Assembly (NCBI GenBank): GCA_035498555.1
Contig: DATKAB010000045.1
Span: 1-64,000, forward strand
Direction of reading: 5' to 3'
DNA: 64,000 bases
DNA from: Candidatus Sulfotelmatobacter sp.
GTDB taxonomy: Bacteria > Eisenbacteria > RBG-16-71-46
In this document: positions 1-64,000 of the stretch, in pieces
Layout: each line of letters begins with the position of its first letter
How positions within the stretch are numbered: the stretch's first letter is position 1
Translations under genes and position numbers: made by a program
Notes under the pieces: generated by a model
Told to the model about the DNA's origin: nothing
Databases searched by the model: none
Seen by the model: only the letters and a program-made list of their open reading frames with translations

Positions 1-1313
1 CGGTAGAACCAGCCACTGTCCTTGATGGTGCGCTGCTGGGTCTCGAAGTTGACGTGCACGATGCCGAATCGTTTGGAGTAGCCGCTCGGCCACTCGAAGT
101 TGTCGAGCAGTGACCACACGAAATAGCCGCGCACGTCGACCCCGGCGTCGATCGCCTGCCGCACCACCGCGAGATGCTCGCGCAGGTAGCGAAGGCGGAG
201 CGGATCGCTGATACGGCCGCCGCTCGCGACCGCGGGATCGGCGAACGCCCCGCCATTCTCGGTCACGTAGATCGGGGGGTTGCCGTAGCGATCGCGCACC
301 CAGGAGAGCGTGGTCAGGAGGCTCGGGGCATGCACCTCCCAGCCGGTCTCCATCACCGTTGCGCCGGCCGGCACCACGCGGGCCGCGCAAATCGGGGCGA
401 GCGAGGGCTCGTAACGGGTGAGCGCACGCGTGTACCAGTTGATGCCGAGAAAATCGAAGGGCTCGCCGAGCTTCGCGAAGTCCTCGCTCGGCCATTCCGG
501 CCACGCCGCGCCGAACAGCTCGCGCATCTCTTCCGGATAGCGCCCCAGGTAGACCGGATCGAGATAGAGGCGATTCATGTAGGCGTCGGCGAGGCGCGTG
601 GCGTTCACGTCCTCGGGGCGCTCGCTGGCCGGCTCCTTCGGCTCGAGGTTCACGACCAGCCCGATCTTTCCGGTGCCGGCGGCGCGGCAGGCGCGCACCG
701 CCTCGCCGTGGGCGAGCAGCAGATGGTGGGCAGCGATCGGGGCCTCGTAGAGATTGCGATGTCCCGGCGCGTTCACTCCGTAGAGATAGCCGGCGTCCAC
801 GATCACCCAGGGTTCGTTGACCGTGCACCAGAGCCCCACGCGATCGCCAAGGGTCTTGAACGCCAGCGCCGACAGCTCGCCGAACCATTTCGGAGAGTCC
901 GGGTTGAGCCAGCCGCCGCGGTCGTCGAGCGCCGCCGGCAGGTCCCAGTGGAAGAGCGTCGCCATCGGACGGATGCCGGCTTCGAGCAGCGCGTCCACCA
1001 GCCGCGAGTAGAAGTCGAGCCCGCGCCGGTTCGCGCGCCCCGTCCCCTCGGGCAGGAGGCGCGTCCAGGCGAGGCTGAAGCGATAGGCGTCGAGGCCGAG
1101 CGCGTGCATCAGCGCCACGTCGTCCCTCCACCGGCGGTAGTGATCGCAGGCGACGTCACCGGTCCAGCCGTTGAGCGTCCGACCGGGCGTGTGCGAGAAG
1201 CGATGCCAGATCCCGGGCCCGGCGCCGTCAGCCAGGGGAGAGCCCTCGATCTGGTACGACGAGGTCGCGGCGCCCCACAGGAATCCGCGCGGGAATGGGG
1301 ACCGCGCGTTCAA
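1..1313 (-). CDS. GH1 family beta-glucosidase (3' end cut by window edge)
   Basis: Retaining beta-glycosidase of glycoside hydrolase family 1, expected to release glucose from beta-glucosides or cello-oligosaccharides in the cytoplasm. The reading frame is open to the left edge and gives about 437 residues; the family is usually near 450, so only a few C-terminal residues are missing. Visible motifs are the N-terminal FLWGAATSSYQIEG, the acid/base motif TVNEP, the nucleophile motif YVTENG, and WSLLDNFEW near the end. No signal peptide. The chosen start is TTG at 1313, just before the conserved FLWGA; no ATG or GTG lies close in this frame. It lies 31 bases downstream of the GH94 gene, so the two are probably co-transcribed, the phosphorylase and the glucosidase acting on related disaccharides. 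Function is certain at family level; the exact substrate is not. Confidence 0.93.
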   Translation of the reverse strand, partial: MNARSPFPRGFLWGAATSSYQIEGSPLADGAGPGIWHRFSHTPGRTLNGWTGDVACDHYRRWRDDVALMHALGLDAYRFSLAWTRLLPEGTGRANRRGLDFYSRLVDALLEAGIRPMATLFHWDLPAALDDRGGWLNPDSPKWFGELSALAFKTLGDRVGLWCTVNEPWVIVDAGYLYGVNAPGHRNLYEAPIAAHHLLLAHGEAVRACRAAGTGKIGLVVNLEPKEPASERPEDVNATRLADAYMNRLYLDPVYLGRYPEEMRELFGAAWPEWPSEDFAKLGEPFDFLGINWYTRALTRYEPSLAPICAARVVPAGATVMETGWEVHAPSLLTTLSWVRDRYGNPPIYVTENGGAFADPAVASGGRISDPLRLRYLREHLAVVRQAIDAGVDVRGYFVWSLLDNFEWPSGYSKRFGIVHVNFETQQRTIKDSGWFY

Positions 1314-1344
1314 ACGAGGCGGCCCGCGCGGCGACCACGTCCGC

Positions 1345-3744
1345 TCATCGCGATCCTCTCAAGATCAACGTGACCTGGTGTTCTCGGCCGTCGGCGAGAT
1401 CGGGGATCCGATCGCCCGCCACCTTCCAGCCGTCCACGCGCAGCTCTTGCTTGCGCCCGCGGCGTACCGAAATCGAATACCGCGCGCCGCGAAACGCCCG
1501 CCGCATGGTGAATCCCTTCCAGCCGGGCGGGAGGCAGGGCGCGACCCGCAGGCCGTCCCAGTCGGCCCGGACGCCGAGGATCCAGTCGGAATGGATGCGG
1601 AACATCCACGTCGCCGATCCCGTGTACCACGTCCAGCCGCCCCGACCGAAATGTGGCGAATCGGGGCCGTCCACGTTGCCCGGAGTCACGTAGGGCTCGA
1701 CCTCGTAGAAATCGGGGCGCATGCCGCGATGCACCGGCGAGAACGAGCGGAGCAGGCGCCAGGCCTCGGCCGCGCGCCCCAGCTTGCATTCGGCCTGCAC
1801 CGCCCACAGGCCGGCGTGCGTGTACAGGCCACCGTTCTCGCGCGCTCCGGGCGCGTAGCGGGTGAGGTAGCCGATGCCGGCGTCGGGAGTGCGATAGGCG
1901 GGATAGAGCACGAGCGGCCCGTATTCGCGATAGAGATGGCGCCGCAGCGAATCGAGCAGGGCGGGCAGACGCCGCGGCGGCACGACGTCGCTCAGAATCG
2001 CCCAGGTCTGAGCGTTGATGAAGATTCGGCCCTCGTGATTCTGCTTCGAGCCGATCGGCGTCCCGTCATCACGCGTCGCGCGCACGTACCAGCGGCCATC
2101 CCAGAAATGCCGGTTCACCGCGCGCCGCATCTTGCCGGCCCCGAGTGCGTAGCGGCGCGACACCGCGGCGTCCCCGCCCGGCCGCCGCCTCTCGAGCTCG
2201 ACCCAGTCCTCGAGGATCCCGATCAGGAAATGGGCGAGCCACACGCTCTCCGAGCGGCCCTTGGCGCCGATGGCGGACAGGCCGTCGTTCCAGTCGCCGG
2301 CGCCCATGCGCGGGATGCCGCGCGGCGACAGCCGCTGCCAGAACGAGTCGATCGCGCGGCGGCAATGCTCGTAGAGCGTGCCGACGTCGCGCGACGGCTT
2401 GCCGTCGTCACCCAGGAACGGCACGCGTTCGTCGAGCGATCGCCAGTCGAGCGTCTCGCGCAGGTACTGGAGCGTCAGGAACGGAAGCCACAGCAGATCG
2501 TCGTTGAGCGGCTTCTTCGCGCCCTCCTCGGTGAGCGGATGCCACCAGTGCCAGGCGGTGCCGTCGCGGAACTGATGCGCGGCGTGGAGCAGGATCTGGC
2601 GCCGCGTGCGCTCGGGCGCGAGCGGGAGCCAGACCTGGCTGTCCTGGAGCTGGTCGCGAAATCCGTAGGCGCCGCCCATCTGAAAGTAGCCGGTACGCCC
2701 GAGCAGGCGACACGAGATCGCCTGGTACTTGAGCCAGTGATTGGTGAGCAGGTCGAAGGCCGGATCCGGGGTGTGAACTTCGAGCGGCTCGAGCAGCCGC
2801 CGCCAGTGCTCGCGCGTGGCGCGGAGCGCGCGCTCGACCGAAGCCGGCGCGCGGTAGCGGCGAGCCAGCCGCCGCGCCTCGGCGAGCGACTCTCCGATGC
2901 CGAGCGTGTACGCGACCTGGCGGGTGCCGCCGGGCGGCAACGTGAGATTGACCTGCAGCGCCGCCATGCCGTCGAGCCACTTGCCGGAGGTGCGGGTGAG
3001 GCGCCCCGCCGCGACCGCTTCCGGGCGCGCGGCGCTGCCCCACTGGCCGAAGAACCCGCGCTTGTCGCTCTCCCAGCCGCTCGGGCGCTCGCTCACGGCG
3101 TGGAACGCGACGTGCGGCCATTCGACGTTCCAGGGCTGCCCACGTCCGTGCTCGGCAATGGTATTGAGCCGCTTGGTGGCGTAGAGCGCGCGGTCGGCGG
3201 CGCGGAAATCGGTCTCGATGAACAGGCGGTGGAATTCCCGGTGGGTGTCGGGCGCCGGGCCGAGGTTCCATTCCAGCGCGCTGGTGAGCGCGAGCCGCCG
3301 TCTGCGGCGCGAGCGGTTGGTTAGCGCCACGCGCCAGATCTCGAGCGTCTCCTCGGGCGGGACGAAGATCGTGAGCTCGGCGCGGACGCCATGGATTTCG
3401 GATGTGAAGGTGCTGTAGCCGAGACCGTGCCGGCACTCGTAGAAGTCGAACCGGGGCCGCACCGGACTCCAGGCCAGCGACCACAGCTCGCCCGAATCGC
3501 GGTCGAGGCAGTAGAGCCACTTGCCCCATTCGTCGCGCACCAGGTCCTGCTCCCAGCGGGTCAGACGATTGAAGGTCGCGTGCGTCATCCACGAATAGCC
3601 GGTGCCCGATTGGGTGACGATCGTGCCGTAGCGATCCGGGCAGATGACGTTGGCCCACGGCCGCGGCGTGTCCGGACGCGTGATGACGTACTCGCGGCCG
3701 TCCGGGCTGAAATGGCCGTAGCGGGTCTCGAACAGCTTCTTCAT
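1345..3744 (-). CDS. GH94-type glycoside phosphorylase (cellobiose phosphorylase-like)
   Basis: Inverting disaccharide phosphorylase of the GH94 (former GT36) type, which splits a beta-linked glucose disaccharide with phosphate to give glucose 1-phosphate. The 799-residue protein starts at ATG 3744 (MKKLFETRYGHF), the usual family N-terminus; an upstream in-frame ATG at 3786 would add 14 residues with no family resemblance. The N-terminal beta-sandwich part contains REYVITRPDTPRPW. The (alpha/alpha)6 catalytic part has FRDQLQDSQ near residue 362 and GDWNDGL at 483-489; the first Asp of GDWND is the general acid in characterised members. No signal peptide, so cytoplasmic. It precedes a GH1 beta-glucosidase and follows a secreted protein gene, with a hairpin between the latter two. 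The substrate (cellobiose, laminaribiose or other) cannot be told from the sequence alone. Confidence 0.88.
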   Translation of the reverse strand: MKKLFETRYGHFSPDGREYVITRPDTPRPWANVICPDRYGTIVTQSGTGYSWMTHATFNRLTRWEQDLVRDEWGKWLYCLDRDSGELWSLAWSPVRPRFDFYECRHGLGYSTFTSEIHGVRAELTIFVPPEETLEIWRVALTNRSRRRRRLALTSALEWNLGPAPDTHREFHRLFIETDFRAADRALYATKRLNTIAEHGRGQPWNVEWPHVAFHAVSERPSGWESDKRGFFGQWGSAARPEAVAAGRLTRTSGKWLDGMAALQVNLTLPPGGTRQVAYTLGIGESLAEARRLARRYRAPASVERALRATREHWRRLLEPLEVHTPDPAFDLLTNHWLKYQAISCRLLGRTGYFQMGGAYGFRDQLQDSQVWLPLAPERTRRQILLHAAHQFRDGTAWHWWHPLTEEGAKKPLNDDLLWLPFLTLQYLRETLDWRSLDERVPFLGDDGKPSRDVGTLYEHCRRAIDSFWQRLSPRGIPRMGAGDWNDGLSAIGAKGRSESVWLAHFLIGILEDWVELERRRPGGDAAVSRRYALGAGKMRRAVNRHFWDGRWYVRATRDDGTPIGSKQNHEGRIFINAQTWAILSDVVPPRRLPALLDSLRRHLYREYGPLVLYPAYRTPDAGIGYLTRYAPGARENGGLYTHAGLWAVQAECKLGRAAEAWRLLRSFSPVHRGMRPDFYEVEPYVTPGNVDGPDSPHFGRGGWTWYTGSATWMFRIHSDWILGVRADWDGLRVAPCLPPGWKGFTMRRAFRGARYSISVRRGRKQELRVDGWKVAGDRIPDLADGREHQVTLILRGSR

Positions 3745-3874
3745 CAGGTCTCGCGCGTCTCCCGTCGGGTCCGCGAGCGGCGGCACGCAGGTAACAAACG
3801 AAGGCGCGACATTCTAGTCGAGAGTGACGCCGGAGCACACGCCGACATCCGGCCAAGGCACGGCTCCGATGCAA

Positions 3875-3907
3875 GACGACCGCCTCCGTCCGGCGGAGGC
3901 GGTCGTC
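3875..3907 (-). terminator. Perfect 14-bp hairpin between secreted-protein gene and GH94 gene
   Basis: A perfect inverted repeat, 14 bp on each side with a 5-base loop (GACGACCGCCTCCG, loop TCCGG, then its complement). It lies 23 bases after the stop of the secreted protein gene and 131 bases before the phosphorylase start. In the minus direction only a weak T-run follows, so it may attenuate transcription or protect the mRNA end rather than terminate fully. Confidence 0.6.
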
Positions 3908-3930
3908 CGTGTGCGGTGGATACGGGGGAG

Positions 3931-4764
3931 CTACCGGTACAGCGTCTTCACCTTGCCCCAGGTCGTGGTCTTGGCCGGGGTGACGCCGAGATCTTCGTAG
4001 CAGATGTTCATCCAGGTGCACGCCATGCTGTACGGGTTGCCCGAGCCGTCGAGCACCGGCTGGAAGTAGCCGCCCGCATAAGCCGGGACCAACTCGCCCC
4101 ACAGGCCGTGCGGCGGATCTTCCGCCATGTTGCCGGAGTCGAATGCAATCGGACCGCTCGAATACGGCGTGCCGCCGAGCACCAGGTCGTACTGGATCGT
4201 CGCCGGCGAGGCCGAGCTCAGGCCGTTCGGCAGGTAGGTGATCTGCATGTGCGCGATCTGATTGCGGACGTAGTGGATGCCGTAGGCCGCCGTGAAGCTG
4301 TAGAACGGAAGCCGCCCGCCGAAGCACGCGATTTCGCCGGTGCCGTAGTTCAGCATGAACTTGCCATCGGCGTCCGGCGACCACCATGGGGCCAGCCGCA
4401 GACCGGCCTCGCCCGGCGGGTCGTCGCCGTCGAGCACGACGTCCGCGCAGAAGCGATAGGCGCTGCAGTTCTCGAACTGCGCCTTGGTCGCGCCACCGTC
4501 GGTCGAAAAGCTCCAGGTGTGGAGATTCGCGTAGCCGAAGCACGCCAGGTTCTGGTCGTTGATGAAGATCGACGCCGGATAGAGGTTGTTGACGTTGAGC
4601 GTTGAAGTCGGGCAGTCGTTGAAGACTCGCGTCGCGATGTTGGCGCCGTTCGGATTCGGGGTCGCGCCCGGACACGAACGACCGTCGCCGGCGTACGCCG
4701 CCGAAACGATCGCAAGCGCACAGCCGACGGCGAGAAGCACGGTGGAGTAGCGGATCCGCTGCAT
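3931..4764 (-). CDS. Secreted protein of unknown function
   Basis: 277 residues that I do not recognise as a named family. The N-terminus is a clear Sec signal peptide (basic start, hydrophobic LLAVGCALAIVSA, cleavage probably after AYA). The mature part is rich in Asn, Thr, Gly and aromatic residues and has about eight cysteines, consistent with an exported beta-rich domain stabilised by disulfides. It has no sorting domain and no membrane segment after the signal. The start is well supported by AGGAGGA six bases before the ATG (complement of 4769-4775). It is the first gene after the LacI-type operator at 4970 and precedes the phosphorylase and beta-glucosidase, so a role in binding or degrading a glucan outside the cell is possible but unproven. 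Confidence 0.75.
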   Translation of the reverse strand: MQRIRYSTVLLAVGCALAIVSAAYAGDGRSCPGATPNPNGANIATRVFNDCPTSTLNVNNLYPASIFINDQNLACFGYANLHTWSFSTDGGATKAQFENCSAYRFCADVVLDGDDPPGEAGLRLAPWWSPDADGKFMLNYGTGEIACFGGRLPFYSFTAAYGIHYVRNQIAHMQITYLPNGLSSASPATIQYDLVLGGTPYSSGPIAFDSGNMAEDPPHGLWGELVPAYAGGYFQPVLDGSGNPYSMACTWMNICYEDLGVTPAKTTTWGKVKTLYR

Positions 4765-4969
4765 ACGTTCCTCCTAGAAGGGTGGTGTGGCGATGATGAT
4801 GCGGATCGAAGTGATGACGACCAGATGCACGGCACGACTCGCGTTCCGCGAGAAGCCCGGCGGCCCGAAGCACCCAGCGCTTCCCTGCTTCATCCCGCGA
4901 CGGACTCGTGACTTGTCGGAAGTCCGGGGGACGGGGGAGCTGGCGGGCGCCAACGCCCATCGCGGTACA

Positions 4970-4983
4970 TGAAAACGATTACA
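4970..4983. promoter_or_regulatory. LacI-family-type operator (cre-like palindrome) upstream of sugar genes
   Basis: TGAAAACGATTACA fits the LacI/CcpA-type operator pattern TGNAANCGNTTNCA with the central CG. It is the only such site seen in the window. On the minus strand it overlaps TGTAAT (4983-4978), a 5/6 match to a -10 hexamer, with only a weak -35 (TTCTTG) 17 bases upstream. It lies about 205 bases before the start of the secreted protein gene. The rest of the 318-base gap 4765-5082 between that gene and the RND pump holds the ribosome site at 4769-4775 and nothing else I can name. No LacI-type regulator gene lies in the window. Confidence 0.5.
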
Positions 4984-5082
4984 TGGCACCCATCTCCCGT
5001 CAAGAAAATGATTTCGAACGGGGGCCGGAGCGAGTTCGATGTCGTCGAACATCGCACGCAGCGCTAAACAAGGCTGCCCGGA

Positions 5083-8000
5083 TCAGTGGCTGAGCTGGGG
5101 TGCGGCGGCGGCCCGGGCGAGCTCCGCCGCCCGAGTTTCGGCGGCGCGCCGCACCGGGGAGAAGCGCGCGAGCAGGGTGTAGACCACCGGGACCACCACC
5201 AGGGTGAGGAAGGTCGAGAACAGCATGCCCCCGACCACCGCCATGCCGAGCGGCTTCCGGGACTCGGCGCCGGCGCCGAGCCCGAGGGCGATCGGCAGGA
5301 TGCCGAAGACGGTGGCCAGCGCCGTCATCAGGATCGGGCGCAGCCGGATGCGCGACGCGCCCACCACCGCCTCGACGATCGATTCTCCGCGCGCACGGCG
5401 CTGATTGGCGTACTCGACGATCAGGATGGCGTTCTTCGTGACCAGACCGATCAGCATGATCAGTCCGACCTGCGAAAAGATGTTGATGGTCATGCGGAAT
5501 ACGAACAGCGTGAGCAGCGCTCCGAACACCGCCAGCGGCACCGAGAACAGGATGGTCATCGGGTCGATGAAGCTCTCGAACTGGGCGGCCAGCACCAGGA
5601 AAATGAACGCCAGCGCGATCACGAACAGGAAGTTGAGTCCGCCGCTCGATTCGGCGTATTCGCGAGAGTCGCCGGCCAGATCGGTGTGCACGCCGGGGGG
5701 AAGCACGCGCCGCGCAATGGCGCGAAGATCGTCAAGGGCCTTGCCGATCGTGACCCCCGGCGCGAGGCTGGCGGTGATGGTGGCCGAGCGCACGCGATTG
5801 AAGTGATTGAGTTCTCGCGGCGCGACCTTTTCCTCGACCCGCACCACGCTCGAGAGCTGCACCAGCCCCCTGGGCCCGCGTACGTAGAGATCGTTGATGA
5901 TGCCCGGGCTCGCGCGATCCTCGCGCGGGAGCTGCAGCATGACGTCGTACTGGTGATCGCCCCGCTTGAAGCGGGTCACCTGGCTGCCGCCGAGCAACAC
6001 CTGCAGCGTGTTGCCGATGTCGGCCACCGACACGCCCAGTTCCGAGGCACGATCGCGATCGATCTGGACCTCGAGCTGCGGCTTGTTGAGCTTGAGGTCG
6101 GTGTCCATGTTCACCAGGTATCCGAGCTTCTGCGCCTCGCCCAGCATCCGGGGGACGCTGGCCGCGAGCTGTTCATAGCTCTCGGCCTGCAGTACGAAGT
6201 TCACCGGCTGACCGCCGCCGGTCGAGAGGCTCGGCGGATTGAAGGCGAACGCCAGCACCCCGGGAATCCCGAACAGGCGCGGGAACATCTGCTGCGTCAG
6301 CGCCTGCGCGGGCGGGCGCTCTCCGTAGGGCTTGAGCCCCACGAACATGAAGGCGTCGGTGACCGGCCCGAACAGCCCGACCGCGGTGAACATGCGGTCC
6401 TTGGCCGGGAGCTGGTCGTACATGCCCTCGACCACGCGCACGTAGCGATCGGTGTACTCGAGCGTCGCGCCCTCGGGCGCGCGAATCACGTTGAAGATCC
6501 AGCCGCGATCCTCGGTCGGCACCATCTCGCTCGGAAGCAGCTTGAACAAGCCGCCAATCGCGACGATCAGGAGCGCGGTCAGCCCCAGCATCAGCCGCCA
6601 GTGGGAGATGGCGAAGCGCACGCTCCACTCGTAGCTCGACGAGACGCGCGCGAACATCGCGTCGAACCAGCGGCGGAATCGCGACTCTCGCCTGGGCTTT
6701 GGACCCGCTTCGCCGGCCGGCGGCTCGGCCCCGTGCTCCCCAGCGTCCAGGAAGCGCGAGCAGAGCATGGGCGTGAGCGTGAGCGCCACGAATCCCGAGA
6801 TCAGCACCGACACCGCGACCGCCACGCCGAACTCGCTGAACAGGCGGCCGACCCGGCCGCGCAGGAACGCCACCGGCACGAACACGGCCACCAGCGTGAA
6901 GGTGGTGGCGACGATCGCGAAGCCGATCTCCTTCGCGCCCTCGAGCGCCGCGCGCAGGCGCGGCTTGCCGAGCTCCATGTGGCGATGGATGTTCTCGAGC
7001 ATGACGATCGCGTCGTCCACCACCAGACCGATCGCCAACACCAGCGCCAGCAGCGTCAGGATGTTGATGCTGTAGCCGAGGAAGTAGGTCACGGTGAAGG
7101 TGCCGATGATCGAAACCGGAATCGCCACCGCCGGGATCAAGGTGGCGCGGAGCGAACCGAGGAAGAGGAAGATCACCACGAACACCAGCAGGATCGCGAT
7201 GATCAGCGACAGCACCACCTCGTGAATGGAATTCTCGATGAAGGTGGCGGAGTCGTAGGCGACGTCGAGATTCATGCCGGCCGGCAGCAGCTCGCGCAAC
7301 CGGGGCAGGGAGGCGCGCACCACGTCGGCGACATCGACGGTGCTGGCCTTCTGCTGCTTGACGATGCCGAGCCCAACCGCCGGCTGCCGGTTGTAGCGCG
7401 CCGCGCTGCGGTCGTCTTCGGCGCCCACCTGCACGTCGGCGACGTCGCCGAGCTTGACCACCTGGTCACCCTGCTGCGCGACGATGATCGAGGCGAACTG
7501 CTCGGGCTGGTCGAGGTCGCCGCGGGTGCGCACCGCGAATTCGCGGCCCTTGCCCTCGACGCGCCCGGCAGGGATCTCGGCGTTGCCGCCCCGCAGCGCG
7601 CGATCCACGTCGCTCACCGTGAGGCCGTAGGCGGCCAGCCGCTGAGCGTCGAGCCAGATGCGCATCGCGTACTTGCGTTCGCCGCCCACCACCACCGCCC
7701 CCACCCCTTCCAGCCGCTGCAACCGCTCGGCCAGCTCGTTCTTCGCGAAGTCCGACAACTCGAGGGTGTTGTAGCGCTCGCCGTACAGCGCGAGCCAGAT
7801 GATCGGCTGCGCGTTCACGTCCTGCTTCGCGACCACCGGATCGTCGGCGGTGATCGGCAGCTGGCTGCGAACGCGCGCGACCCGGTCGCGGACGTCGTTG
7901 GCGGCCTTGTCGACGTCGCGATTGAGATTGAACTCGATGGTGATGTCCGAGCTCTGCTCGGCCGACGACGAGGTCAGCAGCTTGACGCCCTCGATCGTCG

Positions 8001-8214
8001 AGAGCTGCTCCTCGAGCACGTCGGTGATCTCGGTCTCGACCACCTGCGGGTTGGCGCCGCGGTAAAACGTGCTCACCGAGACGATCGGCGAATCGATGTC
8101 CGGGTATTCGCGGACCGGCAGGAACGAGTAGGAGAGCGCACCGAACAACACAATGGCGAGGCTCATTACCGTCGCCAGCACCGGGCGCTCGATCGAGACT
8201 TCGCTCAGCTTCAT
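5083..8214 (-). CDS. RND efflux transporter, AcrB/HAE1-type inner-membrane pump
   Basis: 1043-residue proton-driven efflux pump of the AcrB/MexB type that moves drugs or other small molecules from periplasm and inner membrane out through an outer-membrane channel. The N-terminus MKLSEVSIERPVLATVMS is typical. The protein has two copies of the six-helix domain plus large periplasmic porter loops. The membrane segment LALVLAIGLVVDDAIVMLENI carries the Asp-Asp pair used for proton relay. Full family length. Its start overlaps the stop of the adaptor gene upstream by four bases (ATGA at 8211-8214), so the two are translationally coupled. No outer-membrane TolC-type gene is nearby, so the tripartite pump must borrow one from elsewhere. 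The C-terminus is Ala-rich and poorly conserved. The substrate is unknown. Confidence 0.95.
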   Translation of the reverse strand: MKLSEVSIERPVLATVMSLAIVLFGALSYSFLPVREYPDIDSPIVSVSTFYRGANPQVVETEITDVLEEQLSTIEGVKLLTSSSAEQSSDITIEFNLNRDVDKAANDVRDRVARVRSQLPITADDPVVAKQDVNAQPIIWLALYGERYNTLELSDFAKNELAERLQRLEGVGAVVVGGERKYAMRIWLDAQRLAAYGLTVSDVDRALRGGNAEIPAGRVEGKGREFAVRTRGDLDQPEQFASIIVAQQGDQVVKLGDVADVQVGAEDDRSAARYNRQPAVGLGIVKQQKASTVDVADVVRASLPRLRELLPAGMNLDVAYDSATFIENSIHEVVLSLIIAILLVFVVIFLFLGSLRATLIPAVAIPVSIIGTFTVTYFLGYSINILTLLALVLAIGLVVDDAIVMLENIHRHMELGKPRLRAALEGAKEIGFAIVATTFTLVAVFVPVAFLRGRVGRLFSEFGVAVAVSVLISGFVALTLTPMLCSRFLDAGEHGAEPPAGEAGPKPRRESRFRRWFDAMFARVSSSYEWSVRFAISHWRLMLGLTALLIVAIGGLFKLLPSEMVPTEDRGWIFNVIRAPEGATLEYTDRYVRVVEGMYDQLPAKDRMFTAVGLFGPVTDAFMFVGLKPYGERPPAQALTQQMFPRLFGIPGVLAFAFNPPSLSTGGGQPVNFVLQAESYEQLAASVPRMLGEAQKLGYLVNMDTDLKLNKPQLEVQIDRDRASELGVSVADIGNTLQVLLGGSQVTRFKRGDHQYDVMLQLPREDRASPGIINDLYVRGPRGLVQLSSVVRVEEKVAPRELNHFNRVRSATITASLAPGVTIGKALDDLRAIARRVLPPGVHTDLAGDSREYAESSGGLNFLFVIALAFIFLVLAAQFESFIDPMTILFSVPLAVFGALLTLFVFRMTINIFSQVGLIMLIGLVTKNAILIVEYANQRRARGESIVEAVVGASRIRLRPILMTALATVFGILPIALGLGAGAESRKPLGMAVVGGMLFSTFLTLVVVPVVYTLLARFSPVRRAAETRAAELARAAAAPQLSH

Positions 8215-9311
8215 CGCGCCGCGCTTCCGCTCGCCGGTCCGCCGCCCGAGTCGCCCGCCGCGCCGACCGGCATGACGTGCGCGCCGTCGTAGAGCTTCTG
8301 GTGTCCGGCGCGGACCACCACCTGCCCGGCCTCGAGGCCGTGCAGGATCTCCACGCGCGCGGAATCGCGGGTGCCGAGGCGCACCGGCGCCTTGCTCACG
8401 GTGCTGTCGCGCTTCACCAGGAACACGAAGCTTTGGGTGCCCTCGGCGAACACCGCCTCATCGGGGACGACCAGCGCGCCCGGACGTTCGGCGAACGTCA
8501 CCGACACGTTCGCCGACATGCCGGGACGCAGGCGTCGCTCGGGGTTGGGGAGCTTCGCCACCAGTTGAACGGTGCGCGTATCGGGATCGATCACGGGATC
8601 CACCACCGTGATGCGCCCGGGAAAATGTTGGCTCGGGAACGCCGGCGCCATCGCGTCCACCGCGATGCCCGGGCGCAGCAGCCCGGCGTAGCGCTCGGGG
8701 GCCGCGAAGGTCACTTTCATTTCGTCCACGCGCGCGAGGTCGGTGATGACTTCGCCCTCGCGCAGGTAGGCGCCGGGAGAAACCCGGCGGCGCCCGACCA
8801 GCCCCGAGAACGGAGCGCGAATCCGCGTCTTGTCGAGCCGAGCCTTGGCCAGCGCTTCGTTGGCGTCGGCGACCTTGAGCGCGGTCTTGGCGTCGTCCAT
8901 CTCCTGCGGCGAGATGGCGTTCTGCTCGAGCAGCTTCTCGGAACGCTTGAAGTTCGACTCGGCCTGCTCGCGCTGGGCTTCCGCACGTTCGGCATCGGCG
9001 CGGATTTCGCGGTCGTCGAGCCGCGCGAGCTGGGTGCCCTTCTCGACCGCCTGGCCTTCGACGAAGGTCAGCTCCTCGACCACCGCGCTCAGCTCGCTCA
9101 CCACCTCGATCTGCTCGTCCGAGGCGATGCCGCCGAGCGCGTGGAACTGGTCGCGGACGGTGCGCGACTGCACGGTCGCGACCTCGACCGGGGTGGGCGG
9201 CATCTGGAAGCCGGTCTTGCCGGCACCGGGGGCGCATCCGGTAAGCAGGAGACCGAAACTCAAGCCTGCCAGGGGCACTCTGCGCGGCTTTGGGATCACC
9301 TTCGCCACCAT
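8211..9311 (-). CDS. RND efflux periplasmic adaptor (membrane fusion) lipoprotein
   Basis: 366-residue HlyD/AcrA-type adaptor that bridges the RND pump to an outer-membrane channel. The signal sequence ends in a lipobox (LLTGC, Cys26), so it is probably a lipoprotein. After it come the barrel-sandwich half-motif (GGIASDEQIEVVSELSAVV), a coiled-coil hairpin around residues 95-150 rich in Glu, Ala and Arg (the SNFKRSEKLLEQNAISPQE region), the second lipoyl half (RIRAPFSGLVGRR) and beta-barrel and membrane-proximal domains. It is upstream of and overlaps the pump gene by four bases. The 138-base gap upstream (9312-9449) should hold the promoter, but I see no strong match. GTG at codon 2 is an equally possible start. 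Confidence 0.93.
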   Translation of the reverse strand: MVAKVIPKPRRVPLAGLSFGLLLTGCAPGAGKTGFQMPPTPVEVATVQSRTVRDQFHALGGIASDEQIEVVSELSAVVEELTFVEGQAVEKGTQLARLDDREIRADAERAEAQREQAESNFKRSEKLLEQNAISPQEMDDAKTALKVADANEALAKARLDKTRIRAPFSGLVGRRRVSPGAYLREGEVITDLARVDEMKVTFAAPERYAGLLRPGIAVDAMAPAFPSQHFPGRITVVDPVIDPDTRTVQLVAKLPNPERRLRPGMSANVSVTFAERPGALVVPDEAVFAEGTQSFVFLVKRDSTVSKAPVRLGTRDSARVEILHGLEAGQVVVRAGHQKLYDGAHVMPVGAAGDSGGGPASGSAAR

Positions 9312-9449
9312 ACCTTTCTATTGCACGTCTGGCCACTGGCCCGTTCGAACTTCGAGAGTTGCTCGACGCACGCGGCGAATGGGCGCCCCAGCGCGGGGCG
9401 CGCGTCCGGAGTCGGGCCACGGATTCCGGCCTGTGCGACCGCATACGCT

Positions 9450-10526
9450 TCAGCTCGCAAAGAAGATGCGCTGCACCAGCCAGAAGCTGCCGGCGGCGGT
9501 GACCAGCACGGAGCCCCAGACGCTCGCGCGAGCGCCGACCCGCGGCCATCGCCACCGGATTCCGGAGAGCAGCGGCGCCACCGCCAGGACGATCGTGAGC
9601 TGGCCGAGCTCGACCCCCAGATTGAACGCGAACAATGCCGTGCCGAGCGCCGCGCGCGGGAGTCCGAAATCCTCGAGCACGCTGGCGAAGCCGAATCCGT
9701 GCACCAGGCCGAATGCGAACGCGATCCAGGCACGATGGTCGCCGGAGTTCCGCGCGCGAAGATTCTCGACCCCGACCGCGACGATGCTGAGCGCGATCGC
9801 CGGCTCGATCACCCGCGAGGGTGGGTTCACCACGTGCAGCGTGGCCAGGGCCAGGGTCAGACTGTGAGCCACCGTGAACGACGTGACGATCTTCACCAGA
9901 CGGCGAACGCCGCCACCGAGCAGCAGGAGACCGATGACGAACAGGACGTGATCGGGTCCGATGAAGATGTGGTGGATTCCCGCGCCGGTGAAGGTGCGTA
10001 GCACCCGCCACAGACTCTGGCGGCCGCGGGTGAAGTAGGCGGCCTCGGGATTCCCCGCGTCGAGCACCGCCTGATGAGTGAGCGCTTCGCCCTCGTAGAC
10101 GTCGAGGTAGGTCTGGTGCTCGACCTCATCCGTGAACAGCGGACCGCGCACCTCGACTCGGCCGGCGCTCGCGCCGCGCGCGTGAAACGTGAACAGCAGC
10201 AGCGGTCGATCCGGAACGCGCGCGATGCCGCGATCGAAGATCGGCTCGATCGCGCGCCCGTCGAGCCGGACGTTCAGCCGAGCGCGCAGGGCGCGGACCA
10301 GCGCCTCGCGGTGCTGATTCGCGAACCGCAGATCGAGCAGCGATTCGGGCGAATCGATGGCCGTGACGCGACCGAGATCCACGACGTGAGCGAGAATCCG
10401 GCCGGAGAGCGAGTCGCCGCCCAGGTGAAGGTCGAGCGCGCTGAAGGGCTGATCGTGCGCCACGGCCGCCGGGGCTCCCAGCAGGAGAGCCAGGAATGCG
10501 GCCACCGCCGCCCGCTGCAGGCTCAA
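9450..10526 (-). CDS. HupE/UreJ_2-type membrane protein, putative metal permease
   Basis: About 358 residues. A signal peptide (AAVAAFLALLLGAPAAVAHD) is followed by an extracytoplasmic domain of about 160 residues and then a C-terminal membrane part with six or seven helices. This part contains GIHHIFIGPDHVLFVIGLLL and FGLVHGFGFASVLEDFGLP, the His/Asp-rich motifs of the HupE/UreJ family; related proteins carry nickel or cobalt. The start is taken as TTG at 10526, whose last two bases begin the TGA stop of the preceding methyltransferase gene; a GTG 12 bases upstream is an alternative. As the last gene of the iron operon it may be a divalent metal permease or an accessory channel. The substrate is unknown. 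Confidence 0.8.
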   Translation of the reverse strand: MSLQRAAVAAFLALLLGAPAAVAHDQPFSALDLHLGGDSLSGRILAHVVDLGRVTAIDSPESLLDLRFANQHREALVRALRARLNVRLDGRAIEPIFDRGIARVPDRPLLLFTFHARGASAGRVEVRGPLFTDEVEHQTYLDVYEGEALTHQAVLDAGNPEAAYFTRGRQSLWRVLRTFTGAGIHHIFIGPDHVLFVIGLLLLGGGVRRLVKIVTSFTVAHSLTLALATLHVVNPPSRVIEPAIALSIVAVGVENLRARNSGDHRAWIAFAFGLVHGFGFASVLEDFGLPRAALGTALFAFNLGVELGQLTIVLAVAPLLSGIRWRWPRVGARASVWGSVLVTAAGSFWLVQRIFFAS

Positions 10527-11356
10527 GCCGGGCGCCTCGCCCACAATCGCGCCGTGATCGGGCCCCGTGACGGGGAAGGCTCCTCGTAGCGCAGCACCTC
10601 GAGACCGAGCGACTGGAACGATCGCGCCAGCTCGCCGTCCTCGAGCAGATACTGCGGGCGCTTGGGCCGCCCGAACTTTTCCTGTCCGACGCGGTAGGTC
10701 TCGTAGACGAGATGTCCTCCCGGAATCAGCGCTCGCGCCATGGCCGGAAACAGCGGGCGGTGCAGAAAGCGAAAGCACGTGACCAGCGCGTAGCGCGATT
10801 CCGGGAGCGTCGGCCGGCCTCGTTCGAGATCGGCGACCACGGTGCGGAGCTCGGCCCCGGCGCGGCGCGCCAGATCCGCGGCGCGCTCGAGCGCTTCGGG
10901 CGCCGCGTCCCAGGCCTCGACCGTGAAGCCGCGTTCGGCGAGGAACGCGGCCTCGCGCCCGGAGCCCGCGGCCAGATCCGCGGCCAGGCCGCGTGGGAGC
11001 TCGTCGATCCGCTCGACCAGGAATGGCGCCGGCCGCCAGAGTCGAGCCGGCGGACCGGCCTCGAGCTCCAGCGTCGCGGTCGAAGCGAGCGGCGCCGCGA
11101 GCCAGCCGACCTCCGCGTAGCCCATGGACTCGAGCGCCTGCGCCGCACGCCGCGCCTGCTCGGCACTCGCGGCGAGCACCGCCACCGCCATGTCGCGCGG
11201 CGGCAGCTCGGCGCGCCGCGGCAGCAGCTCGTCGGCGGGCAGGTGGCCGCTGCCGCGAAGATGCCCGGCGGCGAATTCCGATTCGAGGCGCACATCGAGC
11301 AGCGCCACCTCGGCCCCGAGCGCGGGCAGGTCGGCGGGAGCGAGCGGTCCGTTCAT
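10523..11356 (-). CDS. Rhodanese-like domain fused to SAM-dependent methyltransferase
   Basis: 277 residues in two domains. Residues 1-90 resemble a rhodanese domain (LLDVRLESEFAAGHLRGSGHLP), but the active-site loop, normally opening with Cys, reads AVLAASAEQ around 59-67 and has no Cys, so sulfur transfer is unlikely. Residues 105-277 are a class I methyltransferase of the TehB/tellurite-resistance type with SAM motif DLAAGSGREAAFLAERG (from 127), an acidic strand end (VEAWD) and GGHLVYETY later. It lies between the ABC ATPase gene (9 bases upstream) and the HupE-like gene, which it overlaps. The substrate is unknown; TehB-type enzymes methylate tellurite or thiols. Its presence in an iron uptake operon suggests a link to metal or thiol chemistry, which is inference. 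Confidence 0.82.
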   Translation of the reverse strand: MNGPLAPADLPALGAEVALLDVRLESEFAAGHLRGSGHLPADELLPRRAELPPRDMAVAVLAASAEQARRAAQALESMGYAEVGWLAAPLASTATLELEAGPPARLWRPAPFLVERIDELPRGLAADLAAGSGREAAFLAERGFTVEAWDAAPEALERAADLARRAGAELRTVVADLERGRPTLPESRYALVTCFRFLHRPLFPAMARALIPGGHLVYETYRVGQEKFGRPKRPQYLLEDGELARSFQSLGLEVLRYEEPSPSRGPITARLWARRPA

Positions 11357-11365
11357 CCGGCGGGG

Positions 11366-12448
<1,083 letters not shown>

Positions 12449-12449
12449 G

Positions 12450-13583
12450 TCATTCCCCCTTCAGCACCCGCGCCGGCTCGACCGCCAGCGCCATCCGAAT
12501 CGGGCCGAACGAAGCCGCCGCGGCCACCAGCAGCGCGAGCCCCAGCACCATCGGCGGCACCTCCCAGCGAACCGCGATCGAGGCGTGGAACACCTCGCGA
12601 CCAATCAGTTCGGCGAAGCCGAGCCCGATCAGCCACCCGGCGAGCCCTCCGAGCAAGCCGATGACCGCGGACTCGCCGCACAGCACCCGCACGATGTCGC
12701 TGTGAGCCGCGCCCAGCGCCTTCATCAGCGCGATGTCGCGCCGCCGCTCGAACGCCAGGTCCATGAGCGTCCCGAACGCGCACAGCCCGGCCGCCAGCAG
12801 TGCCGCCAGCGTCACCATCGCCATGAGTCGCTTCATGCGTGCGAGCAGGCCGGCTTCGGTGTCCGACAAAGCGTGAAGCGGGAGCACCTGGAACTCGCCG
12901 GCACGATCGAGCGCGTGTATGGACTCGATCGAGATCCCTTCCGGCAGCCGCGATTGCACGACGCTCGCGCGGCCCTCGAGCCCGGCGAGCGCCTGCGCGT
13001 CTTCGAGCGGGACCCACCACGCGTCGTCGTCGGGACCGCCGGCCTCGAGCGTGGGACCCGCGGGGAGCGTCAGGGAGCGAGCGCCCAGCGTCACCGTGAG
13101 CGGCTGGCTCGGGGCGATGGCGAGGCGCGAGCGCAGGCGCGCACCCATCAGGGCCGGACCGTCACCCGGCTCGATACGCCACGAAGGATGGAGCGAACGG
13201 GCCGTGCCGAGATCGGCGCCGATCACCTGGAGCGGGCCCGATTGGCCGCGCGCCACCACGTAGAGGAGCGGCGCGGCCGCAAGCCCCGCCGCGCTGAGGC
13301 GCGCGCGGACCTCGCCGGCGTCGAGATAGCGGCCGGCCGCTTCCTCGCGCTCGAGCCCCGCGCCCTGTGCGACGCGGCGCGGCTCGGGCACGACCAGCAG
13401 ATTGGGGCCCAGGCTCCGCAGCTCACGATCCAGCTTGTGCGTGAGGTCCCTCGACAGATGAAGGAGCGCCGAGGCCACCGAGACTCCGATCGCGACTGCC
13501 GCGATCGCCAGCAGGGCGGTGCCGCGCCGGCGCCACAGCGAGGCGCGAAGCAGCCGTCCTTCCATGCCCCGCCGGTCAGCCAT
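12450..13583 (-). CDS. ABC transporter permease, MacB/FtsX type (second)
   Basis: 377-residue FtsX-family permease. One N-terminal membrane helix (ALLAIAAVAIGVSVASALL) is followed by a periplasmic MacB-PCD-like domain of about 200 residues and three C-terminal helices (VTLAALLAAGLCAFGTLMDL; AVIGLLGGLAGWLIGLGFA; a final one around VLGLALLVAAAASFGPI). Such permeases use the ATPase to drive movement of the extracytoplasmic domain rather than classical import. Its start overlaps the stop of the first permease by eight bases, and ATG at codon 7 is an alternative start. It pairs with the gene at 13576-14832 and with the ATPase-DtxR fusion. In Campylobacter-type iron clusters an FTR1, a DUF2318 protein, two such permeases and one ATPase occur together, matching this set. 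Confidence 0.9.
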   Translation of the reverse strand: MADRRGMEGRLLRASLWRRRGTALLAIAAVAIGVSVASALLHLSRDLTHKLDRELRSLGPNLLVVPEPRRVAQGAGLEREEAAGRYLDAGEVRARLSAAGLAAAPLLYVVARGQSGPLQVIGADLGTARSLHPSWRIEPGDGPALMGARLRSRLAIAPSQPLTVTLGARSLTLPAGPTLEAGGPDDDAWWVPLEDAQALAGLEGRASVVQSRLPEGISIESIHALDRAGEFQVLPLHALSDTEAGLLARMKRLMAMVTLAALLAAGLCAFGTLMDLAFERRRDIALMKALGAAHSDIVRVLCGESAVIGLLGGLAGWLIGLGFAELIGREVFHASIAVRWEVPPMVLGLALLVAAAASFGPIRMALAVEPARVLKGE

Positions 13584-14832
13584 GGAGCACTGTCGCCGGA
13601 TCCACTCGCTGCGCGACGCGCAGCGGCGCGAGCGTGCCGGCCACCGCCACCAGCATCGCGAGCAGCATCGCTACCGGCAGCATCAAGGGCTGGACGGGGG
13701 AGTGAGCTCCAAAGGTCGTGCCCCGCAGCAGCGTCGCGCCGAGCGTGCCGAGCAGGAACCCGCCGAGCCCGCCCGCGCAGGCGACCAGCAGCGACTCCCC
13801 GAGCAGGAGTGCCGCGATCTGGCCGGTGCCGGCGCCGAGCGCCCGCAGGAGTCCCAGCTCGACGCTTCGCTCGATGACCGAAGCCATGGTGGTGGAGAGG
13901 AGCCCGAGTGTCGCGGCCGCCAGCGCCGCCAGCGCCAACAGCAGCATGAGCAGGCTCAGGCGCCGCACCACCTGCGCTTCGCCCGCCACCACTTCGGACA
14001 TCGGCAGCACTTCGGCGTCGCCCACCTGCTCGCGCAGCGAACCGGCGACGTTCCCCGGATAGGCGGTGCACATGTAGCGTTCGTAGCCCTGCGGGTCGCG
14101 CCGCGCGTCGGGAGGAGGGCCGCCCGGCTGCGGCAGCACCAGCGCGCTGAGCCACACGCGATCCACCTCGCCGCCGCGGCCGCCCAGCTCTTGCACGCGC
14201 TCGAGCGGCGCCCAGGCCAGTCCGTCCTCGAGTCCGCCCGCCGCCACCACGCCGCTCACCAGCCAGTGATCCGCGCGGCCACCGCACGACACCTCGACTC
14301 GTTCTCCGGGATGCAGCGCGACCCGCGAAGCGAGCGACGCGCCCAGCGCGATCTCGTTCGAGCCCTCGCGCGGCCAGTGGCCGTTCACCCGCCAGTTCGG
14401 GCGCAGCGCGGCCAGTCCGGTGCGCCACTCGCCGGATCGAGTCGGCACCGAATGCGCGAACCACGTGCCGAGCAGGGTCACCGGCCGGCCGCCGAGGGTG
14501 GCGGCGATCGCGCATTCCGGCGTCGCTTCGAGCAGGTTGTTGCTCCAGAAGGAGCGCTTCAGGCGCGCGACGGCGTCCGAGTCGAGCGCGGCGCCGGCGC
14601 GCGCCGGTTGATAGGACGCGCCGCCCAGGTCGAGCGGCCAGCTCGCGCCCTGCGGAAGAACCACGAAGTTGGGGCCCGAGGTGCGCAGCGCACGGGCCAG
14701 GTCGTCGCCCACCTGAAGCGCGAGCGTAGCCAGCGCCGTGGCGACCGCGACCCCGACCGTCACCACCAGGAATGCGAGCATGGCGCGGCCTCGGCGGGCG
14801 AACAGTGAAGCCAGAAGCAGTCTGCGAAACAT
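13576..14832 (-). CDS. ABC transporter permease, MacB/FtsX type (first)
   Basis: 418-residue FtsX-type permease with the same plan as its neighbour: an N-terminal helix (GRAMLAFLVVTVGVAVATAL), a large extracytoplasmic domain (about residues 40-280), then three helices beginning near SLLMLLLALAALAAATLGLL. The conserved stretch RSVELGLLRALGAGTGQIAALL precedes the last two helices, as usual in the FtsX domain. It lies three bases after the FTR1-DUF2318 gene. The two permeases are divergent in sequence and probably form a heterodimer with the ATPase. The inferred job is to help deliver or process iron on the periplasmic side together with FTR1. Confidence 0.9.
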   Translation of the reverse strand: MFRRLLLASLFARRGRAMLAFLVVTVGVAVATALATLALQVGDDLARALRTSGPNFVVLPQGASWPLDLGGASYQPARAGAALDSDAVARLKRSFWSNNLLEATPECAIAATLGGRPVTLLGTWFAHSVPTRSGEWRTGLAALRPNWRVNGHWPREGSNEIALGASLASRVALHPGERVEVSCGGRADHWLVSGVVAAGGLEDGLAWAPLERVQELGGRGGEVDRVWLSALVLPQPGGPPPDARRDPQGYERYMCTAYPGNVAGSLREQVGDAEVLPMSEVVAGEAQVVRRLSLLMLLLALAALAAATLGLLSTTMASVIERSVELGLLRALGAGTGQIAALLLGESLLVACAGGLGGFLLGTLGATLLRGTTFGAHSPVQPLMLPVAMLLAMLVAVAGTLAPLRVAQRVDPATVLHG

Positions 14833-14835
14833 CGC

Positions 14836-16092
14836 TCACCGCCCCTTGAGGTGGGGAAGCTCCGCGCGCAGGTCCTGCGCCGACACGACCAGCCGTCCCG
14901 GCTCGGCTCGCGAGGGAAGCGGGATGGGATTGCATCCGCCGCCCTTCTGGAGCGAAGAGATCGCGATCGGCGAGGTGCAGTTGCGGCACACCACGCTGCC
15001 GCCGTCGAGGAAATAGCCCTTGTCGCCGCAGATCGAACAGGCGTCGAAGCAGGTGACGGTGCGGTTCCCGGCGCTGAGCGCAAAGAAGCGGACGGTGCCC
15101 TCGGGCAGCGCCACTTCGTAGAAATGCATCTTGCCGTCGGCGAGCGGCGCGGTGTCGACGTGCGCCTCGCCGTTCTCGAGCGCGAGCGGCAGCGCCGGCT
15201 CCCTGGCCGGAAGGCGCGAGCTGCGCACGAACGCGACGCTCAGAAGGCCCACCACCAGCACCGCGAGGATCCCGGTCCAGCGGCGCCGGCGCGCGTCACG
15301 CTCGCGAGCCGCGCGGAGGAGCCGCGCCTCGGGGCCTTCGCCGGCCACCGACGTCTGGGGGGGCAAGCGTCCCGGGCCGAACAGCAGCCATCCGGCGGCC
15401 AGCGCGACCGTGAGCGTGAACAGCAGCAGCTCGTTCTTGACGATCGGCCCGATCACCGCCATCTCGACGCGGCTCGACGGCAGGATCTCCGCTTCCGACA
15501 ATTCGTGGAGCCCGCCCACCAGCAGCTGGATGCCGATCAGCGTGAGCACCGCCGAAGTGAGGGAGAAGAACGGCCTGAGCGGCACGCGCAGCGTGCCGCG
15601 CGCGAACAGGATGCCGAAGCCGGCGGCGATCGCGAGGCCGGCGAAGGCGCCGAGCCAGCGGCCGAGCCCGGCGCTATTGAGGCCGGCGGCCGACAGGAAC
15701 ACCGCGGTTTCCGCGCCCTCGCGCAGCACCATCACGAAGGCGAACAGGAAAAGTCCGGGACCGCCGCCGCCGGGCGTCGCGGTCGCGCGCGCCACGCCGC
15801 TCTCGATCTCCTGCTTCATGCGCGGAGCGCTGCGCCACATCCAGTACACCAGGCTGAACACCAGCAGGGCGCCCACCAGCATGGCGATGCCTTCGCTCAA
15901 ATCCTCGTTCCAGGTGAAGCGCGTGGCGAGCCAGGCGAATCCGGCCGAGGCGACCAGCGCCACGCAGGCTCCGGCCAGCAGCCACGAGCCGAGGCGTTCC
16001 AGGCCCTGGCGCTTGAGCAGCGTGAAGGCGATGGCCAGCACCAGCGCGGCTTCGACGCCCTCGCGAAGGGTGATGACCAGCGCTTCAAACAC
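14836..16092 (-). CDS. FTR1-family iron permease fused to DUF2318 Fe-S/metal-binding domain
   Basis: 418 residues. Residues 1-240 are an FTR1/EfeU-type seven-helix iron permease with both REGxE motifs: REGVE at 10-14 and REGAE at 124-128. These bind ferric iron during permeation. After a linker with one more helix (about 274-290), residues 300-418 match the DUF2318 membrane-associated metal-binding domain, with Cys348, Cys352, Cys355, Cys369, Cys372 and Cys387 arranged as Cx3Cx2C, CxxC and a single Cys. In Campylobacter-like iron clusters these are two genes; here they are one. The start is GTG at 16092. A perfect palindrome lies 70 bases upstream. No P19/Tpd periplasmic iron-binding protein gene accompanies it in the window. 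Confidence 0.93.
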   Translation of the reverse strand: MFEALVITLREGVEAALVLAIAFTLLKRQGLERLGSWLLAGACVALVASAGFAWLATRFTWNEDLSEGIAMLVGALLVFSLVYWMWRSAPRMKQEIESGVARATATPGGGGPGLFLFAFVMVLREGAETAVFLSAAGLNSAGLGRWLGAFAGLAIAAGFGILFARGTLRVPLRPFFSLTSAVLTLIGIQLLVGGLHELSEAEILPSSRVEMAVIGPIVKNELLLFTLTVALAAGWLLFGPGRLPPQTSVAGEGPEARLLRAARERDARRRRWTGILAVLVVGLLSVAFVRSSRLPAREPALPLALENGEAHVDTAPLADGKMHFYEVALPEGTVRFFALSAGNRTVTCFDACSICGDKGYFLDGGSVVCRNCTSPIAISSLQKGGGCNPIPLPSRAEPGRLVVSAQDLRAELPHLKGR

Positions 16093-16161
16093 GGGGGAGG
16101 ACCCGACCCGGGGAAGAGTTCATCTCAAGGACGCATGCTGCCCGGACGGTCCACGGGCGTC

Positions 16162-16177
16162 AAGATCGGTCGATCTT
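16162..16177. promoter_or_regulatory. Perfect palindrome upstream of the iron operon, possible operator
   Basis: AAGATCG-GT-CGATCTT, seven-base arms and a two-base spacer, in the divergent region between FTR1 (start 16092) and the GWxTD gene (start 16293). On the minus strand it runs straight into TTGACG, a possible -35 for FTR1, with only a weak -10 17 bases on. A metal-dependent repressor site is plausible here, but the sequence does not match a Fur or DtxR box that I can name. Confidence 0.35.
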
Positions 16178-16292
16178 CCCCGGGGGGATGCGGGGTTTCG
16201 TCCCGCGAGCACGCCGGCTGGACAAGTCGTTGTTGATCTTTGGCCGCGTCCTTCCGATACTCGATTGTCGCCGGGCTCGCCGAGGACTGTTC

Positions 16293-18296
16293 GTGCTTCG
16301 AACTCGATCGTTCGTCTCCCTGCTGGTGATGCTCCTCTCGCTGCTGTGGGCGCCGGAGCCGGCGCACGCCGTTTCCGCGCGGACCGAGCGCCGCGCCGAG
16401 CGACTCGTCGATCGGGCTCGCCGCCATGTCGCCCAGAACACCAACGAGGACCGGCACGCCGCCATCCAGGACCTCGAGGACGCCACCCTGCTCGATCCAC
16501 GCAGGCCGGAGTGGGATCTGATGCTGGCGCGCCTCTACTACCAGTGCGGGTTCTACGGCCTCGCGCGGCACCGATTCGAGAAGGTCGAGCACTACGAACC
16601 CGACGATCCCGACGACCGCTTCGGACTCGGACTCGCCTGGCGGCAGGATTGGCTCAAGTACCAGCTTCCTCAATCGCGCGAGCGGGCGATCGTCAATTTC
16701 ACCGAGGCCGCCCGGCTCGACCCACACAAGCCCGACGCGTGGATCATGCTGGTCCCTCTGCTGATGGAGAAGTCCGATCCGCGCGCCGCGTGGGTCGCGG
16801 CCCGTCATGCGCTGGACGCGGATCCCAACCGCGCCGACGCCATGGTCGCGGAAGCCTATGCATCCTTTCGGCTCGGCAACGTCGCGCACGCCGACAGCGC
16901 GTTCGCGGTCGCCGTCCCGCGCCTGCCGCGCAACGTCCGCCTGCGATACGAGGACATTGCGCCGGTCGCGACCGAACGGGACACCTTGCACCTCTCCCGC
17001 ATGTGGCCCAAGGATCGCGCCGCCTACATCAAGCGCTTCTGGCGCGAGCTGGATCCCGATATCGCCACTCCCGAGAACGAGGCGCAACTCGAGTACTGGT
17101 CGAGAGTGACGCACGCCTATCTCCTCTACTACGACGCGAGGCGCGGCATCTGGGATCAGCGCGGCGAGATCTTCGCGCGTTACGGGCCGCCGGCGCTGCA
17201 GCGCTTCGATGACGTCGGCGATACGCTCAACTTCGGCAGGCTCACGCAATTTCCGATGAACGTGCTCGATTGGGACTACCCCGATCTCGGCATGCACGTC
17301 CGGCTGCAGGATCGCATGCTGAACGGCTTCTACCTGCCCTACATCGACATGGGCATTCTCGAATCCACCATCATCGAGCCCGAGCCCGATCCCGATTCAC
17401 TGGCGCGACGCTACGATCTGATGGGAGTGAGCGGCGGGCGCGGCGTGTTCCACCGGCTCCCGCCCGGCACGAGACCGATTCCGGTGGAGGGGGCGCTGGC
17501 GCGGTTCGAGGGCAGCGCCGGCCCACGGCTGGTCGCCGATTTCGAGGCTCCCGGCGACCCGGGCGACTCGCTGGTCGCGACCTGGGTGGTGCGCGACTCC
17601 GCTCAGAACGAGCTGGCGCGAGCCTCGCACACGCTGGTGCCCTCGGCCTGTCTTCCGACTGAGGCGCAGGTCGCCGAGTTCGATTCCTCCCTGCCTCCCG
17701 GCCGTTACGAGGTCGGGATCTCGGTGGTGGGGCCCAACGGCCGGCGGGGCGTCTTTCGCGATTCGGTGACGTTGAGGCCGGCCGGCACGCGGTTGTCGCT
17801 GAGCGATCTGGTCGTCACCTGCGGCGTGCCGGACGCGGGCACGCTCGACCCGCACGACCCATCGGTGCGCATCGAGCCCAACCCTTACGCGATCATCGAT
17901 GTCGGCACGCCGCTCACCGCGTACTTCGAGATCTATCACCTGCAGCCGGATGCCGAGGGTCTCGCGCACTTCGAATACCAGTACACCGTGCGCTCGCTCG
18001 AGCACGACGAACGCATCTGGGTGCAGCGGCTGTTGGCGCCGCGACCGCTCCCGCCGATCCCGTTGAGCGAATCGCGCGAAGAACAGCAGGTGGGGGGGCT
18101 GCGTCGCCAGTTCGTGAGCATACCCCTCGAGGCCATGCCGGTCGGCCACTACCAGCTCTCGATCCGGGTCCGCGACCTGATCGGGGCGCGAGAGGCGACC
18201 GTGGCCCGTGACTTCTACCTCCAGAAGCCGATGCCGCCGCAGACCGCAGGAGGCGTCGCGTCGGGCGCGATCAACGGGAGCGAGAGCCAGCGCTGA
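16293..18296 (+). CDS. Secreted GWxTD-domain protein with TPR repeats
   Basis: 667 residues from the chosen GTG start at 16293, which follows GAGGA (16282-16286) and opens a good signal peptide (SFVSLLVMLLSLLWAPEPAHA). An upstream ATG at 16188 would add 35 basic residues and bury the signal. Residues 30-210 hold TPR-like repeats (for example RAIVNFTEAARLDPHKPDAW). Around 235-330 lies a GWxTD domain: FWRELDPDIATPENEAQLEYW, then the variant core GIWDQRGEIFARYGPP in place of GWxTD. The C-terminal half is beta-rich. GWxTD proteins are common and uncharacterised in Acidobacteria, Gemmatimonadetes and candidate phyla such as Eisenbacteria. The role is unknown. It is divergent from the iron operon and upstream of a response regulator. 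Confidence 0.82.
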   Translation: MLRTRSFVSLLVMLLSLLWAPEPAHAVSARTERRAERLVDRARRHVAQNTNEDRHAAIQDLEDATLLDPRRPEWDLMLARLYYQCGFYGLARHRFEKVEHYEPDDPDDRFGLGLAWRQDWLKYQLPQSRERAIVNFTEAARLDPHKPDAWIMLVPLLMEKSDPRAAWVAARHALDADPNRADAMVAEAYASFRLGNVAHADSAFAVAVPRLPRNVRLRYEDIAPVATERDTLHLSRMWPKDRAAYIKRFWRELDPDIATPENEAQLEYWSRVTHAYLLYYDARRGIWDQRGEIFARYGPPALQRFDDVGDTLNFGRLTQFPMNVLDWDYPDLGMHVRLQDRMLNGFYLPYIDMGILESTIIEPEPDPDSLARRYDLMGVSGGRGVFHRLPPGTRPIPVEGALARFEGSAGPRLVADFEAPGDPGDSLVATWVVRDSAQNELARASHTLVPSACLPTEAQVAEFDSSLPPGRYEVGISVVGPNGRRGVFRDSVTLRPAGTRLSLSDLVVTCGVPDAGTLDPHDPSVRIEPNPYAIIDVGTPLTAYFEIYHLQPDAEGLAHFEYQYTVRSLEHDERIWVQRLLAPRPLPPIPLSESREEQQVGGLRRQFVSIPLEAMPVGHYQLSIRVRDLIGAREATVARDFYLQKPMPPQTAGGVASGAINGSESQR

Positions 18297-18342
18297 CTCT
18301 TCGGCGGCGCGATTCCCAGACGCAGTCGCCGGTCCCGAGAAA

Positions 18343-18357
18343 TGGCTCCAGAAGTGC
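18343..18357 (+). promoter_or_regulatory. Possible sigma54 promoter before the response regulator
   Basis: TGGCTCCAGAAGTGC keeps the invariant GG and GC of a sigma54 -24/-12 promoter at the correct spacing, with three mismatches to TGGCACGNNNNTTGC. The GC element lies 54 bases before the response regulator start. PrsR, encoded at 54293 in this window, is a sigma54-type activator. This is a weak match. Confidence 0.25.
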
Positions 18358-18410
18358 GGCCAATCTTCCGATAACCCACGCGAACCGGACTCGCCTGCGA
18401 GAGGACCCCG

Positions 18411-18806
18411 ATGCCCAACGCCAAGCCGCGCATTCTGATCGTGGACGACGAGCTCGACCTCGTCTCGGTGCTGCGCATGGGCCTGGAAATCGAGGGCTTC
18501 GAGGTGATCGAGGCCATGGACGGCGAGGAGGGGCTCCGGCGTGCCCGGCAGGATCGCCCCGACCTGATGGTCCTCGACCTGATGCTGCCCAAGATGGACG
18601 GCTACAAGGTGTGTCGCGCGCTCAAGTTCGACGAACGCTTCAAGAGTCTGCCGATCATCATCCTGAGCGCCCGTTCGGGCGAGGCGGATCGCAAGCTGGC
18701 GTTCGACATGGGCGCCGACGTGGTGATCCACAAGCCATACGAGATGAGCGAACTGGTGGCGAAGATCCGCCACCGCCTGGAACAGGCCGCCAGGCGCGCG
18801 GCCTGA
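18411..18806 (+). CDS. Single-domain response regulator (CheY-like receiver)
   Basis: 131 residues consisting of a receiver domain only. The acidic pocket is Asp12-Asp13, the phospho-acceptor is Asp56 (MVLDLMLPKMDG), the conserved Ser/Thr is Ser86, and Lys108 lies in HKPYE. All key residues are present, so it should accept phosphate from a histidine kinase. No output domain, so it acts by protein contact or as a phosphorelay shuttle. GAGAGGA precedes the ATG by six bases. There is no kinase gene beside it; the only kinase in the window is PrsK at 52141. Related 17-20 bp sequences lie on both sides of the gene (see the repeat entry). Confidence 0.92.
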   Translation: MPNAKPRILIVDDELDLVSVLRMGLEIEGFEVIEAMDGEEGLRRARQDRPDLMVLDLMLPKMDGYKVCRALKFDERFKSLPIIILSARSGEADRKLAFDMGADVVIHKPYEMSELVAKIRHRLEQAARRAA

Positions 18807-18813
18807 GGATCGT

Positions 18814-18967
18814 GCGCCGAAGATCGCAGTCGGCGCGTGGCAGCCCTTGGAGCCAGAGGATCCTGGCCAGGTCTTGCGCCGTCGTCGCCGAAACCGACAG
18901 AATGGCTTGGACTTCCGCCGGCCAACTGCAATCTTCGGAGCAAGCCCCAATCTTCGGAGTAAGACCC
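18814..18967. repeat. Tandem and inverted repeats downstream of the response regulator
   Basis: CAATCTTCGGAGCAAGCCC (18929-18947) is followed directly by a near copy at 18948-18967. An inverted copy lies at 18814-18831 (15 of 18 positions pair with 18924-18941). A weaker copy, CAATCTTCCGATAACCC, is at 18361-18377 upstream of the gene, preceded as here by AATGGCT and GGCCAA. The stretch between the convergent response regulator and inositol monophosphatase genes (18807-18978) contains no gene. A long-loop hairpin or protein-binding sites are possible. Confidence 0.5.
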
Positions 18968-18978
18968 GGCGTGGGCTT

Positions 18979-19794
18979 TCAGGGCCGTCCGCTCCCGGCG
19001 CCCGCGGTTCCCAAGACCGCCAGCATCTCGTCGTGGAGTCTTCCATTGCTGGCGAGGATCTCTCCGCCCTCCAGTTCGAAGCGGCCGCCGCGGTAGTCGG
19101 TCACCCGTCCGCCCGCCTCGGTGAGGATCAGGGTCCCGGCCGCCATGTCCCACGGCGAGAGGCGCGCTTCCCAGAACCCGTCGAATCGTCCCATCGCGAG
19201 GTAGCAGAGATTGAGCGTCGCCGAGCCGTCGCGGCGCACGCCCTGCGCGACGCGCAGGAAGGCGTGAAATGCCGGGAGCACGCGCTCCGGGCGCTCGCGC
19301 ACATCGTAGGGGAAGCCGGTGACGAGCAGCGCCTGCTCGAGCCGCTCGATGTCCGAAACGCGGATCGGCGCATCATTGAGAGTCGCGCCCCGGCCGCGCG
19401 CCGCCGCGAACCGTTCGTTGCGAACCGGATCGAACACCACGCCGGCCACGCGCTCGCCATCGATCTCGGCGGCGATCGAGACCGCGAAGAACGGATAGTT
19501 GTGCGCGAAATTGGTGGTGCCGTCGAGCGGATCTACGATCCAGCGCAGTCCGCCGCCGCGGTTCCCATGGGAGCCCGACTCCTCGGCCAGCACCGCCGCT
19601 CCGGGAAATTGCTCGCGAATGCGGGAGAGGATCCGATCTTCCGAGCGCCGGTCGTAGTGGGTCACCAGGTCGATGCGTCCCTTGTGCTCCGGACGATGCG
19701 CGCGCCCGTAGCCCTCGAGCAGAATCGCACCGGCCTCCTCGGCCATCGCCAGCGCCGCGTCGCGAAGGCCGGCGGCTTCGGCGGCCGCGCTCAC
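18979..19794 (-). CDS. Inositol monophosphatase family phosphatase (SuhB-like)
   Basis: 271-residue Mg-dependent phosphatase of the inositol monophosphatase superfamily. The metal-binding residues are visible: Glu71 in EESG, the WIVDPLDGTTNF motif with Asp88 and Asp91, and the C-terminal PWDMAAG motif with Asp216. The length is normal. The likely reaction is hydrolysis of myo-inositol 1-phosphate or a similar sugar phosphate. Related SuhB proteins also act in rRNA transcription, but that cannot be judged here. The start codon overlaps the stop of the helicase-nuclease gene by four bases, so it is translated as the second gene of a two-gene unit although the functions seem unrelated. Confidence 0.93.
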   Translation of the reverse strand: MSAAAEAAGLRDAALAMAEEAGAILLEGYGRAHRPEHKGRIDLVTHYDRRSEDRILSRIREQFPGAAVLAEESGSHGNRGGGLRWIVDPLDGTTNFAHNYPFFAVSIAAEIDGERVAGVVFDPVRNERFAAARGRGATLNDAPIRVSDIERLEQALLVTGFPYDVRERPERVLPAFHAFLRVAQGVRRDGSATLNLCYLAMGRFDGFWEARLSPWDMAAGTLILTEAGGRVTDYRGGRFELEGGEILASNGRLHDEMLAVLGTAGAGSGRP

Positions 19795-22763
19795 GAGCTG
19801 CGACGCACCGCGCTGAAGCGGCAGATCTGGCGGTAGTCGCAGCGGGCGCAGGTCCGCGAATCCGGTTGTGCGTCGAACCTGGCGCGCCGGATCCCGGCCG
19901 CCGCGGTCTCGACGCGCTCGCGCGCCCGCTCGAGATGTTCGGGCTCGACTTCGGCGGAACCCACCGTGCCCGAGGCCACGAAACTCAGTTCGACCCGCGC
20001 CGGCATCTTCTGCCGGGTTTCGAAATAGGCCAGCGCGTAGAGCCCGAGCTGCCCGTCACGCAAGTCGGACGCGACTCGCTCCTCGGCCTTCTCTTCCTCC
20101 TCGACCTGCGACGTCTTGTAATCCACCAGCACCACTCCGTTCTTCCGCTCGTCGATCCGGTCCCAGCGCCCATTCACCTCGTCTCTGCCGATGCGGAAGT
20201 TGAACTCGCCTTCCACGAGCACCGGCCTGTCTCGCGAAGCGAGCTCGTTGCGCACGAAGCGCTCGAGGGCCTCGCGACCCTGAGCCTTCATGCGCTCCTC
20301 GTGCGCGAGATTGCGGAACCCTTCGCTCAGCCACTCGCTCTCGTAGACCGCCAGCACCTCGTGAATCGTGATGGGAATGCCCCTGAGGCGCGCCTGATTC
20401 CAGACCTTGATGCCCTGGTGCACCGCCGAGCCGTACATGAGAGTCGGATTGCTCGGCAGCGGTACGCACGCCACGTATGCGTAGTAGTACTGGAGCGGGC
20501 AGTCGAGGAAGCTCCGAATCTGTGAGTGGGAGAGCCTGAGTAGCGCTTCCGCACCAATCGGCGCGGGCTCGGAGGTGGGCGGATCGGGTACCGGCGCGTA
20601 ACGAGCGATCGATTCGAGCGCCGAGGCGCCCTTCGCCCCCTTTGCCGGTTCGGGCAGCCCGAGCGCTTCGCGCACGAACCGGCTCAGTCGGTCCGCGCGC
20701 CTGCCCCCCTGGTCCTGCGCGTGGCATAGCACCAGCCGGTCGCGCGCGCGCGTCATTCCGACATAGAACAGCCGGCGCTCTTCCTCATAGTGCTCGAGCT
20801 TCTCGTCCGAACCCGCCGCGTGGCGCAGCTCGCGAGGAAACTCGAGTGGCTCGCCCTTTGGATACTGGGGAAAGCGTTGCTCGGTGAGATCCACCAGGTA
20901 GACCACCGGAAATTCGAGCCCCTTCGCGCCGTGCGCCGTGAGCAGGCTCACCGCCTGCTCGTCACCTTCGACGTCGGCGGCGGTGGGGTCGTCGCCCAGC
21001 TCGATCAACAGATCGAGATGGGGCATGAACTCGCTCACCAGATCGCGAGTCAACAGCCGCCCGACCCGAGTGGTGATCGCGAACAGCTTGTTGAGGTTCT
21101 GCGCGCGTTCGAGATTCTCGGCGCCGGTCTCGGCCAGCGACTGCAGCATGCCGCTGTCGCGCACGAACGCGTACAGAACCTCGGACGTGGGTCGCGAAGT
21201 CGCGATCTGCGAGAGCTGGTGATGGAGCGCCGCGAAACGGCGGATCGCGTCACGCGTATGCTCACCGAGGTCGGGATCGCCGTCGACGGCGTCGATCGCG
21301 ATCCTGAGCAGCGGGCGATGCCGCGCGCGCGCGCGCGCGTTGAGCGAGGCCAGGTCGAGGCCGTCGGCGCCGAACAGCGGATCGCCGAGCGCCATGAACG
21401 GCCAGCGCCCATCGTTTGGGTTGGCCACCGAGCGCAGCACGTTGAGACACAGGTTCACTTCCGGCCGCGCGTAGAGCCCACGCATTCCGACGCGCCGGAA
21501 GCGGATCCCGCGCGCGCGCAGCGCCTCGGCAACCGGATCGAGATGATGATGGGCGCGCGCCAGCACCGCGAAGTCCGCGGCTGAGGCGCCGGCCGCGATC
21601 GCTTCCTCGATCTCCAGGGCGATGGATTCCGACTGGTCGCTCGCCGTCTGGAACGGATGGAATTCGACGCTGCCGGTGGGAGCTTCGCGATCCGAGTCAC
21701 GCGGCTGAGCGATCAGTCGCTTGTCGAGTCCCAGCCGCGCTTCGAGCCGATCGGGATTGTTGCCCTGGATCAGGCGATGAGCAGCGTCGAGGATCGCCTG
21801 CCCGGATCGGTAGTTGCGATTGAGCAGCACGCGCCTCGCGCCGGGGAAGCTGTCGAGGAACCCCATCAGGTTCTCGACCTTCGCTCCCCGGAAGCGATAG
21901 ATGCTCTGATCGTCGTCGCCAACCACCGTCAGATTGCGAGCGTCGCCCGCCAGCAGGCGGATCAGTTCGAACTGAACGTGATTGGTGTCCTGGAACTCGT
22001 CGATCAGGATCCAGCGAAAGCGCTCCTGGAACTCGCGTCGCAGGTACGGGCGCTCGCGCAGCAGGCGAAGCGCGAGGCCGATCTGCGAGCCGAAGTCGAC
22101 CCTCCCGGCCCGCATCAGCAGATCAGTGAAGCTCCCGTAGGCGCGAGCCAGCTCGAGCTGAGCTTCCGCGCGATCGCGCAGGAGCTCGTCCCGCGCCTGA
22201 GCGGCGAGCTGTTCTGCGAACGCCAGGTACTGCCCGGGGCTCACGTCTTCGTTGCGTGCGCGATCGAAGACGCCGAGAAGCGCGTGTAGATGCGAGTCGG
22301 GATTGCTGAGCGGGAGATAGCGCTTGAGTCCCAGCTCGAACAGGTGCTCGCGCAGGAACACCAGGATCTCGGCCTGGCTCTCGACCCGCAGCTGCGAGGT
22401 GAGCCCCAACTCGATGGCGTGCTCGCGCACCAGCCGGTCGCAGAATGCGTTGAACGTCGCGATGGTCGAGCCGACCAGGCCGATCGGCACCAGCACGTCG
22501 ACGCGAGACTCCATCTCGGCGGCGGCCCTGTCGGTGAAGGTCAGCGCCAGGATCTGTTCGGGCCGCGCGCGCCTGGTGGCGATCAACCAGGCGATGCGGC
22601 GCGTGATCACCTGCGTCTTGCCGGTGCCGGCTCCGGCCACGATCAGCAGCGGCCCTTCGCCGTGAGTGACGGCGCTCCGCTGTTCGTCGTTCAGCCCCTC
22701 GAGGATCTCGCCGGCGCCGGGGTTCGCGGAATTCGAGGCGGCGGGCGCGACGCTCGTGCTCAT
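19791..22763 (-). CDS. UvrD-type helicase fused to RecB/AddB-type Fe-S nuclease
   Basis: 990 residues. The N-terminal two thirds is a superfamily 1A helicase: Q-motif LNDEQRSAV, Walker A AGAGTGKT (43-50), DEFQDTN near 254, the motif TAHGAKGLEFPVVYLVDL and GMTRARDRL. The C-terminal third is a PD-(D/E)XK nuclease with GRWDRID and VDYKTS (Lys near 883). It is framed by Cys755 (FLDCPLQ) and Cys972, Cys975, Cys981 (CARCDYRQIC), the four-cysteine pattern that holds a 4Fe-4S cluster in AddB and AdnAB. This architecture, motor plus Fe-S nuclease in one chain, is that of AdnA/AdnB double-strand break resection enzymes. No partner subunit is next to it. It is divergent from the lipoprotein at 22856 across 92 bases. 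Confidence 0.93.
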   Translation of the reverse strand: MSTSVAPAASNSANPGAGEILEGLNDEQRSAVTHGEGPLLIVAGAGTGKTQVITRRIAWLIATRRARPEQILALTFTDRAAAEMESRVDVLVPIGLVGSTIATFNAFCDRLVREHAIELGLTSQLRVESQAEILVFLREHLFELGLKRYLPLSNPDSHLHALLGVFDRARNEDVSPGQYLAFAEQLAAQARDELLRDRAEAQLELARAYGSFTDLLMRAGRVDFGSQIGLALRLLRERPYLRREFQERFRWILIDEFQDTNHVQFELIRLLAGDARNLTVVGDDDQSIYRFRGAKVENLMGFLDSFPGARRVLLNRNYRSGQAILDAAHRLIQGNNPDRLEARLGLDKRLIAQPRDSDREAPTGSVEFHPFQTASDQSESIALEIEEAIAAGASAADFAVLARAHHHLDPVAEALRARGIRFRRVGMRGLYARPEVNLCLNVLRSVANPNDGRWPFMALGDPLFGADGLDLASLNARARARHRPLLRIAIDAVDGDPDLGEHTRDAIRRFAALHHQLSQIATSRPTSEVLYAFVRDSGMLQSLAETGAENLERAQNLNKLFAITTRVGRLLTRDLVSEFMPHLDLLIELGDDPTAADVEGDEQAVSLLTAHGAKGLEFPVVYLVDLTEQRFPQYPKGEPLEFPRELRHAAGSDEKLEHYEEERRLFYVGMTRARDRLVLCHAQDQGGRRADRLSRFVREALGLPEPAKGAKGASALESIARYAPVPDPPTSEPAPIGAEALLRLSHSQIRSFLDCPLQYYYAYVACVPLPSNPTLMYGSAVHQGIKVWNQARLRGIPITIHEVLAVYESEWLSEGFRNLAHEERMKAQGREALERFVRNELASRDRPVLVEGEFNFRIGRDEVNGRWDRIDERKNGVVLVDYKTSQVEEEEKAEERVASDLRDGQLGLYALAYFETRQKMPARVELSFVASGTVGSAEVEPEHLERARERVETAAAGIRRARFDAQPDSRTCARCDYRQICRFSAVRRSS

Positions 22764-22855
22764 GCTCGAACGCTAGCATCCGGGTAAACGCAGGGCAACG
22801 AACCCACCGGCGATCGAGTCGGCCTCCGATCCGGCCGGCTGCTACACTGCGCGCG

Positions 22856-24430
22856 ATGGAGTCGGCCAGGCGTACCAGGGAGGGAGCGACGCGAAGATCG
22901 TGCGCCGTGGGTGGCGTGCTCACGACGTTCGCGCTCCTCCTCCTTGGTCTCGCGCTCGGCGGCTGCGGCTCGCGATCGAGCGGCCCTGGCACCGTCTTCC
23001 ACTGGTGGATGGCCCGTCCCGCGCCGAGCTTCGATCCCGACGGTCCCTGGGACCCCGCGCGCGCCGCGATCGAGCGCCTGCTCACCCGTGCGCTGGTGGA
23101 GGAGGATTCGCTCGGCCGCCCGCAGCTCTCGGCCGCGCAGCGCCTGACCATCTCTCCCGATCGGCTGCGCTACACGTTCGAGCTGCGCGAGGACCTGCGC
23201 TTCACCGACGGCTCGCCATGCGGCAGCGGGAATTTCCGCGAAGCCCTGCAGGCCGGGCTCGCCCGGCGCGACCACTCGACGCGAGTCTGGGAGCTGGGGG
23301 AAGTGCGCGGCCTCGAGGCGGTGCGCGCCGGGCGGCCGCTGCCGGCGCTCGGGATCGAGACGCCCGACCCCCGGACGCTGGTGATCCAACTCGCGCGGCC
23401 CGACTCGATGCTGCTCGGCCGACTGGCCGTCCCCGGCGCCTGTTCCGCATGGGCTCACCGCGACTCGGCCGACAGCTGGTCGCACGCGATTGGGCTCGGC
23501 CCCTATCGCGTGCTGCGCTCCGACGGCCTCCGCCTCGTGATGCTCGGCGATGGCGGCTCCGGGCCCGATACCATCGCCATCCGTTTCGGACTCGGCGGCG
23601 CTCGAGCGCGCGCGCAGCTCCGCGGAAAGGACGTGGATCTCATGTGGCCCTGCCCGCCCCGACTGCTCGACGAGCCCGCGCCCGCCGGCTACCGCGCGGT
23701 TTCCCGCCCGGCTTCGCCTTCCCGCTGGCTGGCCCTGGTGATGCGCGCCGACGTGCCGCCCACCACTCGGCTTCCCGCGCGCCGAGCGCTCGCCCACGGT
23801 TTTCCGCGCGGTGAACTGCCACGGCAGGCCGGCTACGGCGCTCGCGAAGTGAACGAATGGATGCCGGGAAGCGGGCCGGCGCAGCTGCCGAACCTGGATC
23901 TGGGCCAGCTCCAGAGCTGGCTGGAGCGCGGCAAGCTCGGCCGATCCTTCCACATCACCATGGCGTTCGATGCCGACGCGCCGACCTCCGACCTCGCGCG
24001 CACCCTGCAGGGGGAGTGGGCGCGCCATGGCCTGTACGTGGACCTGAAGCCTCTGCGCGGCCAGGCGTTTCGCGACGAGGCTTTGTCCGGCCAGGCCCAG
24101 GCCTTGCTGGTCGAATACCAGGCGCTGACCGCGGGCGCGCTCGGGAACCTGGCGCCGCTGGTCATGCCGCTGCGCGGTCCGGCGGTCGGGACTTTCCGGA
24201 CCGGCTGGCGGACCCGCGAGTTCGACCCGTGGCTGGCGCCCCGGCGAGCCGCGCCGCCCTTCAGCCCGGGGTACGCGGAGCGGCGCCTCGAGGAGGAAAC
24301 CATCGTGCTTCCGCTGGCGCAGCTGTCCTGGGCCTGGTTGAGCCGGGAAGGCGGGCCGGTCGTGTCATTTCACCCGCGCTTCGGGCCTTCCGGCGCAACG
24401 CCTGTGCTGGTTCCAAACGTCAAGCGTTAG
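22856..24430 (+). CDS. Solute-binding lipoprotein, family 5 (oligopeptide/nickel type)
   Basis: 524 residues with a long signal ending in a lipobox (LALGGC, Cys37). The body follows the family 5 extracellular solute-binding fold: an early DPWDPARAAIERLLTRALVE-like region, then LRYTFELREDLRFTDGSP, the signature-like stretch of OppA/DppA proteins, then PDPRTLVIQL, then GLGPYR. Such proteins capture peptides, nickel or opines for an ABC importer. No permease or ATPase gene is adjacent, so it serves a distant importer or has another role. A start in the ORF interior would lose the signal, so the ATG at 22856 is kept. Ligand unknown. Confidence 0.87.
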   Translation: MESARRTREGATRRSCAVGGVLTTFALLLLGLALGGCGSRSSGPGTVFHWWMARPAPSFDPDGPWDPARAAIERLLTRALVEEDSLGRPQLSAAQRLTISPDRLRYTFELREDLRFTDGSPCGSGNFREALQAGLARRDHSTRVWELGEVRGLEAVRAGRPLPALGIETPDPRTLVIQLARPDSMLLGRLAVPGACSAWAHRDSADSWSHAIGLGPYRVLRSDGLRLVMLGDGGSGPDTIAIRFGLGGARARAQLRGKDVDLMWPCPPRLLDEPAPAGYRAVSRPASPSRWLALVMRADVPPTTRLPARRALAHGFPRGELPRQAGYGAREVNEWMPGSGPAQLPNLDLGQLQSWLERGKLGRSFHITMAFDADAPTSDLARTLQGEWARHGLYVDLKPLRGQAFRDEALSGQAQALLVEYQALTAGALGNLAPLVMPLRGPAVGTFRTGWRTREFDPWLAPRRAAPPFSPGYAERRLEEETIVLPLAQLSWAWLSREGGPVVSFHPRFGPSGATPVLVPNVKR

Positions 24431-24434
24431 ACCG

Positions 24435-24464
24435 TTGACCCGGGTTCAGACGCTCTCTTATCTT
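24435..24464 (+). promoter_or_regulatory. Candidate sigma70 promoter for the C25 protease gene
   Basis: TTGACC and TATCTT separated by 18 bases, 5/6 and 4/6 matches to the consensus, starting five bases after the stop of the solute-binding protein gene. It would give a leader of about 135 bases before the ATG at 24606. Confidence 0.4.
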
Positions 24465-24605
24465 TGATCCGACTCAAGTCTCAGCCGTCCCTCAGTTCCG
24501 GTCTCTGCAGCCTGAGATGCTCCTCCCGGTGACCGCCGCCACGGGAGCGCCTCCACCGGGCCGCGCACCCTACAGCTCTTGGATCCGACACCCGGGGAGC
24601 AAACC

Positions 24606-27600
24606 ATGAAGTATCGCCGTCTGGCGTTCGCGACCATCCTGTTCGCAGGATGGGGACTGACGGCTCCCGCCCTGGGAGCCACGCTGCTCGAGCATGAAGT
24701 TCGATTTGGTCCCGATCGCGTGCGCCTCGAGAACCGCGATGGCCACGTGGGGCTCGTGACGCCGGGGGCCGTGCCCGAGCCGCGCGCCGGACGTCCCGAT
24801 CTGCCCTGGTTCGGGGAGCGCGTGGATCTCCCGGCCGGCGTGAAGGTCGCGAGCGTCGAGCTGGTCTCGATCGAGACCGAGCCGGTCGCCGAGCACGTGA
24901 CGATCGAGAGCGCGCGGATTCCGCAGGCCGGCTCCCAGGCGGTGGTGCGCAGCGCGCCCGACCCGGCGGTGTTCGCGTCTGCTCAGGCTCAGCCCGAGGT
25001 GCCGGTCGAGCTCGGCTATCAGGGCTACCGGCGCGGGCGTCACGAGGCCTGGCTCCGGGTCTCGCCGGTGCGCTGGACGCCGAGTTCCGGGCACCTCGAA
25101 CGCGTGACCCGGATGGTGGTCCGGCTCACGCTGGTGGACGACTCGCATCCCGACATGGTTCCACGCGAGCGCGTGGTGAGCGAGTGGGAAGCGGCGGTGC
25201 CCGGCCAGTCCGCTCCGATCCTCGCCAAGAACGCGATCACCTCGCTGGCCCCGATCAAGGGCCACCCGCGCCGCTTCCAGGCCACGCAGATTCCATCGCT
25301 GCTCGGCAGTCCGGTCGAGTACGTGATCATCACCAACCAGGCGATGTCGGCACAGTTCCAGCAGCTGGCCGACTGGAAGACCCAGTCGGGAATTCCCGCG
25401 GTGGTCCGCACCATCGAGTTCATCCGCCAGCAGTATCCGGGCGCGGCCGACGACGCCGAACGCATGCGGATGTTCATTCGTGACGCCTATTCGCGCTGGG
25501 GAACGAAGTGGGTGCTGCTCGGCGGCGACACCGACGTGCTGCCGACTCGTTATGGCTACACCACGTTCTATGGCGGCAACTACATCGCGACCGATCTCTA
25601 CTTCGCGTGTCTCGACGGCAACTGGAATGCCGACGGCGACAGCATCTACGGCGAGGGGTATTTCTCGTCGGACACGCCCGGCGACAGCTGCGACCTACTG
25701 CCCGACGTGTTCGTGGGACGGGCGCCGGCCAGCACGCCGGCGGATGCGCAGCAGTTCGTCAACAAGGTCTTCCAGTACAGTCGCACTCCGGTCGGCGACT
25801 ACGAGAACACGATTCTGTTCTTCGCCGAGGTTCTGTTCCCGCAGGACTTCCATCCCGGGGACTTCATCACGCTCGACGGTGCCGAGCTGGTGGAGGAGGT
25901 CTTGCCCTATCTCGATCCCCATCCCGAGCTTCACTTCGGCCGGATGTACGAAAACTACGCCGACACCAGCTATCGCGCCGGCGCGCTCCCCGAGACCCGC
26001 GTCGCGGTGCTCGATTCGCTGGATCGCGGCTACAACCTGGCGGTCCACGTCGGTCACGGGTATCGCAACGTGATGTCGGTGGGCGACGCCACCATCGACA
26101 ATGGCGATGCCGGCAGCGTGACCAACGGCAACCGCCTGTTCAATCTCTACGCGATCGATTGCACTTCGAACGCCATCGACTTCCCCTGCATTGGCGAGGC
26201 GTTCATCAAGGCCACCAACGGCGGGGCGGTCAGCAACATCGGCTCCACCAATTTCGATTTCCCGACCGCGGGGCGCGTCTATCAGGACGCCTACTTCCAG
26301 CTGGTGTTCGACGACAGCGTCACCTCGATCGGCGAGGCGGAGGCCGATCAGAAGCTGGCCTACGTGCCGTACTCGGTCTACGACGGCGTCAACCGCTGGA
26401 CGCAGTTCACCCTGCTCCTGCTCGGCGATCCCGAAATGCACATCTGGACGAACAAGCCGCGAACACTGACCGTCTCTCACAATCCGGGCATGGCGGTGAG
26501 CGACAGTCAGTTCACGGTGCACGTCCAGATCGGGGCCACGCCGCTGTACGGAGCCAGCGTGACGCTCTACAAGGCCAACGAGGATCTCGAGACCGCCACC
26601 ACCGATGGCGCGGGCAACGTCACGGTGCCCTTCCGGCCCGACAGTCTCGGCCAGATGACGGTGACCGTCACCGCGTTCAACTGCAGGCCGTATCAGGCCA
26701 CGATTACGGTCGGCGCGAGCTCGCTGCCGCTGGTGGCCGATCCCACCTTCACGATCGACGACGACAACTCGGGTGGGACCTCCGGAAACGGCAACGGCAT
26801 TCTGGATGGCGGCGAGACCGCGGACGTGCACATCCCGCTTCGCAATAACGGCGGAAGCACCGCCCCGTCAGTGACGGCGACCCTGTCGACCACCGATCCC
26901 TACGTCACGATCGTGACGCCAACCCTGAACTATGGGGCGATCGCGTCGGGCGCGATGGTCAATCCGAGCTCGGGATTCCGCTTGAGCACGCCCTACAGCA
27001 TTCCGGATCAGCGCGAGATTCCTTTCAGGCTGACGGTGCTGGACGGTGCGGGACATTCGCGAATCGAGAATCTCCAGATCACGGTGCATGGGCCCGAGAT
27101 CGAGCATTTCCGGCACACCGTGCTGGACGTGGGCGGGAATTCGAATGGGGTTCCCGATCCGGGCGAGACCGTGAGCTACTACCTGGTGCTCCGGAACACC
27201 GGAACCGGCATCGCCCCCGGCGTCACGGTCAAGCTGCGGAATTACGATGGGCTGGCGCCCGTGCTCGACAGCACCGCGACCTTCGGCGACATTGCGCCGG
27301 CGACCGACGTGTCGGGCGACGCGGTGACGTTCCATCTCAACAGCTCGGCCGCGAAGCTCGAACTCCGGATTTCCGACGCCTACGGGCTGCTTTCCACGCA
27401 GACCCTCGACATGGGGATCCCGGTGGTGCCGCTCCAGCCGGCCGCGGTGGGTTCGGCGACCAGCATCGCGCTCCAGTGGCAGCTCAGTTCGTCTCCCGAC
27501 CTGCTCGGCTACAACGTCTATCGCGCCACCGCCAGCGGCGGGCCCTACAGTCGCGTCAACCCGGTGCCGACGGGGCGCACCGCGTATTACAACGACGAGG

Positions 27601-29318
27601 GATTGAACCCGCTCACGCCCTACTTCTACAAGGTGAGCGCGGTCGATTCATCAGGGAACGAATCGGGGATGTCGGCGATCTCGTCGGCCAGCACCAATCC
27701 CCCGACTCACGCCATCTTCCCGATCCCGATGGGGCAGACCACGCCGTCGTCGGTGGCGATCGAGCACGTCTATTCCGGCTATCCGCAGGACATTTTCGCG
27801 GGCGCCGATGTGCTGTACGCCTGGCATCCCGACGGCAGCAGTCCGGTGGACGCCGACGGCCAGGGCACGACCTCGGGAGATTTCACCAAGCTCGGCAAGT
27901 ACTACGCCGCCGGGCCCTCGATCGCCGACCTGGATGGTGACGGCATTCCCGAGATCATCGCGCCGACCTGGACGGACACCAGCCTCTACGTCTTCACGCC
28001 GGCGGGCGCATTGAAGCCCGGCTGGCCGGTGCACTTCCACGATCCGATCTGGTCGTCGGTGGCGGTGGGCGATCTCAACAACGACGGCCAGCTGGAAATG
28101 GCGTTCGGGTCGAACGGCTACAACTTCTACGTGATGAAGGCCAACGGCACCGAGTGGCTGAACGGCGATGGAAATCCGGCCACCACCGGCATCTTCAAGG
28201 TGCTGGGCCAGCCCTACAACTACGGCACCCCGGCGATCGCCGACATCAACGGCGACGGCTATCCGGAAATCATCTACGGCAGCACCGACGGCAACCTCTA
28301 CGTGTGGGATCGCTTCGGCAACAATCTGCCCGGCTTCCCGGTCAACCTGGGCGCGGGCATCACGGCCTCGGTGGCGGTCGGACCGCTCGATGGGCCCGGC
28401 GACACCCAGCTCGAGATGGTGGTGCCGACCACCGGCAATCAAATGTACGTGGTGGAGCCCAACGGCTCGATCCGGCCGGGCTTCCCGTTCTTCTTCAAGG
28501 CCTCGGGCAGCAGCAAGAGCCCATCGCCGGCGCTGGCCGACATGAACGGGGATGGCTTCCTCGACATCGTGGCTGCTTCGACCAACGGCGGCATCTATGT
28601 CGTCGATCGCAACGGCGGTCTGGTGTTCCCGTGGTCGAACATCCGCTACAGCTCCCTCACCAACGGTGCTTCCGAGAGCAGCCCGGTGGTCGCCGACATC
28701 AACGGCGACGGCCTGCCCGACGTGATCATGGGCGGGGAGGACCAGACCCTCGCCGCGCTGGGGAACAACGGGCAGATGCTGCCGGGCTTCCCGATCGTGC
28801 TGGGGGGCGAGATCCGCGGCACGCCAGCGGTGTGCGACTGCGACGGCGACGGCAAGACCGAGATCGTGCTGGCCGGCTGGGACAAGCTGCTGCACGTCTG
28901 GGACTACGACTTCCAGTTCTCGCCGGGACACGTTCCGCCATGGCCGCAGTTCCATCACGACGCGCGGCGCACCGGGCTCGCCACCACTCCGATCCTGACC
29001 GGTGTGAACGATCCCGCGAGTGCGGCGCCCGCGGCGGTGGAGTTCGCGATCCCGGCGCCCAATCCGGCGCGCACCGGGACGCGGTTCGACTACGCGATTC
29101 CGTCGGATCGGGCCGGCCAGTCGCTCGACCTCTCGATCTACGACTTGAGCGGCCGCCGCGTGCGCACTCTGGCTTCGGGGCCCGCCAAGGCCGGCCGTTT
29201 CACCGCACGTTGGGACCTGCGCTCCGACGCCGGCTCGGTTTCGCGCACCGGCGTCTACTTCGCCCGCTTCCGCCTCGGCTCGGAAGAGCGCGCACACAAG
29301 CTCGTCGTCATGGAGTGA
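24606..29318 (+). CDS. Secreted gingipain-like C25 protease with FG-GAP repeats and FlgD-like C-terminal domain
   Basis: 1570 residues from ATG 24606, which has GGGGAGC upstream and begins a signal peptide (LAFATILFAGWGLTAPALGA). An in-frame ATG nine codons earlier lacks these. Domains in order: a propeptide-like region to about residue 225; a peptidase C25 domain (about 230-610) with His484 in HVGHG and Cys519 in AIDCTSNAI as the expected catalytic pair; beta-sandwich repeats (620-935); a fibronectin type III domain (about 940-1030); FG-GAP-type repeats with Ca-binding loops such as DLDGDGIPE and DINGDGYPE (1090-1440); and a C-terminal FlgD-like domain (PAPNPARTG ... GVYFARF ... KLVVME) like type IX secretion sorting domains. 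Probably exported to the surface. Substrate unknown. A hairpin follows the stop. Confidence 0.92.
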   Translation: MKYRRLAFATILFAGWGLTAPALGATLLEHEVRFGPDRVRLENRDGHVGLVTPGAVPEPRAGRPDLPWFGERVDLPAGVKVASVELVSIETEPVAEHVTIESARIPQAGSQAVVRSAPDPAVFASAQAQPEVPVELGYQGYRRGRHEAWLRVSPVRWTPSSGHLERVTRMVVRLTLVDDSHPDMVPRERVVSEWEAAVPGQSAPILAKNAITSLAPIKGHPRRFQATQIPSLLGSPVEYVIITNQAMSAQFQQLADWKTQSGIPAVVRTIEFIRQQYPGAADDAERMRMFIRDAYSRWGTKWVLLGGDTDVLPTRYGYTTFYGGNYIATDLYFACLDGNWNADGDSIYGEGYFSSDTPGDSCDLLPDVFVGRAPASTPADAQQFVNKVFQYSRTPVGDYENTILFFAEVLFPQDFHPGDFITLDGAELVEEVLPYLDPHPELHFGRMYENYADTSYRAGALPETRVAVLDSLDRGYNLAVHVGHGYRNVMSVGDATIDNGDAGSVTNGNRLFNLYAIDCTSNAIDFPCIGEAFIKATNGGAVSNIGSTNFDFPTAGRVYQDAYFQLVFDDSVTSIGEAEADQKLAYVPYSVYDGVNRWTQFTLLLLGDPEMHIWTNKPRTLTVSHNPGMAVSDSQFTVHVQIGATPLYGASVTLYKANEDLETATTDGAGNVTVPFRPDSLGQMTVTVTAFNCRPYQATITVGASSLPLVADPTFTIDDDNSGGTSGNGNGILDGGETADVHIPLRNNGGSTAPSVTATLSTTDPYVTIVTPTLNYGAIASGAMVNPSSGFRLSTPYSIPDQREIPFRLTVLDGAGHSRIENLQITVHGPEIEHFRHTVLDVGGNSNGVPDPGETVSYYLVLRNTGTGIAPGVTVKLRNYDGLAPVLDSTATFGDIAPATDVSGDAVTFHLNSSAAKLELRISDAYGLLSTQTLDMGIPVVPLQPAAVGSATSIALQWQLSSSPDLLGYNVYRATASGGPYSRVNPVPTGRTAYYNDEGLNPLTPYFYKVSAVDSSGNESGMSAISSASTNPPTHAIFPIPMGQTTPSSVAIEHVYSGYPQDIFAGADVLYAWHPDGSSPVDADGQGTTSGDFTKLGKYYAAGPSIADLDGDGIPEIIAPTWTDTSLYVFTPAGALKPGWPVHFHDPIWSSVAVGDLNNDGQLEMAFGSNGYNFYVMKANGTEWLNGDGNPATTGIFKVLGQPYNYGTPAIADINGDGYPEIIYGSTDGNLYVWDRFGNNLPGFPVNLGAGITASVAVGPLDGPGDTQLEMVVPTTGNQMYVVEPNGSIRPGFPFFFKASGSSKSPSPALADMNGDGFLDIVAASTNGGIYVVDRNGGLVFPWSNIRYSSLTNGASESSPVVADINGDGLPDVIMGGEDQTLAALGNNGQMLPGFPIVLGGEIRGTPAVCDCDGDGKTEIVLAGWDKLLHVWDYDFQFSPGHVPPWPQFHHDARRTGLATTPILTGVNDPASAAPAAVEFAIPAPNPARTGTRFDYAIPSDRAGQSLDLSIYDLSGRRVRTLASGPAKAGRFTARWDLRSDAGSVSRTGVYFARFRLGSEERAHKLVVME

Positions 29319-29344
29319 GCGCGTTCGACATCGCTTGACCGCGC

Positions 29345-29373
29345 GCGGCGCGCCCCCTAGGGTGGCGCGCCGC
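29345..29373 (+). terminator. Terminator hairpin after the C25 protease
   Basis: Perfect 10-bp GC stem (GCGGCGCGCC and its complement) with a nine-base loop, 26 bases after the protease stop and 23 bases before gltX. A short T-run (GTTTA) follows shortly after. Confidence 0.6.
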
Positions 29374-29396
29374 CGCGTTTATCCCGGGGACATTCG

Positions 29397-30869
29397 ATGA
29401 GCGTCCGCGTTCGATTCGCGCCGAGCCCGACCGGTCACCTGCACGTGGGCGGCGCGCGCACCGCGCTGTTCAACTACCTCTTCGCTCGCGCGAAGGGCGG
29501 CGTCTTCGTCCTGCGCATCGAAGATACCGACGTCGCTCGCTCGACCGACGAATCGCTCTCGGGGATTCTCCAGAGTCTGCGCTGGCTCGGCCTCGGCTGG
29601 GACGAAGGCCCCGGCGCCGGCGGCGATCACGGCCCCTACCTCCAATCGGAACGCGCCGCGTACTACCGCCGGCACGCCGACGCGCTGCTCGAAGCCGGGC
29701 GCGCCTATCCCTGCTTCTGCACGCCGGAAGAGCTCGAAGCGCGCCGCCAGCGCCAGCTCGAGCGCGGCGAGCCGCCCCGTTACGACGGCCGCTGCCGCGG
29801 GCTGGATGCCGCGGCGCGAGCGGCGCAGCGGGCGGCCGGCCGCAAGTCGGCGCTTCGATTCGCGCTCGACGCGTCGGGGGAGACGGGCTGGGACGACGTG
29901 GTGCGCGGGCGAGTCGCGTTCCAGAACGAGGTGCTCGACGATTTCGTGCTGCTGCGCTCGGACGGCGGCCCCACCTACAATTTCGCGTGCGTGGTCGATG
30001 ACCACGAAATGGAGATCAGTCACGTGATCCGCGGCGACGATCACATCTCCAACACGCCGCGGCAGATCCTGCTGTATCGGGCGTTCGGCTGGCCGACGCC
30101 GGTCTTCGCGCACGTCCCGATGATCCTCGGCCACGACGGCTCACGGTTGTCGAAGCGCCACGGCGCGACCTCGGTCGAGGCGTTCGGCGAGCTGGGTTAC
30201 GTGGCTCCGGCCCTGGTCAACTTCCTGGCGCTGCTCGGCTGGTCCTACGACGGACAGCGCGAGCTGTTCACCCTGGGCGAGCTCGAGCGCGTGTTCTCGC
30301 TCGAGCGGGTGGGCACGAATCCCGCGATCTTCAATCTCGAGAAACTCGAATGGATGAACGGACAGTACCTGAAGCAGATGAGTGTCGACGAACGCACGCG
30401 TCTCGCGGTCGATTGGCTCGAGCGACATGGTTACGATCTGAGCGGTCGCGCCGCGGAGTGGAAGGCGACGCTGATCGGCTCGATCGGCGACCGCTTGAAG
30501 ACCCTGGCCGACGCCGAACGTTACGGCGCATTCGCGCTGCGTGAAGAGCTGGAAATGGATCCCACGGCATGGTCCGAGCTGATCGGCAAGGACGAGGTCG
30601 GGCCGCGTCTCGAATCCCTCGCCTCGCGGCTCGAGGCGCTGGCCGAGTTCTCGCTCGCCGAGACCGAGCGCGTGACGCGCTCGCTCGCCGCCGAGCTCGG
30701 CCTCAAGGCCGGCGAGCTGATCGGGATCGCGCGCGTGGCGCTCACCGGGAAGAAGGTGAGTCCCGGAATCTTCGAGGTGATGTGGCTGTTGGGGCGCGAT
30801 CGCTGTCTGGCGCGACTCCGCTCGGCGGCGCGAGGATGGAGCGAAGCGCGCGCCGGTTCGAGCGCGTGA
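29397..30869 (+). CDS. gltX: Glutamyl-tRNA synthetase
   Basis: 490-residue class I synthetase that charges tRNA with glutamate in the cytoplasm. The HIGH-type motif is PTGHLHVG (11-18) and the KMSKS-type motif is LSKRHG (251-256). PCFC near 105-108 and Cys133 (YDGRC) match the zinc-binding position of part of the family. The alpha-helical anticodon-binding domain occupies the C-terminal third. The start is ATG after GGGGA. It is followed within 93 bases by tRNA-Gln and tRNA-Glu genes, its two possible tRNA substrates. No glutaminyl-tRNA synthetase is in the window. Whether it is discriminating, or charges both tRNAs and relies on an amidotransferase, cannot be decided from what I see. Confidence 0.97.
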   Translation: MSVRVRFAPSPTGHLHVGGARTALFNYLFARAKGGVFVLRIEDTDVARSTDESLSGILQSLRWLGLGWDEGPGAGGDHGPYLQSERAAYYRRHADALLEAGRAYPCFCTPEELEARRQRQLERGEPPRYDGRCRGLDAAARAAQRAAGRKSALRFALDASGETGWDDVVRGRVAFQNEVLDDFVLLRSDGGPTYNFACVVDDHEMEISHVIRGDDHISNTPRQILLYRAFGWPTPVFAHVPMILGHDGSRLSKRHGATSVEAFGELGYVAPALVNFLALLGWSYDGQRELFTLGELERVFSLERVGTNPAIFNLEKLEWMNGQYLKQMSVDERTRLAVDWLERHGYDLSGRAAEWKATLIGSIGDRLKTLADAERYGAFALREELEMDPTAWSELIGKDEVGPRLESLASRLEALAEFSLAETERVTRSLAAELGLKAGELIGIARVALTGKKVSPGIFEVMWLLGRDRCLARLRSAARGWSEARAGSSA

Positions 30870-30916
30870 GCGCGATCCGCGGGCCCCGCGCCAGGCAACG
30901 AAACAGGCCGCCGGTC

Positions 30917-30945
30917 TTGCTGGGTCCGGAGGCCTTTGCTAGATT
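30917..30945 (+). promoter_or_regulatory. Promoter for the tRNA-Gln/tRNA-Glu unit
   Basis: TTGCTG and TAGATT separated by exactly 17 bases. TAGATT matches the -10 consensus at 4/6. The expected transcript start is about ten bases before tRNA-Gln. Confidence 0.5.
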
Positions 30946-30961
30946 CCCGGGCCGTTTCTGC

Positions 30962-31035
30962 TGCCCGGTGGTGTAACGGTAGCACGACTGGCTCTGGACC
31001 AGTTAGTCGAGGTTCGAATCCTTGCCGGGCAGCCA
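30962..31035 (+). tRNA. tRNA-Gln (CTG)
   Basis: The cloverleaf can be folded by eye: acceptor TGCCCGG with CCGGGCA; D stem GTGT with GCAC; anticodon stem ACTGG with CCAGT around loop CTCTGGA, anticodon CTG; T loop TTCGAAT with a five-pair stem. Body 71 bases, discriminator G, and CCA encoded at 31033-31035. It reads CAG codons. Confidence 0.95.
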
Positions 31036-31080
31036 CCTCGCATCGCAGCGGCCGACGCGGCTCGCCACCCAGACAATCGA

Positions 31081-31156
31081 GGCGCTATCGTCTAGGGGTC
31101 CAGGACAGGTGGTTCTCAGCCATCAGACCGGGGTTCGAATCCCCGTAGCGCTACCA
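31081..31156 (+). tRNA. tRNA-Glu (CTC)
   Basis: Acceptor GGCGCTA pairs with TAGCGCT (first pair G-U). The anticodon stem GGTGG/CCATC encloses TTCTCAG, giving anticodon CTC. The T arm has the TTCGAAT loop. Discriminator A and an encoded CCA end at 31156. It lies 45 bases after tRNA-Gln, so both probably come from one transcript. It reads GAG codons. Confidence 0.95.
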
Positions 31157-31171
31157 TTTGCAGCACGCCGC

Positions 31172-31204
31172 GAACCCGCCGGGCTCCTTCGCCCCGGCGG
31201 GTTC
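31172..31204. terminator. Strong hairpin between tRNA-Glu and a convergent gene
   Basis: Perfect 12-bp stem (GAACCCGCCGGG and its complement) with a nine-base loop, 15 bases after tRNA-Glu and 42 bases beyond the stop of the convergent gene at 31246. It can serve both strands. There is no long T-run. Confidence 0.7.
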
Positions 31205-31245
31205 CGTCGTTGAGACGGATTCACGCGTTCGTTCCGCTCACTTCT

Positions 31246-31716
31246 TCACTTCTCCGGATGATCGAGGGTGCGAAGCCGGGGGATGTCGTTCTCGTCAACC
31301 CAGAGGCTCGCGCGACTGCGGCCGTCGGCGCCGAATAGCGACAGGCGCGGCGTTCCCTCGGGCAGCACCGCCAGCTCGACGCGGCGCGTGTACAGGGTGT
31401 CGAGCATGCGCAGGCTGAGCGTTCCGTCGCGACGCAGCGCCCACAGCGCGCGCGCCTTTCCGCGGTCGTCGTTGAGACGGAACGCCGGAGTGCCGTCCGC
31501 CCACAGCGACCATTCGGCGCGTGGCGGCTGCCCGGGCTCGCGCAGCACGATGCGGCGCGCCGAGTATTCGCCGGTGCCGGGCAGAATACGTTGAGCGACC
31601 TCGAGCACCGCGAGCAGGATCAGCAGGATGACGATTCCGGCCCAGCGCTCCTCCCGGCGCTCGAGCCGGGCGAGGCGCTCGTCCATGTCGAGCGCCGGGT
31701 GTTCGGGTGTGGGCAT
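31246..31716 (-). CDS. Small single-pass membrane protein of unknown function
   Basis: 156 residues from ATG 31716. A short charged cytoplasmic start (DERLARLERREERW) is followed by one membrane helix (AGIVILLILLAVLEVAQ), then an extracytoplasmic tail of about 110 residues made of short beta repeats such as PAFRLNDDRGKARALWALRRD, TLSLRML and PRLSLFGADGRSRASLWV. I do not recognise the family; similar beta-repeat tails occur in other bacterial membrane proteins. An upstream start at 31827 would add 37 low-complexity residues with no signal, so it is not chosen. It is convergent with the tRNA unit and divergent from the polysaccharide locus. Confidence 0.65.
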   Translation of the reverse strand: MPTPEHPALDMDERLARLERREERWAGIVILLILLAVLEVAQRILPGTGEYSARRIVLREPGQPPRAEWSLWADGTPAFRLNDDRGKARALWALRRDGTLSLRMLDTLYTRRVELAVLPEGTPRLSLFGADGRSRASLWVDENDIPRLRTLDHPEK

Positions 31717-31800
31717 GAGGAGGTCTCCATCGAGTGGGGCTGCCGGAACTCTCGCGTCCACCGAAGCTTCGCGGGACGCAGAGCGCGAGCCGTGACACGC

Positions 31801-31832
31801 TGCGCAATCTGCCACAGCGACGCGCAAATTGC
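31801..31832. repeat. Direct repeat upstream of the polysaccharide promoters
   Basis: TGCGCAATCTGC (31801-31812) and CGCGCAAATTGC (31821-31832) share 9 of 12 positions and start 20 bases apart, about two helical turns, as expected for paired binding sites of a transcription activator. They lie about 40 bases before the sigma70-like promoter and 210 bases before the sigma54-like site. An upstream activating site for PrsR is a guess. Confidence 0.3.
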
Positions 31833-31869
31833 ATGACGTAACGGGGCTAACGCTTTATGGGGCAGTCCA

Positions 31870-31898
31870 TTGACAGCCCGTTCGGGGGTCCCTACAAT
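31870..31898 (+). promoter_or_regulatory. Near-consensus sigma70 promoter for the polysaccharide locus
   Basis: TTGACA (31870-31875) and TACAAT (31893-31898) with a 17-base spacer: a 6/6 and a 5/6 match at ideal spacing, the best promoter seen in the window. The transcript would start near 31905, leaving a leader of about 220 bases. That leader holds a hairpin at 31951-31978 (nine pairs, one G-U) and otherwise nothing that I can name. Confidence 0.75.
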
Positions 31899-32041
31899 CG
31901 CCCTCGTCCGAGCTTGCAGACCCTTTCGACGCTTGAAGTTCTTGTCATGACGGGCGGACCTTCCGCGAAGTTCGCCCGCAGGCAGGCCGGCCGGTTCTCA
32001 GGACGCGACTCCCTCCTCCGGCCGGGCTGCCTCGATCACTC

Positions 32042-32057
32042 GGGCACGAACCTCGCA
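32042..32057 (+). promoter_or_regulatory. Sigma54-like promoter for the polysaccharide locus
   Basis: GGGCACGAACCTCGCA has the GG and GC cores of a -24/-12 promoter at the right spacing and two mismatches to TGGCACGNNNNTTGCA. The start would be near 32068, 58 bases before the first codon. The locus encodes its own sigma54-type activator (54293-55696). Confidence 0.5.
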
Positions 32058-32125
32058 GGAGTCCCTACGACACCGTACGTACCGGTCAGGGCCCGTTCGA
32101 CCCGCCCGAGGGGAAGGACCCCTCT

Positions 32126-34792
32126 TTGAGCGGGAATTCCGATTTGGCCCCCAAGCGAACCCGGCGTCCGGCGTCGTCGAGGACGCGCGTGGGCCTCAGG
32201 CAAACCCCGAGATTCTTCCTGCTCACCCTGGGCTACGCCCTGGTGGTGAACGCCTGCTTCTTGATCGCGCTGTTGCTCCGCTTCGAGGGCAGCATTCCGG
32301 CGCGCTACTGGCACGGCTGGCTCCAGGTCGCGCCGTGGTTCACGCTGCTGTCGCTGATCGGCTACCGCGTGTCGGGGCTCTACCACGGGCTCTGGCGGTA
32401 CGCGAGCACCGTGACGCTCTTCCAGGTCTTCAAAGGCGCCACGCTCTCGGCGCTCGCGCTGTTCATGATCGACCTGTTCAGCCGCGATCCATCGTTCCCG
32501 CGCAGCGTCATCCCGATGATGTGGGTCTGGCAGATCGTCATCCTGGGCGCGATGCGGTTTGCCTGGCGCCTGTCGCGCGAGCGCGTGCTCGGACCGATCA
32601 GCAGCTCGCGCGCCGTGCGCACGCTGGTGGTCGGCGCGGACCCCACCGGCGTTCATCTCATCCAGGAAATGCGCCGCACCGCCGAGGGGCCCGACCACCT
32701 GGTGCCGGTCGGATTCATCGACGAGGATCCGCGGCTCACCGGCGGCCTGGTCGAGGGGATCAAGGTGCGCGGCACGATCGCCGACCTGTCGCGCGCGATT
32801 CAGGAAGCGCGCGCCGAGATGGTGGTCGTCTCCGACGCCGACATGCCGGCCAAGGTGGTCCGCGAGATCGCGCGCTTCTGCGCCGAGGCGAACATCCGCA
32901 TCAAGACCCTGCCGGGCCTCTCCGATCTCCAGCACGGCCGCACCACGCTGTCTCAGATGCGCGACATGCGGATCGAGGACCTGCTCGGCCGCCAGCCGGT
33001 ACAGCTCAACCTCGGCGAGCTGGCGGACTTCCTGCGCGGCCAGCGCGTGATGGTGACCGGGGCGGGCGGCTCGATCGGCTCCGAGCTGGCGCGCCAGGTG
33101 GCGGGTTTCGAGCCCGCCGAGATCGTGCTGCTCGATCACGCCGAGAACGGGCTTTACTACGTGCACCACGAGCTGGTCGCGCAGCACCCCGCGCTGCGCA
33201 TTCATCCGGTGGTCGCGGACATCCAGGACGCGGCCGGCGTCGAGCTCGCGTTCCACCGCTTCCGCCCGCACGTCGTGTTCCACGCCGCCGCGCACAAGCA
33301 CGTGCCGCTGCTCGAGGCCAACCCTCGCGAGGCGGTGCTCAACAACATTCTCGGCACCCGCAATCTGGTCGAAGCCGCGGATCAGAACGGCGTGGTCAAG
33401 TTCGTGTTGATCTCCACCGACAAGGCCGTGAATCCGACCAGCGTCATGGGCGCCTCCAAGCGGGTCTGCGAGATGATTCTGCAGAGCCGCTCGCAGCGGA
33501 GCCGCACGCGTTTCGTCGCGGTGCGCTTCGGCAACGTGCTGGGCAGCGACGGCTCGGTGATTCCGCTGTTCCAGAAACAGATCGCGCGCGGCGGACCGAT
33601 CACGGTGACGCACCCGGAGGCGCGCCGCTACTTCATGACCATCCCCGAGGCCGTGCGTCTGGTGCTGCAGGCGGGGGCGATGGGCCGCGGCGGCGACGTC
33701 CTGCTGCTCGACATGGGCGAGCAGGTGAGAATCGTGGATCTCGCGCGACAGTTGATCCGCATGTCGGGCATGCGCGAGGGCGAGGACATCGAGATCCTCT
33801 TCACCGGCCTCCGGCCGGGCGAGAAGCTCTACGAAGAGCTGCACTCCGACGCCGAGCGCACCCGCATCACGCGTCACGAGCGCATTCTGGTCTGGGAGCT
33901 CGACGCCCGCCGCGAGGACGAGCTGAACCAGGAGGTCAACGAACTGATCGCGCTGGCGCGCCGCGGCGCGGCCGAGCCCATCAAGCACCAGCTCCATCGC
34001 CTCGTCCCCGAGTACGTCGAACCACAGCTCTCGCCGGTGCTGCCCTCGGAAGCGGCGGCGCCGGTCGTCGAGCTGCCGGGTGCGCCTCAGCCCGACCGCT
34101 CGGCCGCCTCCGAGCGCGACTGGGGAGAACTGGCGCGTCGCGTCGCGGAAGCCACCTTCGCCGGCGTGCTGCTGGTTGCCGCCGCTCCGCTGTGGGCGCT
34201 GCTGGTGTTCGAGGCGCGGCAGCGCGGCCATCGCGAGGTGCTGAACCACGAGACGCGCATCGGCATGTCGCGCCGGCGCGGGCAGCGCCGCGCGCTTCGC
34301 CGCGACACCGCCATCGATCGACGCAGCATCGAGCGTCGTACGCAGGACCTGCTGGGCGCGCCCATCCGCTGCGCGCGATTCCGCAACGATCTCGGGCCCC
34401 TCAGCCGGTTCGTCGCCCGCCGGCGACTCGACAAGCTCCCCTATCTGCTCAACGTTCTCCGTGGCGAAATGGCCCTGGTGGGCCCCAAGCCGGAGAAGGA
34501 GGAACTCGTGCTCCGCTGGGCCGGGGTGGTTCCCGACTACGACCGTCGCTTCAGCGTGCTGCCCGGCGTGACCGGGCTCGCGCAGGTGTCGCTGTGCTCG
34601 GACTCGGATGCCGATGGCGTGGCCCGCCGGGTCCAGTACGATCTGTATTACATTGATCACCGTACGCTGCTGCTCGACCTGCGTACCCTGTTGCGCACGG
34701 TTCGGGTGGTCTGGCAGAACCCTCGCCGGCTCTCGCCAGCCCCGCAGGGAAGAATCGCGGCGGGCGCCGCGGTCAAAGGAGTGACCCAATGA
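32126..34792 (+). CDS. FlaA1/WbpM-type nucleotide-sugar 4,6-dehydratase fused to a degenerate sugar transferase domain
   Basis: 888 residues from a TTG start with GAAGGA eight bases upstream. Residues 30-150 hold four membrane helices and 160-285 a Rossmann-like domain. At 300-600 is the SDR dehydratase domain with TGAGGSIGS and STDKAVNPTSVMGASK, where Met replaces the usual catalytic Tyr, as is normal for WbpM, PglF and CapD. These enzymes turn a UDP-N-acetylhexosamine into its 4-keto-6-deoxy form, a first step to modified sugars. Residues 675-870 resemble a polyprenol-phosphate sugar transferase (one helix, then LDKLPYLLNVLRGEMALVGP), but the catalytic Asp-Glu pair is Asp769-Lys770 and the KFRSM-type motif is missing, so this part may be inactive. 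It is the first gene of the locus and overlaps the next by four bases. Confidence 0.9.
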   Translation: MSGNSDLAPKRTRRPASSRTRVGLRQTPRFFLLTLGYALVVNACFLIALLLRFEGSIPARYWHGWLQVAPWFTLLSLIGYRVSGLYHGLWRYASTVTLFQVFKGATLSALALFMIDLFSRDPSFPRSVIPMMWVWQIVILGAMRFAWRLSRERVLGPISSSRAVRTLVVGADPTGVHLIQEMRRTAEGPDHLVPVGFIDEDPRLTGGLVEGIKVRGTIADLSRAIQEARAEMVVVSDADMPAKVVREIARFCAEANIRIKTLPGLSDLQHGRTTLSQMRDMRIEDLLGRQPVQLNLGELADFLRGQRVMVTGAGGSIGSELARQVAGFEPAEIVLLDHAENGLYYVHHELVAQHPALRIHPVVADIQDAAGVELAFHRFRPHVVFHAAAHKHVPLLEANPREAVLNNILGTRNLVEAADQNGVVKFVLISTDKAVNPTSVMGASKRVCEMILQSRSQRSRTRFVAVRFGNVLGSDGSVIPLFQKQIARGGPITVTHPEARRYFMTIPEAVRLVLQAGAMGRGGDVLLLDMGEQVRIVDLARQLIRMSGMREGEDIEILFTGLRPGEKLYEELHSDAERTRITRHERILVWELDARREDELNQEVNELIALARRGAAEPIKHQLHRLVPEYVEPQLSPVLPSEAAAPVVELPGAPQPDRSAASERDWGELARRVAEATFAGVLLVAAAPLWALLVFEARQRGHREVLNHETRIGMSRRRGQRRALRRDTAIDRRSIERRTQDLLGAPIRCARFRNDLGPLSRFVARRRLDKLPYLLNVLRGEMALVGPKPEKEELVLRWAGVVPDYDRRFSVLPGVTGLAQVSLCSDSDADGVARRVQYDLYYIDHRTLLLDLRTLLRTVRVVWQNPRRLSPAPQGRIAAGAAVKGVTQ

Positions 34793-35748
34793 GGCGAAGC
34801 CGCAGAGCCGCGTGGCGGTGGTGGCCGGCGCTGATCGCCATGGTCGCGCTGGTCATTCCGGCTCGAGCCGAGGAGTACATCCTCGGTCCGGAGGACGTGG
34901 TGCAGGTTTCGGTCTGGCTCCATCCGGAGCTCGACAAGACCCTGCCGGTGGGCGCCGATGGCAACATCACCTTCGCCCCGATCGGCCAGGTGAAGGCGGG
35001 TGGGCTGACCGCCAAGCAGCTGGGAGACCGGCTGGCGGACCGCCTCTCGAGCTACCTGCGCCAGACCACCACCTGCACGGTGACCATCACCCAGTTCCTG
35101 AGCCGCAGCGTGTACGTGGTGGGGGCGGTCAACCGACCGGGCCGCTATGGATTCGAGACCATGCCCGGGCTGGTGGACCTGCTCAGCCAGGCGGGCGGGG
35201 CGGTCGCCGGAGCGGATCTTTCGCGGGTGCAGATCCTCCGCCGCGAGGGCGAGTCCCGTCGCGTCATCAACGCGGACGTGGCCACCGCGCTGCAGAGCGG
35301 GATCGGGACCGACCTTCCGGAGCTGAAGCCCGGCGACACGGTGGTGGTCAACACCTCGGGCGGGGGCGCCTACTCGGGCGGCCCGGGCGACGCGATCTCG
35401 ATCATGGGCGAGGTGATGAAGCCCGGACTCTATCCGGCCGGCTCGGGCCTCGATCTGTGGGTGCTGATGGCGCAGGCGGGCGGATTCACTCCCAACGCCA
35501 ATCTGAAGAAGGTCCGCATCATCACCCAGGCCGACCAGGGCTCCCAGGTGAGGGTGTACGATCTCGACACCGCGGCGTGGATTTCGGGCGGGAAACCGGT
35601 GCTGGTCAAGCCCGGCGAGGTCGTGTTCGTGACCTCCAGGCACACCAATCCGATCTGGGCGGCGTTCGTCACCATTCTCCCGATCACGCTCAACATCCTC
35701 AACGTCGCGCTGGCCGTCGAGCTGCTGAACGGAAACGTGCATCGATGA
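34789..35748 (+). CDS. Polysaccharide export protein (Wza/EpsA-like)
   Basis: 319 residues with an N-terminal signal peptide (MVALVIPARA), without a lipobox. The poly-export domain begins with YILGPEDVVQVSVWLHPEL and is followed by two SLBB domains (SVYVVGAVNRPGRY and ISIMGEVMKPGLYPAG). Such proteins form the outer-membrane channel for capsule or exopolysaccharide. The C-terminal hydrophobic stretch (FVTILPITLNILNVALAV) could be the membrane-crossing helix, as in Wza. Start and stop overlap the neighbours by four bases on both sides. It works with the Wzz/BY-kinase encoded next. Confidence 0.93.
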   Translation: MRRSRRAAWRWWPALIAMVALVIPARAEEYILGPEDVVQVSVWLHPELDKTLPVGADGNITFAPIGQVKAGGLTAKQLGDRLADRLSSYLRQTTTCTVTITQFLSRSVYVVGAVNRPGRYGFETMPGLVDLLSQAGGAVAGADLSRVQILRREGESRRVINADVATALQSGIGTDLPELKPGDTVVVNTSGGGAYSGGPGDAISIMGEVMKPGLYPAGSGLDLWVLMAQAGGFTPNANLKKVRIITQADQGSQVRVYDLDTAAWISGGKPVLVKPGEVVFVTSRHTNPIWAAFVTILPITLNILNVALAVELLNGNVHR

Positions 35749-38000
35749 CGAACGAAGCCGCACCCGCCTCGAGATCGAGCTTTGACTACCACGAGCTGCT
35801 GCGAGTGGCGTCGCGCCGCCGCTGGCTGCTGGTCATTCCGTGGGTCGCGGCGCTCGGTCTCGGAATCGCCGCGGCCTTCCTGCTCAAACCCGTGTACTTC
35901 AGCTCGACCACCATGCTGCTCGAGAAGGCGACCCAGCTGTCGGGGCCGCTCGGCGGCATGGTCGGGGGCGGCGACAATTCCGACCAGCAGGCCGAGGTGA
36001 TGCGTGACGAGGTGCAGAGCAGCCTGTTCCTGCGCAGCGTCATCACCGCCGCCGGCCTGAAGAGCGATCCGGCGACGAGAGCGTGGGCGCTCAAACAGGG
36101 TGGACACATTCCCGGCGCCTCGGAGGACGAATCGATCGAATCGTTCCTGATCGATTACCTGCGGGAAGCCATCACCATTCGCCGCCAGCGTGGGAACATC
36201 TTCGTCGTGACGGTCGGTGACTACAGCGCCCCGCGCGCCCGCAAGCTGGCCGAGGGAGTCGCCGATCAGTTCGTGCTGTCCTCCAAGGCGGCGCAGCTCG
36301 AGGCGGTGCGCGCCACTCAGGAGTTCAGCGTCGAGCAGCAGCAGATCTATCGTCGGCGGCTCGACGAGGCCGAGTCGAAGCTCGAGGCCGCGCGTCGCGC
36401 GAACGTGGCCACCACGCTCACCGGCGGCGTCGTCACGGCATCGAATCTCCAGCTCGCCCGCTCGCTGCTCGACCAGGCCAATTCCGAGGTCGATGAGCAG
36501 AAGCAGCTGGCCGCGCGCCTGAAGGGGCAGTTCCCGAGCGAGATTCGGGAGAACGACCCGGCCCAGCTCTCGAGCGCCAATGCCACGCGGCTGGTCGCGC
36601 AGATCGCCTCACTCGAGAGGCAGCTGGCGACGGTGCAGCTCGGCCCCACCTCGGACGGCGGCGCCTCGGCGCGGCTCGACATCAGCCGCAAGGTCGCCGA
36701 GCTCGAGACCGAGCTCACCAACAACGCCGCGCGCGCGCTGCCCACGCTCGGGCCGGACTCGCGCGATCTGCTGGTCCGTTATCGCCTCGCCCAGGGCGAC
36801 GTCGAGGCGCGACAGTCGCGTCGCGACTTTCTGAAGGACGAGATCGACACCTACGAGAAACGCACGGTCTCTGGACCCGATCAGGACCTGGCGATCGCGC
36901 ACCTGCAGGAGGAGGCCGACAACGCGCGCGCGCTCTACAACTCGTTCCTGCAGCAGTCGGCGGCGGCGCAGATCTCGGAGGCGTTCCAGAACGCCAAGGT
37001 CAGCGGCCATTTCGAGGTGCTGGAGCCGGCCAACCTGCCGCGCACTCCGGGCAAGCCGAATCGTCCGGTACTGATCCTCCTCTCGTTCCTGGTCGGCGGC
37101 CTGATCGGCGTGGGCTCGATCCTGTTCGTCGAGCAGCACGACCAGTCCATGAAGAACGCCGAGGAAGTGGAGAGCCTGCTGGGTCTGCCGGTGGTGGGCG
37201 CGATCCCCCGGGTCGAGGAGCTGCAGCGCTCCTCGCGGCGTTCGCGCGGCACTCCGGCGACGCCCGGCGTCGCTCCGGCCACGCCGGCGCGCGATCGCGG
37301 ATTGCTGCATCGTCTCAAGGTCGAGAGTCCACTCGGCCTGGAGTTCCGCCGCATCTATCTCAATCTGGCGCGCACGCGCGGCCGATCGCTGCCGCGCACC
37401 ATCGCGGTGACCAGCGCGACGCGCGGCGAGGGCAAGACCACCAGCACGGCGTGCCTGGCGCTGACTCTGGCCCGCGAGCTGCGCGAGAAGATCCTGCTCG
37501 TGGACTTCGATCTGCGGAGCCCCTCGCTCCATCGCGCTCTCGGCCTGCCGGGCGCGAGCTGGGGGCTGGCGCAGATGCTCCAGCATCGGAATTTCGACGA
37601 GCGATTCATCCGCGCCACCGTGCAGCCGGGGCTCGACTTCCTCCCGGCCGGACGTAGCGAGCGGCCGGCCTCGGAGCTGATCGACACCGCCAGCGTCGAA
37701 TGGTTCCTCGAGGAGGCGAGCTCGCGCTATCCGCTGGTGCTGATCGACGCGGCGCCGAATCTCGCCGTGCCCGACGCGCTGATCCTCGGCCGCGCGGTGG
37801 AAGGCGTGCTGTACGTGATCAAGGCCGGCAGCACGGTGCGCAAGGCGGCCGAGTACGGTGTCAAGGTTCAGCGCGAGGCGCGGGAAAACCTGCTCGGCGT
37901 CCTGCTCAACGACGTGGGCGAGATCCTGCCGCAGTACTACGGCTATCGCGCCAACACCTACGGGTATTCCTCCGAGGCCGCGGGCGGCGGAGATCACTAG
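35745..38000 (+). CDS. Polysaccharide co-polymerase with tyrosine autokinase domain (Wzz + BY-kinase)
   Basis: 751 residues. The Wzz part has an N-terminal membrane helix (WLLVIPWVAALGLGIAAAFLL), a long coiled-coil periplasmic region and a second helix near residue 445 (ILLSFLVGGLIGVGSILFV). The C-terminal cytoplasmic domain is a bacterial tyrosine kinase with Walker A RGEGKTTS (Lys564) and Walker A' LLVDFDLR. The tail has a Tyr cluster (QYYGYRANTYGYS), the expected autophosphorylation site. It controls chain length and export of polysaccharide with the Wza-like protein. ATG 35745 overlaps the previous stop; an in-frame extension to 34812 is only the shadow of the upstream gene. Confidence 0.94.
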   Translation: MTNEAAPASRSSFDYHELLRVASRRRWLLVIPWVAALGLGIAAAFLLKPVYFSSTTMLLEKATQLSGPLGGMVGGGDNSDQQAEVMRDEVQSSLFLRSVITAAGLKSDPATRAWALKQGGHIPGASEDESIESFLIDYLREAITIRRQRGNIFVVTVGDYSAPRARKLAEGVADQFVLSSKAAQLEAVRATQEFSVEQQQIYRRRLDEAESKLEAARRANVATTLTGGVVTASNLQLARSLLDQANSEVDEQKQLAARLKGQFPSEIRENDPAQLSSANATRLVAQIASLERQLATVQLGPTSDGGASARLDISRKVAELETELTNNAARALPTLGPDSRDLLVRYRLAQGDVEARQSRRDFLKDEIDTYEKRTVSGPDQDLAIAHLQEEADNARALYNSFLQQSAAAQISEAFQNAKVSGHFEVLEPANLPRTPGKPNRPVLILLSFLVGGLIGVGSILFVEQHDQSMKNAEEVESLLGLPVVGAIPRVEELQRSSRRSRGTPATPGVAPATPARDRGLLHRLKVESPLGLEFRRIYLNLARTRGRSLPRTIAVTSATRGEGKTTSTACLALTLARELREKILLVDFDLRSPSLHRALGLPGASWGLAQMLQHRNFDERFIRATVQPGLDFLPAGRSERPASELIDTASVEWFLEEASSRYPLVLIDAAPNLAVPDALILGRAVEGVLYVIKAGSTVRKAAEYGVKVQREARENLLGVLLNDVGEILPQYYGYRANTYGYSSEAAGGGDH

Positions 38001-38079
38001 GCGGCGGGCCCGCCCGCCGGTCCCGAGCGCGGGCGTGGCGCTTTCAGGCAGAGACTAGTCGCTTCGGAGGATCCGCGAC

Positions 38080-39660
38080 GTGCGAAGCATCCGCGTCCTG
38101 CGAAACGTCGTCACCAACTACCTGCGCCTGCTCCTCGGCGGCCTGATGGGCTTCCTCATCACGCCGGTGATGGTGCATCTGCTGGGCGATCGCGACTACG
38201 GGCTGTGGATCACGGTCTTCTCGTTCACGGGCTACTTCGGCCTGATCGATCAGGGCATCCGGCCGTCGCTGGTGCGCTACGTCTCGCGCGACCACGCCCG
38301 CGGCGACCGCGAGGCGTTGGAGCGGACCATCAGCAGCGCGCTCGGGCTGTTCTCGATCGCCGGCGTGCTGACGCTGCTGGTCACGGTGGTGGTGGCGAGC
38401 GAGTTCCACCGCTGGTTCTCGGTGAGCGCGATCCCGGGGCGAGAGCTGTTCGAGGTCGTGATGATCGCCGGGGGATCGGTGGCACTCGGATTCCCGCTCG
38501 GCGTGTTCGGCGCCGTGCTTTCAGGGCTTCAGCGCTATGACCTCGGCAACGCGATCGGCATGGGCATCGCGGTCCTGCGCGCGCTGGTGTTCGTCACGGT
38601 GCTGCGCATGGGCGGCGGCCTGGTGCAGCTGGCATGGGCGTCGCTGATCATGAACCTGCTGGGTCACGCGCTCTCGATGGCGCTGGCGCTCCGGCTGCTG
38701 CCCGGTCTTCATCTGGGCCCGAGCCGGGTGGACCGCGCGACCTTGCGCGTGATCGGCGCCTACAGCGGGGTGGCGTTCGTCGGCGCGCTGGCCTCGAGCA
38801 TCGCCTTCCAGACCGACGCGCTGGTGATCACCGCCTTCCTCAGCGCCGCGGCGGTGACGCCGTTCGCGCTCGCTGCCGGCCTGGTCGAGAACGTGCGCTC
38901 GATGGTCTACTCGGCCACGTTCGTGCTGTCGCCCACCGCCAGCGAGATGGAGACCCGCGGGGAGACTACCCAGCTCCACGCCATGCTGCTCGCCGGCGCC
39001 AAGTACTCGGTGCTGCTGAGCTGGCCGGTGCTGTTCGGACTCCTGATCTTCGGCGAGAACTTCCTGGTCACCTGGGTGGGGCCGAAGTACGCCACCGCGC
39101 ATTCCTGGCTGCGATTGTTCACCGCGCACGGCCCGCAGGCCTCGGCCGGGCAGGTCCTGGCGATCCTGACGCTGCCGACGCTGCTGTCGCTGCCGCAATC
39201 CACGGCTTCGGCGTTGCTGTTCGGGGTGAGCCGGCACCATGGCGTGGTGGCGCTCTCGCTCGCCAACGCGCTCGTCAACCTCGGGCTGTCGCTGTGGTGG
39301 GTGCATCCCTGGGGCCTGGCCGGCGTCGCGCTCGGGACGGCGGTGCCGCTCGCGCTGCTCTCGGGAGTCGCGACCGCGGTGTACGCGTGCCGCGAGCTGG
39401 GACTCTCGGTGGCACGCTACCTCTGGGAGGGCATGGGGCGAGCCGGGATCGCGAGCCTCGCGTTCCTCCTGCCGGCCGCCGCGGTCAACGCGCTGTGGCA
39501 TCCGATGGGGTGGATTCCTCTCGCGCTGTCGGGCGGAGGCTGCTGGCTGGTGTTCGCGGCGTGCGCCTGGTGGGGGGTGGTGGATCCGCCCGAACGTGCG
39601 CGCTGGGGGCGCATGCTCTCGGGTCTGATCGGACGGGCGCCGGTGGCGGGAGGCGCATGA
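38080..39660 (+). CDS. Polysaccharide flippase (Wzx/MATE-like)
   Basis: 526 residues with about 12-14 hydrophobic helices. The start VTNYLRLLLGGLMGFLITPVMVHLLGDRDYGLW is typical of the polysaccharide transporter family that flips lipid-linked repeat units across the inner membrane. It starts at GTG with GGAGG nine bases upstream, after a 79-base gap from the kinase gene, so it may begin a new translational unit. Its stop overlaps the next gene by four bases. Together with a polymerase-like protein (41656) and Wzz it indicates a Wzx/Wzy-dependent pathway. Confidence 0.9.
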   Translation: MRSIRVLRNVVTNYLRLLLGGLMGFLITPVMVHLLGDRDYGLWITVFSFTGYFGLIDQGIRPSLVRYVSRDHARGDREALERTISSALGLFSIAGVLTLLVTVVVASEFHRWFSVSAIPGRELFEVVMIAGGSVALGFPLGVFGAVLSGLQRYDLGNAIGMGIAVLRALVFVTVLRMGGGLVQLAWASLIMNLLGHALSMALALRLLPGLHLGPSRVDRATLRVIGAYSGVAFVGALASSIAFQTDALVITAFLSAAAVTPFALAAGLVENVRSMVYSATFVLSPTASEMETRGETTQLHAMLLAGAKYSVLLSWPVLFGLLIFGENFLVTWVGPKYATAHSWLRLFTAHGPQASAGQVLAILTLPTLLSLPQSTASALLFGVSRHHGVVALSLANALVNLGLSLWWVHPWGLAGVALGTAVPLALLSGVATAVYACRELGLSVARYLWEGMGRAGIASLAFLLPAAAVNALWHPMGWIPLALSGGGCWLVFAACAWWGVVDPPERARWGRMLSGLIGRAPVAGGA

Positions 39661-40649
39661 TGCGGGTCAGTGTGCTGCTCAGCGCCTGGAACGCCGAATG
39701 GTGCATCGAGCGTTCGCTCGACAGCGTATTCGCGCAGACGCGCGCCGCCGACGAAGTGGTGGTGGCCGACGACGGCTCCGAGGACGGCACCGTCGCATTG
39801 ATCGAGCGCCGTTATGGCACGCGCGTGCGTGTACTGAGACTCCCGCATCGCGGGCTGACCCCCAGCCGCCGTGCTTCGTTCGAGGCCGCGACCGGCGACT
39901 GGCTGGCCGTGCTCGACGCCGACGACTGGTGGGAGCCCGCGAAGCTCGCGCGACAGGTGGCGTTCCTGGAGGCCCACCCGGAGCTCCGCTGGTGCGGGAC
40001 CGACGGCGTCTACGTCTCGGCCGAAGGCGTGATCCGCGACTCGTGGTTCTCGGACTATTTCCATCCGGTGCACGAGCTGCACGGCGATCTGCTGCCGCTG
40101 CTGATCGAGCGCTGTTTTCCGCTGGTGAGCAGCATGCTGATCGAGCGGGAGGCCTACGCGGCGTCGGGTGGGTACGATCTCGCGATTCCCTATTCGCAGG
40201 ACTACGCGCTGTGGCTCAAGCTGGCCTCGCGCCATCCGGGGGGCATGCTGGCGGAGCCGCTGATCCACTACTGGTCGAGTGCCGGTCAACTCTCGCGGCG
40301 GCTCGAGCCCCGTTATCGCGACGATCTCGCGCTGATGCGGCGCGTGGCGAACGGCGAGTTCCGGCGCGATCCCGGGCTGCAGCGGCGGGGCGCCGAACGC
40401 GCCGCGGCGATCGCGTTCGACCTCGCCATCGTCTGCCTGCGTGATGGGCGCGTGGACGAGGCTCGCGCGCTGCTCGCCGACGCGCGCCGCCACGGTCCGT
40501 TGCGGCGGCGGGTGCTGGCGTGGGGTGGCAGCCTCGCGCCTCGAGCCGCGCTCCGGCCGCTGATGCGATCGGGGCTGCTCAAGCGCGCGGTGGGAGGGGC
40601 GCGTGCCGGCTCGCCCCGCATCGCCAACTCGCCCGAGGCGGCGCCGTGA
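39657..40649 (+). CDS. Glycosyltransferase family 2
   Basis: 330-residue GT-A fold glycosyltransferase, predicted to add a sugar to the lipid-linked repeat unit. The N-terminal SVLLSAWNAEWCIERSLDSV and VVVADDGSEDGT form the nucleotide-sugar site, and LDADDWW near residue 85 holds the metal-binding DxD. The sequence GYDLAIPYSQDYALWLKLA holds a probable catalytic Asp. ATG 39657 overlaps the flippase stop; a second ATG follows immediately. The C-terminal third is helical and poorly conserved. Donor and acceptor unknown. Confidence 0.9.
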   Translation: MMRVSVLLSAWNAEWCIERSLDSVFAQTRAADEVVVADDGSEDGTVALIERRYGTRVRVLRLPHRGLTPSRRASFEAATGDWLAVLDADDWWEPAKLARQVAFLEAHPELRWCGTDGVYVSAEGVIRDSWFSDYFHPVHELHGDLLPLLIERCFPLVSSMLIEREAYAASGGYDLAIPYSQDYALWLKLASRHPGGMLAEPLIHYWSSAGQLSRRLEPRYRDDLALMRRVANGEFRRDPGLQRRGAERAAAIAFDLAIVCLRDGRVDEARALLADARRHGPLRRRVLAWGGSLAPRAALRPLMRSGLLKRAVGGARAGSPRIANSPEAAP

Positions 40650-41659
40650 GCGCGCCGCTCGAATTCGCGGTGGCGATTCCGGCGCACGACGGGCTGCCGG
40701 ACGTGCTCGAGGCGGTCGAATCCGCGCTGGCGCAGAAGCTCCCGCCGCGCGAGATCGTGGTGATCGACGACGCCTCGAGCGACGGCACCGGCGCGGCGAT
40801 CGAGGCACGCTTCGGTTCGCGCGTGCGCGTGGCGCGGCGCGAGCTGGGAAGCGCGGCTGCCGCCCGCAATGCCGCCTGGCGCGAAAGTCGGGCGCCATGG
40901 GTCGCGTTCCTCGACGCCGACGACCTCTGGTATCCGGACAAGCTCGCGGTTGCCGCCGAACACCTGGGCGCCGTGCCCGAAGCCGCCTGGTTTTTCAGCG
41001 ACGGCGCGTTCCGCACGCTCGAGGGGGCGTTGCATCCTTCCTGGCTCTCGATGTGGGCGGATCTCGAGGACGACTACGTCGGACGACCGGTCGCCGCGCT
41101 GATCGAGGTGAACTTCATCCTCACCTCGTCGGTGGTGGTGAAGCGCGAGCTGCTCGAGGCCACCGGCGGGTTCGACACGCACCTGAGCCACGCCGAGGAC
41201 CTCGATCTCTGGATTCGCCTTGCGCGGCGTGCGACGGTCGCGGCCAGCGCTCGCTCGCTGGTGCGCTACCAGCATCGCGCTGGCGGGCTGACGCGCCAGC
41301 TCGGCGCCCGACTGATGGGAGACGTCACCCTGTTCTCGCGCCTTGCGGAAGACCGCGAGCTCGCACCCGGGCTGCGCCGGCGCGCGCGCCATCGCGCGGC
41401 GCTCGCGCGCTACAAGCTGGCGGTGGCGGCCCTGCGCGAAGGCCAGCCGGCCGCGGCGCGCGGCCATCTTTCCGGCGCGTGGCTGTTCCCCGAGCGGGCG
41501 CTGCCGGTGTCGCTGCTGGCCATGGCCAGCCTGCTTCCGCCGTCGCTGCTGGGTCGGCTCAGACGACAGACCTGGGCGACGCGCCCGGTGGTGGCTCCCA
41601 TGGGCCGGCAGCGACGCGTGGCTCTGCGCAGCGCGGCCGCGGAAGGGGTGAAGTCGTGA
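40646..41659 (+). CDS. Glycosyltransferase family 2
   Basis: 337 residues from GTG 40646, which overlaps the previous stop (GTGA). GT-A fold: FAVAIPAHDGLPDVLEAVES, VVIDDASSDGT and LDADDLWYPDKL (DxD), then FDTHLSHAEDLDLWIRLA with the expected catalytic acid. It is similar to the neighbour at 39657 in layout but diverged, suggesting an old duplication with a different linkage. Longer in-frame starts lie inside the upstream gene and are not supported. Substrate unknown. Confidence 0.9.
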   Translation: MSAPLEFAVAIPAHDGLPDVLEAVESALAQKLPPREIVVIDDASSDGTGAAIEARFGSRVRVARRELGSAAAARNAAWRESRAPWVAFLDADDLWYPDKLAVAAEHLGAVPEAAWFFSDGAFRTLEGALHPSWLSMWADLEDDYVGRPVAALIEVNFILTSSVVVKRELLEATGGFDTHLSHAEDLDLWIRLARRATVAASARSLVRYQHRAGGLTRQLGARLMGDVTLFSRLAEDRELAPGLRRRARHRAALARYKLAVAALREGQPAAARGHLSGAWLFPERALPVSLLAMASLLPPSLLGRLRRQTWATRPVVAPMGRQRRVALRSAAAEGVKS

Positions 41660-43095
41660 GTGTCGAGCCTCGCGGGCGCCCGATCACGACCATCGAGCAG
41701 GCGCGCACCGACGCGCAGCGTCAGGCGCGCAGCTTCTCGAGCGTGATCGTGCTGATGGTGGGGATTGCGCTGGCGGTGCTGGTGGTCGGGGCCTACGTGT
41801 TCCTCGACTACCACCTGCAGCAGGATCCTCATCGGCTGGTGAAGCTCACGGTCGGCGGCTCGCTGCTGGCGTCCATTCTGCTGGTGCCGCACGTCGGGCT
41901 GTTCACCGTGCCGCTGCTCACCCCGTTCATCCTCTGGCTGCCGAAGATGCCGATTCCGGGCGTGAACACGCTCAACATCCTGATGGTCTCGGTGTTCTTC
42001 AGCTTCACCCTGCCCCGGGTGCTCCAGCACCAGCCGGTGTTCCGCAACGGCGCGGTCGGCTGGTGCCTGCTCGGCATCCTCGGGCTCGCCGGCATTTCCA
42101 TCTTCCGCGGCGAGGCCTATCCCACGGGGTACGAGTACGACGCCGGCAAGGCCGGCATCGAGCTGTTTCGAACCGCGATGTGCTTCAGCGTGTTCTTCAT
42201 CGCACTCGCCATGATCCGCGGTGATCGTCAGCGTCGATTGATGACCTGGGCGGTGGTGCTCGGCCTGATGGCCGAGGCGCTGATGACCATCAAGATGGGC
42301 CGCAACTTCCGCGGCCGTGCCAGCGGCTCGATCTCCCAGCCCAATGATCTGGGGGCGTTTCTGGCGATGTTCACGGCCTTCGCGGCCGCGGCGTTCTTCG
42401 GCTTCCGGCGGTGGTGGGCGAGGGGCATCGTGGCGCTGGCGGTGCTGTCCGGCTGCGCGGCCGAAGTGCTCACGGTGTCGCGCGGCGGCATCCTCGCGCT
42501 GGGGCTGGCGCTCGGCTACGTGGCGCTGCGGTCGTCGAGGGTGCTGAGCGTGCTGCTGCTGGTCGCGGTGATCAGCAGCCCGGCCTGGGCGCCCGACTTC
42601 CTCAAGGAGCGCGTGGTGGGAACGCGAGTGCAGAGCGAGGACTCGGACGAAGCCGAGCTGGAGAATTCGTCCGCCGAGCGCGTGGCGACCTGGAAGGCGA
42701 TCGGCGACCTGCTCGCCGACCACCCGATCGAAGGCGTGGGATTCACCGGATTGAACAACGTGCTGGCCATGATCAGCACCACTCAGGCACTCGACATCAA
42801 GGACTCGGCCCACAACAGCTACCTGCGCTTCCTCGGCGAGATGGGAATCGGCGGCCTCGCGCTGTTCCTGTGGACATTGTGGACCTGCTGGTCGCTGGGC
42901 GCGACCGGCATGCGGGTGGCCGGGGACCATTTCAGTCGCCAGCTCGCGCTTGGCCTGTGCGGCGCGACGCTGGCCATGGCGGTCTCCTGCATGTTCGGCG
43001 ACCGATTCTTTCCGGTCACGCTGGGCGGCAATTTCTGGGTGGCCGCTGCGCTGGTGACCGACGTCGTGGACGAGGCGAAGAAGAGGCCGGCATGA
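41656..43095 (+). CDS. O-antigen ligase/polymerase-like membrane protein (Wzy_C)
   Basis: 479 residues from GTG 41656 (GTGA overlap), with about 12 helices. The large periplasmic loop region contains VATWKAIGDLLADHPIEGVGF and DSAHNSYLRFLGEMGIGGL, the Wzy_C-type pattern of O-antigen ligases and polymerases in which the His/Asn-containing loop takes part in glycan transfer. In this locus it most probably polymerises the exopolysaccharide repeat (Wzy role). A ligase role is also possible. Confidence 0.87.
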   Translation: MSVEPRGRPITTIEQARTDAQRQARSFSSVIVLMVGIALAVLVVGAYVFLDYHLQQDPHRLVKLTVGGSLLASILLVPHVGLFTVPLLTPFILWLPKMPIPGVNTLNILMVSVFFSFTLPRVLQHQPVFRNGAVGWCLLGILGLAGISIFRGEAYPTGYEYDAGKAGIELFRTAMCFSVFFIALAMIRGDRQRRLMTWAVVLGLMAEALMTIKMGRNFRGRASGSISQPNDLGAFLAMFTAFAAAAFFGFRRWWARGIVALAVLSGCAAEVLTVSRGGILALGLALGYVALRSSRVLSVLLLVAVISSPAWAPDFLKERVVGTRVQSEDSDEAELENSSAERVATWKAIGDLLADHPIEGVGFTGLNNVLAMISTTQALDIKDSAHNSYLRFLGEMGIGGLALFLWTLWTCWSLGATGMRVAGDHFSRQLALGLCGATLAMAVSCMFGDRFFPVTLGGNFWVAAALVTDVVDEAKKRPA

Positions 43096-44102
43096 GCGGG
43101 CGGTTGCTACGCTGGCTTCTGAGCCTGTGGCCGCGCTCATCGCGGAGCGTGCCGAGGTTGACGATCGTGCGCCATCACCGCGTATACGACGACCATGAGC
43201 GGCCACTCTACCGGTTGGGGGTGAGCGCCTCGGTTCTCGAGTCACAGCTGCGCGCGCTGTCGGTTGCCGGCCTCGCGCCGCTCACGGTGAGCGAGGGCCT
43301 CGCGCGGCTCGCCGAGTCGCGCACCGGCCACTGGGTGGCGATGAGCTTCGACGACGGTTACGCCGATAACGTGTCGCGGGCGCTTCCGCTGCTGAAGGCC
43401 GCGGGAGCGCGAGCCACCTTCTATCTCACCGCGGGATGGATCGACGCTCGCCGGCCCGCCTGGTGGGACGAACTGGCGTACGCGCTCGAGCACGCGCGGG
43501 TTCCCGAGTGTCGCTGGACGTCCGATCAGGGGCGGGTCGTGTCGCTGCGGCTCGCGACTCCGCGGGACCGCGCCGATTCGTTGAGGAAGCTCTTGCCCGA
43601 AATGAGAGTGCCGACCGAGGCTCGCGCCCGATCACTCGAGCGCCTGCGCGAAGCCACGGCCGCCGCCGGCGAAGCGCCCTGCGAGTTCGCCGACTGGAGC
43701 GAGGCCGCGCGGCTGCTCGAAGCCGGCATGGAGATCGGCGCCCACACGCTCACCCATCCCCATCTGAGTCTGCTCGATCCGGCCGGGCAGCGACGCGAGA
43801 TCGAGGGCTCGATCCGCCTGATCGAATCGCGGCTCGGAAGCCCGCCGACCGGATTCGCATACCCGGGCGGCGATCTCGACGAGCGCTCGGTCGCGATCGT
43901 CCGCGACGCGCGGCTGGCACACGCGGTCACGACCTCGCGCGGCGACGTCACCCCGGGCGCGGATCGGCTGCGGCTCCCGCGCCGCGGGCTGTCGGAGGGC
44001 GCCTGCCTCGGACCCACCGGCGTCTTTTCGACGCGTCTCACGCTCGCCGAGGTGCGCGGGGCCTTTGACGGGCTGCGCTCTCGCGTGGAGGCTGCGGCAT
44101 GA
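43092..44102 (+). CDS. Polysaccharide deacetylase
   Basis: 336-residue CE4-type deacetylase. The NodB domain motifs are SFDDGYADN (metal Asp near residue 93) and HTLTHPHLS (the two metal His), with FAYPGGDLDE as motif 3. No signal peptide is evident; the N-terminus is basic with a short hydrophobic patch. Exosortase-linked loci often include such a deacetylase (the XrtA-associated type), so it may remove acetyl groups from the exopolysaccharide or a precursor. ATG 43092 overlaps the previous stop. Confidence 0.9.
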   Translation: MSGRLLRWLLSLWPRSSRSVPRLTIVRHHRVYDDHERPLYRLGVSASVLESQLRALSVAGLAPLTVSEGLARLAESRTGHWVAMSFDDGYADNVSRALPLLKAAGARATFYLTAGWIDARRPAWWDELAYALEHARVPECRWTSDQGRVVSLRLATPRDRADSLRKLLPEMRVPTEARARSLERLREATAAAGEAPCEFADWSEAARLLEAGMEIGAHTLTHPHLSLLDPAGQRREIEGSIRLIESRLGSPPTGFAYPGGDLDERSVAIVRDARLAHAVTTSRGDVTPGADRLRLPRRGLSEGACLGPTGVFSTRLTLAEVRGAFDGLRSRVEAAA

Positions 44103-45229
44103 GCGCGCGCCCGGTTCGGCTCCTGTTCGTGGTCGGCAATTTCGCCGCCGGTGGTGCGGAACGACACCTGCTCGAGCTGTGGTCGCGCATCGATCGCACG
44201 AAGTTCGCGGTCGAGATCGCCTGCTTTCGCGCCGAAGGCCGCTTCTGGCCGGACGTGAAGGCGCTGGGCTGGCCGGTCCACGAGCTGAAGGTGGGGAAGC
44301 GGGTCTACGACTGGACCGGGTTCCGCGGCCTGTTGCGACTGATCCGAGTCACGCGGCGGTCGAAGCCCGATGTGATTCATGGCTATCTGTTCGGCCCGAA
44401 CCTGTTCGCGGTGCTGGCCGGCCGCGCGGCCAGGGTTCCGGTGGTGGCGGTGGCCAAGCGCAACATCGATGCGTTCGAAACTCCACGCCAGGTTCGCGTC
44501 CAGCGCTGGGTGCACCGGAACGCCTCGCACGTCACTGCGGTGAGCGAGAAGGTGGCCGAGACCGTGGTGGCGATGGGGGTGCCGCGGGCTCGGATCACGG
44601 TGATCCCCAACGGCGTGGATCTCTCGCGATTCGCGCACGCGGGCGGCGACCGCGCGAGCCTGGGCGCTGCGAATGGCGAGCTCGTGATCGGCAGCGTGGG
44701 CTGCCTCGCGGCGCGCAAGGACTACGGCACGCTGCTCGAAGCGCTGGCGACGCTCGAACGCTCGGGACGTCGCTTCCACGCGGCGCTGGTCGGCGACGGC
44801 CCGGAGCGCGAGGCCCTCGAGCAGCGCGCGCGCGAGCTGGGAGTTTCGGCGCGCACCACGTTTCTCGGCGAGCGCGCGGATGTCGAGCGCCTGCTCCCGG
44901 CCATGGACGTGTTCGTGCTCTCCTCGCGCGAGGAGGGCATCCCCAACGCCCTGCTGGAGGCGATGGCCGCCGGGCGGCCGTCGGTGGCGACCGCGGTCGG
45001 CGGCACGCCCGAGGTGCTCGAGGACGGCGTCACCGGCTGGCTCGTGCCGCCTGCCGATCCGGCCGCGCTGGCGGCCGCGCTCGAGCAGACGCTGGCGGAT
45101 CCCGACGAGGCGCGCCGGCGGGGCGAGGCCGCGCGCCGTGCCACCGAGGAGAAGATGAGCATCGATGCCATGGTCAGGCGCCACGAGGAGTTCTACCGGC
45201 GAGCGGTCGACGGGGAGCGGCGGCCGTGA
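44099..45229 (+). CDS. Glycosyltransferase family 4
   Basis: 376-residue GT-B fold transferase. The N-terminal domain starts LLFVVGNFAAGGAERHLLEL; the C-terminal domain contains VIPNGVDLSRF, LVGDGPEREALEQ and the donor-binding motif SSREEGIPNALLEAMAAG with the conserved E-x7-E glutamates. It transfers a sugar from a nucleotide donor with retention. It sits in the run of four-base overlaps (ATGA). Donor unknown. Confidence 0.92.
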   Translation: MSARPVRLLFVVGNFAAGGAERHLLELWSRIDRTKFAVEIACFRAEGRFWPDVKALGWPVHELKVGKRVYDWTGFRGLLRLIRVTRRSKPDVIHGYLFGPNLFAVLAGRAARVPVVAVAKRNIDAFETPRQVRVQRWVHRNASHVTAVSEKVAETVVAMGVPRARITVIPNGVDLSRFAHAGGDRASLGAANGELVIGSVGCLAARKDYGTLLEALATLERSGRRFHAALVGDGPEREALEQRARELGVSARTTFLGERADVERLLPAMDVFVLSSREEGIPNALLEAMAAGRPSVATAVGGTPEVLEDGVTGWLVPPADPAALAAALEQTLADPDEARRRGEAARRATEEKMSIDAMVRRHEEFYRRAVDGERRP

Positions 45230-46461
45230 AATCGATCGCCTACGTCACCACCACCTTCCCGACTTTCGCCGCGTTCCTGGAAGGGGAAGTGGCGCGATTC
45301 CACCGCCGCGGCGCGCGCATCCGCGTGTTCACGCTGCGCCCGCTTCGGGGCAACTACCAGTCGGATCACGCCGCGCTGATTCCGCTCACCACCTTTGTCG
45401 GATCACCCTTCGATCTCCGCGCCTGGGTGGCGCTGTTCGCGTGGTCGCTGCGCCGGCCACGCGTGCTGTTCCCCGAATTCGCGCGGGTGATGTGGGCCTC
45501 GCGGGGATCGCTCTACGCGCTGGCCGGCCACCTCTTCTGGCTGCCGGCCGCGGCCCGCGTGGCGACGCTGGTCGAGCGGGAGAACCTCGAGCGCGTCCAC
45601 GGCGCGTGGGCGCATTTCCCGGCCACCGTGGCCTATCTCGCCGCGCGCCTGACCGGGCGGCGCTTCAGCCTCGCCGGCCACGCCGGTTCCGATCTCTATC
45701 GCACCCAGGCTTTTCTTCGCGAGAAGACGCTGGCGGCGGATTTCGTCACCACCTGCGTGCGCGGCAACCGGGACATGCTGCGCCAGCTGGCCGGCCCGGC
45801 GGCGCGCGTCGAGTGGATCTACCACGGCGTGGATCGTTCGCGCTTCAACGGCGCCGGCCGAGCGCGCGGCGCCGACCCGCTGCTGCTCGCGGTCGGCCGG
45901 CTGGCCGAGACCAAGGGCTTCGACACCGCGGTGCGAGCCCTCGGCGAGCTCAAGCGCCGCGGGCTGGTGCCACGCCTGCAGTTCGTGGGCGATGGTCCGG
46001 ATCGACCGCTGCTCGAGCGCCTGGCGCGCGAGCAGGGCGTCGCCGACCAGGTCGAATTCCGCGGCTGGCTCCAGCAGGGCGAGCTGCTGCCGCTCTACCA
46101 ACGCGCCTGGCTGCTGCTCGCGCCGAGCCGCGTGCTCGCCAACGGGCGGCGCGACGGCATTCCCAACGTGATCGTGGAGGCGCTGGCCATGGGCCTTCCG
46201 TGCGCCGGAACGCGCGCCGCGGGCCTCGAGGAGGCGATCACTTCGGGCGTGAACGGCGTGCTCGCGCCGCCCGACGACCCGGTGGCGCTCGCCGACGCGG
46301 TCGAGCCGCTGTTGCGCGATCCCTCGCGTCTCGATCGGATGAGCGAGGCGGCGCGCGGTCGCATCCTCAGCGAGTTCGACGCCGAGGCGAACTTCGAGCG
46401 GCTGTGGAACCTGTTCGAGACCGACGGGGCGTCCCTGAGCCCATCGGCCGCGGCGTCGTGA
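45226..46461 (+). CDS. Glycosyltransferase family 4 (EpsD/colanic-type)
   Basis: 411 residues from GTG 45226 (GTGA overlap). It begins IAYVTTTFPTFAAFLEGEV, the form seen in exopolysaccharide GT4 enzymes such as AmsK/WcaL. WIYHGVDRSRF, LQFVGDGPDRPLLERLA and GIPNVIVEALAMGLP mark the donor domain. It probably adds a hexose in repeat-unit assembly. Donor and linkage unknown. Confidence 0.9.
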   Translation: MKSIAYVTTTFPTFAAFLEGEVARFHRRGARIRVFTLRPLRGNYQSDHAALIPLTTFVGSPFDLRAWVALFAWSLRRPRVLFPEFARVMWASRGSLYALAGHLFWLPAAARVATLVERENLERVHGAWAHFPATVAYLAARLTGRRFSLAGHAGSDLYRTQAFLREKTLAADFVTTCVRGNRDMLRQLAGPAARVEWIYHGVDRSRFNGAGRARGADPLLLAVGRLAETKGFDTAVRALGELKRRGLVPRLQFVGDGPDRPLLERLAREQGVADQVEFRGWLQQGELLPLYQRAWLLLAPSRVLANGRRDGIPNVIVEALAMGLPCAGTRAAGLEEAITSGVNGVLAPPDDPVALADAVEPLLRDPSRLDRMSEAARGRILSEFDAEANFERLWNLFETDGASLSPSAAAS

Positions 46462-47606
46462 AGCGCATGCGCGTCCTGCACGTGATCGAGGCCATGCATC
46501 AGGGCGGCGCCGAGTCGCTGCTGGTCGAGCACGCCCGGCGCGCCGGGCCCGGCGTCGAGGTGTTGATCTGCGCGCTCAATCGCGGCGGGCCGGCGCTCGA
46601 GGCCGCGCGCGTCGCCGGAGCGCGGGTCTTCCTGCTCGAGAAGGGCGGCGCGCGCTGGAGCGGACTCCAGGCTCTGATCGCGCTCATGCGCCGGGAGCGC
46701 GTGGACGTGGTGAACGGCCACAATCCCACCGGGGGGCTCTACGGCCTCGCGGCGGCGCGTTGGAGTGGCGTTCCGGTCGGCATCCGCACCGAGCACAGCC
46801 TGCACGCCCCGGGCCGGCACTCGCCGATCTATCCGGCGCTGGAGCGCGCCGGCACCTGGATGGCGGATCGGGTCATCTGCGTCTGCGAGGCGGTGCGTGA
46901 GAGCCACGTCTCGCGGCTGGGCTGGGCGCGCGAGCGCTTCATCGTGATCACGAACGGGATCTCGGAAGCGCCCCCGGCACGTCCGCGCGAAGCGGTGCGC
47001 GCCGAGCTCGGGTTCGGCGCAGAGACGCCGCTGGTGATCGCGGTCGGCAGCCTGACCCGCCAGAAATCCCAGCACGTGCTGCTCGAGGCCATGGCGCGGC
47101 TCCAGCAACGCGAGGCGCGCCTGCTGCTCGCTGGCGAGGGCCCGCTGCGCGAGGACCTCGAGCGGCGCGCGCGCGAGCTGGCGCTGGGCCAGCGGGTGCG
47201 CTTCCTGGGCGCACGTCTCGACGTCGCCGATCTCTACGCGGCCTCGGACGTGTACGCGCTGCCGTCGCAGCGGGAAGGGCTGTCGATCTCGCTGCTGGAA
47301 TCCATGCGGGCGGGAATCCCGGCGGTCGCAACCCGAGTGGGTGGCAACGGCGAGGCGATCGAGGACGGCGTCAGCGGACGACTGGTTCCGGTTCACGACC
47401 CCGCGGGAATGGCCGCCGCGCTCGACGCGCTGATCGCCGACCGGGCCGGCGCGCGCGCGATGGGAGCCGCGGCCGAGAAGCGCTGGCGCTCGCGATTCAC
47501 CGCCGAGCGCATGGTGCGCGAGACCGAAGCGTTGTACCGCGAGCGCCTCGCGCGGCGCGCACCCGGCGAACGACGCGCGAGCGGCGAGGCGGAGCACGTC
47601 GCGTGA
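46458..47606 (+). CDS. Glycosyltransferase family 4
   Basis: 382 residues from GTG 46458 (GTGA overlap). GT-B motifs: VLHVIEAMHQGGAESLLVEH, VITNGISE, LLLAGEGPLREDLE and SQREGLSISLLESMRAGIP with the E-x7-E pair. The third consecutive GT4 gene, so at least five glycosyltransferases (two GT2, three GT4) plus a priming transferase imply a repeat unit of about five or six sugars, which is inference. C-terminus Arg/Glu rich. Confidence 0.9.
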   Translation: MKRMRVLHVIEAMHQGGAESLLVEHARRAGPGVEVLICALNRGGPALEAARVAGARVFLLEKGGARWSGLQALIALMRRERVDVVNGHNPTGGLYGLAAARWSGVPVGIRTEHSLHAPGRHSPIYPALERAGTWMADRVICVCEAVRESHVSRLGWARERFIVITNGISEAPPARPREAVRAELGFGAETPLVIAVGSLTRQKSQHVLLEAMARLQQREARLLLAGEGPLREDLERRARELALGQRVRFLGARLDVADLYAASDVYALPSQREGLSISLLESMRAGIPAVATRVGGNGEAIEDGVSGRLVPVHDPAGMAAALDALIADRAGARAMGAAAEKRWRSRFTAERMVRETEALYRERLARRAPGERRASGEAEHVA

Positions 47607-48238
47607 GCCGGGCCCTGGAAGACGCTCCTCGTCCCGGGCCGCGACCGATCGCGCCGCTGCCGGCCGGCGCGTATGGCGGCGTGAAGCGGGCCGCGGACGT
47701 GTTCGGCGCGACCCTCGGACTGGCCGTGGCGGCGCCGCTGATGTTGCTGATCGCGATCGCGATCCGGCTCGACTCGCCGGGGCCGGCGCTGTTTCGGCAG
47801 CGTCGCATCGGGCGAGGCTCGCACGAGTTCGAAATCGTGAAGTTCCGTACCATGCGGGTGGGCACGCCCGACCTGGCTTCGCATCTGCTCGGTCCCGGCT
47901 CGAGCCGGGTGACGAGGCTCGGCTTCTGGCTGCGCCGCGCGAGCCTCGACGAGCTGCCGCAGCTCTGGAACGTTCTCAAGGGCGACATGACGATGGTGGG
48001 GCCGCGTCCGGCGCTCTACAACCAGTACGATCTGATCGCGCTCCGCCAGCAGGCCGGTGTGGACGCTCTGAGGCCCGGGCTCACCGGCTGGGCGCAGGTG
48101 AACGGTCGCGACGAGCTCGCCATCGAGGAAAAGGTGCGCTACGACCGCTGGTATCTGGAGAACGTGAATCCCGGCCTCGACGTCTCGATCCTGGTACGCA
48201 CGCTGATCACGCTGTTTTCCTCCCGCGGAGTCTACTGA
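47603..48238 (+). CDS. Priming sugar-phosphate transferase (undecaprenyl-phosphate type)
   Basis: 211-residue monotopic phosphoglycosyl transferase. An N-terminal hydrophobic segment (GATLGLAVAAPLMLLIAIAI) is followed by RLDSPGPALFRQRRIG, EIVKFRTMR and the catalytic Asp-Glu in SLDELPQLWNVLKGDMTMVG plus PRP. It should move a sugar 1-phosphate from UDP or a related donor to undecaprenyl phosphate and so start the repeat unit. All motifs are intact, unlike the fused domain in the protein at 32126-34792, so this is likely the working initiator. GTG start overlaps the previous stop; the exosortase gene follows after five bases. Confidence 0.93.
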   Translation: MSRALEDAPRPGPRPIAPLPAGAYGGVKRAADVFGATLGLAVAAPLMLLIAIAIRLDSPGPALFRQRRIGRGSHEFEIVKFRTMRVGTPDLASHLLGPGSSRVTRLGFWLRRASLDELPQLWNVLKGDMTMVGPRPALYNQYDLIALRQQAGVDALRPGLTGWAQVNGRDELAIEEKVRYDRWYLENVNPGLDVSILVRTLITLFSSRGVY

Positions 48239-48243
48239 ACCCC

Positions 48244-49155
48244 GTGAGCGCGACCCCCACTTCCGCGGCCGGCGAGTCCCACCGCAATCCGCCCGGGGCG
48301 CGAGCGCGGATCTGGCTCGCGGCCCTCCCCGTCGCTGCGTTGTTCGCCCTCGCCTACGGCCGGACGTTCGCCGCGTTGTGGGATACCTGGCTCCACAACG
48401 ACAACTACTCGCACGGGCCGCTGGTGCCGGTGGTGAGCGCGGTGCTGGTGTGGAGTCGCCGGAAGAAGCTCGCGCGGCTTCCCATCGAAGGTCGCGCCTC
48501 GGGGCTCCTGCTGGTCGCGGCCGCGTGCGCGTTGCAGATCGTCGGCATCCGGACCGACGTGCTCGCGCTGCAGGGCTGGTCGGCGTTGGGGCTCCTCTTC
48601 GGCCTGAGCCTGTCGCTGCTCGGGGCGGCCTGGACGCGCGCGCTTGCTTTTCCGCTCGCGTTTCTGGCGTTCATGTTGCCCTTCCCGGCGGTGTTCGTGA
48701 ACCAATTGAGCTTCGCGCTCAAGGAGATCACGGTGCGAATCTCGACTCGGGCCGCGGAATGGCTGGGCGCGTCACTGCTCCGGGACGGGATGACGCTCTA
48801 CCTTCAGAGCGGCGAGCTGCGGATCGAGAACCCGTGCAGCGGATTGCGTTCCCTGATCGCGCTGCTCGCCACCGGCGCGCTGTTCGCGGGAATCCAGCGA
48901 GGGGCCTGGTGGCGGCGGGCGTCGTTGTTCGCGCTGGCCCTGCCGATCGCGGTGCTGGCCAACGCGGCGCGCATCACGCTGTTGATCGTCATCGGGCACT
49001 ACCTCGGCGTCGAGCGTGCGGGCGGTCTGGTGCACGACGTTTCCGGCTACCTGCTGTACGCGCTGGCCGTGCTGGCGCTGCTGGGAGCGCGCGCGCTGCT
49101 CGAGCCGCGCGCGCACGAGCCGCGGCCGCCCGCGCTCGAGGCGATGGCTCGATGA
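48244..49155 (+). CDS. Exosortase (EpsH/XrtA family)
   Basis: 303-residue integral membrane cysteine protease/transpeptidase with about eight helices. Exosortases cleave PEP-CTERM type C-terminal tails of exported proteins, probably attaching them to a glycan or lipid. The catalytic triad is visible: Cys198 in IENPCSGLRSL, Arg243 in LANAARIT and His264 in GGLVHDVSGY. GTG start. It lies inside a polysaccharide locus and before EpsI, the usual arrangement. No protein with a PEP-CTERM tail is encoded in the window, so its substrates must lie elsewhere. Confidence 0.95.
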   Translation: MSATPTSAAGESHRNPPGARARIWLAALPVAALFALAYGRTFAALWDTWLHNDNYSHGPLVPVVSAVLVWSRRKKLARLPIEGRASGLLLVAAACALQIVGIRTDVLALQGWSALGLLFGLSLSLLGAAWTRALAFPLAFLAFMLPFPAVFVNQLSFALKEITVRISTRAAEWLGASLLRDGMTLYLQSGELRIENPCSGLRSLIALLATGALFAGIQRGAWWRRASLFALALPIAVLANAARITLLIVIGHYLGVERAGGLVHDVSGYLLYALAVLALLGARALLEPRAHEPRPPALEAMAR

Positions 49156-49796
49156 AGCGCTACCTGCTCTCGCTCGTGCTGCTGTTGCTCACGGCGATCT
49201 ATGTGCTGGCGCATCCGCCGGTGAACCTGGCCCTCGGCCGCGCGGTGCTGTCGCGGGTGCCGCAGGTGCTGGGCGACTGGAACGGGACCGATCTCTCGTT
49301 CGAGGACGCGGTGGTCGAGGAGCTGAAGGCCGACGATCTCATGATCCGCAGATACACGCGCGGCGACCAGCTGGTCTGGCTGTGCATCGTCTATCACCAG
49401 AATCGCCGCTACGGAGCGCACGACCCGCACCTCTGCTACGAGTCGCAGGGCTACATCATCGAGGGTGAGCATCAGGCGCCGATCGCGACCGGGGCGCACG
49501 GGGAGATCGTGGCCAACTGGTTCGTGGCGTCGCGGCCCAAACACCCGCGACTGGTCGCCTACTGGTGGACCACCGAGGGGCTCGACACGCACGATGTCGC
49601 CGAATTCCGGCGGCGCATGGCGATGTCCGGGATGCTCGAGAACCGGTCGTGGGGCGCGTTCGTGCGCGTCGAGACGCCGATTCGCGACGACGACGAGGGC
49701 GCCGCAACCTCGCGCCTGCAGGCCTTCGCGACCGAGGTGGCTCGCGTGCTGCCGCGGGTGTTCGCCGACAGCACCGGGGCGGCGCGCCGCGGATGA
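49152..49796 (+). CDS. EpsI family protein (DUF3485)
   Basis: 214 residues with an N-terminal signal-anchor (YLLSLVLLLLTAIYVLA) and a periplasmic DUF3485 domain containing AHDPHLCYESQGY, the family's conserved Pro/Cys/Gly segment, and WWTTEGLDTHDVAEFRRRMAMSG-like helices near the end. EpsI is a separate gene or a C-terminal fusion in exosortase systems; its exact function is unknown, probably in exopolysaccharide export or coupling. ATG overlaps the exosortase stop by four bases. Confidence 0.92.
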   Translation: MKRYLLSLVLLLLTAIYVLAHPPVNLALGRAVLSRVPQVLGDWNGTDLSFEDAVVEELKADDLMIRRYTRGDQLVWLCIVYHQNRRYGAHDPHLCYESQGYIIEGEHQAPIATGAHGEIVANWFVASRPKHPRLVAYWWTTEGLDTHDVAEFRRRMAMSGMLENRSWGAFVRVETPIRDDDEGAATSRLQAFATEVARVLPRVFADSTGAARRG

Positions 49797-50641
49797 GTCT
49801 GTTCGAGCAGGTGGCCCTCGGCATCCAGGCGTTGCGCTTCACGGTGCTGGCCCTGTTCCGTCCGCGGCTGTGGGCGCCGTGGCTGATGCTGGGCGCCGTC
49901 GAGGTGCTGGTGGTGGTCGCGCTCTGGCAGTTCGCGCACCCCGCGTTCTCGTGGTTCATGGCGCCCCTGCTCTCGAGGCTGGCCGGCGAGCCGGCGCTCC
50001 ACTATCCGCGCGTGTTCGAATTGATGCCGGAGTTCTTCGATCGCGCCGACGTGGCGGTGGGAGCGCTCCTCGGCTCGGTCGCGATCGGGATCGCCACGCC
50101 ACTGTTCGCCGGACAATTCCGGGGCGAAACGCCGCGCGTCGGTGAGGCGCTCGCCCAGGGCCTGCGCCGCTCGCCGGCGCTGATCCTGGTGCAGCTGCCT
50201 TTCAATGTGCTGGTGACCGGAATCTCGCTGGGCGTTTCCGCATGGCTGGCGCACCGTGGCGGCGCGGGACTGATCACGCGCGCCGCCGAGCTCGGCGTCA
50301 CCGGCGGCTCGCTGGCGCTGCAGGCGTCGTTCTTCTACGCGGCCGCTCTCGTGATGCTCAAGGGGAGGAGCGCGCTCGAGTCGCTGCGCGAACTTCCCTC
50401 CACCTGGCGCCGTGGCTTCGTTCCGGCATGCGTGGTCGGGGCTCTCACGCTGCTGCTCCTGCTCCCGCTGCACTGGCTCTCCGGGCAGGACGACCTGGTG
50501 GTGGCGCGAGGGCGACCCGAGCTGGTCGGCTGGTTGACGCTGCTCGAAGTGGCCGGAGGACTGCTCAACTGGTTCCTGCTCACGGGCAGCGCGACCCTGA
50601 TCTTCCTGAGCGCTCTCGACCGCCCGGACGACGAAGCATGA
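49793..50641 (+). CDS. Polytopic membrane protein of unknown function in the exosortase locus
   Basis: 282 residues and about six predicted helices, among them WAPWLMLGAVEVLVVVALW, AVGALLGSVAIGIATPLFA, the PFNVLVTGISLGVSAWL stretch and a C-terminal NWFLLTGSATLIFL. I do not recognise the family; the layout is like DUF4013/glycerophosphodiester-type membrane proteins, but no motif confirms this. It overlaps epsI and the TPR lipoprotein gene by four bases each, so it is co-translated with exosortase components and is a candidate accessory factor. Confidence 0.75.
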   Translation: MSLFEQVALGIQALRFTVLALFRPRLWAPWLMLGAVEVLVVVALWQFAHPAFSWFMAPLLSRLAGEPALHYPRVFELMPEFFDRADVAVGALLGSVAIGIATPLFAGQFRGETPRVGEALAQGLRRSPALILVQLPFNVLVTGISLGVSAWLAHRGGAGLITRAAELGVTGGSLALQASFFYAAALVMLKGRSALESLRELPSTWRRGFVPACVVGALTLLLLLPLHWLSGQDDLVVARGRPELVGWLTLLEVAGGLLNWFLLTGSATLIFLSALDRPDDEA

Positions 50642-52128
50642 GGACTCCGGCGCGTCTGATGGGGGCGGCGCTGCTCGCCGTGCTCCTCGCCGGCTGCGGC
50701 CATCAGCTGCTGTGGGAGCGCTGGCAGGCCGAGCGCGCGTTCTGGCAGGCCGACCGCGAGGTGGCGCGGATCTTCGTCAATCCGCGGGTCGCGCGCCCCG
50801 AGGACTATCGCCGCGCCGAATCGGCCTTCGCACGCATCGCTCGCATCTTCCCGGCCGAGGCGTGGGTGGCGCGGAGGGAGCCGATGGCGCGCGAGATCGC
50901 CGAGATCTCGGGCCGCGCGACGCTGGCGCTGGCGCGACTGGCCGAGCTGCAGGGGCGTTCCGCCGAGGCGCTGTCGGGATACCGTCGGGTCATCGAGGAA
51001 TGGCCGGACTACGATCGCCTCAGGCTCGACGCCCTCGAGCACCTGGGAGACGCGCTGGAGTCGAACGGTGACGGCGAAGGCGCGATGCGCGCATGGGAGC
51101 GTATGGCCCGTGAGTTCGCCCCGCTCGACTCCGCTCGAGACGAGGTCCGCCCGGCGGTGCTCGAGGCGCCGCTCGCCCTGGCCGTGATCTGGGAGCAGCG
51201 CGGCGATCGGGCGCGTCGCGACTCGACGCTGGTCGCGGCCGAGCTCCGGCTCGAATCGTCCATGAGGCGGGTGAGCGGCTCCTCGGCCTCGGTCGCGCTG
51301 CTCGACGCGATCGCCCGCGGCCGGGAGCTGCGCGGTGACGTCGGAGGGGCACTCGATGCCTGGCGGGAGACGCTGAGCGCCGGCGGGGCCGACACCGCCC
51401 GCGCGTCGCGCATCATTCAGCTCGGCGAGCGCGAGCTCGAAGCGGGACGGGCCGACTCGGCGCGGGTCTACGCGCGCTGGGGCGCCGAGTTCGATGGGCC
51501 GCCACGGCTGCGGGCGCTCGAGCTGCTCGCCCGGAGCTTCGAGCGCGGTGGGGAGCCCGACTCGGCGCTCGACGTCTACGCCGGCATCGTGAGTGAATTT
51601 CCGCACAACGACGAGGCCACCGCGGGGGCGAGATACCAGCGCGCCCTGATCCTCGAGCGGCTCGACCGTTGGGCGCAGGCGCGTTCCGAGTTCGGCGCGT
51701 TGTGTGCCGCGCAACCCACGCATCCCCTGGCGCTCGAAGCCTGGACGCGGGTGGTGGAGCACTACCGCAAGCTGGGCGAATCGGAGCTGGCGCGAATCGA
51801 GGCCGATCACGGGCTCGCGGCGCTCGATCTCCTGATCTCCACCCAGCACGACGATGCGGTCCGGCTGCGCTGCTTCGAGGCGCGCGCTTCCGTGCAGCTC
51901 GCCGACGACCGGGTGCGCGACGCAGCCGAAACCCTGCGCGGACTGTGGGCGGCGGCTCCGGTCACGGTGGCGGGCGCCCGGCTCGGTGCGGAGGCGGCGC
52001 GCCGGGCCGGAGCCGACCTGCACGATGCGGCGCTGGCGGGCGGCTTGTGGCAGATTCTAGCCGAGCGGTCTCCCGACCCGGACATCCGGCGAGAGGCCGG
52101 CAGGGCGCTCGGCCGACCGGTTTCGTAG
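50638..52128 (+). CDS. TPR-repeat lipoprotein of the exosortase locus
   Basis: 496 residues. The signal peptide ends in the lipobox LLAGC (Cys20). The mature protein is almost entirely helical with TPR-like repeats, for example SAEALSGYRRVIEEWPDYDRL, GGALDAWRETLSAGG and PDSALDVYAGIVSEFPHNDEA. Exosortase loci often include a TPR lipoprotein called PrsT; this one is shorter than the roughly 900-residue PrsT family, so the name is not given. It may be a scaffold for the export machinery in the periplasm. PrsK follows after 12 bases. Confidence 0.85.
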   Translation: MRTPARLMGAALLAVLLAGCGHQLLWERWQAERAFWQADREVARIFVNPRVARPEDYRRAESAFARIARIFPAEAWVARREPMAREIAEISGRATLALARLAELQGRSAEALSGYRRVIEEWPDYDRLRLDALEHLGDALESNGDGEGAMRAWERMAREFAPLDSARDEVRPAVLEAPLALAVIWEQRGDRARRDSTLVAAELRLESSMRRVSGSSASVALLDAIARGRELRGDVGGALDAWRETLSAGGADTARASRIIQLGERELEAGRADSARVYARWGAEFDGPPRLRALELLARSFERGGEPDSALDVYAGIVSEFPHNDEATAGARYQRALILERLDRWAQARSEFGALCAAQPTHPLALEAWTRVVEHYRKLGESELARIEADHGLAALDLLISTQHDDAVRLRCFEARASVQLADDRVRDAAETLRGLWAAAPVTVAGARLGAEAARRAGADLHDAALAGGLWQILAERSPDPDIRREAGRALGRPVS

Positions 52129-52140
52129 CGGAGCACGTCG

Positions 52141-54292
52141 ATGGACCTCACTTCGTCCCCCGTCCAGATCAGTCTGGTGATGGCCAGCGCGCTGCTGGCC
52201 ACGGTGATCGGCGTGCTCGCCACGTTGCGCCGCGGCCACTGGCTGACGACGCTGCTGTTCGCCTCGGCGTTCCTGTCGATCGCCGCGTTCCAGACCGGGA
52301 CGCTCTTCATGCTCCAGGCCGGCGACGCCACTTCGGCGCGCAACTGGGCCACCTATCTGGCCGGAGTCTCGGCGCTGGCCTCGTGGCTCTGGCTGTCGCT
52401 GAGCGTGGTGCTGGCCCGGACCGATCCGTGGGAGCAGATCCGCAATGCGGCCGCCTATCTGGCGCTCGCCCTGATCGGCTGCGTGGCGATGTTCTCGCTC
52501 GCCGTCAATCCCAGCATCGTCCACCAAGTGGTCGGGCTCGGCGGGAACGCGGTGATCCTGCTCGGCGGCATGGGCAAGGTCTACCTGATGTACCTGGTGG
52601 TGGCGATGGTGGCGGTGCTCATGAATCTGGAGCGCATGCTCCGCTCCGCCACCGCCACATTGCAGCGACGGTTGCGGGCCATGGCGCTGGCCTTCCTGGT
52701 GGCGATCCTGAGCGAGCTGCTGGTGGTGTCGGCCGGCCTGCTGTTCGGCGGCATTCGGGTCTCATGGCTGGCCGCGACCTCCGTGCCGCTGTTCGGTGCC
52801 GGCGTGGTCACGGCGCTGGCGCTGGCGCGCCGCCGGCTCTCCGACATGAGCGTGCCGCTGGCGCGTCCGGTCATCTACTACTCGTCGGTCTCGCTCACGC
52901 TGGCCGGCGCCTTCCTGCTCAGCATGGCGGTGCTCTCGAAGGTGCTGCCGGTCCTCACCCCGGAGTGGAAGCGCGTGGTGAGCCTGTGCTTCTACCTGCT
53001 GGTCGGCGGCGGCGGACTGCTGCTCACCGTCAGCCCGCGCAGCAGCCGCGCGATCAAACGCTTCATCGATCGAAACTTCTACGCCAATCGCTACGACTAT
53101 CGCCGCGAGTGGGAGCGGGTGAGCGGAGCGCTCACGCCGGGAACGCGACTCGAGGAGATCTCGCGCCAGGTGGAGCAGCTGGTCACGGCGGTGTTCGAGC
53201 CCCATCGCGTCGCGGTCTACCTGCTCGACGAAGCCGATGGCGTGCTGCGCCGGATCCATGGGCCCGCGGCGATGCCGTCCCAGCTCTCGGCGGACAACCC
53301 CTTGATGATCGAGATGACCCGCACCCGGCGGCCGGTGGTGTTCGATCGGCTCTCGAGCGATCTCGACCTGATCCCGGTCGCGGCCGAGAATCGCGACGCC
53401 ATCCGCGCGCTGGACGCCGCGGCCTGCGCGCCGCTCATGGTCGGCGATCGCCTGATCGGAGCGCTGTGGCTGTCCGCCAAGCGCACCGATGAGGACTACT
53501 CGGAGGAGGACGTCGAGTTCCTGGGCGCGATGTCGCGGCAGATCGCCGCGACGCTGTGGTTCGCGCGCCAGGCCGAGCAGCTGGCCGAGACCCGGCAGCT
53601 CGAATCGCTCAATCGGCTCGCGAGCTTCGTGCTCCACGACATCAAGAATCACATTTCGGGGCTTTCGCTGGTGGTCGAGAATGCACGCCGTCACATGAGC
53701 GATCCGGAGTTTCAGCGCGACGCCCTGGCGGTGGTCGAGCGCACGGTCGCGAGCCTCTCCGAGCTGATGCAGCAGGTGGCGAGCGTGGGGCGCAGTCTGG
53801 AAGTGCGCCCCGAGCCCTGCGACCTGCTCCAGCTGGTGGAGGAGTCGCTGGCCGGCGCCGGATTGCGGCGCGGCGAGCACGACGGCATCCAGGTCTCGGT
53901 CACCTGTCGCGCCGCTGAACAGGTGGTGCTGGACCGGCGCCAGATGAAGCGCGTGCTGACCAATCTGCTGACCAACGCGCGCGAGGCGCTGAGCGGTTCC
54001 GGTCACATCGACCTGCTCGCCGAGGTCGAGGCTCCCGAGAACGGCCGGGGCGGGCGCGTTCGCTTCGAGGTGCGCGACGACGGCCGCGGCATGAGCGAGG
54101 AGTTCATCCGCACCGCCTTGTTCCGGCCGTTCGCCACCACCAAGAGCGAGGGGCTGGGACTCGGTCTCGCCCAATCCCGCAGCATCGTCGAAGCGCATGG
54201 CGGTCGCATCCGCGTGGCCAGTCAGCCGGGCGACGGCACGCGCTTCGAGATCACGCTGCCGAACCAGGTCGCCGCCGTCGCCGAGGCCGGGC

Positions 54293-54303
<11 letters not shown>
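52141..54303 (+). CDS. prsK: PEP-CTERM system histidine kinase PrsK
   Basis: 720 residues. The N-terminal half has eight or so membrane helices and no periplasmic sensor domain. Then follow a GAF-like domain (about 340-480), the phospho-acceptor helix with His499 (FVLHDIKNH, the distinctive PrsK form) and a HATPase domain with N-box LTNLLTNAREAL, DDGRGMSEEF and GLGLGLAQS. This architecture and position match PrsK, the kinase paired with PrsR in exosortase/PEP-CTERM genomes. It should phosphorylate the regulator encoded next, with which it overlaps by 11 bases. The signal sensed is unknown. Confidence 0.93.
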
Positions 54304-55696
<1,393 letters not shown>

Positions 55697-55734
55697 GCCG
55701 CGCTACAGCCACGATCGAACCGGCCGGAAACAGT

Positions 55735-55768
55735 TCACCCCGCTCCGGACACTCGCGGAGCGGGGTGA
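55735..55768 (+). terminator. Terminator after the exosortase/Prs operon
   Basis: Perfect 12-bp stem (CACCCCGCTCCG and its complement, plus one outer A-T pair) with an eight-base loop, 38 bases after the prsR stop, followed by CTTTC. It ends the 23-kb locus. Confidence 0.75.
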
Positions 55769-55902
55769 CTTTCAAATGGGGGACGTCGTTCTCAGCATCG
55801 CGGGCCGCACGCGAGTGTCATCGAACTAGCCCCCCAACTACCATTGCGTGCCCCGTATGAGATGTTTTCGCCGTCGGGGGGGTTCGGATATTTTCTCGAT
55901 TC

Positions 55903-55924
55903 GGGCTCGTGAGCTCTTTTTTTT
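55903..55924 (+). terminator. Hairpin and T-tract just before the deoxynucleoside kinase gene
   Basis: A five-pair stem (GGGCT/AGCTC, one G-U) with loop CGTG is followed by eight T, then CTTT. The T-rich stretch 55840-55930 is unlike its GC-rich surroundings. It lies only 31 bases before the kinase start, so it may be an attenuator in that gene's leader, or a second terminator with the kinase promoter overlapping it. Confidence 0.4.
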
Positions 55925-55955
55925 CTTTCAACCTGGCTGGTGAGGACGGTTCGCT

Positions 55956-56672
55956 TTGCAGCGTCCAAAACTTTCTGAACACGATCCTGACATTCATGGC
56001 GGCCCTGTCACCTCTCAGGGCTATTTTCTCGCAATTGCCGGGAACATCGGGGTGGGGAAGACCGAGCTGACCAATCGGCTGAGCGCCGAGCTGGGCTGGC
56101 TCGCCTACTACGAGCCGGTGATCAAGAACCCCTACCTCGACATGTTCTACGCCGACATGCCCCGCTGGAGTTTCCATCTCCAGATCTACTTCCTGAGCGA
56201 GCGCTTCAAGGCTCAGGTCCAGATCGGCCAGAGCGCCCTGCCCTTCATCCAGGACCGCACTATCTACGAAGACTCGGAGATCTTCGCCCGCACGCTGCAC
56301 GAGCAGGGTTCGATGACCGAGGTGGACTACCGCAACTACACCGCCCTGTTCTCGGTGCTCGCCTCCTACCTGAGGAAGCCCGACCTCGTCATCTACCTCA
56401 AGGCGAGTCCCGAGGTGCTGATGAAGCGGATCGAGAGGCGGGGACGGGCGAGCGAGGCCGGGATCCAGATCGACTACATCACCCGGCTCAACAACGCCTA
56501 CGACGACTGGATGAAGCGGGCCCGGGCCGAGCTCGAGGTGCTCGAAATCGACACCGATCAGATCGCCCTTCAAGGGGAGACGCCCGCCTTCCGACAACTG
56601 GTGGAGGATCTCAAGCGCCGCTATCCCCGGCAGGCCGAGCTCCCGCTCGCCGCGCCGGAGGATAAGCGCTAG
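55956..56672 (+). CDS. Deoxynucleoside kinase (deoxyadenosine/deoxyguanosine type)
   Basis: 238-residue P-loop kinase that phosphorylates deoxynucleosides for nucleotide salvage. Walker A is GNIGVGKT (29-36); the QDRTIYEDSEIFA motif near 98-110 holds the DR(S/T) pair that reads the substrate; KRIERRGRASE forms the lid. The length fits the Dck/Dgk family. Start TTG 55956 with GAGGA about nine bases upstream gives 20 residues before the conserved core; there is no ATG or GTG in a better place. It is preceded by a T-rich hairpin region. Confidence 0.9.
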   Translation: MQRPKLSEHDPDIHGGPVTSQGYFLAIAGNIGVGKTELTNRLSAELGWLAYYEPVIKNPYLDMFYADMPRWSFHLQIYFLSERFKAQVQIGQSALPFIQDRTIYEDSEIFARTLHEQGSMTEVDYRNYTALFSVLASYLRKPDLVIYLKASPEVLMKRIERRGRASEAGIQIDYITRLNNAYDDWMKRARAELEVLEIDTDQIALQGETPAFRQLVEDLKRRYPRQAELPLAAPEDKR

Positions 56673-56748
56673 GCTCCGACCCACTCGAAATACGCGACTG
56701 CAGGCGTTCCGAGTTCGGCCGCGAGCTCGAAACGGAGGGCACGATCAC

Positions 56749-57918
56749 ATGACTCGAGGCCGGCGACTCGCGTTTCTGCTCCTGCTTGCGGCCGCGAGTC
56801 TGTTCGCGTGCTCGGAGAAGCACGGCTCCAGCTCCACCGCCCCGCCGGTGACGCCGGCGCTCAAGCTCCAGAGCATCTCCACCGCCCTCAGCACTCCCGT
56901 GTTCCTGACCGCGCCGCCCGCGGACTTCACGCGCCTGTTCGTGGTCGAGAAGCCGGGGCGGATCCGCATCATCAAGAACGGCTCGCTCCTCCCGACCCCG
57001 TTCCTCGACATTCACTCGCAGGTCTCGACCGACACCGAACAGGGGCTGCTCGGGCTCGCGTTCGATCCGGGCTACGCGGCCAACGGCCGTTTCTACGTCA
57101 GCTTCAGCGACCTCTCGTGGAACGAGCACGTGGTGCGCTATCACGTGAGCGGCAACCCGGATGTGGCCGACCCCACGCCGCTCGACAGCGTGCTCTACAC
57201 CCCGCACCCCGACACCAATCACAACGGCGGCATGCTGGCCTTTGGCCCCGATGGGATGCTGTACGCGAGCTTTGGCGATGGGGGCGGGGGCGGCGACACC
57301 TATCACCACAGTCAGACCACCGACGATCTGCTGGGCTCGATCTCGCGCATGGACGTCCACAACGTTCCCGCGGTGCCGGCCGCGGGAAATCCCGACTTCG
57401 GAGCGGGGGCGCGTCCGGAGATCTGGGACATCGGACTTCGCAATCCCTGGCGCTTCAGCTTCGATCGCGGCACCGGCGATCTCTACATCGGGGACGTCGG
57501 TCAGGATGATCACGAGGAAATCGACATCTCGACCGCGGCGGGCGGCGGCGGCAAGGGGGCCAATTACGGCTGGAACATCATGGAAGCGGGCGAGTGCTAT
57601 CCGCCGGGAAGCGCCTGCAGCAGCGCGGGCCTCACGCCGCCGATGCTCGAGTACGATCACGGCGAAGGCTGCGCGGTGATCGGCGGCTACGTCTATCGTG
57701 GCAGCGCCCTGCCCGGCCTGCTCGGCACCTACTTCTACGGCGACAACTGCGCACACTGGGTGCGCAGCTTCCGCCTCAGTGGATTCACGGTGACCGAGAA
57801 GACCGACTGGCCGACCCTGGATCCCGGCAGCAGCATTACCAGCTTCGGCGAGGACGCCCGCGGCGAGATCTACGTCCTCACCCTGGCCGGCGGCGTCTAC
57901 AAGATCGTGGCGCAGTAG
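56749..57918 (+). CDS. PQQ-dependent sugar dehydrogenase-like lipoprotein
   Basis: 389 residues. The signal ends in a lipobox (SLFAC, Cys21). The body is a six-bladed beta-propeller of the soluble glucose/sorbosone dehydrogenase family: LFVVEKPGRIRII, GLLGLAFDPGYAANGRFYV, the catalytic-type His158 in NHNGGMLAFGPDGMLY, and LRNPWRFSFDRGTGDLYIGDVGQ. Such enzymes oxidise sugars in the periplasm with PQQ, though many family members bind other ligands. There is no PQQ biosynthesis gene nearby. It stands alone, convergent with ileS; the stops are 13 bases apart. Confidence 0.9.
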   Translation: MTRGRRLAFLLLLAAASLFACSEKHGSSSTAPPVTPALKLQSISTALSTPVFLTAPPADFTRLFVVEKPGRIRIIKNGSLLPTPFLDIHSQVSTDTEQGLLGLAFDPGYAANGRFYVSFSDLSWNEHVVRYHVSGNPDVADPTPLDSVLYTPHPDTNHNGGMLAFGPDGMLYASFGDGGGGGDTYHHSQTTDDLLGSISRMDVHNVPAVPAAGNPDFGAGARPEIWDIGLRNPWRFSFDRGTGDLYIGDVGQDDHEEIDISTAAGGGGKGANYGWNIMEAGECYPPGSACSSAGLTPPMLEYDHGEGCAVIGGYVYRGSALPGLLGTYFYGDNCAHWVRSFRLSGFTVTEKTDWPTLDPGSSITSFGEDARGEIYVLTLAGGVYKIVAQ

Positions 57919-57931
57919 CGGCCCGCGATCC

Positions 57932-60787
57932 TCAGCCCTTCCCGGCTCCCGACAGCGACTCGAGCACCGAACGGCAGCGAGCGCAGAGGCCGGCCTCCGA
58001 CACGTCGTCGCGGTGGTTCCAGCAGCGTTCGCATTTCCTGAAGCGATCGCCCGCCGGCCGCGCCATCGCCGAGAAGGCCGCCGCGCCGCCGCCGGCGGCC
58101 GCCGCCACTCGTTGCGGAGCGATCTCGAGCGCGGCCACCATCAGAAAGTCGCGCAGCTCGGGGGCAAAGCGCGAGAGCCAGCTCTCCGAATCGGGCGCCG
58201 ACAGCGTCACCGCCGCCTCCTGGGTGGTGGCGATGGTCTTGGCTGCGCGAAGCGGCTCGATCGCGCTGTTGACCACCGCGCGTACTTCCAGCAGCCGCTC
58301 CCACAGCGCGGGCTCCGCGGCATGCGCCGCGATCGGCCCGAGCACCGCCAGGTGCACGCTCTCCTGCTCGCGAACCAGGGCCGGATGGTGCTGCCAGACC
58401 TCCTCGGCGGTGAATACCAGCGCGGGGCCGGCCAGCACGCACAGGTCGTGAAGCGCGCGCCACAACACGGTCTGCGCGGAACGACGTGCCGGATCGTTGC
58501 GTCCCAGCGTGTAGAGCCGATCCTTCGCCACGTCGAGGAACGCGGCCGAGAGATGAACCGTGCAGACGTCGAGCAGCAGATCGAGGACGCGATGGAACTC
58601 GAGGCGTGAGTAGGCCGACCGCATCTGATCGACGCGACCCGCCAGAAAATCGTGAAACGCGCGGTCCACCTCGGTGAGCGCGGCGTGCGGCACCGAGTGC
58701 GCGGCCGGGTCGAAGTCGCTCAGGTTGCCGAGCAGGAATCGGAACGTATTGCGCACTTTCCGGTAGGCCTCCGCGACCCGCACCAGGATCTCATCACCGA
58801 CGCGGACGTCGCTTCGCCAGTCGGTGGCCAGCGCCCACCAGCGCACGATCTCCGCGCCCGAGCGTTTCACGATGTCCATCGGCGCGATCACGTTGCCCAG
58901 CGACTTGTGCATGGCGCGGCCCTGCGCGTCCAGCACCCAGCCGTGGGTGTAGACCTCGGTGTAGGGCGGGCGGTCCGTGCAGCCGATCCCGACCATCAGC
59001 GACGAGTTGAACCAGCCGCGATGCTGGTCGGGTCCCTCGAGGTACGCCACGCCCTCGCCGGCCGCCGCACGCCGGAGTGCCTGATCGAGCCGCGGGGCGA
59101 GGTCGGGATGGGAGACGCGCACCGCCCGGTGCGTGCATCCGGAATCGAACCAGACATCGAGGATGTCGGTTTCCTTGCGAAACGGACCGGCGGCGCCACA
59201 GTGCTCGCACTTCATCCCCGCCGGCAGGAAGTCCTCGACCGGCTTCTCGAACCACGTGTCGGAGCCGCTCTGGCGCGTGATCTCCGCCGCCCGCGCCATG
59301 ACGCGGGGGTCGAGCAGCGCTTCACCGCAGCTCTCGCAGTAGACCGCCGGGATCCCGACGCCCCACGAACGCTGGCGGGACAGACACCAGTCGGGCCGCC
59401 CGCGCACCGATTCGCGAATCCGATTGCGGGAACTTCCCGGATCCCAGCTCACCGCGCGCTCGATGGCGTCCAGCGCGCGCTGCCGATGCGTCAACCTCGC
59501 GCCGCCCTCGAGCGGCTCCGGCGCATGATCAATGATCATGAACCATTGCTTGGTGGCGCGGAAGATCACCGGCTGGCGGCAGCGCCAGCAGTGCGGGTAG
59601 GAATGAGTGATCGTACCCTTCGACAGCAGCCGGCCGCGCTCGGCGAGCCAGGCGATGATGTCGTCGTTGACCTCGAGCACGCTCCGGCCGACGAACGGTT
59701 CGGCTCCCGCCGTGAATCGGCCGGCCTCGTCCACCGGACAGAGCACGCCGAGTCCGTGCTTCTGTCCGATCTGAAAGTCCTCCTTGCCGTGGCCCGGAGC
59801 GGTGTGAACGATGCCGGTGCCGTCTTCCATGCTCACGAACGGCGTGCCGTCCACCACCTGCGACTCGTTGCCCCACGGGCCTTCGAACACGAGCCCGACG
59901 AGGTCGCGCCCGGGAAGCTCCGCTTCGACGGTGGCGCCGGCGAGACCGGCCGCCTCCGCGAACGCCGCGGCGCGTTCCTTCGCCACCAGCAGGCGCCGCT
60001 CGCCATCGCGCAGTACCACGTAGGCCGAGCCGGGATTCACCATCAGGCCGAGATTGGCGGGCAGGGTCCAGGGCGTCGTGGTCCACGCCACCGCCGCCAC
60101 GCCGGGGAATCGCTTCAGTAGGCCGCCCTGGTCCCGGAGCAACGGGAACGCGACATGGATCGAAGGCGAGGCGTCATCCTGATACTCGATCTCGGCTTCG
60201 GCGAGGGCGGTGCGATCGGTGGGGCACCAGTGGATGGAGCGGAGCCCGCGCTGCACGTAGCCGCGGTCGGCGAGGCGCGCGAAGGTCTCGAGGATCGTGG
60301 CCTCGAAGTCCGAGCTCATGGTGAGGTAGGGGCGGCTCCAATCGCCCCACACTCCGAGGCGTTCGAACTCCTCGCGCTGGACGCCGACCCATTCCATCGC
60401 GTACTCGCGGCAGCGCCGGCGCAACGTCACACGATCGGGTTGCTGCTTCTTCTCGCGGAACTCCCGGCCCACCTGGATCTCGATCGGCATGCCGTGATTG
60501 TCCCAACCGGGCACGAACGGAGAATCGAAGCCGCGCATCGAAGCCTGCCGCACGGATGCGTCCTTCCAGATCTTGTTCGCGGCCGTTCCCATGTGGAGGT
60601 GGGCATTCGAATAGGGCGGACCGTCGTGAAGGATCCAGACCGGCGAGCCCCGGCGCGCCGCGGCGAGCTTGCTCTCGATCTGCCGCTCCTTCCACCACCC
60701 GAGACGTGCCGGCTCTCGCTGCTGGAGATCCGCCTTCATCGGGAACTCGGTGCTCGGCAGGTTCAGCGTGTCGCGATAGCCGGCCAT
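57932..60787 (-). CDS. ileS: Isoleucyl-tRNA synthetase
   Basis: 951-residue class I synthetase. The HIGH motif is HLHMG (63-67) and the KMSKS motif is MHKSLGN (Lys628). The CP1 editing domain is present (VHTAPGHGKEDFQIGQKHGL), and a C-terminal zinc ribbon has KCERCW and LCARC. The start is ATG 60787 with GGAGG seven bases upstream. An open frame continuing to 61072 is not coding but the T-box leader. Expression should therefore follow uncharged tRNA-Ile. It charges tRNA with isoleucine in the cytoplasm; family assignment is certain. Confidence 0.97.
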   Translation of the reverse strand: MAGYRDTLNLPSTEFPMKADLQQREPARLGWWKERQIESKLAAARRGSPVWILHDGPPYSNAHLHMGTAANKIWKDASVRQASMRGFDSPFVPGWDNHGMPIEIQVGREFREKKQQPDRVTLRRRCREYAMEWVGVQREEFERLGVWGDWSRPYLTMSSDFEATILETFARLADRGYVQRGLRSIHWCPTDRTALAEAEIEYQDDASPSIHVAFPLLRDQGGLLKRFPGVAAVAWTTTPWTLPANLGLMVNPGSAYVVLRDGERRLLVAKERAAAFAEAAGLAGATVEAELPGRDLVGLVFEGPWGNESQVVDGTPFVSMEDGTGIVHTAPGHGKEDFQIGQKHGLGVLCPVDEAGRFTAGAEPFVGRSVLEVNDDIIAWLAERGRLLSKGTITHSYPHCWRCRQPVIFRATKQWFMIIDHAPEPLEGGARLTHRQRALDAIERAVSWDPGSSRNRIRESVRGRPDWCLSRQRSWGVGIPAVYCESCGEALLDPRVMARAAEITRQSGSDTWFEKPVEDFLPAGMKCEHCGAAGPFRKETDILDVWFDSGCTHRAVRVSHPDLAPRLDQALRRAAAGEGVAYLEGPDQHRGWFNSSLMVGIGCTDRPPYTEVYTHGWVLDAQGRAMHKSLGNVIAPMDIVKRSGAEIVRWWALATDWRSDVRVGDEILVRVAEAYRKVRNTFRFLLGNLSDFDPAAHSVPHAALTEVDRAFHDFLAGRVDQMRSAYSRLEFHRVLDLLLDVCTVHLSAAFLDVAKDRLYTLGRNDPARRSAQTVLWRALHDLCVLAGPALVFTAEEVWQHHPALVREQESVHLAVLGPIAAHAAEPALWERLLEVRAVVNSAIEPLRAAKTIATTQEAAVTLSAPDSESWLSRFAPELRDFLMVAALEIAPQRVAAAAGGGAAAFSAMARPAGDRFRKCERCWNHRDDVSEAGLCARCRSVLESLSGAGKG

Positions 60788-61075
60788 CGAAAACCTCCGC
60801 CGGGAAAATGAAAACGCCCCACCCGATTCCGGTTGGGGCGACGCAGGTCGCGGTGCCACCCAACTTCGCGCGCGCCTCGCGGCGCGAGCCTCGTGGACCG
60901 GGCGCGAGGCGCGGTCCGACCCATTTCGGCGGGCTTCCGTCCGAGCCTCAGGCGGCGCGTCGCGTCGCTTCGGTCGGCGGCTCGGGGGTGATGTTCGCCG
61001 CGCCGGTGGGTATCGGGCTTCCACCATCCCCGACTCGCTGGAACTCCGCACGCGGGTACTCGTCCCCGTCACAGC
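60788..61075 (-). promoter_or_regulatory. T-box riboswitch controlling ileS (ATC specifier)
   Basis: Minus-strand leader with all main T-box elements. The stem I base is GACGGGGACGAGTA (61070-61057). An AGCGAGTCGGGGATGGTGG-like distal region follows. The specifier ATC (Ile) is at 60992-60990 in GAACATCACC. The conserved T-box sequence GGGTGGCACCGCG lies at 60861-60849. A terminator hairpin at 60840-60815 (CGCCCCA/TGGGGCG) is followed by TTTTCATTTT, 18 bases before the ileS ribosome site. Uncharged tRNA-Ile should pair with the specifier and the T-box sequence and stabilise the antiterminator. It fills the gap between the M23 peptidase gene and ileS. Confidence 0.92.
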
Positions 61076-61115
61076 CTTGAATGCCGGGCGAAGCTGCCAT
61101 GCCCGGCGACCCGGG

Positions 61116-62270
61116 TCAAGGAGCGGCGTCCCTCCCCCGGGCCCGCGGGGCGGGGGCGGCGGGCGCCAGGTCGGCGATCAACAGCACCGCGTCCAGTGCG
61201 TGCGGCGGAGCCTCGCGACGAGCCAGGTCGGACGGGTCACGATCCGGGCTCGCCTGCCCGAGGATCTCGCGACACACCGAGCGGAACTGGCGGTCGGGCG
61301 CCGGCCGCGCCGGCAGCGCCGCGCCGATCATCTCGAGCCGGCGCAGGTCGCGCGCCAGCTCCTCCCAGCTCACCGTCTCTCCGGGGGTCGCTCGCGATCG
61401 TTCGGGCAGGAGGCCCGCCGCGATCAACGAATCGCGCAGGGTGAGGTCGGCTTCCGGGAGCAGGGTCCACTGATGGGCGCCCGCGACCGCCAGCATGCGC
61501 CACCATTCGGCGTGCCGCAGAGCGCTGGCCGGCGTGACCAGCGAATCGGCCAGGAGCCCGGCGTACGCCGCCCAGTCCCACCACGGCGCGAGCGAATCGG
61601 CGCGCGCCGCGGCCGGGAGGCGGTCCGCGACGAACGAGAGCGGGTCCACGACCCGCGTGTCCTGCCAGGGTGCGGAAGGATCGTCGGCCAGCCGGACCTC
61701 GAAATGGAGGTGCGGGCTGGTCGCGCGGCCGGTTCTCCCGACACGTCCGAGCACGCCGCCGGCCAGCACCGACTGGCCGGGGCGAACCCGGATCGTGCCG
61801 GCGGCGAGATGGGCGTAGACGCTGTAAGCGACCTGTCCGTCGCACAGGCGGTGCCCCAATACCACGTAGCGGCCGTAGCCGCTGTTGTAGCCGCGCCGCG
61901 GCGCCGCCACCACCAGCCCGGTGGCCGCCGCGCGAACCAGGTCGCCGCCGTGACCGCAACTGAGATCAGCGCCCTGATGCGTTCGAGTGCCGAGGTCGGG
62001 GCCACCGATGTTCCGGCTCAGTCGGTAGCCGGCGGAGGAGCCGGCAGCGGCCAGCTGGAAATCGCGGGCGTTGCCGACCGGATATCGCCACGCGCCGCTC
62101 CAGCACCAGCGGTCGGCCAGTTCGGCGGAAGCGTGCATCACGCCGCCGGTCGGAAGCGGCGGAACCGGTGCGATCTGCCCCCGGGCGTCGGGAGCGGAGC
62201 CGAGCACCGCCGCGCCTGCGAGCGCGACGCTCGCCCAGATCGCGTGACGGAGCCCGATCCGCCCCTTCAT
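61116..62270 (-). CDS. M23-family metallopeptidase (secreted)
   Basis: 384 residues from ATG 62270. A signal peptide (IWASVALAGAAVLGSAPDARG) is followed by an M23/LytM domain with HQGADLSCGHG (first His and Asp ligands) and SPHLHFEV (HxH); both zinc motifs are intact, so it probably cuts peptidoglycan cross-links or another Gly-rich peptide. The C-terminal 170 residues are helical and not recognised. The start overlaps the stop of the M6-type protease gene by four bases (62267-62270), so the two are coupled. A GC hairpin (61084-61107) lies just after the stop, before the T-box leader. Confidence 0.88.
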   Translation of the reverse strand: MKGRIGLRHAIWASVALAGAAVLGSAPDARGQIAPVPPLPTGGVMHASAELADRWCWSGAWRYPVGNARDFQLAAAGSSAGYRLSRNIGGPDLGTRTHQGADLSCGHGGDLVRAAATGLVVAAPRRGYNSGYGRYVVLGHRLCDGQVAYSVYAHLAAGTIRVRPGQSVLAGGVLGRVGRTGRATSPHLHFEVRLADDPSAPWQDTRVVDPLSFVADRLPAAARADSLAPWWDWAAYAGLLADSLVTPASALRHAEWWRMLAVAGAHQWTLLPEADLTLRDSLIAAGLLPERSRATPGETVSWEELARDLRRLEMIGAALPARPAPDRQFRSVCREILGQASPDRDPSDLARREAPPHALDAVLLIADLAPAAPAPRARGRDAAP

Positions 62271-64000
62271 CGCAGCACGACGAACCGGATCCTCTCGCGG
62301 CTCGCGCGCAGCGCGGCGAAGTAAACGCCCCCGCGCCAGCTTCGCGTGACCGCCGGGTCGATCTGGGCCTCGAAGCGGCCGCCTGCCGACCGAACCGGGA
62401 GGCTCGCCACCCGGCGGCCTTCCACATCGAACACCTCGAGCCGGTCGGCCACGGTGGCTCGCCCGGCGAACCGCAACGGGAAGCCAGCGCGAACCGGGTT
62501 GGGGCCCACTTCGAGGCCGTCCGCGAGCGGCGAGAGGGAGACCGGCACCTGAGCGGTGGCGCTCGCGCCGAACAGGCGGCTGCGGGCCTCGAGGGTGTAG
62601 AGGTCGCCGTCGGAGGTCACGTAGAGCAGGGTAACGTCTCCCGGCGCGTTTGGCAGCACGATGGGCTGAGTCGAGGTCAGCGAGCTCGAGGAAATGTAAG
62701 CGCCGCCGAACTCCCATCCGCCTGCCGGCGTCCAGCGCTTGTAGCGGATCCTCGATGTCGCTCCGCCCCAGTCCTCGTAGGCAACGTGGATGTCGAGACT
62801 GTCGTCGCAGGCGGCCGTGATGCCCTGCAGGACGCCGGAGGAATTGTCGAGCGTGGTGTCCTGGGGGAACGGTGTGCTCGAGGCGCGACGGCGCTGATAG
62901 TGAAGTTCGTTGGTGTTGGAACCGCCGACCTGCCAGAGGGTGTGGAGATTGCCCGCCCCGTCCATCACCGTGGCCACCGCGAGCTGCGGTCCCGCCGGAG
63001 TCGGCGTCAGCGGGTTGCGCGAGCTGACGCCTGAATCCGGAGTGAATCGGGCGAAGTACAGCCGCTGCGGGCTGGTGGAGCGGTCCGACCACACGATGTA
63101 GGACGCACCGCTCGGTCCCACCGTCAAGGCGGGAGGATCGGGCTGCTCGCCCGGGAAGGTCACCGGCGCCGCGGCGCCGAAAGGAGAGAGGTAGGAGAAG
63201 CGTTGGAACAGGACCTGAAGCGAGCTGCCCTGCTCGTTGAGATAGGCCAGCTCGACCATCCCCTTCGAATCGGCGCCGATCGCGGAATGATGCGAGTCTC
63301 CCGACGAGGTCGCCACCGCCGCCTCGGGTGTCCACTGGCCACGGATTCGCGCTCGGTAGTAGATCTGAAGCCGCCCGTTTCGTCCGTCGGTCCAGCACAC
63401 CGCGAGATCTCCGCCCGGCAGGACCGCGATGGTGGGATCGAGCGCGGCGACGGTGGTGGCGCTGATCACCTCGGGGAGTTGCCACACTCCGGCCAGGCGC
63501 GAATACAGCACGATCTGCGGGAGTCCATTCCGCAACTCGCTCCGCACCGCGAACACGCGCCGCTCGCGATCGGTGACTGCCCAGTGTCCGGGTCGCGCGC
63601 CGTCGATCAGGATCGGCGTTGGCGAGGTGATGCTCCTCTCCGGCTGCCACCCCGGCATGTTGACCTGTACCTGCACCTGCATGTTGGAGCCGACCGCGTG
63701 AATACCGCCCAGCGCGAGATTGGTGCGGGCCCCGGCGAAGGTGCGCAGATTGGGGATGGTCTCGTCGCCGATGCCACTGCGGCCGGTCGTGCCCGGGAAG
63801 AGATCGGAGCCCTGGCCGCGGTTCTGTCCGATCCACATGGCGTAGTCGCCGTCGGCTTCGACGATCTGGAGCCCGGGGGTCAGCCCGCTGTTCACGCGGT
63901 TGGCCGAGAGGAGCGAGGAAATCGTCCCGTCATCGAGGTGGGTGACCAGGAGTCCGCTCGAGGGAAGCGCCGCGTCGAATCCCTCCTGCTGGCGATTTTC
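62267..64000 (-). CDS. M6-type secreted metalloprotease, C-terminal part (5' end beyond window)
   Basis: The frame is open to the right edge, so only the last 577 residues are seen. It begins ENRQQEGFDAALPSSGLLV and continues with IVEADGDYAMW and GQGSDLFPG, the pattern at the end of the catalytic domain of M6/immune inhibitor A-like proteases; the zinc-binding motif itself must lie upstream, outside the window. Then comes a beta-propeller-like region of sialidase/BNR character (VFAVRSELRNGLPQIVLYSR and similar). The last 85 residues are a FlgD-like sorting domain (VGPNPVRAGFP ... FDVEGRRVASL ... GGVYFAAL ... VVLR). A GTG at 63895 is internal and not the start. Confidence 0.82.
   Translation of the reverse strand, partial: ENRQQEGFDAALPSSGLLVTHLDDGTISSLLSANRVNSGLTPGLQIVEADGDYAMWIGQNRGQGSDLFPGTTGRSGIGDETIPNLRTFAGARTNLALGGIHAVGSNMQVQVQVNMPGWQPERSITSPTPILIDGARPGHWAVTDRERRVFAVRSELRNGLPQIVLYSRLAGVWQLPEVISATTVAALDPTIAVLPGGDLAVCWTDGRNGRLQIYYRARIRGQWTPEAAVATSSGDSHHSAIGADSKGMVELAYLNEQGSSLQVLFQRFSYLSPFGAAAPVTFPGEQPDPPALTVGPSGASYIVWSDRSTSPQRLYFARFTPDSGVSSRNPLTPTPAGPQLAVATVMDGAGNLHTLWQVGGSNTNELHYQRRRASSTPFPQDTTLDNSSGVLQGITAACDDSLDIHVAYEDWGGATSRIRYKRWTPAGGWEFGGAYISSSSLTSTQPIVLPNAPGDVTLLYVTSDGDLYTLEARSRLFGASATAQVPVSLSPLADGLEVGPNPVRAGFPLRFAGRATVADRLEVFDVEGRRVASLPVRSAGGRFEAQIDPAVTRSWRGGVYFAALRASRERIRFVVLR

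Follow-up and report, generated by a model that had tools for sequence, protein, structure and literature searches.

Is the leader of ileS in a genome of the candidate phylum Eisenbacteria a T-box riboswitch, and if so, how did it come to stand before this synthetase? T-box surveys name Firmicutes, Actinobacteria, Chloroflexi, and Deinococcus-Thermus, along with a few deltaproteobacteria of the Geobacter type; they do not settle whether T-boxes are old or have been passed on by transfer (PMC2494555, PMC3766115). A sequence-only reading of the stretch analysed here (64,000 nucleotides, referred to as the window) had proposed a T-box upstream of ileS in an apparently Gram-negative, candidate-phylum host. 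It described T-boxes as mainly known from Firmicutes and Actinobacteria, with scattered occurrences elsewhere. The source genome is a metagenome-assembled genome (MAG) of 3.8 Mb in 219 contigs, and all genomes compared are metagenome assemblies. The proposed host is borne out: the nearest IleRS matches are Candidatus Eisenbacteria MAGs (63–69% identity), and the window encodes an AcrB-type RND pump together with a membrane-fusion protein, which fits a two-membrane envelope. The regulator is of a known kind, with what would be an established mechanism, in a phylum without an earlier record that we could find; a full-text search of open-licence papers returned no paper joining T-box and Eisenbacteria.

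The minus-strand T-box is flanked by a gene for an M23-peptidase-domain protein (end at 61116) and the ileS start codon, and all of the proposed elements are found there (Table 1). Stem I starts at about 61079 and reads, in order, GGC-UGU-GAC-GGGG, AGUA, the apical GGUG, GAA-C-AUC-A, CCCC, and the K-turn strand CGAGC. Its specifier, first read as ATC, is AUC for isoleucine and agrees with the regulated gene. The T-box sequence was also read correctly, and the terminator with its T-run does precede the ribosome site, with the Shine-Dalgarno sequence outside the hairpin (−18.9 kcal/mol, z = −3.65). The 3' strand of the antiterminator, CGCCCCAAC, is common to antiterminator and terminator, and relatives have the same competing layout. 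A TTGAC box followed 17–18 nt on by an xAxxxT-like element is present upstream of ileS in 16 of 16 host-family leaders examined, three of which are without a T-box sensor (G004, G008, and G012); a strict sigma-70 promoter scan found none. The false 95-residue N-terminal extension of IleRS foreseen earlier follows from an open reading frame that begins at a GTG (57932..61072, 1046 aa, versus 951 aa from the ATG at 60787), and automatic annotation may report these extra residues. The IleRS itself scores 758.8 bits against TIGR00392 (cut-off 621.4).

Table 1. Elements of the ileS leader and the gene that it precedes, in window coordinates.
Feature	Position	Strand	Basis
Putative promoter: TTGACC (61119-61114), 17 nt spacer, CAGCTT (61096-61091)	61091..61119	minus	box conserved in family
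Stem I with K-turn, AGUA/GAA specifier loop motif, apical GGUG loop	60981..61079	minus	RF00230 alignment and covariation
Specifier AUC (Ile) within GAA-C-AUC-A	60992-60990	minus	sequence
Stem II / IIA-B and stem III region	60865..60980	minus	RF00230 full-model alignment; conserved blocks in relatives
Antiterminator GUUGGG-UGGCACC-GCGAC-CUGC-GUCGC-CCCAAC (6 bp, UGGCACC bulge, 5 bp)	60832..60864	minus	covariation
T-box sequence GGGUGGCACCGCG	60861-60849	minus	sequence
UGGC, expected partner of tRNA 3' end	60858-60855	minus	sequence
Intrinsic terminator CGCCCCA-A-CCG-GAAU-CGG-G-UGGGGCG, then UUUUCAUUUU (U-tract)	60805..60840	minus	folding, relatives
Shine-Dalgarno GGAGG, outside terminator	60794..60798	minus	sequence
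ileS, isoleucyl-tRNA synthetase type 1, 951 aa, ATG at 60787	57932..60787	minus	TIGR00392, PDB match

The covariance-model search suggested as a check on the proposal gave a significant match to RF00230 over the full length of the model (positions 1–219) at 61081–60831 on the minus strand (53.9 bits, E 4.4e-11, local search), but below the Rfam gathering score of 93 bits, which is a curation cut-off for automatic listing and not a structural feature. In a search of the whole genome the same leader is the sole match at E ≤ 1 (E 7.6e-11). Because of this cut-off, a default gathering scan of the window lists two tRNAs and misses the T-box, and automatic annotation is therefore likely to miss it too. 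The best score among host-family members is 73.8 bits, and none reaches the gathering score. The low scores are probably due to the AU-rich consensus of RF00230, since the leader is about 73% GC, and they suggest that T-boxes of high GC content go undetected in other phyla. The whole leader, GC-rich as it is, folds no better than its shuffled versions (z = 0.69), so folding energy is uninformative here and the evidence comes from the covariance model and from comparison. The exact antiterminator geometry (6 pairs, UGGNANC, 5 or 6 pairs, loop) occurs once in the 64 kb, both strands included, and 0.0 times per 64 kb in 60 random sequences.

Leaders of related genomes, the other check suggested, agree with the proposal. 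ileS was found in 17 of the 20 host-family genomes sampled, and the same T-box leader precedes it in 14 of the 17 with an assembled ileS start: 13 have the full leader, and G016, whose leader lies at a contig edge, has the antiterminator and the terminator. In an alignment of 13 leaders, the antiterminator is paired in 99.3% of cells, and four pairs have changed on both sides (11 cells), giving compensatory variants such as GUUGGG/CCCAAC, GUCGGG/CCCGAC, and GCCGGG/CCCGGC; the covariation score exceeded that of every shuffle. Stem I is paired in 94.1% of cells and shows two-sided changes at five pairs. The specifier is AUC in 12 of the 13 leaders and AAC in G002, and the bulge is UGGC in the window genome (G000), G018, G019, and G015 and UGGU in the other nine. 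A pattern search of the host family for further T-boxes gave five more sites (in G003, G019, and G004), which on reading all lack a complementary 3' arm; therefore, ileS appears to be the only T-box target in the family. On this comparative sequence evidence, the ileS leader of the Eisenbacteria genome is a real, complete T-box.

The best reading of the leader is an ordinary transcriptional isoleucine T-box, with a mechanism taken from the known family, from which we infer tRNA binding and termination. Transcription would start just upstream of stem I, and the AUC of stem I would hold the anticodon of tRNA-Ile(GAU). The free 3' end of an uncharged tRNA would pair with the UGGC bulge, so that the antiterminator stands and ileS is transcribed; with a charged tRNA the terminator would form and transcription would halt before the ribosome site. 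We consider it highly probable that the account holds as a whole: an isoleucine T-box of this type, with the anatomy and conservation observed here, before a type 1 IleRS, the two probably acquired together, with three later deletions of the sensor. Points against this account are the score below gathering, the UGGC bulge versus A73, and the reliance on MAGs.

The second of these points concerns the tRNA. The tRNA-Ile(GAU) of six Eisenbacteria from other families has A73, and if the host tRNA is the same, the UGGC bulge of the window would face A73 with its C not pairing. Several searches of the host-family assemblies for tRNA-Ile(GAU) found none except a 5' half in G002; the gene is absent from the assemblies, probably together with the rRNA operons. 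In G002 (contig C135, L239 1501–1543), the rRNA operon spacer consists of this 5' half followed by an apparent 23S rRNA start, with no tRNA-Ala, and the same genome has the AAC specifier. Either the assembly joined operon copies here, or the gene is broken.

It could be argued that the leader is a T-box by descent that has drifted here and gives no tRNA-Ile response, being constitutive or partly terminated. Replacement of UGGU by UGGC, facing the A73 of relatives, would fit such drift, as would the erosion seen in sister genomes (sensor gone in G004, G008, and G012, AAC in G002, no U-tract in G015 and G017). We judge this unlikely: the remaining elements of the window leader are intact, the antiterminator pairing is perfect, and AUC is kept, while UGGC recurs in G018, G019, and G015 and so looks tolerated, not broken.

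A hairpin switch that works on translation or via Rho, not by intrinsic termination, is improbable to the same degree. G015 and G017 (leaders L132 and L130) keep the T-box and have, after the antiterminator, a very long hairpin (−56 to −61 kcal/mol) without a U-tract; expression may be stopped there in another way, or the means of stopping it may have been lost. Translational ileS T-boxes also exist in high-GC Actinobacteria (PMC7583486). The window hairpin, however, is followed by a U-tract and leaves the Shine-Dalgarno sequence outside, and its stem I is of the long kind found in transcriptional T-boxes (PMC7583486).

That the match is a chance product of GC-rich sequence, in a leader that is coding or unstructured, is almost certainly wrong: the whole-leader folding no better than shuffles and the reading frame open through the leader would suit it, but it is rejected on the covariation of antiterminator and stem I in 13 genomes, on a geometry absent from random sequence, on the full-length match (E 4e-11), and on stops in the leader frame of some relatives (G006, G018). 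A run of isoleucine codons, as in ribosome-dependent leader-peptide attenuation, was not seen when the leaders were read by eye.

For the origin of the T-box, the type of IleRS matters. PDB entries 8c8u–8c9d, which we take to be IleRS2, and 8c9e–8c9g, presumably IleRS1 of Priestia megaterium, distinguish the two types. The host-family IleRS is type 1, its best PDB match being IleRS 8c9e at 753.9 bits versus 296 for 8c9d, whereas an IleRS of another family of the phylum (L138) is type 2, with 834 bits to 8c8w versus 351 to 8c9f. Strong type 2 matches occur across most other families of the phylum. The exceptions are G036, which has a divergent type 1 IleRS and no T-box match, and a few genomes with a fragmentary match or none. 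No T-box was found in 27 other genomes of the phylum under stricter filters, with which weak matches can be lost. Judged from these sequences, T-box and type 1 IleRS go together in Eisenbacteria. Both types coexist in bacteria, according to PMC10485003, and ancient transfers of the two types are known (PMC4861432).

Because the host family combines type 1 with a T-box and the rest of the phylum is mostly type 2, the T-box leader and IleRS1 were probably acquired together, by exchange, on the branch to the host family. That the T-box tracks one IleRS type, with the change falling at a single family's boundary, favours its movement together with the gene. The reverse history, in which type 1 was kept in the host family and type 2 gained elsewhere, is possible. 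In two trees the host-family IleRS1 forms one clade on its own long branch outside Firmicutes, and Firmicutes as the donor is unsupported given this separate long branch. Among close IleRS1 relatives in Desulfobacterales, Aminicenantes, Myxococcota, and one Syntrophomonadaceae (L003–L006, L008–L011), no T-box was found at E 0.01; another Syntrophomonadaceae (L014) has one.

T-boxes outside the phylum were also observed in other settings. Matches in G065 (C4:21634-21867) and G098 (C1:5152432-5152706) lie directly upstream of type 2-like IleRS genes (ORFs of 1110 and 1199 aa, each about 30% identical to the query), and T-boxes thus occur with both IleRS types. The matches in G058, G061, G085, and G092 do not adjoin ileS of the same genome.

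In G004, G008, and G012 the sensor is absent, and the promoter, a terminator-like hairpin, and ileS remain. The distance from the promoter box to the end of the ileS start codon is 112–138 nt in these three versus 336–468 nt in the others, and the G004 leader also retains ~40 nt from the start of stem I. The hairpin region is more stable than shuffles in G008 (z −2.57); in G004 and G012 it folds no better than shuffles. The three genomes do not group in the family tree, and three changes are needed, also throughout the bootstrap range; two of the three losses are forced by well-supported branches. Internal deletion of the sensor forms part of the best explanation. Assembly error is possible in single MAGs but unlikely, because the breakpoints differ in three genera. 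The sensor-less leaders are, in effect, natural deletion experiments. A more specific scenario can be proposed, in which IleRS1 and riboswitch were exchanged jointly, three lineages dropped the sensor and keep promoter and terminator, ileS there would be read through a permanent terminator, and UGGC would work despite an A-C mismatch; in its entirety we regard this as doubtful.

The closest known systems are the Firmicutes ileS T-boxes (RF00230; for example, upstream of ileS in many Bacillus loci, L015–L081), which share the order of parts, the UGGN antiterminator bulge, and the gene, as well as a long stem I and an isoleucine specifier, as known for the T-box family. The window T-box differs in its much higher GC content, UGGC instead of UGGU, and a score below the cut-off; its host lies outside the recorded phyla, and its IleRS is not nested among those of Firmicutes. 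The ileS T-boxes of Deinococcus radiodurans and Dehalococcoides (PMC2494555), likened here by description, are likewise outside Firmicutes and Actinobacteria, though in different phyla. Actinobacterial ileS T-boxes (Mycobacterium, Nocardia) are alike in isoleucine specificity, gene, and high-GC host, but they are translational and mostly have a short stem I, in contrast to the long stem I and U-tract terminator of the window (PMC7583486). Further interest lies in the tie to a probable enzyme exchange, in sensor deletions that recur, and in signs that the Rfam cut-off hides GC-rich T-boxes. The sequence-only reading had not noted the sub-threshold Rfam score, the association with a change of IleRS type, or the sensor losses among relatives.

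Elsewhere in the window, positions 38634–47606 and 52141–55696 encode glycosyltransferases and, next to a PEP-CTERM-box response regulator (TIGR02915, 567.7 bits), a GAF sensor kinase; this part looks like an exopolysaccharide/exosortase region.
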